The notes beneath the pieces were generated by a model, which was not told the DNA's origin, ran no database searches, and saw only the letters and a list, made by a program, of their open reading frames with translations. Shown piece after piece: positions 1 to 64,000 of a stretch of DNA of 64,000 bases. Each line of letters opens with the position of its first letter. Position 1 is the first letter of the stretch. This DNA is from Phycisphaeraceae bacterium D3-23 (lineage in GTDB: Bacteria > Planctomycetota > Phycisphaerae > Phycisphaerales > Phycisphaeraceae). The position numbers and the translations under genes are program-made. The stretch spans positions 744,001 through 808,000 of the forward strand of contig CP114179.1 in NCBI GenBank assembly GCA_039555135.1, read 5' to 3'.

Positions 1-2231
1 CCGCCATCGCCCATCCGACATCGCCCTTGGTCCTCGTCCCCCACCACGAGCTCTTCCACCGCTACGACACGGGCAAGGGCTCGCGCAACATCCGGCGGAT
101 CACGTCCACCGCGATCGAACGCGCGGGCACGGGCGATAGCACGGCCGGGAAGCTCGTCAGCGATATCTTCCTCGACATCGACCCGGGCGACTACGTCGTG
201 CACATCGACCACGGCATCGCGCTCTTCGCCGGGATCAAGACGCTGCGCCGCGAGGGCACGAGCCAGGAGTACCTCACCCTCGAGTTCGACGCCAGCGCCA
301 AACTGCACGTGCCGGTCACGCAGATCGACCTGATCCAGAAGTACGTCGGCGGGTTCTCGGGCCGACCGCCGCTGTCGAAGCTCGGCGGGAAACGCTGGAA
401 AAAACAGAAGGAATCCGTCGCCGAGGCCGTCAAGGACCTCGCCGCCGAGCTGCTGCGCGTGCAGGCCGCGCGGACCGTGCAGCCGGGCATCCGTTACCCC
501 GCCGACACGAATTGGCAGAAAGAATTCGAGGCCGAGTTCCCCTTCGACGAGACCGAGGACCAGCTCGCGGCGATCGCGGCGGTCAAGCGTGACATGGCCT
601 CGCCCCAGCCGATGGACCGGCTGATCTGCGGCGACGTCGGCTTCGGGAAGACCGAGGTCGCCATCCGCGCGGCGTTCAAGGCCGCCGAGTTCGGCAAGCA
701 GGTCGCCGTGCTCGTCCCCACCACCGTCCTCGCCGAGCAGCACGAGCGATCCTTCCGGGGGCGCATGGCGGACTACCCGTTCACGGTCGATTCGCTCTCG
801 CGTTTCAAGACCGGCAAGCAGCAGAAAACCACGCTCGAACGCGTCGCCAAAGGCCAGATCGACATCCTCATCGGCACGCACCGTATCCTCAGCAACGACG
901 TCAAGTTCGCTGACCTCGGCATGGTCATCATCGACGAGGAGCAGCGCTTCGGCGTCGAGCATAAGAACAAGCTGCTCCAGTTCCGCATGACCGCCGATGT
1001 CCTCACGCTTAGCGCGACGCCCATCCCGCGCACGCTGCACATGTCGATGGTCGGGCTCCGCGATATCTCGTCGCTCACCACCGCGCCCGTCGACCGACGC
1101 GCGATCGTCACCGAAGTCATCCCCCACAGCAAGGAACGCATCAAGCAGGCCCTCGTCCGCGAGCTCAACCGCGACGGCCAGGTCTTCTTCGTCCACAACC
1201 GTGTCAACAACATCGAGTCCGTCGCCGACGAGATCAAGCAGCTCGTGCCCGACGCGAAGGTCATCGTCGGCCACGGCCAGATGTCCCCGCGCCTGCTCGA
1301 AAAGATCATGCTCACCTTCATCCGCGGCGACGCCGACATCCTCGTCAGTACGACGATCATCGAGTCCGGCATCGACATCCCCACCGCGAACACGATGTTC
1401 ATCAACCAGGCCAACCACTTCGGGCTCGCCGAGCTGCACCAGCTCCGCGGCCGGGTCGGCCGATGGAAGCACCGCGCGTACTGCTACCTGCTGCTGCCCG
1501 AGGATAAATCCATCACTGAAGTCGCGGCCAAACGGCTCAAGGCGATCGAGAGCTACGCGATGCTCGGCGCGGGGTTCAAGATCGCGATGCGCGACCTCGA
1601 GATCCGCGGCGCGGGCAACCTGCTGGGCGCGGAGCAGTCGGGCCACATCGCGGCGGTGGGCTATGAGATGTACTGCCTGCTGCTCGAACAGGCCACCAAA
1701 CGCCTGAAAAACGAGCCCATCATCGACGCGAGCAAGACGCACCTCGAGCTGCCCTTCGCGGGCACACTGCCCAAGCGGTACATCAAGGCCGACAAGCACC
1801 GCATGTCCGCATACCGCCGGCTGACGCGCGTCGATGCGCTCGACGACCTCGACGCCGTCGTGCGCGACCTGACCGACGCCTACGGCAAGCCGCCGCCGCC
1901 GGCGCAGACCTTCATCGACATCACCGAGGTCCGCATCGCCGCGGCCGCGCTCGCGGTGGATCGGCTTCAACTCGAAGGCCCGGACCTGATCTTTACCCTG
2001 CGCACCATCGGCCAGGCCGCCGCGAAGCTGCAAGCCGTGTTCTCCGATGCGCCGGGCCGGCTGACCGTGCTCGACGAAAAAACACTCTACTGGCGGCCGC
2101 CCGCGCGGTACATTGATGAGCCCGCGACGCTGCTGGCCGTGCTGCGCAAGCTGCTGGTTCGGCCGGTGCGGGACACTGCCGCCCCATCCATCACGGAGAC
2201 ACCCCATGCCCCCGAAACAACCCACCGATGA
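1..2231 (+). CDS. mfd: Transcription-repair coupling factor Mfd (C-terminal part)
   Basis: Mfd is an ATP-driven DNA translocase that removes RNA polymerase stalled at lesions and recruits UvrA. The frame is open to the left window edge, so only about 740 codons of a protein that usually has 1,100-1,200 residues are present; the UvrB-like N-terminus lies outside. Visible in order: the CarD-like RNA-polymerase interaction domain (GDYVVHIDHGIALF, near 190-230), the RecG-like helicase with Walker A GDVGFGKTEVA (near 630) and DEEQ box DEEQRFGV (near 935), the SATPIPRTL motif (near 1012), helicase motif VI GRVGRWKHRAY (near 1450), and a C-terminal TRCF domain. The next gene starts inside its last 26 bases, so translation is probably coupled. 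The family call is secure. Confidence 0.97.
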   Translation, partial: AIAHPTSPLVLVPHHELFHRYDTGKGSRNIRRITSTAIERAGTGDSTAGKLVSDIFLDIDPGDYVVHIDHGIALFAGIKTLRREGTSQEYLTLEFDASAKLHVPVTQIDLIQKYVGGFSGRPPLSKLGGKRWKKQKESVAEAVKDLAAELLRVQAARTVQPGIRYPADTNWQKEFEAEFPFDETEDQLAAIAAVKRDMASPQPMDRLICGDVGFGKTEVAIRAAFKAAEFGKQVAVLVPTTVLAEQHERSFRGRMADYPFTVDSLSRFKTGKQQKTTLERVAKGQIDILIGTHRILSNDVKFADLGMVIIDEEQRFGVEHKNKLLQFRMTADVLTLSATPIPRTLHMSMVGLRDISSLTTAPVDRRAIVTEVIPHSKERIKQALVRELNRDGQVFFVHNRVNNIESVADEIKQLVPDAKVIVGHGQMSPRLLEKIMLTFIRGDADILVSTTIIESGIDIPTANTMFINQANHFGLAELHQLRGRVGRWKHRAYCYLLLPEDKSITEVAAKRLKAIESYAMLGAGFKIAMRDLEIRGAGNLLGAEQSGHIAAVGYEMYCLLLEQATKRLKNEPIIDASKTHLELPFAGTLPKRYIKADKHRMSAYRRLTRVDALDDLDAVVRDLTDAYGKPPPPAQTFIDITEVRIAAAALAVDRLQLEGPDLIFTLRTIGQAAAKLQAVFSDAPGRLTVLDEKTLYWRPPARYIDEPATLLAVLRKLLVRPVRDTAAPSITETPHAPETTHR

Positions 2232-2676
2232 AGCTGGCTGGCAGCGATGGTTCGCCGTCGAACTGTTCAACCACACCTGGTCTTTTATTGACAAGAAGGA
2301 TGCGCTGACGCAGGAGGAGAAGGACGAGATGCTTGCGGCGGCGATGGCGTCGCGATTCCACTGGGGCAAGGTTGGCGAACCGAGGAACCACGCCATTGGG
2401 GACTGGCAGATCAGCCGGGTCTACGCCGAGCACGGCAACGGGCCCGAGGCGGTCCGCTTCGGGCAGAAGTCGCTCAACGCCTGTGTCGAGCATTCCCTTG
2501 GCCCGTTTTTCACCGGCTACGCCCACGAAGCGATCGCACGCGGGCTCAAACTCGAGGGTGACGGGGTCGAGTACGACAAGCACCTGAAGCTCGCGCACAG
2601 GCTGGCCGAGAAAATCGAGAAAGACGACGACCGCAAGATGCTGCTGGACGACCTGCGCTATATCGAGGGGATGTGA
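2206..2676 (+). CDS. Conserved uncharacterised protein, 156 aa
   Basis: I chose the ATG at 2206 because GGAG lies 7 bases upstream (2195-2198) and the product begins cleanly MPPKQPTDEAG; an upstream in-frame start at 2113 would read out of frame through mfd. The sequence is mostly helical, with conserved-looking blocks FNHTWSFIDKK, ASRFHWGKVG, GDWQISRVYAEHG and AIARGLKLEGD. This resembles a widespread uncharacterised bacterial family with a TPR-like helical fold, but I know of no established function. There is no signal peptide or membrane segment. It overlaps mfd by 26 bases and runs into trmL through ATGTGATG, so the three genes are probably one transcription unit. Confidence 0.85.
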   Translation: MPPKQPTDEAGWQRWFAVELFNHTWSFIDKKDALTQEEKDEMLAAAMASRFHWGKVGEPRNHAIGDWQISRVYAEHGNGPEAVRFGQKSLNACVEHSLGPFFTGYAHEAIARGLKLEGDGVEYDKHLKLAHRLAEKIEKDDDRKMLLDDLRYIEGM

Positions 2677-3299
2677 TGCTGCACGTTGCGCTCTACCAGC
2701 CGATTATCCCGCAGAACGTGGGCAACATCGCGCGGACCTGCGTCGGGATGGATGCGCATCTGCACATCATCGGGCCGACGATCATCGACCTGTCGGACAA
2801 GGCGGTGAAACGCGCGGGGCTGGACTACTGGGACGACCTGACGCTGAGCGAGCACGCAAACCCGGAGGCGTTTTTTGCATGGGCGGAACAGAGGGGGAAC
2901 CCAACGACGAGCCGCGACCGTGAGGGAGCGGACCCTGGGGTCGGTAAAGACGAGTCTGCGGGTCCGCTCCCTCACGGTCGCGGCTCGTTGATGGCGAGCA
3001 CAACCCCGCCGGGCGGGCTCTTTGCCGTCACCAAGTTCGCGACGCGCCGGTTCGACGCGCCGCCCTACCGCGACGGCGACATCCTCCTCTTCGGCTCGGA
3101 ACGCGAAGGCCTCCCCCCGGAAGTACATGCTCGTTTCGACGACGCGCATAGGATCGCGATCCCGATCCCGGGCGCGGTGCGCAGCTACAACCTGGGCAAC
3201 AGCGTCGCAGTCGTCCTCGCCGCCGCGATGAGCGCGGCCGGGCTGTGGCCGAGAGATTGGGAGCCGAAGGAGGGGTATATCGGGCGCAATACGATGTAG
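2676..3299 (+). CDS. trmL: tRNA (cytidine/uridine(34)-2'-O)-methyltransferase TrmL, with inserted repeat
   Basis: This SPOUT-family enzyme transfers a methyl group from S-adenosylmethionine to the ribose of the tRNA wobble base. The ends fit TrmL/YibK well: VALYQPIIPQNVGNIARTC at the N-terminus, RRAGLDYW-like KRAGLDYWDD, then LLFGSEREGLPPE and the trefoil-knot cofactor segment IPIPGAVRSYNLGNSVAV near the C-terminus. The protein has 207 residues against about 155-160 for the family. The excess is a roughly 38-residue segment between FFAWAEQRG and GLFAVTKF that is encoded by a perfect 28-bp inverted repeat. The ATG at 2676 overlaps the previous stop (TGATG); a GTG at 2673 is the alternative. 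Whether the insert is tolerated in a surface loop is inference. Confidence 0.93.
   Translation: MLHVALYQPIIPQNVGNIARTCVGMDAHLHIIGPTIIDLSDKAVKRAGLDYWDDLTLSEHANPEAFFAWAEQRGNPTTSRDREGADPGVGKDESAGPLPHGRGSLMASTTPPGGLFAVTKFATRRFDAPPYRDGDILLFGSEREGLPPEVHARFDDAHRIAIPIPGAVRSYNLGNSVAVVLAAAMSAAGLWPRDWEPKEGYIGRNTM
2907..2988 (+). repeat. Palindromic repeat, family A copy 1 (in trmL)
   Basis: The left arm 2907-2934 and right arm 2961-2988 are perfect 28-bp reverse complements around a 26-base centre. The core is GAGCCGCGACCGTGAGGGAG. Because it is palindromic, both strands encode SRDREGAD and GPLPHGRGS. It keeps the trmL frame open. A second copy is at 26718. Confidence 0.92.
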
Positions 3300-3300
3300 C

Positions 3301-3945
3301 TCACTCGGCGTTGACCTTATGTCTGTAAGAGGGGTTGGCGTGTCCGCATTCGGGGCACATGCCGCTTGGAGTACCTCGCAAGTCGTATTCACACTCAGTG
3401 CAAACACGGCCGATGCCTCTGGCACGATTCATCGCATAGAAGTTGCCGGAGAAAAACATCACCAAAAACGCAAGCCAGCCCACGATTCCCAACACCGATT
3501 CCGTCGCATCAGCCGGATCGAGTAAAGCGTGCAGGATCGTTTTGTTTGAGAAGAACCCCGCCAACCCACGGCCCGGCTCACCCGTAAACGACCAGCGGTA
3601 GCTGCTGACTCCTGTCTGCCCGAGTATTTCGAATGCACACCAATGCCATACCGCAAACGACATCAGCCCGGCCACTGCAATGAACATTGCAATCTTCAAG
3701 CGTTGAGAACACCAGACCAAAAGCCAGACGGCCGGGACAATCAGCAGTGCAAGGTTCTCCGCCCATGCCCGATCGGCTGTGCCTGTCATGGTCACCTCAT
3801 TGCCATACAGGACACGGTCTGGGCCATAGAAAAGAAATGTGCTTTGTTGCAGCGTCGTAAGCAGAGTCACAACGACAAAACCGGCCCAGAAGTAGAAGAC
3901 CCACTTTGGGAGCTTAGATAGGTGTCGGGTGTCAATCGCATCCAT
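3301..3945 (-). CDS. Membrane protein with C-terminal zinc ribbon
   Basis: The 214-residue product has about four hydrophobic segments (near residues 15-32, 65-80, 85-105 and 155-172) followed by a short soluble tail with two CxxC pairs, CTEC and CPEC, spaced by the motif EYDLRGTPSGM. The CxxCxYDLRG zinc ribbon is common in planctomycete membrane proteins of unknown function. The 3' end faces trmL, leaving only one base between the two stops (convergent). Base composition is noticeably less GC-rich than its neighbours. No enzymatic motif is visible and no function can be given. Confidence 0.85.
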   Translation of the reverse strand: MDAIDTRHLSKLPKWVFYFWAGFVVVTLLTTLQQSTFLFYGPDRVLYGNEVTMTGTADRAWAENLALLIVPAVWLLVWCSQRLKIAMFIAVAGLMSFAVWHWCAFEILGQTGVSSYRWSFTGEPGRGLAGFFSNKTILHALLDPADATESVLGIVGWLAFLVMFFSGNFYAMNRARGIGRVCTECEYDLRGTPSGMCPECGHANPSYRHKVNAE

Positions 3946-3963
3946 CGCTGAGTCCCCTCATGC

Positions 3964-4680
3964 TCACACCCGCCCGCGGTTCGCCATCCATTCGCCGCGG
4001 GTGTTGATGGCGCGGTGGTAGTGCGTTGCATCTTCGTCGTTGAAGCAGACGAAGGTGATGCGTTGGGGGAGTTCGTTTCTCAAGAGGTGGCCGTGGGCGT
4101 GGCCGAAGGCGATGCGGGCGGCGCGGGGCTTGGGGAAGCGGAAGACGCCGGTGCTGACGGCGGGGATCGCGAGGTGCTGGATGTCGTGTTTCACGGCCAG
4201 CGCGAAGAGCTGCACATAGCACGAGGCGAGGAGGTTGTCGGCGTGGGTGTAGCCGAGCTTGGCGGTGTTGTCGATGGGCGCGCCGGGCATCGCGTAGGTT
4301 GCCGAGGACTCACTTTCCGGGGGCGGGGTGGGCCAGACCGGGCCGACGGCGTGGAGGATGTGGCGGATGCCCTTGTTTTCTAGTGCAAACGCGGGGCTGT
4401 GTTTCGCTAAACCTGTCGGGCAGCCCGCCGGATGGTGCTCGCGGTTGTAGGCGACCAGTTCGCCGCGCCCCGCCGCCTCGTGGATCGCGCCATCGACGCC
4501 GCCGCCGCCGAGGAGCGATTCGTTCGCGGCGTTTGCGATGGCATCGACGCCGAGGTTGAGGGGTAGCGCGGTGATGTCGCCGACGTGGACCGCGAGACGC
4601 GCGAGCGGGTCGTTGAGCGCGTGGTCGGCTGGGGTCTGACCTGAGATGGGTAGCGGGTGGTCCATCGCAATAGCCGCCAT
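3964..4680 (-). CDS. Macro domain protein (ADP-ribose-binding)
   Basis: Macro domains bind ADP-ribose and derivatives, and many hydrolyse O-acetyl-ADP-ribose or remove ADP-ribose from proteins. The diagnostic loop VDAIANAANESLLGGGGVDGA is present, followed by IHEAAGRGE and, near the end, the phosphate-binding loop AIPAVSTGVFRFPK. The rest of the fold appears complete. I chose the ATG at 4680: the longer alternative begins with GTG at 4704, inside a dispersed palindrome (4700-4719), and its residues look repeat-derived. ATG 4665 is also possible, and none of these starts has a strong Shine-Dalgarno sequence. The substrate cannot be told from sequence. Confidence 0.9.
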   Translation of the reverse strand: MAAIAMDHPLPISGQTPADHALNDPLARLAVHVGDITALPLNLGVDAIANAANESLLGGGGVDGAIHEAAGRGELVAYNREHHPAGCPTGLAKHSPAFALENKGIRHILHAVGPVWPTPPPESESSATYAMPGAPIDNTAKLGYTHADNLLASCYVQLFALAVKHDIQHLAIPAVSTGVFRFPKPRAARIAFGHAHGHLLRNELPQRITFVCFNDEDATHYHRAINTRGEWMANRGRV

Positions 4681-4699
4681 GTCATACGCGGCGGGGAGA

Positions 4700-4719
4700 C
4701 CCACGGATGGATCCGTGGG
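4700..4719 (+). repeat. Short palindrome, family B copy 1
   Basis: CCCACGGAT and ATCCGTGGG flank a two-base centre. Related copies lie at 29081-29101 (one arm altered) and 53692-53712. It sits at the 5' end of the macro domain gene and creates a false upstream GTG start. Confidence 0.75.
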
Positions 4720-4750
4720 CTTCGCAGTGCCATCGGTTCGTTCGTATCGC

Positions 4751-5500
4751 TCAGTCGCGCAGCGCGACGGGCTTGTCGAGGATTTCTTTGAGGACGATCG
4801 CCTGGCGCAGCGATCGCCGGTTGAGCTTGCTGAAGTCGATCAGCGCGTCTCTGCGTTTGGATCGGCCAAGCGGGGACATCGCGGCCTCCTGCTTGCGGAC
4901 GCCCTCGCCGCGCCGCGTCGTTTTGTGGACGCGCTCGTGCGACTCGCTGTGCTTGCGCGCTTCACGCTGCTTGATATCCGAAAGCGAGCGTTTGGATGCG
5001 GCCTTCTGCGCGCGTTTCTGTTTCAAGCTCTGCTTGGATTGAGTCTGGGGCTGCTGAGGTTGTTGCCGCTGTTGTTGCCGGCGTGCCTGCTGCTGGCGTT
5101 GTTGTTGCTGATACTGCTGCTGTTGACGCTGGCGTTCCTGCTGGGCCTGCTGCTGGCGTTCGCGTAGCGCCTGTTCCTGTTGCTGGCGGAGCGACTCAGC
5201 CTGGTGGTCGACGCGGGGCTGGCCGCCCTGCTGCTGTGCGGCGCGTTGGCGTGCCATCTCGATGCGCTCGGCCATGCTCATCGACGACGGGTCACGCTGG
5301 GCGGCCTGCGTCGTATCCATCCCACGCTGCTGGGCCTGCTGATGGAGTTCGGCGCGGCGGCGCTCGGCGAGCTCGTCGTAGTTGGGCCGATTGCCCGCCT
5401 TGTTCTTCTTGTTGTTGCTCTCGTTCATCGCGGTGACGGCTTTGATAATCCACCCGCCGACGACGATGACCAGGATGACGATCGTTCCAAATGTGCCCAT
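4751..5500 (-). CDS. Gln/Arg-rich single-pass membrane protein
   Basis: The product has 249 residues. An N-terminal hydrophobic anchor (residues 2-24, TIVILVIVVGGWIIKAV) is followed by a long low-complexity Q/R-rich region of roughly 100 residues and a basic segment. The last 24 residues (LNRRSLRQAIVLKEILDKP and onward) look ordered and conserved. This pattern of an anchor, a disordered linker and a C-terminal RQAIVLxEIL motif occurs in uncharacterised planctomycete proteins; no function is known to me. AAGGGA precedes the ATG at 5500. Its start lies 2 bases past the stop of the ABC ATPase gene, so the two are probably co-transcribed. Confidence 0.8.
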   Translation of the reverse strand: MGTFGTIVILVIVVGGWIIKAVTAMNESNNKKNKAGNRPNYDELAERRRAELHQQAQQRGMDTTQAAQRDPSSMSMAERIEMARQRAAQQQGGQPRVDHQAESLRQQQEQALRERQQQAQQERQRQQQQYQQQQRQQQARRQQQRQQPQQPQTQSKQSLKQKRAQKAASKRSLSDIKQREARKHSESHERVHKTTRRGEGVRKQEAAMSPLGRSKRRDALIDFSKLNRRSLRQAIVLKEILDKPVALRD

Positions 5501-5502
5501 GG

Positions 5503-6450
5503 CTAGTCCCTTGCGTCGGTTGCGTCGTCGCGTTCGCCGATCGATGTGGCCGGTGGCATTGTAGCGGCGTTTGCGCCCGGGCCGACGATCAGGGTCGGCC
5601 GACCCGCCGGGTCATCCGCGTCGGGTGGCTGTTCGCGGAGCACGACACCGTACACCGGGGCCAGCACCGAGGGCGTCAGCACATCGTGCCAGGGCCCGGC
5701 CTCGACGAGTTTGCCTTGGTCGAGCAGCCAGCAATCGTCCGCGTAGCGCAGCGCGAGGTTGAGGTCGTGAACAACGACGAGCACCGCCAACCCCTCGGCC
5801 GCTCGCTCACGCAAACCAAGCATCGTCGTATGCGCATGCCGCAGGTCCAGATGGCTGGCGGGCTCATCGAGCAGCATGACGCGCCCGCCGCCGATCGCCT
5901 GCGTCTGTGCTCGCGCGAGGAGGACGCGTTGCTGCTGCCCGCCGGAGAGCTGGGCGTAGGGCCGGTCGGAGACATCTTTTAGCCCCGTATCGTCGAGGAT
6001 CGTATCAATGTCGCTCGCACGCTTGGTTTGGTCCCCTGCGGCGAACCGACCCATCGTCACGATCTGCCGGACGGTGAAACCGAAGCGCACGCCCGCGCGC
6101 TGCGGGACGTAGCTGATCCAGCGTGCGCGGTCGGCGGGCCGGAGCTTCGCGACGTCGAGCCCGGCGAGGGTGGCCTTGCCTTGGGTCGGATGCAACGCCC
6201 CGAGCATGATGCGCATCAGCGTGGACTTACCCGCCGCGTTAGGGCCGACGAGCGACGTCACCCGCCCCGCCCGGAGCGTCGTGTCGATGTCGCGCAGCAC
6301 CGGCCGACCCCGCCGGTAGTGGAACCCGACGCCCTCGACCCGCATGACCGGCGCGGCGTCCACCGCAACGCTTGGGCGCGGCATACCCAGCACCTCGGCC
6401 GCGAGGTCGCTTGCCGTCTCAGGCGTCTCAAGCTCGACATTTTCGGACAT
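5503..6450 (-). CDS. ABC transporter ATP-binding protein (FecE/BtuD-like)
   Basis: This is the nucleotide-binding subunit of an importer of the metal-chelate type (iron siderophore, haem or cobalamin). Walker A GPNAAGKST, Q-loop YVPQRAG, signature LSGGQQQR, Walker B VMLLDEPASHLD and switch histidine VVHDLNLALRYADD are all intact, so it should hydrolyse ATP. The order and the wording around the D-loop and H-loop match the FecE/BtuD/HmuV group. A 45-residue N-terminal extension and a 40-residue C-terminal tail exceed the usual 255-270 residues. No permease or substrate-binding gene lies beside it, so the substrate is unknown. It is divergent from the coiled-coil gene at 6644. Confidence 0.92.
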   Translation of the reverse strand: MSENVELETPETASDLAAEVLGMPRPSVAVDAAPVMRVEGVGFHYRRGRPVLRDIDTTLRAGRVTSLVGPNAAGKSTLMRIMLGALHPTQGKATLAGLDVAKLRPADRARWISYVPQRAGVRFGFTVRQIVTMGRFAAGDQTKRASDIDTILDDTGLKDVSDRPYAQLSGGQQQRVLLARAQTQAIGGGRVMLLDEPASHLDLRHAHTTMLGLRERAAEGLAVLVVVHDLNLALRYADDCWLLDQGKLVEAGPWHDVLTPSVLAPVYGVVLREQPPDADDPAGRPTLIVGPGANAATMPPATSIGERDDATDARD

Positions 6451-6643
6451 CGCGTCGGTCCCGTTGAAGCGAGTTTCGGCTCAGCGTTATCACCGGTGTA
6501 AACGCTCGGGCCCATCGGGGCAAGCGCGGTTGTGTGGATTTTACCTTCCGTGTCGCTTAGGTCACCCTGTCAATCGTCCGATGTGCAAGAGGCCGGCCCC
6601 CCTCGTTTTTCCCGGCACCCTTCAACTCCCCTAATGGTGGCCC

Positions 6644-8890
6644 ATGGGACAGCAAGAAAACAACCCGACGTCGACGCCCGAAACCGCCCCCGAAGCGGAA
6701 GGCGTTCCCCAGCCGCTCAACCTGCTGAGCGATCTGGAAGACCGCCTCGGTCAGCTCCGCGACTGGCAAACGCAGACCGATCAGCAGCTGCGCGCGATCC
6801 AGGAAGAGTCGCAGCGCATCGAGAAGACGCGCGTCCAGACGCAGGAGCTCAAGGACGAGATCGACCGCCGACAAAGCGAGCTCGACGAGCAGAATGACGC
6901 GCTGGGCCAGGACCGCGAAGTGATCGTGCAGGAACGCGCCCAGATCGCCAAGGACCGCAAGGCGATCGAGGACGAGCTCACGACGCTGGACACGATGCGC
7001 GATGAGTTGGAAACCGACCGCCAGCAGACACAGCAGGACGGCGAAGCACTCGCACAGCGCCAGCAGGAACTCGAAGATTCATGGACCGCGCTGCGTGAAC
7101 GCGAGCAGGAAGCCGATCAGCGCGACCAAGCCCTCGACCAGCGTCACGACGAGATCGACCAGTGGCAGCTCAAGCTGCAGGACCGCCAGCAGCAGCTCGA
7201 CGATGACCGGGCCGAGCTCGACCGCTGTTTCGAGAAGCTCGAACACGCCCGGCAGGAATTCGCCCAACAGCGTGAACAACTCGAAAGTGATCGCTTTGAA
7301 CTGGAAGAGGCGCGCGGCGGGTTCGAGGACGATCAGCTCGCGTTTGAAGAGAAGAAAGACAAGTACAACCAGTCGCGTGAACAGCTCGAGAAGCAGAAGC
7401 TGGACCTGAAGCTGCGTCTTGAAGCGCTCGAGGCGCAGCAGACCATCCTCAACAAGGCACGCCAGGAGCTGTCCGAGCAGGCGGTAATCCTTCCCGAAGA
7501 TGCGCAGGAACATGCGGCCGAGCTGCAGCAGGCCCGGGCCGAGATCAGCGAAGCCCGCGCCGCGTTGGATCAAGAACGTGAATCGCTCCAGTCCGCACGT
7601 GAGCAACTCAATGAGATCGAGGCCGAGCTCGTGCAGCGCGAGGAGGCCCTGTTCGCACAAGGCACGGCCGACAGCGAGCAGTCCGAAGCGGTGCAAGCCC
7701 GGCTCGCTGAGCTTGAAGCGCGTGATGCGCAGACACAGGCGGTTCTCGCCGATGCACAGGCCCAGGCCGAGTTCGCCCGCGAGCAGGTCGCCGAGCTTGA
7801 AAGCCGGCAGGCCGCATTCGACGAGAAGCGTGCGCAGTTCAAGCAGACGCTGCAGGAAACCCGCCAACAGGTCGAGGCCGAGCGCGAGCATGTGCGTCTG
7901 AAGGAAGAGGCCGTGGACAAGCGGGCCTACGAAATCGAGACGTTTAAATCGAAGTACGAAGCCAACAAGGGCAAGCTCAAAGCCTTGAATGAAGCGTTGC
8001 AGAGCCGGCGTTCGAAGCTGCACCGATATCGCAAGCTTTTGCGAAAGCGGTCGGGCGCGTTGCAGGACGCCGAGCTGCGTGTGCAATCGTCGAGCCAGCA
8101 GTTCACGGGGCTCGAGAAAGAACGGCAGATGCTGGTCGAGGTTAAGAAATTCCTCGAAGCCAGCGAGGGCGAGATGGTCCGGCGATGGGCGAGCGCGCGC
8201 GCGGCGACGATCGTGGTCGCCGCGGCGATCGCGTTGGTGCTGATGGCCGGGGCGAGCTACTTTGCCGGCAAGCAGCTGGTCGAGCCCCAGTGGCAGGCAA
8301 CCAGCGCGATCCAGGTCACGCTCAGCGCCGACGAGCCGACGCCCAGCGACGAGGCCTGGCTCAAAGGGTTCCAGGCCACCGCGCTGAGCGATGAAGTCCT
8401 CACCAGCACACTCACCTACCTCGACCGCGCCGACAGCGGCGCGGTACGGATCGCGAGCAACACCGAGCAGCTCGCCGCACACCTACACGAGCACCTGACG
8501 GTCAGCGGCATCGCCGGCCGGGGCGAGCTCATCTACCAGAGCCCGCACAAGGACGAGACCAAGCCCGTGCTCGAAGCGCTCACCAAGGCCACCGCCGTCG
8601 CAATGACCATCCGGGACAACGAGACCTACGGCGAGCCGCGCACCGAAGTCATCCAGTCAGCCGCAGCCATCAACCGCCCGATCGCCAACGGTACGAGCAG
8701 CCAGCTCACGATGTCGGGCATGATCTTTGCCGGGCTCGTCCTCACCGGCGCAGCCGTCTGGTTCCTGCTTCGCATGATGCTGCTGCGGAGCAAGCGGATG
8801 TTCGGCGACGAGCAGATGCCCCAGCTCACGCTACTCGACAAGCCCGAGACCTGGTCGCCCCTGCACGCAGGCGAAACCGCCGGGAAGTAG
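6644..8890 (+). CDS. Long coiled-coil protein with Wzz-like membrane module
   Basis: The 748-residue product has no signal peptide. Residues about 25-500 are an almost unbroken heptad-rich coiled coil dense in E, Q, R, L and D. Then come a transmembrane helix (about 519-541), an extracytoplasmic segment of about 145 residues starting VEPQWQATSAIQVTLSADEP, and a second transmembrane helix (about 690-713, SGMIFAGLVLTGAAVWFLL) with a short tail. Two membrane helices bracketing such a segment resemble Wzz/GumC chain-length regulators of polysaccharide export. The similarity is topological and not proven. The orientation puts the coiled coil in the cytoplasm. It stands alone; a stem-loop at 8925-8961 ends the unit. 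Confidence 0.8.
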   Translation: MGQQENNPTSTPETAPEAEGVPQPLNLLSDLEDRLGQLRDWQTQTDQQLRAIQEESQRIEKTRVQTQELKDEIDRRQSELDEQNDALGQDREVIVQERAQIAKDRKAIEDELTTLDTMRDELETDRQQTQQDGEALAQRQQELEDSWTALREREQEADQRDQALDQRHDEIDQWQLKLQDRQQQLDDDRAELDRCFEKLEHARQEFAQQREQLESDRFELEEARGGFEDDQLAFEEKKDKYNQSREQLEKQKLDLKLRLEALEAQQTILNKARQELSEQAVILPEDAQEHAAELQQARAEISEARAALDQERESLQSAREQLNEIEAELVQREEALFAQGTADSEQSEAVQARLAELEARDAQTQAVLADAQAQAEFAREQVAELESRQAAFDEKRAQFKQTLQETRQQVEAEREHVRLKEEAVDKRAYEIETFKSKYEANKGKLKALNEALQSRRSKLHRYRKLLRKRSGALQDAELRVQSSSQQFTGLEKERQMLVEVKKFLEASEGEMVRRWASARAATIVVAAAIALVLMAGASYFAGKQLVEPQWQATSAIQVTLSADEPTPSDEAWLKGFQATALSDEVLTSTLTYLDRADSGAVRIASNTEQLAAHLHEHLTVSGIAGRGELIYQSPHKDETKPVLEALTKATAVAMTIRDNETYGEPRTEVIQSAAAINRPIANGTSSQLTMSGMIFAGLVLTGAAVWFLLRMMLLRSKRMFGDEQMPQLTLLDKPETWSPLHAGETAGK

Positions 8891-8924
8891 CGTCGCCCGC
8901 TTCCATCCTGAGAATTGTGCCACC

Positions 8925-8965
8925 ACGGGGGGCTCGGGTCGGAGGGGACTCGGCCCCCCGTCTTT
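8925..8965 (+). terminator. Rho-independent terminator after coiled-coil gene
   Basis: Perfect arms ACGGGGGGC (8925-8933) and GCCCCCCGT (8953-8961) are followed by CTTTC. The U-tract is weak, so moderate strength is expected. Confidence 0.6.
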
Positions 8966-9040
8966 CATTAGCTACGCCAAGGGCACGAGTTAGGGATACC
9001 ATACCCCCTCGGGAGAACGCCCCGCCGGGCGGCCACGTTC

Positions 9041-9068
9041 TTGACACCGGCCCGGCCTTCGCTACACT
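9041..9068 (+). promoter_or_regulatory. Sigma-70-type promoter of rplM-rpsI
   Basis: A perfect -35 TTGACA (9041-9046), a 16-base spacer and -10 TACACT (9063-9068) lie upstream of rplM. The predicted start near 9075 gives a leader of about 160 bases before the ATG at 9235. That is long enough to hold a ribosomal-protein autoregulatory structure, though I cannot assign one. The rest of 8966-9040 shows nothing recognisable. Confidence 0.75.
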
Positions 9069-9234
9069 ACGCGGCTCGCCCTGACGCCCCCCCCGGCTCG
9101 GCGGCGCGCGATCCCGTGGGGTACCGATCTCCACCACGAACAACGCTCATACCACGCCCCACGCGTTTTCCAGCAGCCCCGCCCCGACGCGCCGCCCACG
9201 CGGTACGCATCGACCGGCGAACCGGACCGACGAC

Positions 9235-9678
9235 ATGAACCGCCAAACCACCCACGCCAAGAACAACGAGGTCCCCCGCAACTGGGTCCAGGTCGACGCC
9301 ACCGACCAGGTGCTCGGCCGCCTCGCCACCGAAATCGCGATGGTCCTCATGGGCAAGAACAAGCCCGAGTACACGCCGCACCACGATGTCGGCGACTTCG
9401 TTGTGGTCCTGCACTGCGACAAGATCAAGCTCACCGGCAAGAAGCTGGACCAGAAGCACCTCCGCCGCTTCTCGGGCCACCCCTCGGGCCAGAAGCTCAC
9501 CAGCTACCGCGACGTGCTCGCCGACAAGCCCGAGCGGCTGATCGAAAACGCCGTCCGCCGCATGTTGCCCAAGAACAAGCTCGGCGCACGCATGATCACC
9601 AAGCTGAAGGTGTACCCCGGCGGCGACCACCCGCACACCGCACAGAACCCCAAGACACTTGAACTGCAAACCGCCTGA
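9235..9678 (+). CDS. rplM: 50S ribosomal protein L13
   Basis: L13 is an early-assembling large-subunit protein. The family core is clear: WVQVDATDQVLGRLAT near the N-terminus, KNKPEYTPHHDVGDFVVV, KLDQKHLRRFSGHPSG, and the C-terminal block RRMLPKNKLGARMITKLKVY with the closing PHTAQNP. At 147 residues it has the usual length. It is followed after 41 bases by rpsI, the conserved bacterial L13-S9 pair, and the two share the promoter at 9041 and the terminator at 10259. Confidence 0.98.
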   Translation: MNRQTTHAKNNEVPRNWVQVDATDQVLGRLATEIAMVLMGKNKPEYTPHHDVGDFVVVLHCDKIKLTGKKLDQKHLRRFSGHPSGQKLTSYRDVLADKPERLIENAVRRMLPKNKLGARMITKLKVYPGGDHPHTAQNPKTLELQTA

Positions 9679-9719
9679 ACATCCGACGAAGCGAACGTCG
9701 AAGATAGGTCTGACTAAGC

Positions 9720-10232
9720 ATGAGCGAAGAAGCCAACACCGAACCCGCCGTTGAAACCCTGGACACCGCCGTCCTCGCCGTCGCCGAAGAAGCGGCACCG
9801 GTCGAAGAGGTCCGCCCCCTCGCCGAGCCCGCCAAGCCCGACGCCGGCGGCTTTGTCTGGGGCACCGGCCGACGCAAGTCCGCCGTCGCACGCGTCCGGG
9901 TCAAGCCCGGCAGCGGCAAGTTCCTCATCAAAGGCAAGGAAGTCAAAGACTTCTTCTCCGAGCCCCAGCACCAGGCCCAGTGCCTCGCGCCCCTCAAGGC
10001 CACTGATACCGAGGGCAAGCTCGACATCCACGTCAACACCCACGGCGGCGGCATCACCGGACAGGCCGGCGCCGTCATGCTCGGCCTCGCCCGGGCGCTC
10101 AAGGGCTACGACCCCACCCTCGAACAAGCCCTCCGCGACGAAAACTTCCTTACCCGCGACCCCCGCGAAGTCGAACGCAAGAAGTACGGCCAGCGCGGCG
10201 CACGACGCAAGTTCCAGTTCTCGAAGCGCTAA
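9720..10232 (+). CDS. rpsI: 30S ribosomal protein S9
   Basis: S9 is a small-subunit head protein whose C-terminal tail contacts P-site tRNA. The S9 core starts at GTGRRKSAVARVRVKPGSGK and includes HVNTHGGGITGQAGAVMLG and LTRDPREVERKKYGQ, and it ends with the canonical basic tail RRKFQFSKR. The 170 residues exceed the usual 130 because of an acidic, Ala/Glu/Pro-rich N-terminal extension of about 40 residues, frequent in GC-rich lineages. It is the second gene of the rplM operon. Confidence 0.98.
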   Translation: MSEEANTEPAVETLDTAVLAVAEEAAPVEEVRPLAEPAKPDAGGFVWGTGRRKSAVARVRVKPGSGKFLIKGKEVKDFFSEPQHQAQCLAPLKATDTEGKLDIHVNTHGGGITGQAGAVMLGLARALKGYDPTLEQALRDENFLTRDPREVERKKYGQRGARRKFQFSKR

Positions 10233-10258
10233 GCGCGACGAGGTACAAGTCAAGCACC

Positions 10259-10296
10259 AAGAAGTCCACGCTCGACGAGCGTGGACTTCTTTTTTG
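10259..10296 (+). terminator. Rho-independent terminator of rplM-rpsI
   Basis: A perfect 15-bp stem (10259-10273 with 10277-10291) has a GAC loop and is followed by a run of T. This is a strong, textbook terminator. Confidence 0.95.
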
Positions 10297-10355
10297 TATT
10301 GCTTGTATCATCCGAAGTTGGTTCAGGCCTGCCTCCGACACAAGCGAGCGATCCT

Positions 10356-11141
10356 ATGAGCAGTGTCCTCCCCGACGCCAAAAAGGCCGCCACGGCCAGC
10401 TACGTCATCCCGATCCTGGCGGTTGCCATCTCGTTCTTCCTCAGCACAGCCCAGGGAGAAAACGAAGACTTCGTGCTAGAAATCGCAATTGCCCAGACTT
10501 TGGCAATCGTTCTTGTCTGCCTCGCAGGTGTCGTCCTTGCGATCTCGGCACTGTTCCGCATATCGAAAACAGGGCCTAAGGGCGTCCTGGGTCCTAGCAT
10601 CGCTGGCATCCTCTTGAACATGTTTGTGTTGATCCTAATGATCGGTGGGGCAATGCATGCCACAAAACTCCACGCGGGCAACTTCTGGACAAAATACACA
10701 AACAATGCAGGTGGGTACTCTGTCGATCTGAAAGGTATTCGAAGCGAAAAAATGGAACAGATAAATCTAAGCAGAGGCGGGGGAACAATCCTTGTGGCAC
10801 GACGTACTGGAACATCTTCAAAAGGACGCGTCATGATGTTTGCTGAAGATGTCTTGCTGCCAATCGAGCTTGCAGATGCAAGTGATAGTGACATTATCAA
10901 CATGCTGGTCGATCAACATATAGCGCACTGGCAGGGACAGGAAACTGGCCGTGACCCGCTGAGGGGCGGGGATCGCGGATACATAATCCATGCCACCAGA
11001 ACCAACCCGCCGGGGCGTATGGAATTCGTAGTCCGACGTGCGGGAGACCTCGTCTACATCCTCGCTTACATCACCGAAGACAGCGATTTCAATGAGGAAG
11101 ACTTGAACCGATTCTTCGATTCGTTTCGATGGCTCCTGTAG
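10356..11141 (+). CDS. Membrane protein with C-terminal soluble domain
   Basis: The 261-residue product has three predicted transmembrane helices in its first 100 residues (YVIPILAVAISFFL, LAIVLVCLAGVVLAISALF, GPSIAGILLNMFVLILMIG). The N-terminal part resembles small DUF4190-like multi-helix modules. The C-terminal 150 residues contain a basic-to-acidic soluble domain ending DLNRFFDSFRWLL, reminiscent of PsbP/DUF1795-type folds, but this is a weak impression. The ATG at 10356 was chosen because the longer frame starts inside the rpsI terminator. Base composition is more AT-rich than the flanks. Function unknown. Confidence 0.8.
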   Translation: MSSVLPDAKKAATASYVIPILAVAISFFLSTAQGENEDFVLEIAIAQTLAIVLVCLAGVVLAISALFRISKTGPKGVLGPSIAGILLNMFVLILMIGGAMHATKLHAGNFWTKYTNNAGGYSVDLKGIRSEKMEQINLSRGGGTILVARRTGTSSKGRVMMFAEDVLLPIELADASDSDIINMLVDQHIAHWQGQETGRDPLRGGDRGYIIHATRTNPPGRMEFVVRRAGDLVYILAYITEDSDFNEEDLNRFFDSFRWLL

Positions 11142-11146
11142 CCCAG

Positions 11147-12031
11147 CTATCGCCGCCCGATCTTCCGCTGCACATTCTCCATCGTCCCGCGCTCGGTCAC
11201 TTGGCCGGTGCGGAGCATGAGGGTGACTAGGGCCATGAGCGTGGCGATGGTGAAGCCGAAGGCGAGGATCGATGCCGCCCCGCGCAGGCCGAGGACCTGG
11301 AAGAAGCCGCCCTCGGTCGGGTCACGGCCAATCGCGAAGAGCACGTCCACCGGCTCGAGCGACGCGAGGGCGCGGCGGGCCTCGGCGGTTTGCCGGTCGG
11401 CCTCGTGCCGCTCCGCGTCGGCGAAATCGGTCTGCGACTGCTCGTCGCGCGTCAGTGGCACGGGCACCTCGATCGATACCGGGTCGAGCATCACGGACTC
11501 CACATACGCCACGTCGATGCGGTAGCGGCCTGGCTCGGGCACGACCATCGTCCACACGCCCGTGCCCTGCCGGCCTGTCCCGTCCGACCGGCCGTAGATC
11601 ACCGCGGTGTCGCGGTCCTGATCGAATTCGTCGGCGATGTCGCCTGTCTGCCCGAGCAGCCGCACGTGCAGCGCATCGCCCCCGTCGGCGGGCGCAACCC
11701 GGCACGTCATCGCGGGCATCGTCGGCGTCGTCCAGACCTGGTGCCTGGGCGTGTCAAACGACGCGCCCTCGAAGTCGCCGAGGTTCTCGTAGTACACGAC
11801 GTACTCGCCCGGCTCGGCGAGATCGAGGACCACACCGCCCGCATCGGTCGGCCCGACAAAACGCTGCATCGACTCGATCTGCGCCCAGGCCCGGCTGCGC
11901 CCATCCAGCACCGCTGCAACAAACACGCCGCCCGAGACGAGCAGGAGCAAGAACGCCAGCACGTACCAACCGCGCGACGGGCGTTTGCGCGGCGGGTCGG
12001 CGGAATCACTCGTCGCTTGGGCCGGGTCCAA
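11147..12031 (-). CDS. Two-helix membrane protein with large extracytoplasmic domain
   Basis: The 294-residue product has a cytoplasmic Pro/Arg-rich start, a transmembrane helix (about residues 22-43, WYVLAFLLLLVSGGVFVAAVL), an extracytoplasmic region of about 200 residues and a second helix near the C-terminus (about 252-275). The middle region has repeated beta-like phrases (EPGEYVVYYENLG and EPGRYRIDVAYVE), suggesting two beta-sandwich units. It begins 2 bases after the stop of the gene at 12034-12936, so the two are probably translated together and may act as a pair. I do not recognise a functional family. Confidence 0.8.
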   Translation of the reverse strand: MDPAQATSDSADPPRKRPSRGWYVLAFLLLLVSGGVFVAAVLDGRSRAWAQIESMQRFVGPTDAGGVVLDLAEPGEYVVYYENLGDFEGASFDTPRHQVWTTPTMPAMTCRVAPADGGDALHVRLLGQTGDIADEFDQDRDTAVIYGRSDGTGRQGTGVWTMVVPEPGRYRIDVAYVESVMLDPVSIEVPVPLTRDEQSQTDFADAERHEADRQTAEARRALASLEPVDVLFAIGRDPTEGGFFQVLGLRGAASILAFGFTIATLMALVTLMLRTGQVTERGTMENVQRKIGRR

Positions 12032-12033
12032 AC

Positions 12034-12936
12034 TTACGCTCCATCCGCGGGCGTCGGGCCCGGCGCGTCGCCCGGCGTTTCGGGCGCGGCGGGGTCGGGC
12101 GTCGCCGCGTCATCGGGCGCATCCGCGGCCTCGTCGTCTACGTCTTCCGCGCCCAGCGTGAACATCCGCACGATATCGTCGGGCGTGCCGAACTGCCCGT
12201 CGGGGCCGGCGCTGCGCAACTCGTAGTCCCGACCGCTGCCCGCGTTGTAGCGGAGGTTGTTGCCCCACTCGTCGCGGTAGCGGTCGCCCATCGTGTTCTG
12301 CACCCGGTCCCACGGCGGGCTGTTGTACTCGCCCTCATAGGTGTTTTCGATCTCGTCGTGCGCATCCTCGAGGGTCTGGCTGGTCGAGTGGTTCCCGAAG
12401 CCGCCGGGGTTGGGGTTGCCGTAGTAGTTGGGCGCGGTGAAGGGGTGGGTCTGGTCGTCGGCGGTTCCGAACTGCGTATCGGGGCCCGCGCTGATGATCT
12501 CGTAGTTCTGCGCATCGATCCGGCGGTAACGGAAGGCGGTGTCCCAATCGTCCTCGTACCAGTCCACGAGTTGCTGACCCGCCGCGTCGTCGGGGAGCGC
12601 GTTGTGCATGTAGAAGTAGTCGTCGATCTGATACTGCGCATCGTAGATCGAGTAGTTGGGGATCTGCGACTGGATCACGTAGAACATCACCCAGAGCAGC
12701 GCCCACAGCAGCGTGCCCATCACGCCGATGATCAGCCCGGCGATCGCGAAGCCGCGCGGCTGCTTGAACACCGCGGGGATACTGATCACCGCGCCGATCG
12801 GGCACAGCGCGCCCAGGCACAGCACCATCCCGACGATCGACACAATAAACCCCGCGAGCCCGAGGCCGTTGGTCGGCTGCGGGGACGGTGGCGTGTAAGT
12901 CCGTGTCGCTTGTTGTGGGTATGGGGCTTGGGTCAT
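12034..12936 (-). CDS. DUF4190-like membrane protein with two pseudopilin-type tail motifs
   Basis: The 300-residue product begins with a Pro/Gln-rich cytoplasmic stretch, followed by two or three hydrophobic helices (LAGFIVSIVGMVLCLGALCPIG, GFAIAGLIIGVMGTLLWALLW), a DUF4190-like arrangement. The extracytoplasmic part contains SAGPDTQFGTADD and, 85 residues later, SAGPDGQFGTPDD. This S-x-GPD-x-x-x-GT-x-DD pattern is the calcium-binding C-terminal signature of type II secretion major pseudopilins (GspG), here present twice with no prepilin-type N-terminus. The tail is Asp/Ala/Pro-rich and disordered. It is paired with the gene at 11147. Function unknown. Confidence 0.8.
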   Translation of the reverse strand: MTQAPYPQQATRTYTPPSPQPTNGLGLAGFIVSIVGMVLCLGALCPIGAVISIPAVFKQPRGFAIAGLIIGVMGTLLWALLWVMFYVIQSQIPNYSIYDAQYQIDDYFYMHNALPDDAAGQQLVDWYEDDWDTAFRYRRIDAQNYEIISAGPDTQFGTADDQTHPFTAPNYYGNPNPGGFGNHSTSQTLEDAHDEIENTYEGEYNSPPWDRVQNTMGDRYRDEWGNNLRYNAGSGRDYELRSAGPDGQFGTPDDIVRMFTLGAEDVDDEAADAPDDAATPDPAAPETPGDAPGPTPADGA

Positions 12937-12954
12937 GGTGCAAAGAGAAACAAG

Positions 12955-12980
12955 GTGGGGCAGGCATTCCTGTCTGCCCG
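12955..12980 (+). repeat. Dispersed repeat, family D copy 1
   Basis: GTGGGGCAGGCATTCCTGTC and the bases after it contain a short palindrome around ATTCC. Related copies lie at 34086, 50915 and 50964-51062. This copy sits in the spacer after gyrB. Confidence 0.7.
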
Positions 12981-12998
12981 AATGAACCGATCTACGTA

Positions 12999-15740
<2,742 letters not shown>

Positions 15741-15744
15741 CTAG

Positions 15745-15774
15745 ATTCTACCAGAATCGGCCCCTCCCCACCAA
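15745..15774 (-). promoter_or_regulatory. Candidate gyrB promoter
   Basis: On the minus strand, TTGGTG (15769-15774), an 18-base spacer and a good -10 TAGAAT (15745-15750) lie about 85 bases upstream of the gyrB ATG. The -35 matches the consensus only in part. Confidence 0.4.
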
Positions 15775-15824
15775 CGCGTAGGGCGCTAAAAACAGGCGAA
15801 AAACAGCGGGAAAATGCGGCGTTT

Positions 15825-18800
15825 CTACTCGCGGTCCGCCGGGTGGACACCCGACCCGTGCGCCGCCTCGCCGGGCACCCTGGCGACCGGCGGCTGCTCG
15901 CCCGCCTCGAGCGCCGCGACCTTCGCCCGGCAGCGCTGCGCGACCGTCGCCGTCTCGGGGTCGGCATCCATCGACTCGGGCGCAATACGCAGGTCGCGCG
16001 CCGTCGTCCAATGCCGCTGCGCCGCGCCGACATTACCCCGGGCATAAAGGATGTCGCCCATGTGGTCCAGCAGCACGGCCCTGGACCCGCCGCGCGGGTC
16101 GGGGGCACCCTCGGGCAGCTCATACGCGCGGTGCTCGATCTGCTGACGCGCGATCGCCTCGGTCATGTACCGCTGCGCCTCCTCGAACCGGCCCAGCTTG
16201 TAGAGCACCCAGCCCATCGAATCGAGGTACGACGAGACTTCGGGCTCGGCATCAAGCGCACGCTGGATCATCAACTCGGCCGCGAGGAGCTCCTTGTCCG
16301 CCACCGCCCACTGGTAGCCCAAGCTGTTATTGAGCGACGCATCATCGGGGAACCGCGCAAGCTGCACTAGATACGCCGGCTCGGCCTGTTCCCTCCCCAC
16401 CGCCTGCGACAGGTCAAAGAGAAGCGACGTCGCGATCCCGCCGGTCATCGGCATGCCCGGCAACACGCCCTCCGCGTCGAGCGCGAACGTCTCATACACC
16501 AGCGCTGCGACCTGCTCCATGTCGTCGTGCTCGATCGCGTAGTCGATCTGTTCGTACACCTTGCTAAGCCCCTGCGGGAGCAGGGCGATCCAGCGCCGCT
16601 TCGCCGCGTCGGCGCGGGCCGTGTCGCCCAGCGCGGTGTAGGCATCGATCAAGGCATCCAGGGCCGTGGCGTCATCGGGGTTTGCTTCGAGCATCGCCTC
16701 GATGATCGGCAGCGCGCGTTCAGGCCGGTTCACACGGTCCAGCAGGCTATTGATTTCCATCAGCCGGGCCGTGCGCGAATCCGGCAGGTACTGCGAGAGC
16801 CGTGGCAGGATCGTCCGGTTGTAGAACGTGATAAAGGCATCAAGATCGCGGGCGCGGTTGCGGCCCGGCTGGATATAGCGGTGAAGACTCAGGGCTGCGC
16901 TGTAGACGATTTCACGTGTCGGGAAGCGGGTGAGCAGCCCCTCCAATTGCCGGATCGCCTGGGGCAAGTAGTTCGCTTCGGTCATCACCTGGACCTGCAA
17001 GAGCAGGAGGTCCAGGTCGTTGGGGTGGCGTTCCAGCCGCTTGGCGATCATCTGCTGCGCGGTGTTCAGGTTGATCGCGTGGCGTCGGCTCTCGCGTTCG
17101 TGCGTGCGGCGGTCGACGGCGTTGGCCTGCGCGGGGAGCTCACCCGGGTCGGCGCTCAAACGGAGGTAGTCGATGTAGGCGGCGAATCGGTCCCACGCGT
17201 CGTCGTAGCCGACCTCGCCCAGCAGCGTCGCGGCCTGTGCGAACTTGTCGTCTTCCTGCGTGCCCAGCGCGATCAGCAGGCGCGCAAACGCGAGTTGTGT
17301 CGGCGCGTCGTCGGGCTCATGGGTGAGTGCCCGGGCGTAGGCGGTCACAGCGTCTTCGTACCGGCCCACGCCGAGGTAGCCCGACGCCGTGAGGCGGAGC
17401 AGCATGGCGTTGTCGGTGTCGCGGATCTCAGGGCGGCGCATCGCGCGGATCAGCGCGACGGCGTCGATGTTTTGGTTCAACAGCGCAGCGGCGTAGTCGT
17501 TGGCGCGTCGTGGCTCGCGGCGCATCGCGCTGGCGGTGAGTGCGAAGGCGCGGGCCAGGGCCTCGGGGTCGTCTTGGGTTGCGCGGCCGGCGCTACGCAG
17601 CAGCGCGATCGCGCGGCGGAAGGTGTCCAGCCGAGCGGGCTGGTCTGCAAGCCAGGCGTCGATCAGGCCGATGGTCTGCGCCTGGGGCAGCACGACCGCG
17701 CGGGCGGCGACGAGCGGAAAGTGCCCGGCCGGGGCTTGTTCTTGTGCCGCGACGAGCTGCGCGTCCAGTGCGCCGGCGTCGATCCCCTGCTCGATGAGAT
17801 AGCCGATGAGCGCCGCATCGAACTCGGTCGCGCGGGGGCTGGCGAGGAACGCAACGGCTTGCTCAACAGCGTCATTGGGCAGGCGCTCTAAGAGCAGGGC
17901 ATAGACCCGCCGGGTGGCAAGCGCGGCGGGGTCGCTCGCGCGCTCGATGTTGGCCGACTGGAAGGCGGTGAGTGCGGCGCCGGGGTCGTTGCGGCGTAGG
18001 TGCAGGTCGCCGATGCGTTGGCGGATGTCGGCGGTGCGTTCACGGATGATGTAGAGCTCTCGGCCCGCAGGTGATTGGGCATCGGGCTCGATCTCTGATG
18101 CGAGCACGCGTTCATACAAGGTGATCGCCGCGAGCGCATCCCCGATTTCATCGAGCGCAACCGCGCGGGTGTAGTCGGCCACACAAAGCGCAGCCGGGTT
18201 CGATGCCGGGGCGGCTGCGTCTGCAGCACTAACCGATGCCGCGAGCGACAGCGCCTCGTCCCACGCGCCTTGCTCCAGTGCCAGACGGGCGAGGATGACA
18301 CGGACCTCGGTGTCGGCCGGGTCGAGCCCGGCCGAGCGGCGGAGGTTGGCTGCGCCGAGCACGTGGTTGCCGCCACGCACGTAGGCGAGTCCCAACGTCC
18401 GCGCCACAAGCGGGTGGCCCGGCGCGAGGCGCTCGGCTTCAAGCAGCGATTCGATCGCGTCGAAGCTGCGGCCGTCACGCATCAACGCCAGCGCCCGGTC
18501 GAGTGAGCGCTGCGCCAATGGCGACAACGCGGCGACGGGGTCGGCCTGTTCATCGGCCTCGAACGCCGCGGGCTCGATGTCGGCCAGCGCCTCCTCGGCC
18601 GAGCGGTTGAGACGCTCGACATCGACGCCCTCCCCCGCTGTGGAGGCGAATTCATCCGTAAGTCCCGGGGGTAGCGCGATCGCTCGCGCGGCCCCCGCAG
18701 CCACATCAGGGGCATCGGCACCATCACTAAACTCAACATCGACGGGTGGCAGGCCACCGTTCTGCGCGGAAGCAGGACGCCCAATCGACACGCAGCAGGC

Positions 18801-18857
18801 CGCGCAGAAGATGGGCACGGCGAAACGAGCCGAGCGCTCAAAGAAGAGGTGAAACAT
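15825..18857 (-). CDS. Secreted TPR-repeat protein, 1010 aa
   Basis: The N-terminus is a signal peptide (residues 1-31, ending GRPASAQ), so the protein is exported. Clear tetratricopeptide repeats begin near residue 120 (RSFDAIESLLEAERLAPGHP, VRGGNHVLGAANLRRSAGLD) and recur throughout; the last ones are YLDSMGWVLYKLGRFEEAQRYM and DILYARGNVGAAQRHWTTAR. TPR arrays hold protein partners; length and layout resemble outer-membrane-associated TPR proteins of polysaccharide or secretion systems. No enzymatic domain is visible. The stop of the upstream hisG lies 20 bases from its start, so co-transcription is likely; the link with histidine synthesis is probably only positional. Confidence 0.9.
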   Translation of the reverse strand: MFHLFFERSARFAVPIFCAACCVSIGRPASAQNGGLPPVDVEFSDGADAPDVAAGAARAIALPPGLTDEFASTAGEGVDVERLNRSAEEALADIEPAAFEADEQADPVAALSPLAQRSLDRALALMRDGRSFDAIESLLEAERLAPGHPLVARTLGLAYVRGGNHVLGAANLRRSAGLDPADTEVRVILARLALEQGAWDEALSLAASVSAADAAAPASNPAALCVADYTRAVALDEIGDALAAITLYERVLASEIEPDAQSPAGRELYIIRERTADIRQRIGDLHLRRNDPGAALTAFQSANIERASDPAALATRRVYALLLERLPNDAVEQAVAFLASPRATEFDAALIGYLIEQGIDAGALDAQLVAAQEQAPAGHFPLVAARAVVLPQAQTIGLIDAWLADQPARLDTFRRAIALLRSAGRATQDDPEALARAFALTASAMRREPRRANDYAAALLNQNIDAVALIRAMRRPEIRDTDNAMLLRLTASGYLGVGRYEDAVTAYARALTHEPDDAPTQLAFARLLIALGTQEDDKFAQAATLLGEVGYDDAWDRFAAYIDYLRLSADPGELPAQANAVDRRTHERESRRHAINLNTAQQMIAKRLERHPNDLDLLLLQVQVMTEANYLPQAIRQLEGLLTRFPTREIVYSAALSLHRYIQPGRNRARDLDAFITFYNRTILPRLSQYLPDSRTARLMEINSLLDRVNRPERALPIIEAMLEANPDDATALDALIDAYTALGDTARADAAKRRWIALLPQGLSKVYEQIDYAIEHDDMEQVAALVYETFALDAEGVLPGMPMTGGIATSLLFDLSQAVGREQAEPAYLVQLARFPDDASLNNSLGYQWAVADKELLAAELMIQRALDAEPEVSSYLDSMGWVLYKLGRFEEAQRYMTEAIARQQIEHRAYELPEGAPDPRGGSRAVLLDHMGDILYARGNVGAAQRHWTTARDLRIAPESMDADPETATVAQRCRAKVAALEAGEQPPVARVPGEAAHGSGVHPADRE

Positions 18858-18877
18858 CGTTGGCCCCCATAGTTGGG

Positions 18878-19771
18878 TTAGGGGATCACTTTCCCCAGCG
18901 GGTAGCTGACGATCCCCGTCGCGCCGGCGCGCTTGAGGTCGGGGATCAGGTCACGCTCGACGCACTCATCCGCGATCACCTCGATCGCGACCCACTCGCG
19001 GTCGGCGAGGTCGTTCACCGTCGGCGAATGCTCGGCAGGCAGCAGCGCGATGACAGCGTCGAGGTTGGCACGCGGGATGTTCATCTTGAGCCCGACCTTG
19101 GAGCGAGCACGGATCGCGCCCTGTAAGAGGAGCGCGAGGTCCTCGATCTTGCGCCGCTTGGCCGGGTCGTTCCACGCGTCTTTGTTGGCGATGAGGCGGG
19201 TGGTCGAGGTGAGCAGCGTCGCGATCACGCGGAGGTTGTTGGCGCGGATCGACGAGCCGGTCTCGGTGACATCGACGATCGCGTCGACGAGGCGGGCCTT
19301 GACCTCGGTCGCGCCCCAGGAGAACTCGACCCGGCGGACGTCGACGCCGCGCTCTTTGAAGAAGTTCTGCGTGGTGTTGATCAGCTCGGTCGCGATGATC
19401 TTGCCTTCGAGGTCGGCGGGCTCGCGGATGTCACCCTCTTCGGGCACTGCGAGGACCCATCTGACGGGCTTGCCGGTCGCACGGGAGTAGGCGAGCTCGC
19501 AGACCTCGTGGACGTCGCTGCCGTTCTCGACGACCCAGTCGTGGCCGGTGATGCCGACATCGACGACGGCGTCTTCGACGTAGCGGGACATCTCCTGGGC
19601 GCGAAACATCACGCAGGCGAGCTCGGGGTCGTTGATGTCGGGCGTAAGCGATCGGCTGCGCACGGAGATGTTGTAGCCGGCCCGGTCGAACAGGTCGATG
19701 GTCGGCGACTCGAGCGACCCCTTGGGGATCCCGATACGGAGCAGGGGCTGAGAATCGTTGTCGGCGATCAT
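18878..19771 (-). CDS. hisG: ATP phosphoribosyltransferase (long form)
   Basis: HisG condenses ATP and PRPP, the first and feedback-regulated step of histidine biosynthesis. Characteristic stretches are LRIGIPKGSLESPTIDLFDRAG at the start, DVGITGHDWVVENG, EFSWGATEVKARLVDAIVDV, and the PRPP-binding segment VTETGSSIRANNL. The 297 residues include the C-terminal PII-like regulatory domain (from about residue 215, LKMNIPRANLDAVIALLPA), so this is the long, hexameric, HisZ-independent form. No other his gene is nearby; it lies between a HhH-GPD-like gene (30 bases upstream) and a TPR gene, at the tail of the nusA-infB-rbfA run. Confidence 0.97.
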   Translation of the reverse strand: MIADNDSQPLLRIGIPKGSLESPTIDLFDRAGYNISVRSRSLTPDINDPELACVMFRAQEMSRYVEDAVVDVGITGHDWVVENGSDVHEVCELAYSRATGKPVRWVLAVPEEGDIREPADLEGKIIATELINTTQNFFKERGVDVRRVEFSWGATEVKARLVDAIVDVTETGSSIRANNLRVIATLLTSTTRLIANKDAWNDPAKRRKIEDLALLLQGAIRARSKVGLKMNIPRANLDAVIALLPAEHSPTVNDLADREWVAIEVIADECVERDLIPDLKRAGATGIVSYPLGKVIP

Positions 19772-19801
19772 GATGCGTCTTGGCTTTGCTAGGTCGTCGG
19801 G

Positions 19802-20611
19802 TTACTTCTTCTTCGCGATCTTGGAGCGCGTCGGCTTCTTCTTCGCGGCTTTTTTCTTCGTGGTCTTCTTCGCGGTTTTCTTCTTGGCGGGCTTCTTTTT
19901 CGCAGGGGCCTTTTTGGCCGTCGGCTTCTTCGTGGCGGCCTTCTTCTTCACAGGGGCCTTCTTGGCCGTCGGCTTCTTCTTAGGCGCGGGTTTGGGCGCA
20001 GGCATCTTCTTACCATCGGCCCAGTGCTGGAGCGCGAGGTGGGCGTCGAGCGCGTCACCGGCCTTGATCTGGCGCAGCAGCCAGGACTCGATCTCCGCCG
20101 GAGTCGCGCCGTCCTCGGCGACGCCCTGCGCGATCAGCAGCGCGGCGAGCTTGTCGTCCACGGGCAGCGCGTGGGCCCCGAAGCAGAGCAGCGCGACCTG
20201 CGCCGCGACGTACGGCGGGATGCCGGGCAGCGTGTCGAGGTACTCGCGCTGCTCGCGTTTGCCCTTGGTCTTGACCGAGTGCATGCGCCAGTCGTGCTCG
20301 CGCTCGAAGACCTCGTGCATCGACTCGCGCAGGCGGATCGCGCGTTCCTCGGCTTGCGGGTAGCGCACGCCGATCATCTCGACGATTTCGAAGTTGAGCG
20401 AGACGCGCAGCTCGTTGAGGTCGACGACCTGCGACATGATCTTGTCGAACGCGCCCTCGGCCTGTTTCGACGTGGCGTTCCAGGTGAGGAAGCCGACGAC
20501 GAGCTGGGTGATCGGCTCGAGCGGCGGCGGCTCTTCGCCTTTCCATGCCGAGCGTGCTTTCTTGAGGAGCGCGTTGAGCGCCTTGATATGTTTGGTGTCC
20601 GTCTTGGCCAA
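19802..20611 (-). CDS. HhH-GPD-like protein with histone-H1-like tail
   Basis: The first 200 of 269 residues resemble the endonuclease III / HhH-GPD helical fold: QLVVGFLTWNATSKQAEGAF, and a helix-hairpin-helix LDTLPGIPPYVAAQVALL (about 125-143) followed by ALPVDDKL, where the family's catalytic Asp sits. The position that holds the catalytic Lys in Nth (LPGVGRKTA) reads LPGIPPYVA here, and there is no C-terminal four-Cys iron-sulfur motif. It may therefore be a non-lyase glycosylase or a DNA-binding derivative. Residues about 201-269 are Lys/Ala/Pro/Thr repeats (KKPTAKKAPVKKKAATKK), like histone H1 tails. It lies 13 bases from rbfA's stop. The function is inferred only. Confidence 0.75.
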   Translation of the reverse strand: MAKTDTKHIKALNALLKKARSAWKGEEPPPLEPITQLVVGFLTWNATSKQAEGAFDKIMSQVVDLNELRVSLNFEIVEMIGVRYPQAEERAIRLRESMHEVFEREHDWRMHSVKTKGKREQREYLDTLPGIPPYVAAQVALLCFGAHALPVDDKLAALLIAQGVAEDGATPAEIESWLLRQIKAGDALDAHLALQHWADGKKMPAPKPAPKKKPTAKKAPVKKKAATKKPTAKKAPAKKKPAKKKTAKKTTKKKAAKKKPTRSKIAKKK

Positions 20612-20624
20612 CGGGGGTGTCCTG

Positions 20625-21041
20625 TTACGGGTGGTCGGGAGCGGGGTCGGTATTCGTTTCGTCGGCGTCGGTCACATCGGCGGCGGGGCCTTCTTCGCCG
20701 GTGCGTGCCATCGCTTCGCTGATCGCGTCGAAGATCTCGTCGGAGGTTTTGAGGGATTCGTCGAGGCGGAAGTCGAGGTGCGGGACGATGCGGAATGCGA
20801 CGAGTTTTTTGAGCTCGCCGTGGATGTGCCGGTTCGCGGCGCGGAGCCCGGCGAGGGTGCGTTTCTCGTACTGCTCGGGCAAGACGGAGATCAAGACCTT
20901 CGCGGTCTTCATGTCGGGGCTGACGTCGACCTTGGTGATCGACACCATCCCGCGGATGCGCGGGTCGGAGATCTTGCGCTGCAGCACCTGGGCCAGGGCC
21001 TTGCGCATCGTGGACTCGACTTGTTCAACGCGGTGGGTCAT
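20625..21041 (-). CDS. rbfA: Ribosome-binding factor A
   Basis: RbfA binds the immature 30S subunit and helps 16S rRNA 5'-end maturation, notably in the cold. The KH-like core is visible: HRVEQVESTMRKALAQVLQR, ISDPRIRGMVSITKVDVSPD, AKVLISVLPEQ, ANRHIHGELKKLVAFRIVPHLDFRLDES. The 138 residues include an acidic C-terminal tail. It follows infB, as in the common nusA-infB-rbfA order. The 92-base gap to infB holds an imperfect inverted sequence (from ATCAGCGGTCAGC to GTGATCACTGAT) of unknown meaning. Confidence 0.96.
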   Translation of the reverse strand: MTHRVEQVESTMRKALAQVLQRKISDPRIRGMVSITKVDVSPDMKTAKVLISVLPEQYEKRTLAGLRAANRHIHGELKKLVAFRIVPHLDFRLDESLKTSDEIFDAISEAMARTGEEGPAADVTDADETNTDPAPDHP

Positions 21042-21133
21042 GAGAGGAGCAATCAGCGGTCAGCTTTCAGCAACCAGCCAGAGCGATCATGTGCCTTGTT
21101 ATGGCTGACTGGTGATCACTGATGGCACAACGC

Positions 21134-23932
21134 TTAGTCCAGTGTCCGTTTCACTTCGGTGACCTTGTAGCAGATCAGTTCGTCGCCCTGCTTGATGTCC
21201 TCGAAGCCCGAGATCCGGATGCCGCACTCGGTGCCGGCCCGGACTTCCTTGGCCTCGTCCTTGACGCGGCGGAGGGTGTCGAGTTCGCGGTTCTCGGTGA
21301 CGACGACGCCGTCGCGCACGAGGCGCATCTTGTTGCCCTTGACGATCGAGCCGTCGGTGACCAGGCAGCCGGCGATGTTGCCGACCTTGCCGATCTTGAA
21401 GACCTCTTTGACTTCGGCGCGGCCGATCTCGTCTTCGCTGGTCTCGGGGGCGAGCATGCCTTCGAGCGACTGCTTAACCTGGTCGATCAGGTCGTAGATC
21501 ACGCGGTACATGCGGACGTCAACATGGCGCTGCTCGGCGATATCGCGGACGGCGGGCGTGATGCTGACATGGAAACCGAGGATGACGGCGTCCGACGCGT
21601 CGGCCAGGAGGACATCGCTCTCGGTGATGCCGCCCACCGCGCCATGGATGACGCGGACGGCGACCTCGTCGTTGCCCAGCTCGCCCAGCGACTTGCGTAG
21701 CGTCTCGACCGACCCCTGCACGTCGGTCTTGACGACGACGTTGAGGTTCTGGACCTTGCCGGCCTGGATGGTCGCGGAGAAGTTGTCGAGCGTGACCTTC
21801 GTGCGGGCGGCGAGGGCCTGCTGGCGTTCGTCGTCGCGGAAGTGCTTGGCGACGTCCTCGGCTTTTTTGAGGGTCTTGGTGATGTAGAATTTGTCGCCCG
21901 AGTCGGGCAGGTCGTCGATGCCGGACAGCTCGATCGGCGTCGCGGGGCCGGCCTGCTCGATGGACTTGTCGCGGTCGTTGGTGATGTCGCGGACGCGGCC
22001 AAACGCGCGGCCGATGGAGATGAAGTCGCCCACTTTGACCTGGCCGTCCTGGACCATGATGCGTGCGACCGAGCCGCGGCCGGTCTGCATCTCGGCCTCG
22101 ATGACGGTGCCCCGGCCCGGCCCGCCGTAGTCCGCGGTAAGTTCGAGGACTTCGGCCTGGAGGTCGAGGGTTTCGAGCAGGTCGGTGATGCCTTCTCCGG
22201 TCTCGGCCGAGGTCTTGATGACTTCGGTCTCGCCGCCCCAGGCGGTGGGGTTGAGCCCGTGCTCGGCGAGCTGGCCGTAGATCTCCTGGAGCTTGTTATC
22301 GTTGAAGCCCGGGAGGTCGCACTTGTTGACAGCGACGACGACGGGGACGCCGGCGGCCTGGGCGTGGCTGATCGACTCGACGGTCTGGGGCATGACGCCG
22401 TCGTCGGCGGCGACGATGAGCACGACGATGTCGGTCATCTGCGCCCCGCGGGCACGCATCGAGGTAAACGCGGCGTGGCCCGGCGTGTCTTGGAACACGA
22501 CAGTTTTTTCCTGGTCGTCCGAGCCTTGGATCGTGACGCGGTACGCGCCCACGTGCTGGGTGATGCCGCCGTCTTCGTGGTCGGCGACGTCGGCCTTGCG
22601 GATACGGTCGAGCAACGACGTCTTACCGTGGTCGACGTGGCCCAGAATCGTAACGATCGGCGGGCGGGGCTGGACATCGACGGCGACGCGGTCGGTGAAC
22701 TCCTGCTCGACCTTCTGCGCGGCGGTTTCGTGTTCTTTAACTTCAAGCTCGATGTCGTAATCGAGACAGATCTCCATCGCGAGCTCGGTTTCGATCGTCG
22801 AGTTGACGTTGGCCATGATCCCCTTCTTGAAGAGGAACTTGACGACGTCGGCGGACTTGATGCCGGTGGCGGAGGAGAGCGCCTTGATGTTGATGGGTTC
22901 TTCGACCTCGACCTTCCCGCCGGTGACGAGCGCGGACTGCGCGGCCTGGCCGATGTGTCCGGTCCGGCTGAAGTTCTGGCGTCGCTTCTTGACGTAGCCG
23001 GAGGCACCACGGAGCCGAGCGTCCATCTCGTCGATGTCGGCCTTGGACATCTGCTGCGGGCCGGTGAGTAGCTGGTCGTTGCCGCGCGAGCGTCGGTTGG
23101 AGAGCGAGCGTCGGCTGCGGCCGGACTTGCCGGCGGGCTGGGCCTGCTCGGGGCCGCGTTTGACGCCGCCGCCGCGTGCGGGGCCGCGCGAGCGTGTGAC
23201 GCCGTCGATCTCGCCGGAGGGCAGTCCGCCGCCCGAGCCCGAATCGCCGCCGCGGGGCGGGCGGGGGCTGCGTGAGCGCGGGGGCGCGACGGGGTCGGGC
23301 TTCTCGATCCGGATCACCTTGGGGCCGCGCATGGTCGCCTTCTTGGGCGTCGCGAGCTGCTCGCCGGCGGGCTTGATGACGTCGGGCCGGTCGGGCACGT
23401 TGACCGTCCCGACGGGCTGGGTCGGGCCGGCGACTTCTTCTTCCGCCGTGGGCGCGTCGGCGGCGACATCCGCCTCAGGCGCGGCTTCAATCACCGCGTC
23501 GGCGACGACCTCCGCCTCGGCCACAACGGGCTCGGCGGGTGTCGGGGCCTTCTTCTTCGCGGCCTTGGTCTTCTTTTTCTTCTTGGGTGCGGCCGGCGCT
23601 TCTTCGATGAGCGTCGCCGTATCGCCGCCAGCTTCCTCGGCGTCGTCTTTCTTTCCGGCGGCTTTCTTCTTCGCGGCGGGCTTCTTCTTGGCGGCCTTCT
23701 TGCGGACCTTCTTCACATCCACCTTCTGCGCCTGCTCCACCGCCGTGTCGTGGCTGTGGTCTTCCTCGGGCGCAGCGAACCACTGGCGGATCGTCGCCGC
23801 CAGGCCGAGCTTCACCACCGACATGTGGTTGGTGATGTCGGGCACGCCCTCGGCGTCGCACTTCTCGACGATCACCTTGCTCTTGACGCCAAGCTCCTTG
23901 GCGAGATTGTGGATGCGTAGCGTTTTGGCCAA
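21134..23932 (-). CDS. infB: Translation initiation factor IF-2
   Basis: IF-2 is the GTPase that positions initiator tRNA on the ribosome. An IF2-N domain opens the protein ([19 protein letters not shown]), followed by about 250 low-complexity residues rich in Lys/Ala and Arg/Gly/Ser, then a second IF2-N-like region ([19 protein letters not shown]), the G domain ([33 protein letters not shown]) and the C-terminal domains. The initiation codon appears to be TTG. The in-frame TTG at 23938 is only 1 base from the AAGGAG at 23940-23945, whereas the TTG at 23932 has ideal 7-base spacing and gives MAKTLRIHN, so I chose 23932. It is the middle gene of nusA-infB-rbfA. Confidence 0.96.
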
Positions 23933-24016
23933 AACCAAACTCCTTGGGGCTCAGGGCCCGCCGCTGACTGGCCCGGGGCACATGCCCGAGCGCTCACGAA
24001 TCATGTACCGTCTTTA

Positions 24017-25600
24017 TCAGGACGGCTTATTGTCTTGCGGGTCGCCTACGACGCCCGCGTCCGAGTCGGTGTGTTCCGCGACAAACTCGCTGCCGTCCTC
24101 ATCATCCGACGCCTCGGCCTGCTCGCCGATGTCCGCCGACACGGGGCCGCCCGCCTCGGCCTCGGCCACCTGCTCTGCAGGGACCAAATCTTCGCCTGGT
24201 TCGCCGTAGGCGCGGTGCTCTTCTCCAGCTTCGCCCGACGCGTCGTCGCCTTCGGGTGCTTCGCCGTCGCCCGAGGCATCGTCGCCCTCGTCGGCCGACT
24301 TGCCGCCGCCCAGCAGGTCGTCGAGCGCCCCGCCGCCGGCACCTTCGCCCGCGGCACCGCCCAAAAGGTCGTCGATACCCTGCGCCGCGAGTTCCATCTG
24401 CTCACGCTTGCGTTTCTCTTGCTCGGCCTTCTCCTTGGCCTGTTCCTCGGCCACGACCTTGGCCTTCGCCGAGACGACTTCGAGCATCTGGTCGAGCTGC
24501 TCCTCTTCGAGTTCCATCGTTTCCATCAGGAACTCGCGGCCGACCTCTTCGACGTCGAACAGGCTGATGACACCCAGAGCCGCCAGCTTGTCAGTCATCT
24601 CGTCGGTCACCGTGTCGATCTCGCGGAGCGTGGTCTCCATGATGTCCATCGACTTGGTGTATTCCTGGGGCGTGAGGATGTCGACATCCCACATCGTCAG
24701 CCGCGCGGCCAGCCGCACGTTCTGCCCGCGCTTGCCGATCGCCAGCGAGAGCTGGTCTTCATCGACGACGACCGTCGCCCGCCCCAGCTCGAAGCACAGC
24801 GAGATCTCGACGACCTCCGCCGGCTTGAGCGCGTTCTGGATCAGGATCTGGCTCGACTCGTTCCATCGCACAATGTCGATCTTCTCGCCGCCCATCTCGT
24901 CGACGATGTTCTTGATCCGCGAGCCACGCACACCGACGCAAGCGCCGACCGCATCGACCTTCGAGTCGATCGACTGCACCGCAATCTTCGTGCGGTGGCC
25001 GGCCTCGCGGGCCATGGCCTTGATCTCGATGATGCGCTCGGCGACCTCGGGGACTTCCACCTCGAACAAGCGACGGATCAGCTCCGGCGACGCCCGGCTC
25101 AGGACGATCTTCACCTGGTTGCCCGCGTCGCGGACGTCAAGGATCAGGCAGCGGACACGTTCGCCGGGCTGGTGCTGCTCGCCGGGGATCTGTTCGCTAC
25201 GGGGCATGAATCCTTCTGCGCGGCCGATCTGTACGACCAGCGAGCCGCCCTCGTAGCGCTGCGCGATGCCGGTCGTGAGCTCACCCACGCGGTCGATGTA
25301 TTCGTCGTAGATCGCGTTGCGCTCGTCTTCACGGAAGCGCTGGATCATCACCTGCTTCGCGGTCTGCGCGGGGATGCGGCCGAGGTCTTCGAGCTCGATG
25401 GGCTCTTCGCCCCGCCAGAGCCCGATCTTCCCGGTGAACCGGTCGATCTCGCAGGTAAACTCTTCGGTATCGACCGCGTTGTAGTGCTTGCGCGCGGCGG
25501 ACTCCATCGCCTGCTCGAGGTCGACGATCAGGACTTCTTTCTCGACATTGCGGTCGCGGGAGATCGCGTCGAGCAGGCGTAGCATTTCGGTGCCGTTCAT
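24017..25600 (-). CDS. nusA: Transcription termination/antitermination factor NusA
   Basis: NusA binds RNA polymerase and modulates pausing, termination and antitermination. Present in order: the N-terminal RNAP-binding domain (MNGTEMLRLLDAISRDRNVEKEVL), an S1 domain (YEGGSLVVQIGRAEGFMPRSEQ), KH1 (GACVGVRGSRIKNIVDEMGGEKIDIVRW) and KH2 (LSLAIGKRGQNVRLAARL). The C-terminus (about residues 395-527) is a long acidic, Gly/Asp/Glu-rich tail rather than the proteobacterial repeats. AGGAAT precedes the ATG. The usual upstream partner rimP is absent; instead a structured RNA with its own terminator ends 85 bases before the start codon. Confidence 0.97.
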   Translation of the reverse strand: MNGTEMLRLLDAISRDRNVEKEVLIVDLEQAMESAARKHYNAVDTEEFTCEIDRFTGKIGLWRGEEPIELEDLGRIPAQTAKQVMIQRFREDERNAIYDEYIDRVGELTTGIAQRYEGGSLVVQIGRAEGFMPRSEQIPGEQHQPGERVRCLILDVRDAGNQVKIVLSRASPELIRRLFEVEVPEVAERIIEIKAMAREAGHRTKIAVQSIDSKVDAVGACVGVRGSRIKNIVDEMGGEKIDIVRWNESSQILIQNALKPAEVVEISLCFELGRATVVVDEDQLSLAIGKRGQNVRLAARLTMWDVDILTPQEYTKSMDIMETTLREIDTVTDEMTDKLAALGVISLFDVEEVGREFLMETMELEEEQLDQMLEVVSAKAKVVAEEQAKEKAEQEKRKREQMELAAQGIDDLLGGAAGEGAGGGALDDLLGGGKSADEGDDASGDGEAPEGDDASGEAGEEHRAYGEPGEDLVPAEQVAEAEAGGPVSADIGEQAEASDDEDGSEFVAEHTDSDAGVVGDPQDNKPS

Positions 25601-25684
25601 AATGATTCCTGGGTAGTAGCCGGTTGGGCCTGTTATTTAGTTGCCGGGTTGTCGTGCGTGCGTCGTACGCCGCGGGTGTCCAAC

Positions 25685-25710
25685 AAAAAACCACGAGTCA
25701 AAACTCGTGG
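25685..25710 (-). terminator. Terminator of the nusA-upstream RNA
   Basis: The 8-bp perfect stem pairs 25691-25698 with 25703-25710, with a four-base loop. Six A on the plus strand (25685-25690) give a U6 tract on the minus strand. It lies 85 bases before the nusA ATG, so it would end transcripts from the promoter at 26012-26041 unless they are antiterminated. Confidence 0.9.
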
Positions 25711-26006
25711 CTTGAAGCATGGCGGCCGGCACTAGCCGACGGGCCCGGGCGATGACGCCGGGGCTACCAAACGGGATGCGGTCAGCACCTAGCCCAACGG
25801 CTGCACCTCCAAAGTGGGGGTAGCCGATCCGGCGAACGCAAGCCCCATCGTTGGGTCTTGGGCTCGTCGCGTGGGCGATGACAGGGAAGCGCGAAGATGG
25901 TGGGTGACCACCATCACAGCTCGCGGGCCTGCCGGTCTAGGGTGTGCTGCACATGCATACCATCTGCCTCAAGCAGTTCCACCGCGCCCGATGCGCGGTT
26001 TTGGAC
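25685..26006 (-). ncRNA. Candidate structured non-coding RNA upstream of nusA
   Basis: A unit of about 320 nt on the minus strand has a strong promoter (26012-26041) and a perfect terminator (25685-25710) but no plausible reading frame. Self-complementarity is extensive. A 5' hairpin pairs 25993-25999 with 25981-25987. A closing helix pairs 25965-25974 with 25710-25719 over 10 bp. An inner helix pairs 25924-25940 with 25732-25747 (one bulge, one mismatch). An isolated hairpin has an 8-bp stem (25896-25903 with 25908-25915) and a UCAC tetraloop. UCAUCGCCC occurs twice. I found no RNase P, tmRNA, SRP or known riboswitch hallmark; 6S RNA is a remote alternative. It could be a free RNA or an attenuated nusA leader. 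Confidence 0.55.
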
Positions 26007-26011
26007 CGTTT

Positions 26012-26041
26012 ACTGTAGGCCATATCACTGCGAATTGTCAA
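26012..26041 (-). promoter_or_regulatory. Promoter of the nusA-upstream RNA
   Basis: On the minus strand a perfect TTGACA (26036-26041), an 18-base spacer and TACAGT (26012-26017) predict a start near 26006, immediately before the first hairpin of the RNA. Confidence 0.75.
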
Positions 26042-26145
26042 ACTGGGGGTGGGGGTCAACCGACGGGACTAAAAACCCCAGCGTGTTTGGATCGCCTCCA
26101 TAAATGTTGCATGAGCGAGTCCGCGAGAAGCCGCCCCAGCCGGGC

Positions 26146-26174
26146 TTGCCCCCCGAACGGGTTTCGCGCATAAT
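26146..26174 (+). promoter_or_regulatory. Candidate rpsT promoter
   Basis: TTGCCC (26146-26151), a 17-base spacer and CATAAT (26169-26174) give a predicted start near 26181 and a 100-base leader before rpsT. It points away from the RNA promoter at 26012-26041. Confidence 0.5.
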
Positions 26175-26279
26175 ACGTGGCTCGCCGTCGCCCGAACACG
26201 GTCGGCTGGCTGTGCCACTCCCCGGCTTGAAACGTCCGCCAAGACCCGAAACCGAAACCGACCCCCGGAACCGACCCCC

Positions 26280-26552
26280 ATGGCTCATTCCCTGAGTGCC
26301 AAGAAGCGTGCCCGCCAGAACGTCAAGCGCCGTGCCCTGAACCGGTGGCGCAACACGACCTACCGCTCGCAGATCAAGGACTTCCGCGAGCTGATCCTCC
26401 ACGGCACGGTCGAGGAAGCCGAGCAGAAGCTGCACGGGCTCTACAAGACCCTGGACCAGACGGCCAGCACCCCCGCGATGCACAAGAACACCGCGGCCCG
26501 CTACAAGAGCCGACTCGCCGCCCAGCTCAACGCCAAAAAGCAGGCCGGCTAA
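26280..26552 (+). CDS. rpsT: 30S ribosomal protein S20
   Basis: S20 is a small basic protein bound near the foot of the 30S subunit. The 90 residues begin with the family signature MAHSLSAKKRARQNVKRRALN and continue with the three-helix bundle (NTTYRSQIKDFRELI, AEQKLHGLYKTLDQ, KNTAARYKSRLAAQL). The length is normal. It is monocistronic: a promoter candidate lies upstream at 26146 and a stem-loop terminator follows at 26603. Confidence 0.95.
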   Translation: MAHSLSAKKRARQNVKRRALNRWRNTTYRSQIKDFRELILHGTVEEAEQKLHGLYKTLDQTASTPAMHKNTAARYKSRLAAQLNAKKQAG

Positions 26553-26602
26553 ACCGAGCCTCGGCCGGCCCACAGCCGAGCCCCCCACGATTTCAACGAC
26601 AG

Positions 26603-26627
26603 CCCCGCCCCACCGGCGGGGTTGTTT
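26603..26627 (+). terminator. rpsT terminator
   Basis: CCCCGCC (26603-26609) and GGCGGGG (26615-26621) form a perfect 7-bp stem with a five-base loop, followed by TTGTTT. Confidence 0.8.
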
Positions 26628-26717
26628 CATGTCCGGCCCGCACCCGGTCGCTTCGATCGCGCTGTCCAGCCGGTGGCCCATGGATACCGGACCCCAGCAA
26701 ACCTGTCCAAGAGCCCA

Positions 26718-26796
26718 ACGAGCCGCGGCCGTGAGGGAGCGGGGCTAACACCATGCGGCTTGTCAATAGCCCCGCTCCCTGACGGCCGCGGCTCGT
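26718..26796 (+). repeat. Palindromic repeat, family A copy 2
   Basis: Arms 26718-26746 and 26768-26796 are reverse complements over 29 bp with one mismatch. The core GAGCCGCGGCCGTGAGGGAG matches the copy inside trmL (2907-2988) except for one base. Here it lies between genes. Confidence 0.9.
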
Positions 26797-26996
26797 CAAG
26801 ACAATGCACCTGCTTTGCCCGCCGGCTGTGTCTGAATCGTTCACACCGCGTTTGGGAGATAACCCTGTGTTTTTCGCCCCCCAGCCGGTATTCTAGAATT
26901 TTCTGGCCCCTCACGCGGCCGACTCTCGCATCTCTATGTGGAGCCCGAACCCTGCGGGCGAAACCCTCGAAACCACAACGCACTTTGGAGACCGCC

Positions 26997-28961
26997 ATGA
27001 CCACCCGCCACCTCATCAACGCTCTCTGGGCCGCCGCGGCCGCCGTCCCGTTCACCCTCGCCGGCCAGGCGCTCGCCCAGCCCGACGCCGACGTCGGCGG
27101 CAACGAAGGCCCCGAGTTCCAGCAGCTCCGCGTCGGCGGCATCGTCCCGGCCGACCTGACCGCCAACGACTACACCACGCCCGACGGCCAGCACTGGGAC
27201 ATCTACCTCGTCGAGCTGACCGCCGGCGAGAACTACCAGTTCGCCGTCCAGGCCGAGTCCTTCAGCGCGTCGGTCGGGGTCTACACCGAAGACGGCAATC
27301 CGATCCAGGACTGTCTCTACGAGGCCGACGAAAACAGCTTCACCATCCAGGTCGAAACGACCGGGACGTACAGCGTCGTCGTCGGGTCCAACGAAGGCCC
27401 CGCGACCGGCATGTACATGATCGCCAGCCAGTCAGGTGTCACCGCCCCCACCCAACGCCCCGGCCAGGGCGGCGAACAAGGCAACGACAACGGCCGCGGC
27501 AACGCGGGCAACGGCCAGATCCAAGAGATCAACGTCCCACGCGATGCCCAACAAATCAACGCCAACCTCAGCAACGAAGACATCGTCACCGACGAAGGCA
27601 AGTTCTTCTCCTTCCTCTCGATGGACCTCCAGCAGGGTCAGACCTTCCACTTCATGATCGAGTCTGACGGCTTCCCCGTCATGCTCAACATGCAGGACAA
27701 CGACGGCAACTTCGTCCAGATCAACGGCGTCGGGCTCGACGGCCGCTACTTCAACGTGACCGCGCCTGCCGACGGCAACTACTCCCTGCTCATCGTCGGG
27801 CTCGAGCCCGGCCAGGGCGGCGACTACACCGTCACCGCCTGGCAGGGCGAACCCGTCTTCGCACCCGAGGCCGGTAGCGACGGCCCGCGCCCCGGCAACG
27901 GCTCGCGCACCGTCATCGACGACCAGCTCGACAATCGCGACGCCGAGCTCGAAGACGGCAGCTACTTCGGCTACCACTACGTCGAGCTCACCGCGGGCGT
28001 CACCTACACTATCGACGTCTCCGCCCAGGGCTTCGACACCCAGGCCTACCTCTTCGACCCCGAGAACAACCAGCTCGCGCTCAACGACAACGGCCCGCAG
28101 ATGGGCACCAACTCACGCATCGTCTATACCCCCGAAACCACCGGCGAATACTCCGTGGGCGTCAGCTCCGTCGCCGCGGGACGCACCGGCGGCTACCGCG
28201 TCGTCGTCACCTCGGGCGATCCGATGGCGCAGGACCTCGAAGACGATGTCACGGAAGACATCGTTGAAGACGTCGTCGAGGATGCCGACGGACCCGCCGT
28301 GCTGCTCAACGTCACCGGCGAAGCCAGCGCCGAGCAGAGCATGGTCAGCGCCGACTTCCACCTTGAGGCGGGACAGACCGTCGTCATCGAGACCTACGGG
28401 CTCTCCGACGGCTGCGACACGACCTTGCACCTGTACGGCTCGACCAACCCCGAGCGTGCGACGCCCGACGACCCGCTGCTCGCCGAGAACGACGACGACG
28501 CCGGGCTGCTGAGCTCGCGCATCGTCTTCACCGCCGAGCAGGCGGGCGACTACTACGTCGTCGCCGGCGTCTACGAGGGCGGGGCCGGCGAGTTCTCGCT
28601 GATCGTCCGCGAGGCGCTGCCCGCCCGTGACGAGATTGTCGCGGAAGGCGTCGAGATCGCGAAGGACGACCTCGTGCTGCTGGGCGACTTCGAGTTCGAG
28701 GCCGGCCCCCAGTACATCGTCATCGAGACGCTCGACCTGTCCAACGACTGCGACACCGTCATCGAGCTGCGTAAGACCGTCGACCCCGAACGCGCCAGCG
28801 AAGACGACCCGATCATCGCGACCAACGACGACTTCTTCAGCAACATGCTCCTCTCACGCATCTACTTCCAGTGCGAAGAGCCCGGGCTCTACTACGTCGT
28901 CGTCCGCAACATCGGCAAAGACGCTGGCACGTGTACCTTCCGCATCCGCTTCGAGCAGTAG
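26997..28961 (+). CDS. Secreted protein with five PPC-type repeats
   Basis: The ATG at 26997 has GGAG 6 bases upstream and starts a signal peptide (MTTRHLINALWAAAAAVP to AGQALAQ), giving 654 residues. The mature part consists of about five beta-sandwich units of 95-110 residues typical of the bacterial pre-peptidase C-terminal (PPC) domain, each with a pattern like YVELTAGVTYTIDVSAQGFD then a closing TTGEYSVGVSS. Units 4 and 5 are closest to each other (CDTTLHLYGSTNPERA versus CDTVIELRKTVDPERA). An acidic linker (DLEDDVTEDIVEDVVEDADG) precedes unit 4. PPC domains usually accompany proteases; none is attached here, so an adhesive or cell-surface role is a guess. Confidence 0.88.
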   Translation: MTTRHLINALWAAAAAVPFTLAGQALAQPDADVGGNEGPEFQQLRVGGIVPADLTANDYTTPDGQHWDIYLVELTAGENYQFAVQAESFSASVGVYTEDGNPIQDCLYEADENSFTIQVETTGTYSVVVGSNEGPATGMYMIASQSGVTAPTQRPGQGGEQGNDNGRGNAGNGQIQEINVPRDAQQINANLSNEDIVTDEGKFFSFLSMDLQQGQTFHFMIESDGFPVMLNMQDNDGNFVQINGVGLDGRYFNVTAPADGNYSLLIVGLEPGQGGDYTVTAWQGEPVFAPEAGSDGPRPGNGSRTVIDDQLDNRDAELEDGSYFGYHYVELTAGVTYTIDVSAQGFDTQAYLFDPENNQLALNDNGPQMGTNSRIVYTPETTGEYSVGVSSVAAGRTGGYRVVVTSGDPMAQDLEDDVTEDIVEDVVEDADGPAVLLNVTGEASAEQSMVSADFHLEAGQTVVIETYGLSDGCDTTLHLYGSTNPERATPDDPLLAENDDDAGLLSSRIVFTAEQAGDYYVVAGVYEGGAGEFSLIVREALPARDEIVAEGVEIAKDDLVLLGDFEFEAGPQYIVIETLDLSNDCDTVIELRKTVDPERASEDDPIIATNDDFFSNMLLSRIYFQCEEPGLYYVVVRNIGKDAGTCTFRIRFEQ

Positions 28962-29017
28962 CCGCCCGCGGCACCCCGCAGGGGGAGAGCGGGGACCCCC
29001 GCAGGCAGCTTCCAAGG

Positions 29018-29049
29018 CAGCGCCGGGCCGACGCCCGGCGCTGTTTTTT
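29018..29049 (+). terminator. Terminator after the PPC-repeat gene
   Basis: A perfect 11-bp stem (29018-29028 with 29033-29043) has a CGAC loop and is followed by six T. Confidence 0.93.
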
Positions 29050-29080
29050 CGTTTCGATCCCTTTTAGCACATCCATGAAG

Positions 29081-29101
29081 CCCATGGATTCCATCCGTGG
29101 G
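29081..29101 (+). repeat. Short palindrome, family B copy 2
   Basis: CCCATGGATTCCATCCGTGGG is 21 bases long at 29081-29101, so only its ends matter here: the right arm ATCCGTGGG is intact and the left arm carries one change (CCCATGGAT). It is in the spacer between two secreted-protein genes. Confidence 0.6.
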
Positions 29102-29191
29102 TGCTCTCATCCATACACCCTTCAAATCGCAGCACAGCGCCGATAGAATAAAAACGAAGGCACGCCCCACCACCGACCCCGGGACCCCAAT

Positions 29192-30781
29192 ATGCACCGC
29201 TTCCTCGCACCGATTCTCATGCTCGCGCTGGCCGCGCCGCCCGCGCTCGCACAAGACGGCCCCGCCCCGCCGCCCGAGCTCGACCCGGGCCAGGCCATCC
29301 TCCCCCGCGACCCCGATCGCGAACCCGAACGCGTCGAGCTGGAGGTCGGCCGACGCACGACGTACTTCGAGGGCCCGCTCCGCGACGACGGCACCGTCGA
29401 CTACATCGCCGCGCTCAATGCAAAATACAGCGAAGGCGTCACGACCGACAACAACGCGTTCGTCGAGCTGATGCTGCTGATGCCCGAGTCGGCCCGCAGC
29501 GAAGAGATCGATGCACTCACCCTGGAGGCGCTAGGCCTCCCGCCGCGCCGCGAAGACGAGGACGCCTGCTTCGTGCCCTGGGACGAGTACGCCATCGAGC
29601 TCGGCGTCGCCGACCCGGGAGTGGACGACTTCTACCTGCGCGATGACAACACCATCACGCCCGACGGCCAGCGCTGGCTCGAAGCCAACCAGGCGGCGCT
29701 CGACCGCGTCGTAGAAGCGACCCGCCGCCCGCGCTACTGGGCCCCGATGGTCGCGCATGGCGACGGCGTGGACAGCGTGCTGTCGGTCCACCTGCCCCAG
29801 CTCGGCTACCACCGCCAACTTGCAAGGGCGCTGCAAGCCCGCATTTACGACAAGGCCGACCGGGGCGAACTCGAAAGCGCGGTCGATGACATCCTCGCGG
29901 TGCGTCGGCTCGCCGCGCTGCAGCGCCAAGACCCGACACTTATCGGCGTCCTGGTCGGCATCTCGATCGACGCCAACGCTCACAGCACCCTCAAGCACCT
30001 GCTCGTCCAACGCACCCTCGACACCGACGCATTAGACCGGCTCGCCGCCGGCTGGGACGATCGTGTAGCCGTCGTTCCCATGTCCGAGCACATCAACATC
30101 GGCGAGCGTTCGATGGCGCTCGACATGATCCAGCAACTCTGGTCGGGCCGGGTCGCGTCCGACGAGGGTGCCTTCGGGATACCACGCTTTGCCGAGTACG
30201 CCTCGCCGCGCTTCGATATCAACCGTGCGCTGCGCACCATTAACGGCCACTACAGCCGGCTCACCCTGCTTATGCGGATGGAGAACTACGAAGAGTACCA
30301 GCGATTTAGCCGGCGATTCAACGAAGAGTGGGAGCGCAGACACGCCACACTCAACCAGGACGCCGCCGGCATCGCGAGCGATGTTGCCGCGGCCGCGCTG
30401 ACCCGCAACGGCTTCACCGACCTGCTCACCAACATGTTCATGAATGTCTTGCTCCCCGCGCTCGGGGCCGCGCGCAACACCGAAATCCGAAACGCCACTC
30501 ACGAATACGCCGTCTACGTCGCTATCCAGTGCGAGCGCTACCGCCTCTCGAACGGCGACATCCCGCCGTCGATCGACGCGCTCGTGCCCGACTACCTCGA
30601 CCAGGTTCCGCGCGACCCGATCGACGGCGAGCCCATGCGCTACCGCGCCACCAACGCCGGCTTCGTCGTCTACTCCATCGGCACCGACCTCATCGACCAC
30701 GGCGGCTTGCGCCACGACTACCGCGAAGGCGACATCGCCGTGGGCGTCGGCATCGACGTCGAACCCGGCTGGGACGACTAA
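29192..30781 (+). CDS. Secreted protein, paralogue of the 43.5-kb gene
   Basis: The 529-residue product has a signal peptide (residues 1-21, LALAAPPALAQ). The central part (LARALQARIYDKADRGELESAVDDILAVRRLA, then IGVLVGISIDANAHSTLKHLL) matches in pattern the secreted protein encoded at 43520-44701 (LRLHDGDIAGAAEDVLAVMKLG, SSLVGMSIEARAVNFTAEHL), so the two are probable paralogues. The C-terminus has a pilin-like end (CERYRLSNGDIPPSIDALVP, DPIDGEPMRYRATNAGFVVYSIGTD) common in planctomycete proteins that carry a general-secretion-like tail. Function unknown. A CTCCCT/AGGGAG hairpin of a common repeat type lies in the spacer after the gene (near 30822-30836). Confidence 0.8.
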   Translation: MHRFLAPILMLALAAPPALAQDGPAPPPELDPGQAILPRDPDREPERVELEVGRRTTYFEGPLRDDGTVDYIAALNAKYSEGVTTDNNAFVELMLLMPESARSEEIDALTLEALGLPPRREDEDACFVPWDEYAIELGVADPGVDDFYLRDDNTITPDGQRWLEANQAALDRVVEATRRPRYWAPMVAHGDGVDSVLSVHLPQLGYHRQLARALQARIYDKADRGELESAVDDILAVRRLAALQRQDPTLIGVLVGISIDANAHSTLKHLLVQRTLDTDALDRLAAGWDDRVAVVPMSEHINIGERSMALDMIQQLWSGRVASDEGAFGIPRFAEYASPRFDINRALRTINGHYSRLTLLMRMENYEEYQRFSRRFNEEWERRHATLNQDAAGIASDVAAAALTRNGFTDLLTNMFMNVLLPALGAARNTEIRNATHEYAVYVAIQCERYRLSNGDIPPSIDALVPDYLDQVPRDPIDGEPMRYRATNAGFVVYSIGTDLIDHGGLRHDYREGDIAVGVGIDVEPGWDD

Positions 30782-30893
30782 GGCCACACGCGGCATGGTG
30801 ACACTGTGGCCTTGACTCCCCCTCCCTCGCAGGGAGAGGGAACAGGAATATAGACCGGCACCTTTGCGAGTTGCTCGAACCCGAACCCAACGC

Positions 30894-31439
30894 ATGGCCG
30901 AAGCACAGCCCAACCCCGCCCCGCTTGTGCTCCGACTCGCTTACGCGGCAGCCGTCCTCGCCGTGTCGTGGTACGTGATGATGGCGGTCCACGAGCTGGG
31001 CCACGCGCTGGCCGCGATCGCGACCGGCGGCGGCGTCGAACGCATCGTCCTCCCACTCCTCGGCTTCTCCCGCACCGATATCGCGCCCAACCCCCAACCG
31101 CTCGGTGTTGCCTGGGCAGGGCCGATCGCGGGTGTCGTGCTGCCAGTACTGCTCTTCATGATCGCCAAGCTCGCGCTACGCAAACGCTGCCATCTCGCCC
31201 AGCAAACCCTCTGCTTTTTTGCCGGCTTATGCCTCCTGTCCAACGGCGTCTACCTCGGGCTGGGCTGGCTCGACCGCGTCGGCGATGCGGGTGATCTGCT
31301 GCGCCACGGCGCGTCGGTCTGGCAGCTCATCGTATTCGGCGCCCTATCCTCCGCCGCCGGCTTGTGGTTCTGGCACCGGCTGGGCCCTTGGCTCGGACTT
31401 GCCTCGCCCCGCGATGCACACCGCACCGCCGCGCCCTAA
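30894..31439 (+). CDS. M50-like membrane metallopeptidase homologue
   Basis: The 181-residue product has several hydrophobic helices and a HELGH zinc-binding motif at residues 33-37 (MMAVHELGHALAAIATGG) in the first membrane segment, as in site-2-protease-like peptidases. A second motif WAGPIAGVVLPVLL follows; the LDG/NPDG motif of classical M50 enzymes is not obvious, so it may be a minimal or inactive relative. The start is taken at ATG 30894 (MAEAQPNPAP); a TTG 30 bases upstream is less likely. Its substrate is unknown. Confidence 0.75.
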   Translation: MAEAQPNPAPLVLRLAYAAAVLAVSWYVMMAVHELGHALAAIATGGGVERIVLPLLGFSRTDIAPNPQPLGVAWAGPIAGVVLPVLLFMIAKLALRKRCHLAQQTLCFFAGLCLLSNGVYLGLGWLDRVGDAGDLLRHGASVWQLIVFGALSSAAGLWFWHRLGPWLGLASPRDAHRTAAP

Positions 31440-31503
31440 CGCCACACACAACTCACGCACTTCACTCCAATCCCACACAATCCGCTAACCCGCGGCGGGT
31501 CCA

Positions 31504-32916
31504 ATGTCTGCGTCTTTCCACACACACGACACGGACCCGACCATGCCCGCCAGCGCCTCTCCCGTCACCCGATGGCTTGAAACCCGGCCCAAGGCCGTAC
31601 TCACCTTCTACGCCGCCGTCGCCGCGTTCTCGACTTATTTCTGCATGTACGCCTTCCGAAAGCCCTTCGCCGTCGCCACCTTCGAGGGCCTCGACTTCTT
31701 CGGGCTCTCTATCAACGGCCAGGCGCTCTCCCTCAAAGGCGCAATCGTCATCAGCCAACTCATCGGCTACATGCTCTCCAAGTATCTCGGCATCAAGTTC
31801 TGCTCAGAGATCACCTGGCAACAGCGTTCCCGCGTCCTCTTCGCGCTCGTCGGCGTCGCCTGGCTCTCGCTGCTCGTCTACGGCCTCTTGCCCGGCCCCT
31901 ACAAAGTCATCGCGATCTTCTTCAACGGCCTACCGCTGGGCATGGTCTGGGGCCTCGTCACCGGCTACCTCGAAGGCCGAACCACTAGCGAAATCCTCCT
32001 CGCCGCGCTCAGCTGCTCGTTCATCATCGGCTCGTCCATGACCAAGGACGTCGGCAAGTGGCTCATGAGCGAGACCGGCTTCGGCGTCGCGGAGGGCTGG
32101 GTCGGCTTCGCGACCGGGGCCGTCTTTCTCGTCCCCTTCGTCGTCGCCGTCTGGATGCTCAGCCGGCTCCCCCAGCCCGACACCGACGACGTCAAAGAAC
32201 GCATCCTGCGCAAACCCATGGACGGCAAGGAACGCTGGGCTTTTATCAAGCAGTTCCTCCCCGGGCTGGTCATGCTGATCGCCGTCTACTTCCTGCTCAC
32301 CGCGTACCGAGATTACTGGGACAACTTCGGTGCCGAGTTGTTCAAGGAACTGGGCTACGGCGAGACACCGGGCATCTTCACCGCGACGTCGCTGCCGATC
32401 GCGCTGGGCGTCATGGGATCGCTCGCGCTGCTGGCGTTGATCCGCAACAACCGGCTCGGACTGCTCGCGGTGTACCTGCTGATGCTCGGCGGCATCCTCC
32501 TCACCGCCGGCGCGACCCTCGCCTTCCAGGCCGACCTCGTCAGCGGCGCGGCGTGGATGACGCTCATCGGGCTGGGCACCTACTTGACGTATGTCCCCTT
32601 CGGGTCTGTGCTGTTCGACCGCATCATCGCGGAGACCGGCACGATCGCCACCGCCGTATTCGCCATCTACCTCGCCGACGCCATCGGTTACACCGGCGCG
32701 GTCGGCATCGTCTTCTACAAAGACTTCTTCGCCAGCAGCGCCGGCTCGGTCGCCTTCTTCACCAACTACACCTACCTCATGGCAGGTGTCGGCGCGCTCG
32801 GGCTCGTAGGCAGTTGCGTCTACTTCCTGGGCCGGGCATCGGATGTGCCCCACGCGGTCCAAAGCAAACCTGGCGGCGACACGATCTCTGCCCCAATCAA
32901 CACCGCAACCGCGTGA
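31504..32916 (+). CDS. DUF5690-type major-facilitator-like transporter
   Basis: The 470-residue product has about 12 predicted transmembrane helices. The wording YFCMYAFRKPFAVATFEGLD, GAIVISQLIGYMLSKYLGIK and LPLGMVWGLVTGYLEGRTTSE matches the DUF5690 family, a major-facilitator-related group with no established substrate. A central loop (KERILRKPMDGKERW) separates the two six-helix halves. Two ATGs (31504 and 31543) are possible; the later one gives the shorter N-terminus MPASASPVTRW. It appears to be transcribed alone. Confidence 0.87.
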   Translation: MSASFHTHDTDPTMPASASPVTRWLETRPKAVLTFYAAVAAFSTYFCMYAFRKPFAVATFEGLDFFGLSINGQALSLKGAIVISQLIGYMLSKYLGIKFCSEITWQQRSRVLFALVGVAWLSLLVYGLLPGPYKVIAIFFNGLPLGMVWGLVTGYLEGRTTSEILLAALSCSFIIGSSMTKDVGKWLMSETGFGVAEGWVGFATGAVFLVPFVVAVWMLSRLPQPDTDDVKERILRKPMDGKERWAFIKQFLPGLVMLIAVYFLLTAYRDYWDNFGAELFKELGYGETPGIFTATSLPIALGVMGSLALLALIRNNRLGLLAVYLLMLGGILLTAGATLAFQADLVSGAAWMTLIGLGTYLTYVPFGSVLFDRIIAETGTIATAVFAIYLADAIGYTGAVGIVFYKDFFASSAGSVAFFTNYTYLMAGVGALGLVGSCVYFLGRASDVPHAVQSKPGGDTISAPINTATA

Positions 32917-33188
32917 GGCCCGACACCGCGAAACTGGCGGACGATCCGTCTTCGATCCGCCCCCGAATCGCGCCCACCCATGCATCCGGCCGAAACATTG
33001 TGCCCGCTCCCCCAGCACTGCGCGATGCGTATTGCAGATTGCGTTGAGCGACATCCACTTCTTCATCAAATCCTCAGCCCCCAATCACCGGGGCTTCATG
33101 CGCCGCCCCCTACATTCATCGCGTGGTTGATCCGTTCGAGATTGTTTCTCGCCGCAACCATCCCCCCAAGAGGCAAAAGGAGCCCACG

Positions 33189-33992
33189 ATGAAATGTACC
33201 CCCGCCCTGATGGTCCCCGCACTTGTGTTGACCGCAGCTACCGCTCAGGCCGACCCCGTTCTGCACGACTACACCCAGGCGGTGTTCGGCCCAAACAGCG
33301 CCGACATCACCAACCCCTTCCTCAACTATCAGACCGGCACCCTCTCGATCTTCGAGGGCCAAGCCGAGGACGGCCTCGAACACATCGAGACGCTCTCCAC
33401 CAGCAACACCCTCAACATCCTCGGCGTCGAGAACCGCGTCGTCCAGGACCTCGAATACATCGACGGCCTGCTCGTCGAGATCGCGCTGGACTGGTACGCG
33501 CAGGACAACGAAGGCAATGTCTGGTACTTCGGCGAAGACGTCGTCAACTACAACTACGACGACGTAGGCAACCTCGAAAGCACCGACACCGAGGGCTCGT
33601 GGATCGCCGACGGGATCGACAGCTTCCCAGGTATCCTGATGCGCGACGCCCCGCTCGAGGGCGATTTGTACTTCCAGGAGTGGGCGCCCGGCGTCGCGTT
33701 CGACTTCGCCGAGGTCCAGAGCCGGACCATGACCGTCGATATCGATTTTGGCACCTTCGACAACGTGTTGACCACCGGCGAGGGCAACCTCTTCGATGAG
33801 CCCGAAGGCGAGATCGTCGAGTTCAAGCACTACGCCCTGGGCACCGGGCTGGTCCAGGTCCAGGAGTTCGACGACGATGGCAACGTCGAGTTCGAACTCA
33901 CACTCATCAGCCAGGAAACCGTCCCCGAGCCCGGCAGCATCGCGCTGCTCGGCACGGCGACGCTGATGGTGCTGCGCCGACGACGTGCGTGA
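33189..33992 (+). CDS. PEP-CTERM-sorted secreted protein
   Basis: The ATG at 33189 has an excellent Shine-Dalgarno sequence (AAAAGGAG, 33176-33183) and starts a signal peptide ending near ATAQA, giving 267 residues. The C-terminus carries the PEP-CTERM sorting signal: VPEPGS, a hydrophobic helix (IALLGTATLMVL) and a basic tail RRRRA. Such proteins are processed by exosortase and placed at the cell surface or in exopolysaccharide. The body is acidic and beta-rich, with alternating phrases (GLVQVQEFDDDGNVEFELTL), and no known enzyme motif. Exosortase is not in the window. Confidence 0.9.
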   Translation: MKCTPALMVPALVLTAATAQADPVLHDYTQAVFGPNSADITNPFLNYQTGTLSIFEGQAEDGLEHIETLSTSNTLNILGVENRVVQDLEYIDGLLVEIALDWYAQDNEGNVWYFGEDVVNYNYDDVGNLESTDTEGSWIADGIDSFPGILMRDAPLEGDLYFQEWAPGVAFDFAEVQSRTMTVDIDFGTFDNVLTTGEGNLFDEPEGEIVEFKHYALGTGLVQVQEFDDDGNVEFELTLISQETVPEPGSIALLGTATLMVLRRRRA

Positions 33993-34019
33993 ACGCGAGC
34001 CGTGTGGTGTGACAACGCG

Positions 34020-34063
34020 AGCCGTCCTCCGACCGGCATGATGCCGGTGGAGGGCGGCTTTTC
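34020..34063 (+). terminator. Terminator after the PEP-CTERM gene
   Basis: A long hairpin pairs AGCCG-CCTCC with GGAGG-CGGCT around an inner ACCGGCAT/ATGCCGGT stem and is followed by TTTTCTT. Confidence 0.85.
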
Positions 34064-34085
34064 TTACGGGTAGCTGGGGACACCC

Positions 34086-34109
34086 GGCAGACAGGAATGC
34101 CTGCCCCAC
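34086..34109 (+). repeat. Dispersed repeat, family D copy 2
   Basis: GGCAGACAGGAATGCCTGCC followed by CCAC is the inverse orientation of copy 1 at 12955. It lies between the PEP-CTERM terminator and the end of proS. Confidence 0.7.
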
Positions 34110-34113
34110 GGTG

Positions 34114-35661
34114 TTAGTACGCCTTGGCCCACACGACCCGGCCCTTGCTGGGCTCGCCGGTGAAGATGCACTTGCCTTCGCCCGCCGCGTCGCCGAAGCC
34201 ACAGCGTTCCAACTCGCCTTCGAGCGGGATGCAGCGGATCGTCACGCTCAGGTCTTTCTGGACCTGTTCGGCGATCGCTTCGTCGCCGTTCCAATGCGCG
34301 AGCGCGAACCCGCCGTGGATCTCAGGCTGGTCGGCGTTCTTCGCGGTGAAGTACTTGTAGAACTTATCCTTGGCGTTGACGACGCGCGTGTGCTCGGCGC
34401 GGAACTGCTTGGCTTGCTGAAGCAGGTTGTCCTGGATCGCCTGCAGCGTGTCTTGGATCGTCGCGACGAACTGATCGCGCGGTACCGACTGCTTGTCCTT
34501 CGGGCTCTGGTCCCGGCGGGCGACGAACACGCTGTTGCCGTCCATATCGCGCTGACCGATCTCGACGCGGAGCGGCGCGCCCTTCTTGACCCAGCCCCAG
34601 GTCTTCTCGCCCCCGCGGATGTCGCGGGTGTCGATCTCGACCTCGATCGCCCTCCCGGCAAACGCCTTACCACGCAGCTCGTCGCGCAGCGCCTCGCAGT
34701 ACGCGATCACCGCGTCGGGGTCGTCGGCCTTGAACGTGATCGGCAAAATGACAACGTGCGCTGGCGCGAGCTTCGGCGGCAGGACCAGCCCGTCATCATC
34801 CCCGTGCGTCATGATGAGCCCGCCGACGAGGCGAGTGCTCACACCCCAGCTCGTCGTCCAGCAGTGCTCGCGGCTGCCCTCATCAGACAGGTACATAATG
34901 TCCTGCGCTTTGGCGAAGTTCTGGCCCAGGAAGTGCGACGTGCCCGCCTGCAGCGCCTTACGGTCCTGCATCATCGCCTCGATCGTAAACGTCGAGACCG
35001 CGCCAGGAAATCGTTCGCCGGCGGTTTTTTCGCCTTTAATCACGGGCATCGCCATCCAGTCCTCGGCGAAGTCGGCGTAGACATCGTGCATCTGCCGCGT
35101 CTCGGCCACGGCCTCGTCGCTCGTCGCGTGCGCAGTGTGGCCCTCCTGCCAGAGGAACTCGGTCGTGCGCAGAAACAGGCGGGTACGAAGCTCCCAGCGG
35201 ACGACGTTGCACCACTGATTGATCAGCAGCGGCAGGTCGCGGTAGCTCTCGACCCAGCGCGCAAACGCCGCACCGATGATCGTCTCGCTCGTCGGACGTA
35301 CGATGAGCGGCTCGTCCAATTCCCCGGCGGGCTTAAGCCCGCCGGCCCCATCATCCTCCAGGCGATGATGCGTGACGACCGCGCACTCTTTCGCGAAGCC
35401 CTCGACATGGGCCGCTTCTTTTTCGAGGAAGCTCTTGGGGATGAACAGCGGGAAGTAGGCATTCTTGTGGCCCGTGTCCTTGAACATCCGGTCGAGCGCC
35501 TGCTGCATGTTTTCCCAGATGGCGTAGCCCCAGGGCTTGATGACCATGCAGCCGCGCACGTCCGAATTTTCGGCCAGGTCGGCGGCGCGGACCACCTGCT
35601 GATACCACTCGGGGTAGTTGTCTTCACGGGTCGGGACGATCGCGGTTTTCTGTTTAGCCAT
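34114..35661 (-). CDS. proS: Prolyl-tRNA synthetase (eukaryote/archaeon-like type)
   Basis: This class II synthetase charges tRNA-Pro. The 515 residues lack the large editing insert of the E. coli type and match the shorter, archaeal/eukaryotic-like form found in some bacteria. Motif 1 region: IWENMQQALDRMFKDTGHKNAYFPLFIPKSFLEKE. Motif 2: NVVRWELRTRLFLRTTEFLWQEGHTAH with TSETIIG before it. Motif 3 region: GVSTRLVGGLIMTHGDDDGLVLPP. The C-terminal zinc-binding-type domain ends RVVWAKAY. No other synthetase competes for this role in the window. It converges with the PEP-CTERM gene. Confidence 0.97.
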   Translation of the reverse strand: MAKQKTAIVPTREDNYPEWYQQVVRAADLAENSDVRGCMVIKPWGYAIWENMQQALDRMFKDTGHKNAYFPLFIPKSFLEKEAAHVEGFAKECAVVTHHRLEDDGAGGLKPAGELDEPLIVRPTSETIIGAAFARWVESYRDLPLLINQWCNVVRWELRTRLFLRTTEFLWQEGHTAHATSDEAVAETRQMHDVYADFAEDWMAMPVIKGEKTAGERFPGAVSTFTIEAMMQDRKALQAGTSHFLGQNFAKAQDIMYLSDEGSREHCWTTSWGVSTRLVGGLIMTHGDDDGLVLPPKLAPAHVVILPITFKADDPDAVIAYCEALRDELRGKAFAGRAIEVEIDTRDIRGGEKTWGWVKKGAPLRVEIGQRDMDGNSVFVARRDQSPKDKQSVPRDQFVATIQDTLQAIQDNLLQQAKQFRAEHTRVVNAKDKFYKYFTAKNADQPEIHGGFALAHWNGDEAIAEQVQKDLSVTIRCIPLEGELERCGFGDAAGEGKCIFTGEPSKGRVVWAKAY

Positions 35662-35748
35662 AGTCGGGGGATTATGGCAGAAAACCCCGCGCAGGGCAGG
35701 GCCGCGACGGCTCGTTTGCGAGCTTTTCGAGGGTCGACAAACACAGCG

Positions 35749-36684
35749 CTACTCCCCGAAGATTTGCGACAACTCGATCAGGCCCGCCTCTTTCAGGTCC
35801 TTGCGTCGGCGGTTGATCTCGTCGGCGACCGCAGTGAAGGCCGCCACGACCGCGGGGTCGAAGTGTGACCCGGCCGAGTCACGGACCATCGTCAACGCGG
35901 CGTCGTGCGGGATCGCGTCTTTGTAGACGCGCTTCGAGGTGAGCGCATCGTAGACATCCGCGACGGCGACGATCCGCGCGGCCAGCGGGATCTCGTCTCC
36001 GGTGAAATGGAATGGGTAGCCCGCGCCGTCCCACCGCTCGTGGTGGTAGAGCGCGACCTGCACACACGACGCAACCAGCGGGTCACTGCCCATCTGCTGG
36101 TGGATCGCGAGCAGGGTGTCCGCCGCGATCAGCGGGTGGCGTTCGATCTCCTTGCGCTCGTCGGGGTCGAGCTTGCCGGGCTTGCGCAGCGCGCTGTCGG
36201 CGATGCCGACCTTGCCGATGTCGTGCAGCGCGGCCGCCAGCCGGAGGTCGTGGACCCAGGCGTCGGTCACCTCGGGGTGGTTGCCGTCACGCTGCAACTG
36301 GCGGGCGATCAACTCGGAGAAGACGCACATCCGTTCGAGGTGGGCGCCGGTGTCGGGGTCGCGCGAGTCGGCGAGCTTCGCGAGCCCGAAGATCAACGCG
36401 TTGCGTGCGGCCAGATGCCCGCGTGTCCGTGTCGCCACCTCGTGCTCGAGGCCGACATTGGTCTGCTCCAGCGCGGTTTCGTATCGGCGTGCCACGCTGT
36501 AGCTGACGAGCAGCGTCAGCAGCAGGACCGACACACCGACCCCGATGAACGTGAGCAGCAGCGCGGGCGTTGTCTGGTCCTGCATGATGCGCAGGCCGAC
36601 AAACCCGCCGATCAGCAGGACGAGCGTCTGCATCAGGAGCAGACTGACCACGAAGCCGCGTTTACTCTCCAGCCGAGTGTTCAT
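35749..36684 (-). CDS. Membrane HD-GYP domain protein
   Basis: HD-GYP domains hydrolyse cyclic di-GMP or related signals. The 311-residue product has two transmembrane helices (about residues 11-31 and 41-64) and then the catalytic domain: HD at 154-155 in AALHDIGKVGIADSAL, and the GYP stretch ALYHHERWDGAGYP (about 211-224). The remaining conserved blocks (DVYDALTSKRVYK, GSHFDPAVVAAF) are intact, so activity is expected. There is no receiver or PAS sensor domain, and only a short loop between the helices, so how it is regulated is unclear. It is divergent from the gene at 36786. Confidence 0.94.
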   Translation of the reverse strand: MNTRLESKRGFVVSLLLMQTLVLLIGGFVGLRIMQDQTTPALLLTFIGVGVSVLLLTLLVSYSVARRYETALEQTNVGLEHEVATRTRGHLAARNALIFGLAKLADSRDPDTGAHLERMCVFSELIARQLQRDGNHPEVTDAWVHDLRLAAALHDIGKVGIADSALRKPGKLDPDERKEIERHPLIAADTLLAIHQQMGSDPLVASCVQVALYHHERWDGAGYPFHFTGDEIPLAARIVAVADVYDALTSKRVYKDAIPHDAALTMVRDSAGSHFDPAVVAAFTAVADEINRRRKDLKEAGLIELSQIFGE

Positions 36685-36785
36685 GGTGGTGTCCGTCCGG
36701 CGACCAAACCTCGCGCCACCGACCCGGGTGAAACCCCGGCCTGCGCAGATTGTTCCCGCCCCGCGTCATACGATACGCTTGCACC

Positions 36786-37127
36786 ATGGACACAACGCAA
36801 AAACCCACGCTCGGCTTCGCCGTGATCTACCGCTGGCGGCTCCACCCGGGCAAAGAAGACGCTTTCGTGGAGGCCTGGGCCCAGATCACCCACGCGATCC
36901 GCGACCAATGCGGCGGGCTGGGCTCGCGCCTGCACCGATGCGACGACGGCGTCTGGCTCGCCTACGCGCAGTGGCCCAGCCGGGCGATGTGGGATGAAGC
37001 ATCGCTGACCGACCCGGCGCTGCAAGCCGCCCGGCAGCAGATGCGCGACGCGATCGCCGAGTCGCTGCCGGACATCCCGCTGGAGCCGGTGTCGGATTTG
37101 CTGGTACCGGTGACGACACCGGGTTGA
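36786..37127 (+). CDS. Antibiotic biosynthesis monooxygenase (ABM) fold protein
   Basis: The 113-residue product fits the ferredoxin-like ABM/dimeric alpha-beta barrel family: FAVIYRWRLHPGKEDAFVEAW, then GGLGSRLHRCDDGVWLAYAQWPSRAMWDE. Members include small haem- or cofactor-free monooxygenases and many proteins of unknown activity. The ATG at 36786 is preferred over an upstream alternative at 36750. No associated biosynthetic gene is present, so the substrate cannot be guessed. Confidence 0.82.
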   Translation: MDTTQKPTLGFAVIYRWRLHPGKEDAFVEAWAQITHAIRDQCGGLGSRLHRCDDGVWLAYAQWPSRAMWDEASLTDPALQAARQQMRDAIAESLPDIPLEPVSDLLVPVTTPG

Positions 37128-37145
37128 ATCCAAGAACGGTCCACT

Positions 37146-37220
37146 GTTTAGCCGCCGCCCAACGGGCGGCGTGTAGCCTGCATACGGATCAACGCGCCGC
37201 CCGTAGGGCGGCGGCGAAAC
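37146..37220 (+). repeat. Double-hairpin palindromic repeat, family C copy 1
   Basis: The outer arms begin GTTTAGCCGCCGCCC and end GGGCGGCGGCGAAAC. Each arm also contains its own hairpin: GCCGCCC-AAC-GGGCGGC at 37154-37170 and GCCGCCC-GTA-GGGCGGC at 37196-37212. The second copy is at 42406-42480. It sits between two convergent genes. Confidence 0.85.
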
Positions 37221-37254
37221 AAGTAATGGCGATGGCACCGATGACTCTTACGCG

Positions 37255-38748
37255 CTAGTACTCACGCACCGGCAGGTCGGCGACGGGCTGGGGCGTGTCG
37301 CCGGGCGAGAGCGCCGTGCTCGTGCTTGCGTCACCCGTGATCGCGGCGATGATGGCGTCGAGGTCGTCGGGCACGGGGATCGGGCGATTAGCGAGCTTGC
37401 CCGTCGGCTCGGCGCGCGGGGCGGATTCCTGCGCAGACTTCATGTCGATCCCGGTGTGGTACTTGACGGTTGCGTCCGGGTCTTTGAGTTGATGCCCGGT
37501 GAGGATACAGACGACGCGCTCGCCTCGATCGATCACGCCCTCTTCGATCAGCATGCGTGCCCCGGCGACCGACGCGGCGCTCGCGGGCTCGCAGCCGAAG
37601 CCGAGTCGCCCGACCTGCGCCTTGTGTTCGAGGATCGTCGCGTCGTCGACCTGGCGCACGACGCCGTCCATCACATCCAGCGCACGCAGCGCCTTAGGCA
37701 GATTGACGGGCCGGCCGATCTCGATCGCGCTGGCGATGGTGTGGGCATGTTTGTCCTCGGCATCGAGCTTCGCGAAGTAGGCGTCGACCTTGGCGCGGTC
37801 GTATCGCCCGCCGTTCCACGCGACGCCGTGGTCGTTGACCAGCTCGTGCAGCGGGTTGGCGCCCTGGGCCTGGATGATCGCGAGCCGCGGGATTTTTCTG
37901 ATGAGCCCGAGGTAGTGCAGCTCGGCAAACGCCTTGCCGAAGGCAGAGCAGTTGCCCAGGTTCCCGCCGGGCACGACGATCCAGTCGGGGACCTCCCAGT
38001 CGAGCGCTTCGAGCACGCGGTACATGATGGTCTTCTGGCCCTCGAGGCGGAAGGGGTTGAAGGAGTTCATCAGGTAGATGCCCAGCTCGCGGCGCTGGGT
38101 GACGATGGTGCGGAGGTTTTTCAGGCAGGTGTCGAAATCGCCTTGAATTTGCAAGGTTTTCGCGCCGTAGTCGAGGGCTTGGGACAGCTTGCCATAGGCG
38201 ATCTTGCCGCTGCCGATGAAGACGATGCCGGTGCGCTGGGACTGCGCGGCGAAGAGCGCGAGGGAGGCCGAGGTGTTGCCGGTGGAGGCACAGGCGACGC
38301 GCTGCGCGCCGACGAGGTTGGCGTGGGTAAACGCGGCGGTCATGCCGTTGTCTTTGAACGAGCCCGACGGGTTAAGCCCTTCGTATTGCAAGAGCAGATT
38401 CCCGGGCTTCAGCCCGACCTCCTGCGCGAGCAGCCTCGCGTCCTGGAGGTTGGTGCGTCCTTCGCCGACGGTGACGATGTTGTCTTCGTTCTGGAAGAAC
38501 GGGAGCAGCTCGCGGAAGCGCCAGACGCCGGAGAAGTCGAGGGCCCCGGTACCGTGCTCGCCCTTGGTCATCCAGCGGTGCTCGAAGTAGCTGAGCGATT
38601 TGGGCACGGGGACGCGGTCCCAGTCGTAGCAGACGTCGAGCAGCGTGGCGCGCCCGTCGTCAGCGGCTTTCGGGCAGGTGACGTGGACCTCGTCGATGCC
38701 ATAGCGGTGCGGGGCGTCGGGGTCGATGGCTTGTTGGTAGGCGGACAT
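37255..38748 (-). CDS. thrC: Threonine synthase
   Basis: ThrC converts O-phosphohomoserine to threonine with pyridoxal phosphate. The PLP lysine is K132 in [16 protein letters not shown], with the glycine-rich phosphate-binding loop [18 protein letters not shown] further on. It is preceded by a cysteine-containing N-terminal region ([19 protein letters not shown]) like the zinc-finger-like start seen in some threonine synthases. The ATG at 38748 was chosen ([10 protein letters not shown]); an upstream start at 38829 would add unrelated residues. The 497 residues include a C-terminal extension of about 60 residues. No other threonine-pathway gene lies nearby. Confidence 0.94.
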
Positions 38749-38803
38749 GGAATCTCTGATCGATGATTGCTGATGGATGATTTGGGGAAGCGTGCGGTGG
38801 ATT

Positions 38804-39889
38804 TTACTCGGCTGGCTCAATCCGGTCATAAGCGCGGAGCGTGAGCAGGGTCTGCAGAGTGATCGCGCCTTGCCAGTCGGGCTTGGCCATCTCCCACGCG
38901 GCGCGGTGGTCGGGGCCCCAGTCCCAGGTCGGGTCCCACTGGCCCAGTGCGTCCTGGCGGTCGATGGTGTCGTCGAGATTGGCGTGGAGCAGCTCGTCGC
39001 CGAGCGTTTTCGCCGCGGGATGGCCGGGCGTCGGCGCGAGCCAGAGCGGCACTAGGCCGTAGCCGCCCCACTGCTCGGGGTCGATGGTGGCCACAAGCGG
39101 CGTGTCGTGCAGCAGGCGGGGGACCACGACGCCCGCGAGTTCTTCGGGCAGGTTCGGCGTTTGCGCGAGGCGCATCAGGCAGAGCAATTCGTGAGATTCG
39201 AGCGGGTCGTCTTGTGTATCGATCCTGTGCCGGACAAGACTCCAAACGTCTTGTGCTGATTCGGCCGTTCTCTTACAACGCCAAGACGCCAAGTCGCCAA
39301 GACGCCAAGAAGAACCACCGGAAGATGGTTTGTTGTCTTGACTGCCTTCCTTGGCGTCTTGGCCCCTTGGCGTCTTGGCGTAAGGTTTGGTTCCGACAAC
39401 TGTGCCCCATTCGATCAGGTAGCCCAGCAGCTCGGCAGAGGGGTTGAACATCGCGCGAGTGTTGGTTTCGTCGGGTGGGGCCGACCACCACGGGGCCTTG
39501 TCGGCGTCGCCGGTGCGGGACGAGTCGGGGATGATCCGCCAGCCCCCGCCTCCGGAAGTTTTCCCTGCGGGCTCGATCGTGTCGAGTAGGTAGCGCATCG
39601 CGTGCTGCACGAGTTCGTGGTCTGCGTCGAGGTTGCACCGCCGCATCCACTGCAGCGCGACAGACGTCGCCAGCGCCGAGGACTCGTCGCAGCGCAGGTC
39701 CGGCTCCAGCCCACGGCCAAACCCGCCATCCGGAATAACGAAACGGGCCAGCTCCGTCACCGCCTGGTCCACCGGCAGCCCGGCGAACAAGTGCAGGAAC
39801 AGGTGCTTCTCCAGCGGCCGGGCCGTCTCAAACAGAAACAGCTTCGCCCGCTCGAACGCCTCGCGGCTGAGCATCTTCGTCGTCGTCAT
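38804..39889 (-). CDS. Uncharacterised alpha/alpha-toroid-like protein with in-frame repeat
   Basis: The 361-residue product has no signal peptide. The helical phrases [20 protein letters not shown] and [20 protein letters not shown] recall the QW/GGFG-type repeats of prenyltransferase/squalene-cyclase toroid folds, but no catalytic motif is visible. Residues encoded by 39278-39381 ([20 protein letters not shown] and [10 protein letters not shown]) come from a palindromic repeat of family F and interrupt an otherwise coherent sequence. The start codon overlaps the stop of the sulfatase gene (ATGA, 39886-39889), so both are probably expressed together; a role linked to the sulfatase is possible but unproven. 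Confidence 0.8.
39278..39381 (+). repeat. Palindromic repeat, family F (in-frame insertion)
   Basis: Left arm 39278-39312 (ACGCCAAGACGCCAAG...) and right arm 39346-39381 are near-perfect reverse complements built of CCAAGACG units. Read on the minus strand it encodes [11 protein letters not shown] within the gene at 38804-39889, with no frame break. Confidence 0.88.
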
Positions 39890-41490
39890 CGCCCCGCCGC
39901 CTCCAGCAGGTTGGAGATATCTACCGGTTCACCGGTAGCCTTGTCGATGGGCAAGGCGGCGTCGGTGCGTTCGAGCCAGTCGAGGAGGAGGCCTGCCATG
40001 CGTTGGACAAACGCCGGATGGGGCGAGTCTTCCATCAAGTTGCTTTGCTCCATCGGATCATCCGCCACGTTATAGATTTCGATTTCTCCACCTTCTGGCG
40101 AATAGAAGTAAACCAGTTTGAATTCATCTTTTCGTATCGCGCTGAACGGCCGGATGCCCGCCTCTTGCGTTGCCTGCGGGGCGTTGTACCACTGATGGGG
40201 GTAGTGCCAAAACAGCCCAAACTCGTGCCTATCTCTTGGCGAGAACCAATATGACCTCAAGTCAACACCATCGCATCGCTCATTCAAATCGGTGTGTTCA
40301 ATCCCCGTCGTACCTAGTATCGTTGGGTACAGATCGGCCGCATCCACCGGACGCCGAATCGATTTGCGAGCTGGAGAAAAGTAACGAAGTGGATCAACAT
40401 CTTGCCCCGCCCACGCCACGATCATCGGAACCCGCATCCCCCCGTCGTACCCGCTCCCCTTCCCACTAAACGCTGGGCTGTTATGCCAGTCGCGCTGCCA
40501 CACATCATCTTCGTTGCCATCCGTCGTCGCGCGGGTGTGGTTGCTCAGCCCGCCGTTGTCGGAGAAGAAGATGATGATGGTGTTGTCGGCGATGCCGCGC
40601 TCTTCCAGGTGGTCCATCACCGCGCCCAGGGAGGCATCCATCGACTCGACCATCGCGGCGTAGTCGCGCTCAACCTGCGGCAGGTCGTCGGGGTAGTTGC
40701 CGAGGAAGCGCGGGTCGCCCTGGCCGGCGATCGGAGTGTGCACGGCGTAGTGGGCGAGGTTGATGAAGAAGGGCTTGCCCTCGTCGGTCGCGCGGTCGAT
40801 GACGTTGATCGCTTCCTGCGTCAGCGCGTCGGTGATGTAGGTCCCTTCGGGAAAGTGGGCCATGTTGGGGTGGGCGTTCTCGGGGAAGGGCGCGAAGTAG
40901 GCCCCCTGCTCGCCTTGGCCGCGCGGGGAGCCGACGTGGCTGCCGCCGATGTTGATATCGAAGCCCAGGTTGGTCGGGTCGGCCCCGGGCCCGCTGCCGA
41001 AGTGGGCCTTGCCGATGTGGGCGGTGAGGTATCCGGCGTCACTCAGCACTTGGGGCAGGGTGATGTTCCCGTCGCCGGGCTGGAGCCCTTGGCTGGTCCA
41101 CTCGGGGGACTGGAGCTCATCGTTCCCGCTGCGGCCGTGGCCGACCCAGTCGGTGATGCCGGTGCGTGCGGGGTTTTGGCCGGTGAGGATCGCGCAGCGG
41201 GTCGGGCTGCAGACGGGGCTGGACGCATAGGCGTTGGTGAACTTCACGCCCCGGTCGGCCAGGCGCTGCATGTTGGGCGTGCGGTAGTGGTCGTTCCAGT
41301 GTGTGCGTTCGGGGCCGAACTGGACGGAGGTGTCCTGCCAGCCCATGTCGTCGACGAGGAAGAGGATGATGTTGGGACGGGCGGGGGGCGCGGCGCGGTC
41401 GGTCTCGGCGTCGGCTCGGTCGGCTTCCGCCTGCTGCGCCGCGCAGGCGGGGGTGATGCACAGGAGCAGGAGGAGATAAAGTAGACGCAT
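39886..41490 (-). CDS. Exported sulfatase (arylsulfatase type)
   Basis: Formylglycine sulfatases remove sulfate esters, often from algal polysaccharides in planctomycetes. The ATG at 41490 gives MRLLYLLLLLCITPACAAQQ, a signal peptide or lipoprotein-like signal. The activation motif CSPTR is at residues 94-98 (C94 becomes formylglycine), preceded by metal-binding residues in IILFLVDDMGWQD and followed by GKAHFG and the FFSDNGGLSNH metal site. At 534 residues the length is normal. A formylglycine-generating enzyme is not in the window. Substrate cannot be assigned. It is translationally coupled to the downstream uncharacterised gene. Confidence 0.94.
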   Translation of the reverse strand: MRLLYLLLLLCITPACAAQQAEADRADAETDRAAPPARPNIILFLVDDMGWQDTSVQFGPERTHWNDHYRTPNMQRLADRGVKFTNAYASSPVCSPTRCAILTGQNPARTGITDWVGHGRSGNDELQSPEWTSQGLQPGDGNITLPQVLSDAGYLTAHIGKAHFGSGPGADPTNLGFDINIGGSHVGSPRGQGEQGAYFAPFPENAHPNMAHFPEGTYITDALTQEAINVIDRATDEGKPFFINLAHYAVHTPIAGQGDPRFLGNYPDDLPQVERDYAAMVESMDASLGAVMDHLEERGIADNTIIIFFSDNGGLSNHTRATTDGNEDDVWQRDWHNSPAFSGKGSGYDGGMRVPMIVAWAGQDVDPLRYFSPARKSIRRPVDAADLYPTILGTTGIEHTDLNERCDGVDLRSYWFSPRDRHEFGLFWHYPHQWYNAPQATQEAGIRPFSAIRKDEFKLVYFYSPEGGEIEIYNVADDPMEQSNLMEDSPHPAFVQRMAGLLLDWLERTDAALPIDKATGEPVDISNLLEAAGR

Positions 41491-41618
41491 CGCGGGGTTC
41501 CTCGCCGAAAAGACAGTGGCAGGCCGACCACTATACCGGGATCGATCCGGCCCTTCGCTTTCGCTCAGGGCTCGGCGTGTGGGGGTATGCTTATCGTTGA
41601 AACTCACGGAGACGCATC

Positions 41619-42380
41619 ATGCACAAGCCGGTGATCGGGATCACGGTCGACAACCGCGACAACTCGGCGGACACGGGGCAGTACGAGTCGGGGACGCGGT
41701 ACAGCCGGGCGGTCGCGGAGCAGGGCGGGCTGCCGCTGCTGCTGCCCCACGAGGTCGAGCTGGCGGCGCAGTATGTCGCGCGGTGCGATGCGCTGGTGCT
41801 GACGGGCGGGGCCGACCCGGTGATGGAGCAGTTCGGCTGCGCGACGGACGGCCGGGCGCGACGGATGGACCAGCGGCGTCAGGCGTTCGAGCTGGCACTC
41901 CTGCACGAAGTCGACCAGCACCGCGACCGCGCGGTCGACCCGTTCGGCGACGACATGCCCGTGCTGGGCATCTGCCTGGGCATGCAGCTCATGGCCCTGC
42001 ACAACGGGGCGGCGCTGGACCAGTACATGCCCGACTCGATCGGCGAAGACGCCACACGCAATCACACCGACAACGCGCGGCACACCCTCACGATCGAGCA
42101 CACCGACAGCGTCCTGACGCACGGCCACGCCCCGGGCGTGTCGCCCGGCGCGGTGGTCTCATCCCACCGCCAACGCATCGCCGACCCCGGCCGGCTGCGC
42201 GTCGCGGCCCGCGCGGAAGACGGCACGATCGAGGCGATCGACGACCCGGCAAGGCGGTTCTACCTCGGCGTCCAATGGCACCCCGAGCGCGGCGCAGAGA
42301 ACGACTGCCCGATGCTGTGCGGCGGGGTGATCCGTGCGCTAATTCAAGCGGCGAAGGCGCAGGGTGTGGGCAGCGCCTAA
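41619..42380 (+). CDS. Class I glutamine-amidotransferase-like hydrolase (peptidase C26)
   Basis: The family includes PuuD, which hydrolyses gamma-glutamyl-GABA. The catalytic Cys is C119 in VLGICLGMQLM and the catalytic His/Glu pair lies in LGVQWHPERG. The opening KPVIGITVDNRDN and LVLTGGADPVMEQFG are also typical of C26. The 253 residues match the family's length. A GGAG motif precedes the ATG. No polyamine-degradation genes are adjacent, so the true substrate is open. Confidence 0.9.
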   Translation: MHKPVIGITVDNRDNSADTGQYESGTRYSRAVAEQGGLPLLLPHEVELAAQYVARCDALVLTGGADPVMEQFGCATDGRARRMDQRRQAFELALLHEVDQHRDRAVDPFGDDMPVLGICLGMQLMALHNGAALDQYMPDSIGEDATRNHTDNARHTLTIEHTDSVLTHGHAPGVSPGAVVSSHRQRIADPGRLRVAARAEDGTIEAIDDPARRFYLGVQWHPERGAENDCPMLCGGVIRALIQAAKAQGVGSA

Positions 42381-42405
42381 AAAAGAAAAATGCCATACGT
42401 CGATT

Positions 42406-42480
42406 GTTTAGCCGCCGCCCAACGGGCGACGCGTGGCGTTGCGGGGACATCACGCGCCGCCCGTTGGGCGGCGGCTAAAC
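42406..42480 (+). repeat. Double-hairpin palindromic repeat, family C copy 2
   Basis: It shares GTTTAGCCGCCGCCCAACGG at the left and GGGCGGCGGCTAAAC at the right with the copy at 37146, over 75 bases. It lies between convergent genes. Confidence 0.85.
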
Positions 42481-42499
42481 AACGGTTGAGGTCAAGTCT

Positions 42500-43102
42500 T
42501 TAGTCCCCGTGCTTCTTCCGCAGCCGGCCGCTCAAACGCAGTATGAGATGCACCCGCTCGAACGCATCGACCCAGTCGGCCAATTCCGCATCCAACTCGT
42601 CCTGCGGCACGGGCGCGCCGGGCAGCGGGCAGTTCGGGCCCAGCGCCGACTTCGCCATCGCGCGGTACCGGCTCAGGAGCTTGTCCCCCTCGTAACCGAC
42701 CAGTTCAAAATCCTCGGCCGCAAAGATGACGACCGGCACACGGTTGCCCGCGCAGATCTTGACCTTCTCTTGCAACTCGATGTGCTCATCACGGTCGAGC
42801 CACTTGAGATCAATCTTGCCATTGGAGCCCTCGGCGATGCGATGCAGCATCGGCCCCTGCCGGACACAGTCGCCGCACCAGATGCCGGACACGGCGAGCA
42901 CCTTGATCTCGCGCACGAACCCGCCGAGCGTGTCGCGCTGCGACTCGTTGAGCGTGACCTGGTCGTAGATCTTCGACCACCCAGCCTGCTGGTCGGGCGT
43001 GCCCGTCGCGAGGTAGTCGGCGTAGCCGAGGCCGGCCGAGTGCTTGAGCTTGAGGTAGGCGGCGTCGGTGAGGGAACAGTCCTGGGTGATCTCGGTGGGC
43101 AT
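42500..43102 (-). CDS. Thioredoxin-family protein
   Basis: The 200-residue product has a thioredoxin-like core, with CGDC at residues 76-79 in LAVSGIWCGDCVRQGPML, and a cis-Pro stretch NRVPVVIFAAED. This resembles the uncharacterised thioredoxin-fold proteins with a WCGDC active site. The active-site pair is intact, so disulfide exchange is plausible. There is no signal peptide, so it is probably cytoplasmic. An N-terminal extension of about 60 residues precedes the fold. Confidence 0.86.
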   Translation of the reverse strand: MPTEITQDCSLTDAAYLKLKHSAGLGYADYLATGTPDQQAGWSKIYDQVTLNESQRDTLGGFVREIKVLAVSGIWCGDCVRQGPMLHRIAEGSNGKIDLKWLDRDEHIELQEKVKICAGNRVPVVIFAAEDFELVGYEGDKLLSRYRAMAKSALGPNCPLPGAPVPQDELDAELADWVDAFERVHLILRLSGRLRKKHGD

Positions 43103-43179
43103 GGGTCGCTCCGGGGGTTGCGGGTGTCAGGCAGATCATAGCCCGCCACCCGCCCGGCTTTCCAAACCGCCGCAGAAAC

Positions 43180-43215
43180 AAAAAAGCGGGGCGAGCCGTC
43201 TCCGGCTCGCCCCGC
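43180..43215 (-). terminator. Terminator of the 31-residue protein gene
   Basis: A perfect 12-bp stem (43186-43197 with 43204-43215) is followed by U6 on the minus strand, encoded by 43180-43185. This is a strong terminator 30 bases after a very small gene. Confidence 0.93.
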
Positions 43216-43245
43216 GCGTGAACGATACGCGATCCGGCTGGCGTA

Positions 43246-43341
43246 TTACTTGCGCTTCTTGCCGGACCCGGGCTTGCTGGCGCCGGGTTTGGTCTGCTGT
43301 GCGGACTGTTTGGGCTGGGGTTTGTTGGGCTTGCTGGCCAT
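43246..43341 (-). CDS. Small basic protein, 31 aa
   Basis: The product is 31 residues, rich in Lys, Pro, Gln and Ser (MASKPNKPQPKQSAQQ at the start, GSGKKRK at the end). The case for a real gene is contextual: AAAGGAAGG lies about 5 bases before the ATG at 43341, and a strong terminator follows at 43180-43215. There is no hydrophobic segment. A longer reading (from 43446) would add residues that overlap a less plausible region. The sequence suggests a nucleic-acid- or ribosome-binding peptide, but that is inference. Confidence 0.65.
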   Translation of the reverse strand: MASKPNKPQPKQSAQQTKPGASKPGSGKKRK

Positions 43342-43519
43342 GTCGGCCTTCCTTTGGTTTCGCCGATTTCGGCGGGTCGATGCGACGGGTAAGTTGAGTG
43401 TCCGGCTCGGCACATGCTCGGCCGGACCCGTTACGCATCTGCGCATATTTCACCAAGTTTCGCCCGCAAGTCAATCCCCCATGTGCACCGATTTGCAATT
43501 TTTTTGCGGGCGGGTCCGG

Positions 43520-44701
43520 CTACGGCTGGGCTACGCCCAGAGGCGCATCGGTGTGGAGCTCGACCTGGCCGCCATCGCGGTCGGGCAGCGCGCTGCGCAG
43601 GCCGTAGACGAGTTGGCCGGTTTCGTCGCATTCGAGGATGAGCGTGAACGTGCCCTCGCCGAAGGGGTCCTGCATCGCGGGGTGGTCGGCGAGGTCGGCG
43701 TCGTCATCGAGGCGGATGGCGAGCATGGCCTGGAGCATCGCGCGGCGGGCGTGCGCCTTGTCGTGGCTGCTTCGGACCGCGCCGACCGAGGGGATAAACA
43801 GCGAGATGACTTTGTTCTCCGAACTTTCAAATCCCGCTTCGAGCTCGCCGATCGCTTCAAGGTAGGCGTCGTAGGGCAGGTCCGCGACGCGGCCGGCCTC
43901 GGTGTAGGCGTCCTTGGCTTCGTCGACCCAGGCGAGCCACTGGTCGTAGTCCATCTGCCCGGGGGCAGGGTCCGCATCCGCCAAGCCGAGTCCCGCCGCC
44001 AAGCTGTCAAGATCCCCGGCTACTACGCCGTCGGCCTGGGCCTGCCGCAGTGTCCGCTCCAGCCAGCCGATAAACGTGTCGCTCTCGCCCTGGATGATCT
44101 CGCTCAGCGCGGGGCGTTCGGGCAGCCCCGCGATGCCAGCGACGAGCTGCGCGACCGCGGCGTCGTCGAAGGCCGACAGGTGCTCGGCGGTGAAGTTGAC
44201 GGCTCGGGCCTCGATGCTCATCCCGACCAGCGACGAGATCAGCAGCCGATCATTGTCGAACGCCCGCCCCAGCTTCATCACCGCGAGGACGTCCTCCGCA
44301 GCACCGGCGATGTCTCCGTCATGCAGACGGAGGCGCGCCCGCATCATGCACAGCCGCGCCAGCGTTCGAGCTGGGCCCAAGTGCGGCAGCAGCGCATAAG
44401 GCCCATCTTCATAGTTGATCGCCCAGACGCAGGTGTCTGCCTGTGTCGCCCAGTCAAGCCGGTCCAGCGCTTCGCCGACCGAGTTTTCAGGCCCGAGAAA
44501 CGCACGGGCTTCCTCTATATCGAGTTCGTCCCCATCCAGAATGGTCTCGTAACGTTCGTCACCCCGCTGAGGCAGATAGGAGAATGCGACCCAGTAACGC
44601 AGCGCCGCGTTATCCCCCGCCGGCAGCACATCGTCATCCTGGGCGAGCGTCGGCAGTGACACGCTGGCCAGCCACAGTACGCAGAAGATCATCTGTTTCA
44701 T
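43520..44701 (-). CDS. Secreted protein, third gene of a sigma/anti-sigma operon
   Basis: The 393-residue product has a signal peptide (residues 1-21, MKQMIFCVLWLASVSLPTLAQ). The mature part is acidic and helical; its central phrases (RARLRLHDGDIAGAAEDVL, SSLVGMSIEARAVNFTAEHL) match in pattern those of the secreted protein at 29192-30781. Its start codon overlaps the stop of the putative anti-sigma gene by four bases (ATGA), so the three genes from 45757 downward are one operon. It may be a sigma-regulated surface protein. The biochemical role is unknown. Confidence 0.82.
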   Translation of the reverse strand: MKQMIFCVLWLASVSLPTLAQDDDVLPAGDNAALRYWVAFSYLPQRGDERYETILDGDELDIEEARAFLGPENSVGEALDRLDWATQADTCVWAINYEDGPYALLPHLGPARTLARLCMMRARLRLHDGDIAGAAEDVLAVMKLGRAFDNDRLLISSLVGMSIEARAVNFTAEHLSAFDDAAVAQLVAGIAGLPERPALSEIIQGESDTFIGWLERTLRQAQADGVVAGDLDSLAAGLGLADADPAPGQMDYDQWLAWVDEAKDAYTEAGRVADLPYDAYLEAIGELEAGFESSENKVISLFIPSVGAVRSSHDKAHARRAMLQAMLAIRLDDDADLADHPAMQDPFGEGTFTLILECDETGQLVYGLRSALPDRDGGQVELHTDAPLGVAQP

Positions 44702-45240
44702 CCGTCACACCTTTCATCATCGTGGAGGAACATCGCGGCATCCATCGCGCGCAGCGTCTTGCCGCGCGGGGCGGGGTTGTCGTGGGTCGAAACTGGCTGC
44801 GTCTCGAAGGCCGTGAGCGCAGCCGCGGGCGAATCGCGCATCGCGCGGTGGTACGCCAAGAGCGAGCCAGCGGGGAGGTCGGGTGCGCCGACTTGGCTCG
44901 GGTTGCCCGGGTCGTCGGGCTGCTCAATCACGAGCGGCGCGGGGGCAACGGGTTCGTCCTCGACGATCACATCGCCGGACGGCGCGTTGTCCGTCGGCCC
45001 CGACATCGCCAGCCACATGGCAAACACGACACACGCCGCCGCGGCGAGCCCCGCGATGCCGAGCGCGACCGGGCCGATGCGCCAACACGACGTTGCGCCC
45101 GTCTGAAGGACCGGCGCATCCAGACGCTGCGCGATGCGCTCGCGTAGCCCGTCCGTCGGCGCGGCCGGCGTGAACGAGCTCAGCCGGTCTTCAAACGTGG
45201 TGGCGTCATTCGCGTTGATGCCGGGCTTGTCGTCATCCAT
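44698..45240 (-). CDS. Putative anti-sigma factor, single-pass membrane protein
   Basis: The 180-residue product has a cytoplasmic N-terminal part (TTFEDRLSSFTPAAPTDGLR), one transmembrane helix (about residues 55-80, GPVALGIAGLAAAACVVFAMWL) and a Pro/Asp-rich extracytoplasmic tail. Placement directly after an ECF sigma gene with an 8-base overlap and this topology suggest an anti-sigma factor. The HxxxCxxC zinc motif of ZAS anti-sigma factors is absent, so the assignment rests on context and topology. Confidence 0.65.
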   Translation of the reverse strand: MDDDKPGINANDATTFEDRLSSFTPAAPTDGLRERIAQRLDAPVLQTGATSCWRIGPVALGIAGLAAAACVVFAMWLAMSGPTDNAPSGDVIVEDEPVAPAPLVIEQPDDPGNPSQVGAPDLPAGSLLAYHRAMRDSPAAALTAFETQPVSTHDNPAPRGKTLRAMDAAMFLHDDERCDG

Positions 45241-45757
45241 CCTGCGCCTCCGTTTCCATCGCCTTACGCAGCGCGGCCAACCCGTAGCGGTAGCGCGACG
45301 CCGCCGTATTGGGCGAGACGTCGCTGGCCGAGCCGATCTGCTCGAACGTCAGCCCGCCCCAGACCTTCATCACGACGGCCTCGCGCTGCGCTTTGGGCAG
45401 GGTTTCGAGGGCTTGCTCCAAGGCCAGCCGGTCTTCGTGGTCCTCGAACGCCGGCGTCGGTATCGCAGGCAGCAGCGCGGCTTTGTCGGTGGCGGCCCGC
45501 TGCTCGCGCTGCTTGCGTCGCTTCTTCGAGCGGAGCTGGTCGATCGCGGCGTTTCGGGTGCAGCGGTAGAGGTAGGCGGCCGGGTCATCGACCGCTGTGC
45601 GCTTTGGCCAGAATGTCGTAAACGCATCGTGCACAGCGTCCTCCGCATCCGCGTGGGTCGGGCACCACTGGCGGGCCAGCAGCACCAGCGCCCGCATGTG
45701 CTCGTCGTACCAGTCGCTCCAGGTTGCATCCGACTGCGGCAAGCGGGCCTCCAACAC
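45233..45757 (-). CDS. ECF-type RNA polymerase sigma factor
   Basis: The 174-residue product carries sigma region 2 (LARQWCPTHADAEDAVHDAF, YLYRCTRNAAIDQLRSKKRR) and region 4 (ETLPKAQREAVVMKVWGGLT, FEQIGSASDVSPNTAASRYR), typical of extracytoplasmic-function sigma factors. The gene overlaps the putative anti-sigma gene by 8 bases. The sigma factor probably directs transcription of its own operon, but I could not recognise a target motif at its upstream region. Confidence 0.92.
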   Translation of the reverse strand: MLEARLPQSDATWSDWYDEHMRALVLLARQWCPTHADAEDAVHDAFTTFWPKRTAVDDPAAYLYRCTRNAAIDQLRSKKRRKQREQRAATDKAALLPAIPTPAFEDHEDRLALEQALETLPKAQREAVVMKVWGGLTFEQIGSASDVSPNTAASRYRYGLAALRKAMETEAQDG

Positions 45758-45815
45758 AAGATAGACCCCGCCGAGGCGCGGGTTTGTTTACACGTTTACA
45801 AAAAACTACAAACGC

Positions 45816-46541
45816 TCAGCCCGCCGACTTGGCCGAGCCCGATCGCTTCATCGCCCCGCCGCCGGCCCGCTTCTCGCGCAGCCCCTCGACCCAGCTCAGC
45901 GCCAACACCGCGATCACCCCCACTACCAGCGCGACATCCGCGAGGTTGAAGATCCACGGCCAGAGCTCCGTGTCAGGCAGCATGTGCAGCATGTCCCGCA
46001 CCGCCGAAAAACGTACGCGGTCGTAGAGGTTGCCCAGCGCGCCCGAGAGGATCATGCCCAGCGCGACGGGGTAGCACCAGCGCCCCGGCGGGCTGCGCCA
46101 CACGAGGACGAAGATCACCCCCGTCGCGAACACGCTGACGACGATGAACAGCCAGCGCTGCCCCTGCCCCAGCCCGAACACCGCGCCAGTATTCAAGACG
46201 AGTTGCATGTCTAGAAGCCCCGGCACGACCACGACCGGCTCCTCGCGCGGCGGGATCGCAGTCGAGGGGTGGCCCCCGGGGCCGGGTTCGAGCAGCACCC
46301 ACTCGGGCTCGCCATCGACGCCCGGGCGGAACACCTCGGGCCCGTCTTCCCCGGACGCAACCTGGATCGGCACCTCGGCGATGTTGGCAAACGACCACGA
46401 CTTGAGCCAGAGGTCGGCGGCGAGTAGCACGACCACAACAGCCAGGAACACGCACAGCACCTTCGCCTTACCGGCCAGCGGCGCAGCGTCGACCGCCGAG
46501 TCAGAAGCCTTCGGATTGTCGTTGGGTTTCGCGTCAGCCAT
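45816..46541 (-). CDS. lspA: Lipoprotein signal peptidase (signal peptidase II)
   Basis: LspA is the membrane aspartyl protease that cuts prolipoproteins before the lipidated Cys. Four membrane helices and the family blocks are present: LNTGAVFGLGQGQRW, LSGALGNLYDRVRFSAVRD with the first catalytic Asp, and WPWIFNLADVALVVG with the second. At 241 residues it is longer than the usual 160-170, mainly because of a loop of about 60 residues after helix 1 and N- and C-terminal tails. The ATG at 46541 was preferred. It lies 92 bases after the DksA-like gene, a frequent dksA-lspA neighbourhood. Confidence 0.94.
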   Translation of the reverse strand: MADAKPNDNPKASDSAVDAAPLAGKAKVLCVFLAVVVVLLAADLWLKSWSFANIAEVPIQVASGEDGPEVFRPGVDGEPEWVLLEPGPGGHPSTAIPPREEPVVVVPGLLDMQLVLNTGAVFGLGQGQRWLFIVVSVFATGVIFVLVWRSPPGRWCYPVALGMILSGALGNLYDRVRFSAVRDMLHMLPDTELWPWIFNLADVALVVGVIAVLALSWVEGLREKRAGGGAMKRSGSAKSAG

Positions 46542-46633
46542 CGGGCGGGTCGCACTCAGAAATCGACGCAAAACAAGCGAGAAAACGCGCTGCCTGCCTG
46601 CTTCAGCAGACAGGCGTCAACCGGCGCATTCGA

Positions 46634-47446
46634 TTACAGCCCGCGTTTCTCACGCAGCCGGGCGACCTCGATGCAGTACTTCGCCCAGGGCTTGAATTCG
46701 AGGCGTGCCGCGCCGATCGGCCGACCCGACGCCATGCACACGCCGTAGACCTTGTCTTCGATCCGGTGCAGCGCCTCGGTGATCTCGTTGAGCAGACGCC
46801 GCTCCGACTCGATGAGCCCGAGGGTGAACTCCTGCTCGAACATGTCCGTGCCGACGTCCGCCATGTGCAGCGGCATGTGCGAGATGTCGTCGAGCGACGC
46901 GCTGCGCGCGCTCTCCATCCCCTTCACATCCCCAACGATCTCGGCCCGCTTCTCGATCAGCATCGCGCGGTACTCGGCGACCTGCTTGCGCGACAGCCCG
47001 CTCTTCACCCGCTTGAGCTTGGGCATCGTCCACTCGAGTTCCATCGCCTGCTCGACGGTCATGTCTTCGAGTGCGATCTTCGCGGGCTTGGGCGGCGCGG
47101 CCTTCGCGACCGGGGCCTTCTTCTTCGTGACTTTCTTTTTGGTCGTCTTCTTCTTCGCCACCGCCTTCTTCGTAGTCTTCTTCTTTGGTGCGGACTTCTT
47201 CGAAGCGGCCTTCTTCGTGACCTTCTTCTTGGTCACTTTTTTCTTCGCGGCCGACTTCTTTGAGAGGCTCTTCCTCACGACCTTTTTCTTGGTCGTCTTC
47301 TTCGCGCTCTTCTTCTTGGTAGATTTCGACGACGCCGCAGCCGCCGACCTCTTGGCCGGGGCCTTCTTCTTGCTGGCGGCTTTTTTCCGTGTCGGGGCCT
47401 TGCGTGCGGACGGCTTGGTGGTGGATTTGCTGCGCGTTTTGGCCAC
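46634..47446 (-). CDS. DksA/TraR-like protein with histone-H1-like N-terminal tail
   Basis: The start is GTG at 47446, with GGAG 6 bases upstream, giving 270 residues. The first 110 or so are Lys/Ala/Ser/Thr/Pro repeats (KKKSAKKTTKKKVVRKSLSK) like histone H1. The C-terminal half is DksA-like: a coiled coil (QVAEYRAMLIEKRAEIVGDV), then LGLIESERRLLNEITEALHR and YGVCMASGRPIGAARLEFKP ending with YCIEVAR. Only two of the four zinc-ligand cysteines remain, so the C4 zinc finger is degenerate. DksA-type proteins modulate RNA polymerase with ppGpp; whether this one does is uncertain. lspA follows. Confidence 0.85.
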   Translation of the reverse strand: MAKTRSKSTTKPSARKAPTRKKAASKKKAPAKRSAAAASSKSTKKKSAKKTTKKKVVRKSLSKKSAAKKKVTKKKVTKKAASKKSAPKKKTTKKAVAKKKTTKKKVTKKKAPVAKAAPPKPAKIALEDMTVEQAMELEWTMPKLKRVKSGLSRKQVAEYRAMLIEKRAEIVGDVKGMESARSASLDDISHMPLHMADVGTDMFEQEFTLGLIESERRLLNEITEALHRIEDKVYGVCMASGRPIGAARLEFKPWAKYCIEVARLREKRGL

Positions 47447-47758
47447 GGGACACTCCGTTGAAATCAGGTCGAGGCGACCTAAACCCTGTCCATGCAAGGC
47501 CTTAGCGGGGCGGGGCTGGGCCCGGGAAAATCCGCCATAAGCCGGGGAAACGCGGGAGTTTAGCGACGCACGGGGGCTCTGGCAAGCCGCACGCGCGACC
47601 CGCCGAGCCCCGCAACCCGCAGGCCGGGCATTGGGTAAACCCCATCGCACGGCTACACTGACCTATTGGGCGTGCGCGATCACACGCCCCAAAGCCGACC
47701 CACCCGCGCGTCGGCCACCCTTCCCTCGTCTCTCGCAACCACTCCAAGGAGCCGACCC

Positions 47759-49261
47759 ATGACCACCGCACCGACCCCCACCATCCCCGCCGAGATCGCG
47801 CCCTTCCTCGCCAAGCCCAAGCAGAACCTCATCAACGGCAACTGGTCCGCCGCCGCGTCCGGCGAGACCTTCGACGTCTTCAACCCCGCGTCCGGTGAAG
47901 TCGTCGCGCAGTGCGCCGCCGGCGATGCACCCGATATCGACAAGGCCGTCAACGCCGCGCGCAAAGCATTTGAAGAAGGCCCATGGTCGAAGATGCCGCC
48001 CTCCGAACGCGGCCAGCTGCTCTGGAAGATCGGCGACCTCATCGAACAGAACAACGAAGAACTCGCCCGGCTCGAAACACTCGACAACGGCAAGCCCTAC
48101 GGCATCGCGCTGGCCGTCGATGTCGCCCTCGCCGCAGACATGTTCCGCTACATGGCCGGCTGGTGTACGAAGATCCAGGGCGACACCTTCCCGATCACCG
48201 TGCCCTACGCGCCCGACAACGACTTCCACGCATTCACGCTCAAGGAACCCGTCGGCGTGGTCGGCCAGATCATCCCGTGGAACTTCCCGCTGCTGATGGC
48301 CGCGTGGAAGCTGGGCCCCGCGCTCGCGGCCGGCTGCTGTGTGGTGCTGAAGCCCGCCGAGCAGACGCCGCTCTCTGCGCTGCGCCTGGGCGAACTGATC
48401 CAGGAGGCCGGGCTGCCCGACGGCGTCGTCAACATCGTCACCGGCATGGGCGAGACGGCCGGCGCCGCGATCGCCGCGCACGACGGTGTCGACAAGGTCG
48501 CGTTCACCGGCTCGACCGAGGTCGGCAAGCTCATCATCAAGGCCGCCGCGGGCAACCTCAAGAAGGTCACGCTCGAACTCGGCGGCAAGAGCCCCAACGT
48601 CGTCTACAAGGACGCCGACATGGACGCCGCCATCGCCGGCGCCGCCTCGGCGATCTTCTTCAACCAGGGCCAGGTCTGCTCCGCCGGGTCACGCCTGTTT
48701 ATCGAGGAAGACGCGTTCGACGATGTCCTCGCCGGCGTCAGCGACATCGCCAAGAACATGAAGGTCGGCGACGGCTTCGACACCGACACCGAGATGGGCC
48801 CGCTCGTCTCTAAAGAGCAGCACGACCGTGTGAAGCACTACCTCGACGAGGGCAAGTCCTGCGGCGCGAACATGGCCGTCGGCGGCGCACTCATCGACCG
48901 GCCCGGCTACTTCGTCCAGCCGACCGTGATCGCCAACGTCAACGACGATATGAAGGTCGTCAAGGAAGAGATCTTCGGCCCCGTCGTCACCGCGCTGCCG
49001 TTCAAGGACGACCGCGAGATCGCCGACCGCGCCAACGACACGGACTATGGCCTCGCCGCCGGCGTGTGGACCAAGGACATCAGCAAAGCCCACAAGCTCG
49101 CCAAGTCCATCCGCGCCGGGTCGGTGTGGATCAACTGCTACAACATCTTCGACGCCGCCCTGCCGTTTGGCGGCTACAAGCAGTCGGGCTGGGGACGCGA
49201 GATGGGCTACGCCGCGGTCGAGAACTACCTCGAAACCAAGTCGGTGTGCATCGGGCTGTAA
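47759..49261 (+). CDS. NAD(P)-dependent aldehyde dehydrogenase
   Basis: The ATG at 47759 has AAGGAG 7 bases upstream and gives 500 residues, the usual length for the superfamily. Catalytic Cys C307 lies in FFNQGQVCSAGSR, the general base Glu E273 in TLELGGKSPNVV, and the Asn stabilising the thiohemiacetal in IIPWNFPLLM (N175). The wording is close to betaine-aldehyde and retinal/acetaldehyde-type dehydrogenases; the exact substrate cannot be fixed from sequence. A terminator follows at 49297. Confidence 0.95.
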   Translation: MTTAPTPTIPAEIAPFLAKPKQNLINGNWSAAASGETFDVFNPASGEVVAQCAAGDAPDIDKAVNAARKAFEEGPWSKMPPSERGQLLWKIGDLIEQNNEELARLETLDNGKPYGIALAVDVALAADMFRYMAGWCTKIQGDTFPITVPYAPDNDFHAFTLKEPVGVVGQIIPWNFPLLMAAWKLGPALAAGCCVVLKPAEQTPLSALRLGELIQEAGLPDGVVNIVTGMGETAGAAIAAHDGVDKVAFTGSTEVGKLIIKAAAGNLKKVTLELGGKSPNVVYKDADMDAAIAGAASAIFFNQGQVCSAGSRLFIEEDAFDDVLAGVSDIAKNMKVGDGFDTDTEMGPLVSKEQHDRVKHYLDEGKSCGANMAVGGALIDRPGYFVQPTVIANVNDDMKVVKEEIFGPVVTALPFKDDREIADRANDTDYGLAAGVWTKDISKAHKLAKSIRAGSVWINCYNIFDAALPFGGYKQSGWGREMGYAAVENYLETKSVCIGL

Positions 49262-49296
49262 GCGCCCGCAGCGATGAAAAGAATACTCAACCCTAA

Positions 49297-49325
49297 AGCC
49301 CGGGCGTGGCCACACCCGGGCTTTT
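49297..49325 (+). terminator. Terminator after aldehyde dehydrogenase
   Basis: AGCCCGGG (49297-49304) pairs with CCCGGGCT (49315-49322) around a ten-base loop and is followed by TTTCCC (U-tract short). Confidence 0.7.
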
Positions 49326-49366
49326 CCCTGCGCAACACAAATCCCACGCACAGTAAGATCGACTCC

Positions 49367-50911
49367 ATGCCCAACACCACGCCCCATCTACTCGCCATCC
49401 TGCTCCTCATCGCAGGCGTGGTCAGCGTCGCCCCCCGCGCCAACGCGCAACCCAACGACCCCCCGCCCAACATCGTTCTCATCCTCACCGACGACCTGGG
49501 CTACGGCGACGTCTCTTGCTACAACGACCAGGCCCGCGTGCAAACACCCCACATCGACCGGCTCGCGCAGCAGGGCATACTGCTCACCGATGCGCACAGC
49601 CCCTCAACCGTCTGCACCCCGACGCGCTACAGCGTGCTCACCGGGCGCATGGCGTATCGACTCGACTTCCGCGGCGTCTTCTCCGGCGCGGGTGGGCCCT
49701 GCCTGATCCGCGATGAAGCACTGACACTGCCCGAACTGCTCCGCACCCAGGGCTACACCACCGCCTGCATCGGCAAGTGGCACATCGGGCTCAGCTTCTA
49801 TGACGACGCCGGCGAACCCATCCACGAAAACGGTCGTGACGCCGCCGAGCGCATCGACTTCTCCCGCCGCATCGACGGCGGGCCGATCGACCACGGGTTC
49901 GACCACTTCTTCGGCACCGCCTGCTGCCCCACCACCGACTGGCTCTACGCCTGGATCGTCGACGACCGCATCCCCAACCCGCCGACGCAGTACATCGACC
50001 GCAGATGGGTCCCCGACCACCCCTACTCCCAGGACTGCCGACCCGGTCGCATCGCCGACGACTTCGACCTCGAGGAAGTCGACTTGGTCTTCCTCGAAAA
50101 AAGCCAAACGTTCATACGCGAGCACGTCGCCGAGCAACCCGATACGCCGTTCTTCCTGTTCCACAACACGCAGGGCGTCCACCTCCCCTCGCTCGCGGCT
50201 GAGCGCTTCCAGGGCGCGACCGACGCCGGGCCGCACGGCGACTTCATCCACGAACTCGACTGGGTCGTGGGCGAACTCATGCAGACGCTCGACGAGTTGG
50301 GTGTCGCGGACAACACGATCGTGATATTCACCAGCGACAACGGGCCCGAGGTGCCGACCGTCATCCACATGCGCGCCGACCACAACCACGACGGCGCCCG
50401 GCCGTGGCGCGGGATGAAACGCGACAACTGGGAGGGCGGCCACCGTGTCCCAACCATCGTCCGCTGGCCCGGGCAGATCACCCCCGGAACCACAACGGGC
50501 GAGACAATGTGTTTGACAGACCTCATGGCGACCTGCGCCGCGATCGTCGGCGCAGAACTGCCCGAAGACGCGGCGGGCGACAGCTTCGACATGCTCCCCG
50601 CACTGCTGGGCGAAGCACGCGACGCGCCGATCCGCCCCTACACCACCCACCAGACGATCTCGCTCGCCCTCGCCATCCGGCGCGGCGACTGGAAGTACCT
50701 CGACCACACCGGCTCGGGCGGCAACCGCTACCGCGGCGAACTCGAACAGTACATCCTGCCCGACAACGCACCCGACGCACCGGCCCAGCTCTACAACCTC
50801 GCCGACGACCCCGGCGAAACCACCAACCTTTACCACGAACACCCCGAGATCGCCGCCGAGCTCAAGGCCCTGCTCGACCACGACCGCGCCACGGGCCGCA
50901 GCCGACCATGA
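49367..50911 (+). CDS. Exported sulfatase (arylsulfatase A-like)
   Basis: The ATG at 49367 begins a signal peptide (LLAILLLIAGVVSVAPRANA), giving 514 residues. The formylglycine motif CTPTR is at residues 83-87, after PPNIVLILTDDLGYGDVSCY with the metal-binding aspartates; GKWHIG and FTSDNGPEV complete the site. The rest matches arylsulfatase A-type enzymes. It is the second sulfatase of the window but is not similar enough to the first to be a recent duplicate. It is followed by a cluster of family D repeats and then a DUF1080 lipoprotein, a mix seen in polysaccharide-degrading gene regions of planctomycetes. Confidence 0.94.
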   Translation: MPNTTPHLLAILLLIAGVVSVAPRANAQPNDPPPNIVLILTDDLGYGDVSCYNDQARVQTPHIDRLAQQGILLTDAHSPSTVCTPTRYSVLTGRMAYRLDFRGVFSGAGGPCLIRDEALTLPELLRTQGYTTACIGKWHIGLSFYDDAGEPIHENGRDAAERIDFSRRIDGGPIDHGFDHFFGTACCPTTDWLYAWIVDDRIPNPPTQYIDRRWVPDHPYSQDCRPGRIADDFDLEEVDLVFLEKSQTFIREHVAEQPDTPFFLFHNTQGVHLPSLAAERFQGATDAGPHGDFIHELDWVVGELMQTLDELGVADNTIVIFTSDNGPEVPTVIHMRADHNHDGARPWRGMKRDNWEGGHRVPTIVRWPGQITPGTTTGETMCLTDLMATCAAIVGAELPEDAAGDSFDMLPALLGEARDAPIRPYTTHQTISLALAIRRGDWKYLDHTGSGGNRYRGELEQYILPDNAPDAPAQLYNLADDPGETTNLYHEHPEIAAELKALLDHDRATGRSRP

Positions 50912-50914
50912 AAA

Positions 50915-50940
50915 GTAGGACAGGCATTCCTGCCTGTCAT
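50915..50940 (+). repeat. Dispersed repeat, family D copy 3
   Basis: This short copy has GACAGGCATTCCTGCCTGTC inside it. It is a palindrome and opens the repeat cluster after the sulfatase. Confidence 0.7.
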
Positions 50941-50963
50941 CCCTGGGGAAACCCACGCAAAAC

Positions 50964-51062
50964 GTGGGGCAGACATTCCTGTCTGCCATCAGGGTGCAGC
51001 CCTGACCTGGATAGTGAGAACTCTCGGCTGCGCCGAATGGCAGACAGGAATGTCTGCCCCAC
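50964..51062 (+). repeat. Dispersed repeat, family D copy 4 (paired arms)
   Basis: GTGGGGCAGACATTCCTGTC (50964-50983) and its reverse complement at the right (51039-51062) form a large inverted repeat around a 50-base centre that includes TGAGAACTCTC-type short palindromes. It lies between sulfatase and DUF1080 genes. Confidence 0.75.
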
Positions 51063-51126
51063 TTTCAATGCGCCCGCATTGCTACAATCGCTGCCTAGTC
51101 AAACCCCTCTACCCCCGAGCCCATCC

Positions 51127-51843
51127 ATGCCAAGCCCCCTCCGCCTCGCCCTCCTCATCATCCTCCCGGCGCTCGCCCTCACCGGCTGCTGCAACACGGG
51201 CCCGCAGACCACCTCGCTCTTCAACGGCACCGACCTCGCGGGCTGGCACAGCGACGTCCCCGCCGCGGACGACAACCCCGAGATCGCCCCGAGCTTCATC
51301 GCACGTGACGGGATGGTCGTGTCGCTCGGCACTCCCGGCGGGCACCTCATCACGGACGACACCTACAGCAACTACCGATTGGAAGTCGAGTACCGCTTCG
51401 CCGCCGACCCGGGCAACTGCGGCGTGCTCGTCCACGCCTCGACCCCCCGCGCCCTTTACGGCATGTTCCCCGCCTCCGTCGAGGTGCAGATGAACTCCGG
51501 CCACGCCGGCGACTTCTGGTGCATCATCGAGAACATCCACGTCCCCGACATGGCCAGCCGACGCGGCGGCACCCCCGACACCTGGACCGGCCAGGAGGGC
51601 GACAACCGCCGCATCCTCAACCTCACCGACGACAGCGAAAACCCCGTCGGCCAGTGGAACGCCATGACCATCGAGTGCTACGAAAACAACGTCCGCGTCT
51701 GGGTCAACGGCGACCTGGTCAACGACGGCTACGACATGACCGCCACCGAAGGCCACATCGCCATCCAAGCCGAGGGCGTCGAGGTCGAGTTTCGGAAGCT
51801 GGACTTGACGCCGATTGAGGGGTTGACGGCGGTGGGTGAGTAA
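51127..51843 (+). CDS. DUF1080 lipoprotein (3-keto-disaccharide hydrolase family)
   Basis: The 238-residue product has a lipoprotein signal (LLIILPALALTGC, lipobox LTGC). The mature part shows the DUF1080 concanavalin-like fold: SLFNGTDLAGWHSD, SNYRLEVEYRF, GVLVHASTPRALYGMFP, VEVQMNSGHAGDFW and NAMTIECYENNVRVWVNGD. This family includes 3-keto-disaccharide hydrolases and is abundant in planctomycetes. The ATG at 51127 was chosen over an upstream alternative because the signal peptide starts there. It is probably involved in surface carbohydrate breakdown with the preceding sulfatase. Confidence 0.87.
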   Translation: MPSPLRLALLIILPALALTGCCNTGPQTTSLFNGTDLAGWHSDVPAADDNPEIAPSFIARDGMVVSLGTPGGHLITDDTYSNYRLEVEYRFAADPGNCGVLVHASTPRALYGMFPASVEVQMNSGHAGDFWCIIENIHVPDMASRRGGTPDTWTGQEGDNRRILNLTDDSENPVGQWNAMTIECYENNVRVWVNGDLVNDGYDMTATEGHIAIQAEGVEVEFRKLDLTPIEGLTAVGE

Positions 51844-51919
51844 ACCGAATCCGATGGAAAACGTACGGCCTACATGCTGAAGTTGTTTTCAAGAATTGGT
51901 AACTCACGGCTTAAGAAAA

Positions 51920-52837
51920 CTAGATATTCTCGATCAGACTTGCTTTTTTTGCTTCGTAGTCTTCTTGGCTAATCAGACCAGCGTCAAGCAGTTCTTTAAT
52001 CTGCTTTAGCTTGTCGGCAATAGAACCACCACCAGCTGCACTAGGCACTGCGGGGGCTTGCTGTGGAGGCGGCGCGGCATAACCGAAGTTCCCTGCGCCT
52101 GCCCGCTTCTCTTCCAAGACCATCTCGCGTCTTGTCTCGAAAGCGATTTCTTCTTGTTCTTGTGCCAGCCGGTAAAGTTTCCGTCCAGATTTCTTGTCGA
52201 GGTAGTCCATCTTGATCACTGACCCATTGACATGCTTACAGGTAAATGTGGAGGCAATAACACCGGCTGTGATATGCGCGTCGCTCAGTTCGCGCCATAG
52301 GAAGTCCTCAAATGAAACTCGCCCAACAACTTTGGGTCGATAGAAAATCAACCGTTTCGTAGTCGCCACAACTGCATCCGCTTTGACGGCGATTGGCTTA
52401 GTTTGGATAGCGATGTACATGATCGTCTCATTCGTAGTGAGAATTTCAGATACCTCATCGCGTATCTTTGCGGCATTGCTAAGTGAAGATGCATCGGTGA
52501 CGGATCGAATCTGGGCTTCCCACTCCTGGCGTTTCGCAGCAGCTTCTCGCTGTTGCTTCTCCTTTTCAGCAGCATGCACCTTTTGCTCTTCGGCCTTCCG
52601 CTTCGCGATTGCCGCGTCCCTCTCCGGTGCAGTTTTTTCGTACAAAGCCATCGCTTTGGGGAAATTTGATATCTCTATCCACTTGCCACCTGTCTTCGAT
52701 GCGCTTGTAAGTTTGTCACTAGGTTCTAGCACACCCTGCTTCAGGTATGCAACTAACTGATCATCAGAAAATGGGCCGATCGATTTACTCTGGCCTCCTG
52801 AAGACTTGAAATAGAACCAGTCGTTTGCTTTAGCCAC
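51920..52837 (-). CDS. GYF_2 / PH-like / SHOCT domain protein
   Basis: The 305-residue product has three parts. The N-terminal GYF_2-like domain (WFYFKSSGGQSKSIGPFSDD, QLVAYLKQGVLEPSDKL) is followed by an Ala/Glu/Lys coiled stretch. A bacterial PH-like core (TNETIMYIAIQTKPIAVKAD, TKRLIFYRPK) comes next. The C-terminal SHOCT motif is IADKLKQIKELLDAGLISQE ending SLIENI. These modules are known from uncharacterised, often membrane-associated proteins. Base composition is visibly more AT-rich than its neighbours, so it may be a recent arrival. Function unknown. Confidence 0.82.
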   Translation of the reverse strand: MAKANDWFYFKSSGGQSKSIGPFSDDQLVAYLKQGVLEPSDKLTSASKTGGKWIEISNFPKAMALYEKTAPERDAAIAKRKAEEQKVHAAEKEKQQREAAAKRQEWEAQIRSVTDASSLSNAAKIRDEVSEILTTNETIMYIAIQTKPIAVKADAVVATTKRLIFYRPKVVGRVSFEDFLWRELSDAHITAGVIASTFTCKHVNGSVIKMDYLDKKSGRKLYRLAQEQEEIAFETRREMVLEEKRAGAGNFGYAAPPPQQAPAVPSAAGGGSIADKLKQIKELLDAGLISQEDYEAKKASLIENI

Positions 52838-52905
52838 TTCTTACCTCCGAAATCGAAAAGTGAGTAGGCCATCTGACTGATAGCCGGAACATTGGCATAA
52901 TGATA

Positions 52906-53463
52906 CTACGGAATCATCCCCTGCTCGCGCGCATACCCGAACACGCCGCCGGCGTCGATGATGGGTTTGACGTCGCCGAGGGGGCTGAGTTGGAAGGTCT
53001 TGCCGGTGGTTTGGTTGGTGAGGGTGTTGGTGTCGATGTCGAGGGAGAGCTCGTCGCCGGTGGAGACTTCGCCGTCGATGAGGCGGGTGTCGCACTCGGC
53101 GGGGAGGAGGTAGCCGCCGTTGACGCAGTTGCGGTAGAAGATGCGGGCGTAGAACTCGGCGATGACGACCTGCGCCCCGGCCTCGGCGAGGGCGAGGGGG
53201 GCGTGCTCGCGGGAGCTGCCGCAGCCGAAGTTCTTGCCGCCGACGACAAAGGTGTAGCCGCAGGTGAACTGGCCTTCCTGGACGAAGCGCATCCCGCCGT
53301 CGGGCAGGCCGGACTGCTTGTCGGGGACGCCGATGCAGGCGTACATGCCGAAGAACTTGCGTTCGTCGGGGTCGGCGGGGTTGTAGGAGAGGTACTCGGC
53401 GGGGATGATCTGGTCGGTGTCGATGTCGTCGCCGAGGACGAAGGCGGTGCCGGTGATGTTCAT
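52906..53463 (-). CDS. leuD: 3-isopropylmalate dehydratase small subunit
   Basis: LeuD, with LeuC, isomerises 2- and 3-isopropylmalate in leucine biosynthesis. The swivelling-domain markers are present: VLGDDIDTDQIIPAEYLS, the substrate-recognition loop YTFVVGGKNFGCGSSREHAP, and AEFYARIFYRNCVNGGYLLP. The 185 residues agree with the short LeuD-type form. The ATG at 53463 was chosen because the extra upstream residues look unrelated. leuC is not in the window. The gene lies alone between the low-GC gene and a cluster of repeats. Confidence 0.95.
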   Translation of the reverse strand: MNITGTAFVLGDDIDTDQIIPAEYLSYNPADPDERKFFGMYACIGVPDKQSGLPDGGMRFVQEGQFTCGYTFVVGGKNFGCGSSREHAPLALAEAGAQVVIAEFYARIFYRNCVNGGYLLPAECDTRLIDGEVSTGDELSLDIDTNTLTNQTTGKTFQLSPLGDVKPIIDAGGVFGYAREQGMIP

Positions 53464-53529
53464 GTCGGGTGCCGGGGTTCGGGTCTGGGGTTTGGGGCAG
53501 AGCGCGAGGCGGTTGAAGTATAGCTCTAT

Positions 53530-53608
53530 AGCCCGCAGCAAACCTGCTGCGCGGGGGCAGGGTGCGCAGTCATATCCAACCCCCCGCGCAGCAGGTTTGC
53601 TGCGGGCT
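53530..53608 (+). repeat. Palindromic repeat, family E
   Basis: The arms 53530-53557 and 53581-53608 are perfect 28-bp reverse complements (AGCCCGCAGCAAACCTGCTG and onward) around a 23-base centre. Each arm carries its own GCAGC-AAACCT-GCTGC hairpin. It is intergenic, between leuD and the HEAT gene. Confidence 0.9.
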
Positions 53609-53691
53609 GATGATGTTTCAGCTTACTGTTTTGGGTACTGCAGAGACATCGCAGAGGATGACACCCAGCAGCGCTACGGGCCGCTGTTTGA

Positions 53692-53712
53692 CCCACGGAT
53701 GGAATCCGTGGG
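53692..53712 (+). repeat. Short palindrome, family B copy 3
   Basis: CCCACGGAT and ATCCGTGGG flank GGA. It is a perfect copy of the pattern at 4700 apart from one extra base in the centre. Confidence 0.75.
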
Positions 53713-53746
53713 CTTCGGGGGTATACAACGAGGTGGATGGTGCGCC

Positions 53747-55954
53747 CTACCCCGCGTCGGTTGGGGGCGGGGCGTTGACTTCGCGTTCGAGGTCGGTGAG
53801 GCGTTGTCCGATCTCGGCGGGGAGGCCGGCGTCGGCGAAGAGTTCGCGGAGCCCGGCGAGGAGGGCGCGGGCGTGGTCTTTGTCGCCGCGGGTGTTGGCG
53901 TTGGCGATGGCGTCGATGAAGGTCTGGATGAGCGGGTCGTCGCTCGCGGCGGGGTGGGGGTTGCCTTCGGTGTCGACGAGGATCAGCCGGGCGGTCTCGA
54001 AGGCCTTGTCGGCGTTTTGCTGGGCGAGGTAGGCGGCGGTGAGCCCGCGGTAGAGGCGTTGCTGGTCCTCGGCGTCGAGCGCCTCGATGTCGGGCAGCGC
54101 GGCCTCGTAGTCGAGGACCACGAGGCCCGCGTCGTCATCGAGCGGCAAGGTCTGCGCCCGGGCGATCAGCAGGCGGGGGAACGCGGACGCGGCTTCGTCC
54201 TCGGGCCGGCCGTCGCGTTCGATGGCCTGGGTCAGCATCGCGAGGCGGACGGCCTGGGTGTCGGCGGGGTTTTGCTCTAGCTCTTCGAGGGTCGAAAGCA
54301 GCCGCTCGGCCGGGACGCGCGGGGCCATGGCGACCATGGCGTCGTTCCAGAGGTCGAGGTCGGCGGCACCTTCAGGGCGTTTGAGCGCGATGGCCAGCAG
54401 CGTGCCGGGCTGGTCGCCGCGCTCGATGATGGCGCGCAGCGCGACGGGCCGGACCACCGCGTCGTCGCAGCGCCTGGCCAGCGGCTCCAAAGGCCGACCC
54501 GCACCGGCCCACACCCGCGCAGCGGCGTCGCGCACCTGGTCGTCGCTGCTATCGAGCCAGGCCTCGACCCGCGACCACTCGCGGTCGCTCTCGCTGAGCA
54601 CCCGCCCCAGCAGCAGTACGATGTCCGCCCGGGGGATCTGCACATCGACGAGACTCTCCAACACGCGCTCGCGGACCTTGCGCGCCATCTCGCCGTCGAC
54701 CATGCCCGCCTGCGCCGCAGCCGCGAGCGCCCCCGCGGCCTCGGTCTGCAGCGCACGGTCGGCGAGCAGGGTGTAGACCGAGTCGACCGCCGCCGCGTTG
54801 GGCAGCCGCCTCAGCGCGATCAGGAACTGCCGCTGCACGGCCGTGACGGTTTCCTCGCCCTGCCCCAGCCGCTGGGCCATCATCGCGACGCCGGGCTGGT
54901 CGGAGAGCTGGCCCAAGAGCGTCGCCGCCTGCTCGCGGACGTGCGGTGCGTCGTCTTGCAGCGAGTCGCGCAAGGCGACGCGGATCGACTCGGGGAACTC
55001 GCCGCCGTCGACCAGCCGGCTGCGGGCGAGCTCCATGCCCAGGTCGCGGATCACTTCGAGCGGGTCGCGCAGCATGCTCGCGAGCACGGCGGGCTTGTCT
55101 TCTTCGCCGGTCGCGCGGTAGAGCCCACGCTGCGACACGACCAGCCGGTCGCGCAGTTGGCGGTCCATGCCGCGCTGCTCGGCGGTCTGGAGCAGGAGGT
55201 TCTCGTGCAGCGCGCGTTGCCACTCGGTGCGATTGAGCGAGCCCGCGCGCTCCCACCAGTCTTCCCACGCCTCGCGGTCGCGGCCGATGTGCGGCTGATG
55301 GCTCAGCGTTTCGAGGGCCTGGAACGCCCAGCCCTGCACCTCGCCGCGCTGTCGCGGGTCGATGAGGTCGATCAAGACGTCGGCCGCGAAGGCCCGGCGG
55401 TGGTGCCCGATGCCGATGATGGCGAGGCGGCGCTGCTCGAGCGGGGCGCGCTGGTCGCGCGCGATGACTTCGAGCTCTTCGGAGATGCGCTGGATCTCGT
55501 ACCGGCCCAGCGCCGCGGCCCACTGCTCTTCGAGGTCGGCGGGCAGCCGACGGCGCATCCCGACAATCACATCGGGCACGTCCCCGCGCGGCAGGTCGTC
55601 GCGGGTGGTGTTGATCGCGGCGAGCGTCGCGTGCCAGACCTCGGCGTTGTAGGCCGGGCCCAGCGAGGCGGCGAGCGCGAGGTCCACGTCCGACCCGCCG
55701 ATGGCGATGAGTTCGAGCGCGACGTTGGTGCGGTAGGCGAGGTCGCCCGGCTGGCCGGTGAGCTGCTGGTAGGCGTCGGCGACGTCGCCGGGCAGCGCGG
55801 CGGGCTGGACCTCAGGCGCGTCGCGCTCGGCGCGGGCCAACTGCGGCGCGGGTTGGCCGGCGATGAAGAGGCCCAAGACCGCGCACGCGATCCCCCAGGA
55901 CAGACGCCGACGCGCCGCCCCGGCCCGGGCCGGGTTGGAGAAAAATCGAACCAC
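53747..55954 (-). CDS. Secreted HEAT-repeat protein
   Basis: The 735-residue product has a basic start and one hydrophobic stretch (about residues 18-36, LSWGIACAVLGLFIAGQP), probably a signal peptide. The rest is a long alpha-helical solenoid with HEAT-like repeats (EQRRLAIIGIGHHRRAFAAD, PEVIRDLGMELARSRLVDGG, APHVREQAATLLGQLSDQPG, VRDAAARVWAGAGRPLEPLA). Solenoids usually bind partner proteins. No catalytic residue is visible. It runs divergently from the TPR gene at 56167. Function unknown. Confidence 0.85.
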   Translation of the reverse strand: MVRFFSNPARAGAARRRLSWGIACAVLGLFIAGQPAPQLARAERDAPEVQPAALPGDVADAYQQLTGQPGDLAYRTNVALELIAIGGSDVDLALAASLGPAYNAEVWHATLAAINTTRDDLPRGDVPDVIVGMRRRLPADLEEQWAAALGRYEIQRISEELEVIARDQRAPLEQRRLAIIGIGHHRRAFAADVLIDLIDPRQRGEVQGWAFQALETLSHQPHIGRDREAWEDWWERAGSLNRTEWQRALHENLLLQTAEQRGMDRQLRDRLVVSQRGLYRATGEEDKPAVLASMLRDPLEVIRDLGMELARSRLVDGGEFPESIRVALRDSLQDDAPHVREQAATLLGQLSDQPGVAMMAQRLGQGEETVTAVQRQFLIALRRLPNAAAVDSVYTLLADRALQTEAAGALAAAAQAGMVDGEMARKVRERVLESLVDVQIPRADIVLLLGRVLSESDREWSRVEAWLDSSDDQVRDAAARVWAGAGRPLEPLARRCDDAVVRPVALRAIIERGDQPGTLLAIALKRPEGAADLDLWNDAMVAMAPRVPAERLLSTLEELEQNPADTQAVRLAMLTQAIERDGRPEDEAASAFPRLLIARAQTLPLDDDAGLVVLDYEAALPDIEALDAEDQQRLYRGLTAAYLAQQNADKAFETARLILVDTEGNPHPAASDDPLIQTFIDAIANANTRGDKDHARALLAGLRELFADAGLPAEIGQRLTDLEREVNAPPPTDAG

Positions 55955-56166
55955 GTTCTCAAAGACGCCTGCGCCCCCGATCGGGCACAGGCCGAGTTTG
56001 TACTTTCCAGCGGTGCCGCACGACGCAGCGCCCTACCCATCCTATCGCCCTTTCGGGGGTGTTAGCCACATGTTTTCGGATTTCTATCCATCTTTCTCGT
56101 GGTGCATGACCGATATCTATCGTGACCGCCTCGGCGCGGCCCGCGAATTCACCCAGCGAGACCCCG

Positions 56167-57506
56167 ATGCACGACTGGCAGACCGCCGAGGACCACGCGC
56201 AGCGCGCCTGGCACGACTACGAGCGCCGACGGTGGGCCCGGGCGCTGAAGTCGTTTGGGCGGGCACTGGCCGAACACCCGACGCGCGCGGACTGGTGGCT
56301 GGGGCGCGGGTTCGTGCTTGAAGCGCTCGAGCGGTACGCGGAGTCGGTCGACGCCTTCGAACGTGCTGCCGCGCTCCAGCCCGACAACGCCGACGCCTGG
56401 CTCACCCTCGGCGCCGCCCGGCTGCGCGTGGGCGCAGGCCTCGCCGCGATCGACGCCCTCAAACACGCCCAGTCGATCGACCCCAACCACCACGCGAGCT
56501 ACTGCTACCGCGTCGCCGCCTATGCCCGCCTGGGCGACCTCGAACAGGCCGAACTCATGTTCTACCTCGGCCAACAGACCGACGCCGACTGCCCGCACTG
56601 CTTCGACCACATCGCCCACGCCCTGGCCAACCAAGGCCAACTCCGACGCGCCGTCGCCTGCTGGCAACGCGTCCGCCAACTCGACCCCGCCCACCCCCGC
56701 GTCGGCATCAATCTCGGCCGATGCTGCGCGTTCCTCCAAGGCTACGGCCGGGCCCAGCACTTCTACGAGCAACACCTCGCCCACCACCCCGAAGACACCG
56801 GCACCGCGCTCGAGCTCACCGCGCTCCTCCTCGAACGCGGCCGACTCGACGAGGCCGAACGCCGGCTCGACGCGCTCCGCATCGTGCGCAGCGACGACGC
56901 CGCAAGCACCCACCTCCGCGGCGACCTCGCGCTCAAACGCCAAGACCCCCACACCGCCGCCTGCTACTACCGGCTCGCCGTCCAGCTCGACCCCGACCGC
57001 CCAGGCGTCCGGCTCGGCCTCGCGCTCGCCGCACGCGAATGCGGCGACCGCGACGCCTGCGCCGCACACCTCAGCGACGAACTCGACACCGCTGGCCAGG
57101 ACGCTCGACAAGTCCTCCAAATCGCACGCCTGCTCATCGAGCAGCGGCGCGGCACCGACGCCATCGCCCTGCTCACCCCCGCCATCCAGGGCGACGACCT
57201 CTTCACCGGCAGCGACACCCTGCTCAGCCAGGCGCACCACATCCGCGTGTCGCGTCACGATCGATCGATCGACACGACCACGCGATCGCCGATGCCCGGA
57301 AATCCCTCCGATACTGCCGAAAAAATGCCAAGTGCTGGCGCATCCTGATCGCCAGCTATCTCCACGAAAACCGCCCCCGCCGGGCCCGCGTCTGCCTCAA
57401 CCAAGCGCTCGCCGCCTGCCCCAACGACCCCCACCTCCGCAAGCGCTACCACCAGCTCCGCTGGCAACGCCTCGCCCGACCACGCCCCCGCAAACGCGCC
57501 GCCTAA
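56167..57506 (+). CDS. TPR-repeat protein, frameshifted near its 3' end
   Basis: The ATG at 56167 starts MHDWQTAEDHAQRAWHDYER. TPR repeats fill the protein (RYAESVDAFERAAALQPDNA, QLRRAVACWQRVRQLDPAHP, DEAERRLDALRIVRSDDAAS). The uninterrupted frame ends with an unlikely Ser/Thr/Pro tail at a TGA at 57346. In the frame beginning after a CGATCGATCGATCGA tract (57258-57272), a convincing TPR continuation runs to TAA at 57504 (DHAIADARKSLRYCRKNAKC, NRPRRARVCLNQALAACPND). Loss of one CGAT unit explains the shift exactly. A sequencing error or genuine slippage are both possible. The next gene, serS, is frameshifted too. Confidence 0.8.
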
Positions 57507-57614
57507 AGCCCGGCTATGTCCATGGCCGGGCTCCCCTGCCCCACCCTCCAAACCCCCCACCCCAATCCCACCCCCTCTGGCGACCGCCCGGCCCGTCGCT
57601 AAACTGTCCCCACG

Positions 57615-59107
57615 ATGATCGACCTCAAAGCCCTACGCGCCGACCCCGAACGCTTCCGCAAGGGCGCCGCCGACAAAAACTACGACTGCGATATCGACGC
57701 GCTCCTCGCCGCCGACACCGCCCTGCGCGCGCCGCACTGACCGAGCACCAGGAACTCCTCGCCTCCAAAAACCGCATCAGCAAATTGATGGGCCAGAAGA
57801 TCGGCCAGGCCAAGCAGCTCGAAGGCAAGCTCAACAAGGCCCGCGCCGCCGGGCTCGACGCCAAGAGCGAGGAGTTCCAGTCGCTCGTCAGCCAGGTCGA
57901 CGAGGTCCAGGTCCTGGCCAAGGGCTTCCAGCACGAGGCCGAGCAGCTCAAGGCCCAGGAGCACGAGCTCGACGGCCGGGTCAAAGAGCTCGCCGCCATC
58001 CGCGATCGTCAGTGGCTCACCCTCCCCCAGCCCGCCGACACTGATGTCCCGGTCGGCAAGTCCGCAGACGACAACATCCCGCTGCGCACCTGGCATAGGG
58101 AAGCCGGCTTCGACCCGCGCAAGTCCTTCGAAGACAACAAGGGGTTCGCACCCAAGAGCCACATGGAACTGGGCCAGGCGCTCGGGCTCTTCGACTTCGA
58201 ACGCGGCGTCAAGATGGCGGGCTCACGCAGCTACATCCTCACCGGCGACGGCATGCGGCTCCACAACGCCGTCCTCCAGTTCGCCTTCAACCACATGACC
58301 GGCAGCCGCGGCTTCCAGGCCATGAGCGTCCCCGTCATGGTCCGCGAAGAGCTCATGGTCGGGACCGGGTTCTTCCCCGGCGGCCACGACCAGGCCTACC
58401 ACATCGAAGAAACCAAACGCGGCGGCGGGCACGACATGTTCCTGACCGGCACGGGCGAGGTCGGACTCATGGGCGTCCACCAGAACGAAATCCTCGACGA
58501 AGAAGAACTCCCCAAGTGCTACACGACCGTCAGCACCTGCTTCCGACGCGAGGCCGGCTCAGCCGGCAAAGACACCGCCGGGCTCTACCGCATCCATCAA
58601 TTCGACAAGGTCGAGCAGGTCGTCGTCTGCAAAGCCGACGAACAAGAAAGCCGGGACTGGCACGCGAAGATGATCGGCTACGTCGAAGAGATCCTGCAAC
58701 AGCTCGAGCTGCCCTACCGCCTGCTCCAATGCTGCACGGGCGACCTGGGGATGAAGAACGCCGATATGATCGACGTCGAGTGCTGGATGCCCAGCCGCGC
58801 CGAACCGGGCAAGACCGCGGCCGACGACGACAACGTCAAGGGCGGCAACGCCTCGGGCGGCTGGGGCGAAACCCACAGCGCCAGCCGGCTCTACGACTTC
58901 CAGACCCGCCGGCTCAACCTCCGCTACCGCACCGTCGACGAGCACGGCAAGAAACAGACCGTCTTCTGCCACTCGCTCAACAACACCGTCGCCGCCAGCC
59001 CCCGCATCCTGATCCCGCTGATCGAAGTCCACCAGAACGCCGACGGCAGCATCACGATCCCTCAGGCCCTGCGCCCCTACATGGGCGGGCAGGAAAAGAT
59101 CGGGTAG
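57615..59107 (+). CDS. serS: Seryl-tRNA synthetase, with a frameshift in the N-terminal helix arm
   Basis: SerRS charges tRNA-Ser and is normally essential. The start MIDLKALRADPERFRKGAAD at ATG 57615 is typical, but this frame meets TGA at 57738. The rest, from LTEHQELLASKNRISKLMGQ onward, continues in another frame: the tRNA-binding coiled coil, motif 2 (FRREAGSAGKDTAGLYRIHQ) and motif 3 (GETHSASRLYDFQTRRLNLR), ending at 59107. Deleting one GC from the GCGCGCGCC tract at 57725-57733 would restore ALRAALTEHQELL. No slippery heptamer suggests programmed frameshifting, so a two-base sequence error or a broken copy with serS elsewhere are the main options. Confidence 0.88.
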
Positions 59108-59135
59108 AACACGCCAACTTTAGGAGCACGAGGTG

Positions 59136-60221
59136 ATGCGAGCCCCCCAATTCCATGCGCTGTCGCTAATCGCCATGCTCTGTGCCGGCTGTGCCACGAC
59201 TGGGCAAAGAGATGCAACCCCGACACGTGAACCCACCGGCCCGACCACCATCGCCTTCGGCGCGTGCTGCCATCAAGACCGGCCTCAGCCCGTCTGGGAC
59301 GCCGTCGTCGCCGCCGAGCCCGACCTCTTCATCTTCACCGGCGACAACATCTACGGCGACACCGAGGACATGGCCATCCTCCAGGCCAAGTACGACAAAC
59401 TCGCCGCCATCCCCGGCTACCAACGCCTCTTGGAAGCCTGCCCCGTCCTCGCCGTCTACGACGACCACGACTACGGCCAAAACGACGGCGGCCGTGAATA
59501 CCCCATGCGCGCCGAATCGGCCGCCATGTGCCTCGACTTCTTCGGCGTGCCCGACGACGACCCACGACGCGGCCACGAAGGCGTCTACGGCTCAACGATC
59601 CTCGGCGAGCCGGGCCGACGGGTCCAGGTCATCCTCCTCGACACACGCTATTTCCGCGATGCGCTTGACCGCGGCACACTCACCGCCCAAGAGCGCGCCG
59701 AAGAGCATGTCGTCGGCTGGTACACCCCCACCGACGACACGACACGCACCCTGCTGGGCCGCGAACAGTGGCGTTGGCTCGCCGGCGAACTGCAGAAGGA
59801 TGCCGAGGTCCGGGTGATCGTCTCCAGCATCCAGGTCGTCTCCTGGGAAAAAGGCATGGAGTGCTGGGGCAACATGCCCCACGAACGCGACACGCTCTTC
59901 GGCCTGATCGAAGCGACCGGCGCTAACGGCGTTGTCTTCATCAGCGGCGATGTCCACTTCGCCGAACTTTCGATGAGCGACGAAGGCCCCTACCCGCTCT
60001 ACGACCTGACCTCCAGCGGCCTCGCACAAGCGCCCCACCCCAGCTGGCCTGCGGCGTACAACACCTACCGCCAGCCCGACATGCTCTACGACGGCGAAAA
60101 CTTCGGCGTCATCCAGATCCAATGGGCGGGCGACGACACTGTCCTCACAATGCAAGCGCGCAACGTGGAAGGCGCAATCGCATTCGAGCAGGACGTCCCC
60201 CTGCGCGAGCTGAATCCGTAG
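59136..60221 (+). CDS. PhoD-like metallophosphatase, lipoprotein
   Basis: The product has a lipoprotein signal (LSLIAMLCAGC, Cys at about residue 19). Metal-binding residues of the PhoD/alkaline phosphatase D family are in FTGDNIYGDTED, LAVYDDHDYGQND, and GVVFISGDVHFAEL. The roughly 360 residues cover the whole family. Enzymes of this family cleave phosphodiesters or phosphomonoesters outside the cytoplasm, and some are released under phosphate limitation. The ATG at 59136 has TAGGAG 9 bases upstream; the preceding GTG at 59133 is the alternative. It follows serS by 28 bases, so co-transcription is possible. Confidence 0.9.
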   Translation: MRAPQFHALSLIAMLCAGCATTGQRDATPTREPTGPTTIAFGACCHQDRPQPVWDAVVAAEPDLFIFTGDNIYGDTEDMAILQAKYDKLAAIPGYQRLLEACPVLAVYDDHDYGQNDGGREYPMRAESAAMCLDFFGVPDDDPRRGHEGVYGSTILGEPGRRVQVILLDTRYFRDALDRGTLTAQERAEEHVVGWYTPTDDTTRTLLGREQWRWLAGELQKDAEVRVIVSSIQVVSWEKGMECWGNMPHERDTLFGLIEATGANGVVFISGDVHFAELSMSDEGPYPLYDLTSSGLAQAPHPSWPAAYNTYRQPDMLYDGENFGVIQIQWAGDDTVLTMQARNVEGAIAFEQDVPLRELNP

Positions 60222-60306
60222 CACGATACGATGCAATAGATGGACAGCTCCAACACGCCCCACGCCGACGCTGAGTCCGCGAAGCGTCTGGTTTCCCTTT
60301 CACAAC

Positions 60307-61281
60307 TCAGCGCGGGTAATGCTGCGCAATCCAAAGCCCACCGCGCGTGAAGCAGTGCCGCGCGGGCTGCGCGATCGGCAGGGCGACCCGGTCGTTCGTG
60401 TTGCGGTGGACCTGCATGAGCCGGTGCGTGCCGGTGGACGCGTCGAACCGCGTGAAACAGAGCTCGCCATCACTGTCGAAGAACACGGGGAAGCGGTCGT
60501 GCTCGTTTTCGCCGGGGTCGGTGAGTCGGAAGATCTTGGCTTCGCCGTCGAGGAGCCAGATCGCTTCGTTGCGCTGCGTGTAGGCGGGCGAGTGATAGGC
60601 GAACGACACGCCGGCCCGGAGGTTGGTGTAGCCGATGCCGGTGAGCCCCATGTCGTGGATCACACCGTTTTGCAGTTCGCGCATGCGCAGCTCGCCATGC
60701 GGCGCATCGACGCTGTCCTGCGAAGAGTAGAAGAGCGCTTCGTCGTCCTTGCGCCACGACGGGCTTGAGCCGTAGCCGAGCGTGACCAGCCCGCTGCCGT
60801 CGGCGTTGATGAGTTTGAGTTGAAGTCGACCCTCGCTGTCGAGTTCCGAAAAGGCGATGCGTTTGCCGTCGTGCGACCAGACAGGGGCGAGGCAGAGGCC
60901 CGCCGCCTCATACAACACACGTCGATCCGCGCCTTCGGTATCGGCCACGATCAAACGCGATGTTCTGTTGGCCGCGCCATCAAGCAACACCCCGCCGCCA
61001 CTCACCCCACGCGCCACATACACCACCTCGTCCCGGTCGCGGTTGAGGTCCGGGTCGGTCTCCATCAGGTTGGGCGTATCCGTCAGCCGTACTGCGGCGG
61101 CGCTGCCCGTTGGATCGACGAGGTAGATGTCCGTGTCGTCCCACGCCCCACCGTCGCCCGGATCGCCCGCCGTCCCCGCGACCGGCAGCCACAGCGGCCG
61201 CACCACCGAGCAGCCGCCCAGCACCAAGGCCAGCACCACCCAACCCGCCGCCCGAACAAACGCTAAACCGTGTCGATCCAT
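60307..61281 (-). CDS. TolB-like beta-propeller lipoprotein
   Basis: The 324-residue product has a lipoprotein signal (VVLALVLGGCSVV, lipobox LGGC). The mature part contains several WD40-like/PD40 beta-propeller strands: DTDIYLVDPTGSAAAVRLTD, LAPVWSHDGKRIAFSELDSE, NADGSGLVTLGYGSSPSWRK and EAIWLLDGEAKIFRLTDPGE. TolB-like propellers act as periplasmic binding modules. It is convergent with the phosphatase gene. No partner domain is seen. Confidence 0.85.
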   Translation of the reverse strand: MDRHGLAFVRAAGWVVLALVLGGCSVVRPLWLPVAGTAGDPGDGGAWDDTDIYLVDPTGSAAAVRLTDTPNLMETDPDLNRDRDEVVYVARGVSGGGVLLDGAANRTSRLIVADTEGADRRVLYEAAGLCLAPVWSHDGKRIAFSELDSEGRLQLKLINADGSGLVTLGYGSSPSWRKDDEALFYSSQDSVDAPHGELRMRELQNGVIHDMGLTGIGYTNLRAGVSFAYHSPAYTQRNEAIWLLDGEAKIFRLTDPGENEHDRFPVFFDSDGELCFTRFDASTGTHRLMQVHRNTNDRVALPIAQPARHCFTRGGLWIAQHYPR

Positions 61282-61444
61282 GACGTCGCCGCTCCAATCC
61301 GTGGGGGGAATCCGATCCGCCCGGCATTCTAACTCGCCCTATCTTCACCCGCCGCCAGCCACGGCCTGACCCGAATATGATCGTTTCCATAAACAGGCCG
61401 CATTCCCGTAAATATTGCGAAACAAGGTACTTACGGCAACAAGA

Positions 61445-61473
61445 TTGACTAAAATCACTTATTTTGCTACAAT
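61445..61473 (+). promoter_or_regulatory. folC promoter, near-leaderless
   Basis: TTGACT (61445-61450), a 17-base spacer and TACAAT (61468-61473) form a good sigma-70 promoter in an AT-rich patch. The predicted start near 61480 lies about three bases before the ATG at 61483, so the mRNA may have almost no leader. Confidence 0.7.
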
Positions 61474-61482
61474 CTCTCGACT

Positions 61483-62949
61483 ATGCCAACCACACGCACC
61501 AAACGTAAAAGCAAGCCCAAAGCCCCCGTTTCCAAGGGCCGGCTTGTCGCGAAACCCCAGCCCGTCCGGGGGCAGAAGATCTCCCCCGCGTCGTCGATCA
61601 CCAACTACACCACCGGGCTGAAGTGGCTCTACGAGCACGTCGACCACGAACGCCTCCGCCTGGTCAAGTACAACGACGACACCTTCTCGCTCGACCGCAT
61701 GCGACAGCTGCTCGAGCTCCTGGGCAACCCCCACGAGCAGATCAAGTGTGTCCAGATCGCCGGGACCAAAGGCAAGGGCTCCACCTGCGCGATGACCGCA
61801 TCGATGCTCCAGTCCTGCGGCTACACCGTCGGGCTCTACACCTCGCCCCACCTCATCGACCTTCGCGAGCGCATCACGATCAACGGCGACATGATCGGCT
61901 ACGCCGACTGCGCCGATATCTTCAAACAAATCGCACAGGTCGAAAAGAAGCTCGACGCCGGCCCGCCCACCTTCTTCGAGATCATGACCGCCGCCTGCTT
62001 CAAGCACTTCGCCGAGCAGGCCGTCGATATCGCCGTCCTTGAGACCGGCCTCGGGGGACGCCTCGACTGCACCACCGTCGTCACCCCCCTCGTCACCGCC
62101 ATCACCGCGATCTCCCTCGACCACACCCACCTGCTGGGCGACTCCCTGGGCGCGATCGCCCGCGAGAAGGCCGGCATCTTCAAGCCCGGCGTCCCCGCCC
62201 TCACCATCAAGCAAGAGGACGAGGTCGCCGCCGCACTCGAAGAGTGCGCCGACGAGATGGCCACCCCGCTCGAATATACCGGCAAACAGGTCGAGTTCTC
62301 CTACCGCTTCGAAGCCAACAAAGAACTGGGGCCCCACACCCGCGTCTGCATCAACACCGACACCTCCAAGTTCGAGCACCTCCCCGTCCCCCTCAAGGGC
62401 GAGCACCAGGCCCACAACTGCGGCCTCGCCCTCGCGATCCTCGACAAGCTCAAACGACACGGCTTCCACTTCGAGGAACAAAAACTCATCGCCGGGCTCG
62501 CCGCCACCGACCTCCCGGCACGCATGGAGCAGGTCCACGACCAGCCCCGTGTCATCATCGACGGCGCGCACAACGCCGCCTCCATCCAGGCACTCATCAA
62601 GTCGCTCGGCGCACACATCCAGTACGACTCCCTCGTCATGATCTTCGGCTGCGGGCAGGACAAAGACGTCGAGGGCATGCTCAAACAGGTCGCACTGGGC
62701 GCCGACAAAGTCATCTTCACCCGCGCCCGGCTCAACCCCCGCGCCGTCGAAGTCCCCGACCTCCACCACCAGTTCGGCGAGCTCTCCGGCAAGATGGCGC
62801 AGACCGCCGACAACCTCACCGACGCCCTCAAACTCGCCAGCCGAGCCGTCAGCCGCGAGGACCTCATCATCGTCACCGGCAGCTTCTACCTCGCCGGCGA
62901 AGCCCGCAAATACTTCCTCGACCACGCCTCGAAGAAGAACAAACGCTAA
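61483..62949 (+). CDS. folC: Bifunctional folylpolyglutamate/dihydrofolate synthase
   Basis: FolC adds glutamate to folates and, in bacteria, also to dihydropteroate. The P-loop IAGTKGKGSTCAM is at residues 92-104 (GTKGKGS 94-100), followed by TSPHLIDLRERITING, the magnesium/ligand site VLETGLGGRLDCTTVV, and SLDHTHLLGDSLGAIAREKA. The C-terminal Mur-ligase-like domain contains VIIDGAHNAASIQALI. The 488 residues include a basic N-terminal extension of about 35 residues (TRTKRKSKPKAPVSKGR). The promoter sits so close that the start codon is probably near the 5' end of the mRNA. A strong terminator follows at 63008. Confidence 0.95.
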   Translation: MPTTRTKRKSKPKAPVSKGRLVAKPQPVRGQKISPASSITNYTTGLKWLYEHVDHERLRLVKYNDDTFSLDRMRQLLELLGNPHEQIKCVQIAGTKGKGSTCAMTASMLQSCGYTVGLYTSPHLIDLRERITINGDMIGYADCADIFKQIAQVEKKLDAGPPTFFEIMTAACFKHFAEQAVDIAVLETGLGGRLDCTTVVTPLVTAITAISLDHTHLLGDSLGAIAREKAGIFKPGVPALTIKQEDEVAAALEECADEMATPLEYTGKQVEFSYRFEANKELGPHTRVCINTDTSKFEHLPVPLKGEHQAHNCGLALAILDKLKRHGFHFEEQKLIAGLAATDLPARMEQVHDQPRVIIDGAHNAASIQALIKSLGAHIQYDSLVMIFGCGQDKDVEGMLKQVALGADKVIFTRARLNPRAVEVPDLHHQFGELSGKMAQTADNLTDALKLASRAVSREDLIIVTGSFYLAGEARKYFLDHASKKNKR

Positions 62950-63397
62950 ATCCACAACCCATGGTTGAGTGCCGCGAATCCGTGGAACAAGCAACTCAAG
63001 CCCCCCCAAGCGCACGGCCCAGCCGTGCGCTTTTTCTTAGCCACACCCGGGTAACTCCCAGCCCCGACCCACCCATCGTGCGTAAACGCTCACGGATCGA
63101 TCCATCAATACCCGCGAGAGGGGCGCCGCTTACTCCGCTGCACGCGCAAGGCTGCTTAGCCGCCCTACCCGCTCCAACCCCCCCCTCCTCTATAAGGTCG
63201 ATCAGCCAGACCTGCGCACAGACCTCGACCCCCCGGGCAGTGCTTTTCATATCACACCCGAACGCTTTTTCGCCATGCTGCAGCACAATGTGCTTCGACC
63301 CACCGGGCGGCCGTGGTATGCTGCGAGCCGACTCTTTTGGGCGTTTCTACCCTGAAGGCGGGTAAGACACACATCAGAACACATGGGAGCACCGACG
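62950..63397 (+). other. Gene-free stretch between folC and the repeat-protein gene
   Basis: Apart from the folC terminator (63008-63035), it holds no assignable element. A frame from about 63086 to 63361 has no usable start codon and was not called. A weak -10-like TATGCT at 63317-63322 could serve the next gene. Confidence 0.5.
63008..63035 (+). terminator. folC terminator
   Basis: AAGCGCACGGC (63008-63018) pairs with GCCGTGCGCTT (63022-63032) around a CCA loop and is followed by TTTCTT. Confidence 0.92.
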
Positions 63398-64000
63398 ATG
63401 AAACGCACGGCAATCCTACTGGGCGCGGCGCTCGCACTGGGCTTGCCGAAACACGGCTTGGCGGGGACCGAGACGATCGCGCTCACGGGGGGACAGGCGG
63501 GCGGCACCCCTGCCGGCGCGATGTTCAGTTCCTTCGACACCCCCCTCCTCAACGACACGGGGCAGGTCGCTTTTGCAGGCACGCTGGTGACCGGCATGGG
63601 CGGTGTCACGGCCAACAACGACATGGGCATCTGGCGGGGCGCAACACTCATCGTCCGCGAGGGCGATCAGCCCGTTGGCGAAGCTCCCGGTGTGGCCTAT
63701 AGCCATTTCAATAATCTGTCACTTAACAACGTGGGGCAGGTCGCGTATCACGCCTTCTTACAGACCGGTGCGGGCGGCGTCGATGCTACGAACGACACAG
63801 GGATCGGGCGGGGCGCATCGCTTGTTGCGCGCGAAGGTAGCCAGGCCGGCGGCACCCCGCCCGGGGCGATGTACGCTAACTTCTTTGCTTCCAGCCCGGC
63901 CATCAACGAGGCGGGGCAGGTCGCCTATCAATCCTTCCTGGACGGAGAGATCTCGGACGGCGTGAATTCAGGCAACGACTCGGGGATCTGGCGGGACGCG
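63398..64000 (+). CDS. Secreted protein with tandem NDxGIW/GQVAF repeats (5' part)
   Basis: This gene is open to the right edge of the window, giving 201 codons. The ATG at 63398 has GGGAG 8 bases upstream and starts a signal peptide (RTAILLGAALALGL, then PKHGLA). The mature part consists of repeats of about 65 residues with phrases such as LNDTGQVAFAGTL, LNNVGQVAYHAFL and INEAGQVAYQSFL, each followed by ANNDMGIWRGATLIVREGD-like text. Such repeats occur in planctomycete surface proteins of unknown role. The full length and C-terminal anchor are unseen. Confidence 0.8.
   Translation, partial: MKRTAILLGAALALGLPKHGLAGTETIALTGGQAGGTPAGAMFSSFDTPLLNDTGQVAFAGTLVTGMGGVTANNDMGIWRGATLIVREGDQPVGEAPGVAYSHFNNLSLNNVGQVAYHAFLQTGAGGVDATNDTGIGRGASLVAREGSQAGGTPPGAMYANFFASSPAINEAGQVAYQSFLDGEISDGVNSGNDSGIWRDA

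Follow-up and report, generated by a model that had tools for sequence, protein, structure and literature searches.

To our knowledge, how bacteria set the levels of initiation factors and of NusA has been little studied beyond a few model species. RimP is a ribosome maturation factor. Ribosome-mediated attenuators of the trp type combine a short leader peptide ORF carrying regulatory codons with a terminator and a mutually exclusive antiterminator. The rimP-leader is a conserved terminator found before rimP-nusA-infB, for which the available part of the original account reports no larger element and singles out NusA as the most promising candidate for its regulator (Naville and Gautheret 2010; PMC2965389). 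According to the available parts of further reports, termination occurs in S. agalactiae 31 nt past the start of an operon of the rimP-nusA-infB type (PMC4448216), and terminators before rimP have been described in E. coli (PMC6511841). Two other systems are relevant here: two-codon minigenes regulate axe-txe, LEE1 ler and other leaders (PMC8708949), and toiL, of E. coli topAI, is a uORF that reads general translation stress (PMC12121999).

Here we describe the leader of the nusA-infB-rbfA operon in Phycisphaeraceae bacterium D3-23, encoded on the minus strand of a stretch of 64,000 nucleotides that was analysed as a whole and is called the window. The leader is best read as new and as related to the published rimP-leader; it is probably a translation-coupled transcription attenuator of nusA-infB-rbfA. 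Its proposed anatomy (Table 1), comprising the ORFs, their coupling geometry, the Shine-Dalgarno (SD)/stop site, the covarying helices and the placement of promoter and terminator, is drawn from sequence comparison. The literature, searched mostly short of full text, yielded neither a description of this leader nor one of ORFs before nusA in Planctomycetota.

Table 1. Positions in the window of the features of the nusA leader and of the genes that follow it.
Feature	Position	Strand	Basis
Leader promoter TTGACA-18-TACAGT	26012..26041	-	sequence
5' hairpin ACCGCGC/GCGCGGT	25981..25999	-	mean pair probability 0.93
GAGG, Shine-Dalgarno of uORF1, within P1 5' strand	25967..25970	-	
P1 5' strand (uORF1 SD region)	25965..25973	-	fold and covariation
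uORF1, 14 codons and stop (MHVQHTLDRQAREL*)	25914..25958	-	
P2 5' strand (uORF1 codons 3-8)	25937..25952	-	fold and covariation
P3 hairpin GATGGTGG-UCAC-CCACCATC, uORF1 stop/ORF X start	25896..25915	-	fold and covariation
ORF X, 41 codons and stop, ATG overlapping uORF1 stop (TGATG)	25789..25914	-	
GGAGG, Shine-Dalgarno near ORF X end	25806..25810	-	
TTG-GGC-TAG: start, one codon, stop; ORF X frame; mostly ATG in relatives	25789..25797	-	
P2 3' strand (ORF X stop region)	25781..25792	-	fold and covariation
P4 region, two hairpins, ORF X stop to terminator	25725..25764	-	fold; matching segments covary in relatives
P1 3' strand, immediately before terminator stem	25711..25719	-	fold and covariation
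Intrinsic terminator, stem CCACGAGT/ACTCGTGG, U6	25685..25713	-	stem pattern and fold; part 25713-25688 is the terminator match
nusA	24017..25600	-	named by sequence
infB (initiation factor IF2), gene after nusA	21134..23938	-	named by sequence
rbfA (ribosome-binding factor A), gene after infB	20625..21041	-	named by sequence

The gene nusA was found in 46 of the 51 genomes of the window's family (f1). To these 46 leaders were added 40 from the order or class, chosen among the matches listed, and 30 from further families; two were dropped (L055 of f1, too short at 213 nt, and L109, at a contig edge), leaving 114 leaders from 25 families for comparison. In the window itself, the promoter and the terminator reported in the earlier note were both found again, as was the gap of 85 nt from the end of the terminator U tract to the nusA start at 25600. 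A sigma-70-like site heads 44 of the 45 f1 leaders, a count that is not independent because the leaders were delimited by the same site. A pattern search placed terminators ahead of nusA in 90 of the 114 class leaders, including all 45 of f1; the 24 others, L101 of f23 among them, had none by pattern. The absence of rimP from its usual place before nusA, also pointed out earlier, agrees with the genome having no RimP_N match. Indeed, no such match was obtained in any of 41 genomes (that of the window and 40 relatives; completeness is 90% or higher for 33 of the 41), and RimP_N was present in 10 of 14 control genomes.

Some observations concern the immediate surroundings of the leader. A short CAA(C/T/G)TNAATA element lies before nusA at 25643-25634 on the minus strand; the pattern, which was devised after the element had been sighted, occurs in the last 140 nt of 23 of the 114 class leaders against 0 of 114 for a control stretch. 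A genome-wide search for CAAYTNAATA, a form that the copy in the window does not fit, gave no match. The element resembles boxA-like nut sites. On the other side, rpsT (S20, named by sequence; 26280-26552, plus strand) diverges from the leader, as it does in genus relatives (L005-L008), and a conserved CGTATTATGCGC stretch is perhaps the rpsT promoter.

An attenuating leader that senses NusA was put forward as an attractive model in the earlier note. As far as attenuation is concerned the model fits, in that many families of the class show this arrangement ahead of nusA, and in that none of the 45 f1 genomes has a sigma-70-like site (at least 9 of 12 positions) between terminator and nusA. Sensing of NusA itself would make the terminator the sensor: NusA would boost termination and limit its own operon, and the ORFs would merely tune folding. 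The idea has been suggested for the rimP-leader, where the available text cites older E. coli work (PMC2965389), and, from RNA ends, for this operon in S. agalactiae (PMC4448216); moreover, the terminator sequence is similar within each group of families. We nevertheless consider it unlikely as the main explanation, for it does not account for the conserved reading frame, the overlapping start and stop codons or the SD-start-stop site. Ribosomes would be the more direct input, because the leader is organised around translation, with two coupled ORFs; both inputs could combine, and NusA is possible as a second one.

Contrary to the earlier description of the leader as having no reading frame, which was wrong, it contains both uORF1 and ORF X. 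Assignment of uORF1 was possible in 43 of the 45 f1 leaders, the exceptions being L016 and L054; its starts were set by eye and its stops were partly picked by their TGATGG context. It measures 15 codons in 24 of the 43 leaders, with a range of 9-18, and in all 43 its stop is overlapped by a start codon in one alternative frame, which opens ORF X. This start lies at offset e+2 in 35 leaders, a count that is not independent because TGATGG helped to pick the stop, and at e-1 in 36, and eleven other offsets gave 0-6. ORF X is 26-63 codons long in f1, with one case of 15. Because the SD-start-stop site was unassigned in six f1 leaders (L030, L045, L048, L053, L057 and L058), its frame was counted in 37; L045 does have ATGGCTTAG, yet it was removed by the distance filter, and the site was unassigned in the three leaders of g31 as well as in L053 and L057. 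ORF X terminates exactly at the SD-NTG-stop site in 34 of these 37 leaders, and in the other three (L006, L046 and L056) its stop lies 5-8 nt before the site, overlapping the ATG.

In 34 of the 37 f1 leaders, and in 22 of 25 genera, the uORF1 stop is separated from the site by a distance of 2 mod 3, a frame that is kept even though 21 different distances occur, from 41 to 185 nt. An open stretch of 20 codons or more is present in the frame of the site in 38 of 39 f1 leaders (Markov mean 24.5, maximum 32) and, outside f1, in 35 of 37 (Markov mean 20.4, highest of 200 runs 27); this control is lenient, because the other two frames also exceed it, being open in 26 and 32 of the 39 and in 27 and 29 of the 37. 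As judged from these relatives, it is position and not peptide that is kept in uORF1 and ORF X. A kept frame and stop position together with an unconserved peptide are as expected if the location of the ribosome matters.

Across the class, SD, ATG, 3 nt and a stop (k=3) occur in this order before nusA in 53 of the 114 leaders, where a Markov model gives a mean of 1.8. The form with the stop directly behind ATG (k=0) was found in 13 leaders (Markov mean 1.3), one of which, L052, has it outside the leader, and the form with 6 nt in 8 (Markov mean 1.9). One or the other of the k=3 and k=0 forms is present in 64 leaders from 15 of the 25 families; the out-of-frame spacings k=1, 2, 4 and 5 occur in 1, 4, 7 and 6 leaders, and the same site pattern in stretches farther upstream in 1-2 of 112. 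Several of the remaining 50 leaders have GTG, TTG or CTG starts, or three codons. In families f23, f24 and f20, uORF1 has 10-12 codons (e.g. MVLTGLANRAE) and ORF X begins, by eye, at a GTG inside the end of uORF1. Beyond the class, a start-stop site precedes nusA in 10 of 30 Planctomycetia loci, all within the 13 loci of family f43 (L178, L179, L182, L183, L185, L188, L191, L196, L197 and L199), as ATGTAA or ATGTAG behind GAGG/GGAG; the same pattern had no match in the remaining 20 loci. In a phylum-wide sample of 40 loci, five had the site, three of them as start-stop in f43.

In members of f7 (L128), f8, f15 (L114) and f17, the 3' end of an ABC-ATPase gene replaces uORF1, and inspection by eye showed similar gene ends in f12, f14, f16 and f19; GTG starts of ORF X behind the ABC genes were likewise set by eye. 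From sequence motifs, we take the ABC-ATPase upstream of the leader in L080, L083, L097, L114 and L128 to be MalK/UgpC-like, of the sugar type. uORF1 may be a relic of a sugar ABC-ATPase gene whose stop codon replaces it in other families.

Alternatively, the site that closes ORF X could be an independent minigene of one to three codons that parks ribosomes, the openness of ORF X being secondary. Several leaders speak for this: GGAG is kept in differing frames relative to ORF X in L011, L017, L018 and L044; ATG-stop is present in all six f23 leaders (one with an extra codon), in which ORF X, by eye, reaches ATGTAG or, in L095 and L108, ends 8 nt past it; and the three f1 leaders in which the ORF X stop overlaps the ATG are of the same kind. 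Two-codon minigenes are moreover known to regulate other bacterial genes, according to the part of the source available (PMC8708949). The frame rule of f1 nonetheless makes such independence doubtful, as 34 of 37 leaders have the site in frame with ORF X and closing it, and the g31 leaders end ORF X at this place although the site itself is unassigned. A stricter version, a minimal ORF alone without a longer one, was given up because the 2 mod 3 rule makes the site the end of a longer reading frame in the majority of f1 leaders.

The leader folds better than its shuffled versions (z -5.3; 0 of 100 shuffles equal it). Its outer long-range helix, proposed earlier, is borne out as P1, which in the MFE fold pairs 25973-25965 with 25719-25711 at a mean pair probability of 0.89; the UCAC-capped 8-bp hairpin (P3; pair probability 1.00) and the 5' hairpin were likewise predicted. 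The second long helix of the earlier note, 25924-25940 with 25732-25747, was not supported: its ensemble pair probability is at most 2e-5, and its equivalent in relatives covaries at control level (z -2.0, four controls ranging from 0.2 to -2.3). Taken alone, 25940-25924 with 25747-25732 forms a strong and almost complete duplex of 15 bp (-25.9 kcal/mol). It is incompatible with the MFE fold and may be an alternative structure particular to this species. The inner helix that does covary is P2, 25952-25937 with 25792-25781.

Compensatory change, which had been proposed as a check, was assessed within f1 by comparing native pairing with that of partners swapped between genera. None of 3000 swaps reached the native value for any of P1, P2, P3 and P4 (z -5.3, -5.0, -6.9 and -4.9, respectively). 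Control combinations gave z of -2.3, -2.0, -1.5 and 0.2, which shows a background in the method that is probably due to base composition. The windows for P2 and P4 were chosen from a scan of 2278 window pairs in the same leaders, and those for P4 overlap one another in short leaders. In a separate permutation of P1 over 43 leaders, 0 of 5000 reached native pairing. A further candidate, P1b, which would pair the uORF1 start with a segment behind the ORF X stop, was rejected (z -2.6, close to the controls).

A closed long-range fold between a promoter and a terminator is also what a stand-alone structured RNA would present, one lying before nusA by chance and perhaps binding ribosomes. We regard this as improbable. 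The same layout recurs before nusA in many families (nusA upstream regions alone were examined), and two frame-kept ORFs run through the fold; these ORFs, together with the absence of a second recognisable promoter behind the terminator in all 45 f1 genomes, weaken the option. Nor does the leader belong to a described RNA family as far as Rfam is concerned: the covariance-model search gave no match in the window at the gathering score, and permissive scans of the leader region and 20 related loci gave sub-threshold matches only, such as npcTB_6715, which was rejected (opposite strand, 16.4 of 72 bits, chance level). RNase P, tmRNA and SRP RNA were rejected as identities, the copies of this genome being found at other positions. 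For 6S RNA, the window genome had no RF00013 match, a miss that may reflect model sensitivity because only 5 of 14 control genomes matched.

Differences between relatives are spread evenly over codon positions, 51/71/47 in uORF1 and 125/118/136 in ORF X, counted from pairs with more than 60% identity that are not mutually independent. That ORF X encodes an ordinary small protein is very improbable: its open frame and end position are kept, but its codon positions are unbiased, and four examples had no Pfam match at the cut-off (best E 0.033), for which reason this identity was rejected. The even distribution equally fits untranslated RNA, and it is the frame argument that carries weight for the attenuator.

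For the proposed translation-coupled attenuator, a terminator/antiterminator switch in f23 and f24 and a modest effect of P1 in f1 are predicted on the basis of folding. Antiterminators were sought in 90 leaders as complementarity to the terminator arm. The 5' arm has a strong upstream partner in f23, f24 and one f18 leader, with z from -2.4 to -3.9 in 8 of 9; the exception is L095 (z +0.3), and the best duplex of L100 is with another segment. Beyond these families, z of -2.5 or lower was reached only in L010 (f1), L068 (f2) and L112 (f15), and in f20 no partner was found in four leaders. The predicted antiterminator lies inside ORF X in f23 and f24, and behind ATGTAG in the f18 leader L121.

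By partition function, the terminator probability in the eight unmasked f23/f24 leaders is 0.00, 0.00, 0.96, 0.00, 0.35, 0.04, 0.59 and 0.58. Masking the antiterminator (34 nt) brings it to 0.93-0.98 in all eight, a rise from 0.00-0.59 in seven; L100 fails this ensemble test, and L095 the duplex test. Such masking frees the terminator almost by construction, and the informative point in these models is the full or partial preference of most unmasked leaders for the antiterminator. A mask at the uORF1 start gave a clear change only in L116 (0.59 to 0.87).

For the 37 leaders of f1, a mask over the uORF1 start lifts the mean predicted probability of the three basal terminator pairs from 0.66 to 0.88, and masks at the uORF1 stop or the ORF X stop give 0.71 and 0.68. 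P1 overlaps only the lowest terminator pairs, and the terminator mostly forms anyway (mean 0.80 vs 0.93); in L006, L008 and L024 it forms less under the mask. The effect being modest, P1 may act with help or otherwise, and P1 and the terminator could stack on each other in the modelled fold.

We infer that ribosomes translate the ORFs, that the control runs in the direction described below, and that initiation capacity is the signal. Transcription would begin at the leader promoter; ribosomes would load on uORF1, stop at the codon overlapping the start of ORF X, restart on ORF X and finish at the SD, start and stop found 0-2 codons on. Under good translation the covered RNA could not pair with the terminator arm or foot, the terminator would form and the operon would be off. 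Under weak translation, especially weak initiation, the leader would fold on itself, through the antiterminator inside ORF X in f23/f24 or through P1 and P2 closing the leader in f1, and readthrough would yield more NusA, IF2 and RbfA.

A fuller reading, tentative and as a whole possible rather than probable, would make the leader a gauge of translation-initiation capacity, and of re-initiation and termination, without a specific amino acid or ligand. The ORFs would be kept for their ribosome start and stop sites and not for a product, with feedback on the IF2/RbfA/NusA operon; the SD-start-stop site, reduced to AUG-stop alone in some families, would keep the terminating ribosome in position while the polymerase moves on to the terminator; within Planctomycetota the scheme would be an old one, because AUG-stop sites are also present in the Planctomycetia family f43; and uORF1 would perhaps be the ABC-ATPase relic mentioned above. 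If true, a leader found across the class, with reading frames conserved for where ribosomes sit and not for the peptides, would offer a clean and testable sensor of translation capacity, and the widespread rimP-leader terminator would gain a translation-based relative. Moreover, the data suggest that one-codon and start-stop frames, usually missed by annotation, can be deeply conserved.

Compared with known systems, the leader shares with toiL a uORF that would sense general translation stress and not one amino acid; toiL, according to the available part of its description, works through the topAI ribosome site and Rho, whereas here an intrinsic terminator and two ORFs are predicted (PMC12121999). 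With the two-codon minigenes it shares an SD, an ATG, one codon and a stop within a leader, as TTG-GGC-TAG in the window. In the accessible portion of their account, minigenes act on the expression of the next gene via translation or mRNA stability (PMC8708949); here, in contrast, the site closes a longer ORF and precedes a terminator.

The likeness to trp-type attenuators lies in a short leader ORF with a predicted ribosome-binding site and a terminator, and, in f23 and f24, in a mutually exclusive antiterminator within the ORF, predicted by folding in 7 of 8 leaders, the effect in f1 being modest. Here, however, there are two overlapping coupled ORFs, the peptide is unconserved, regulatory codons for one amino acid are not evident, and the predicted sign is that translation leads to termination.

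The rimP-leader, as known from the available part of its description, likewise places a terminator in the leader of a (rimP-)nusA-infB operon, here before nusA, infB and rbfA, and other families of the class have a GTGGG..CCCAC-type stem followed by U, e.g. L080, L082, L102 and L127, a likeness seen without letter-by-letter comparison. Its stem motif is GGGc(...)gCCC followed by U, which the window stem does not fit; in f1 the stem is CCACGAG..CTCGTGG, and rimP is missing from the 41 genomes searched. In further contrast to the rimP-leader as described there, the leader of nusA in these bacteria is predicted to carry two coupled ORFs, an SD-start-stop site and four covarying helices.
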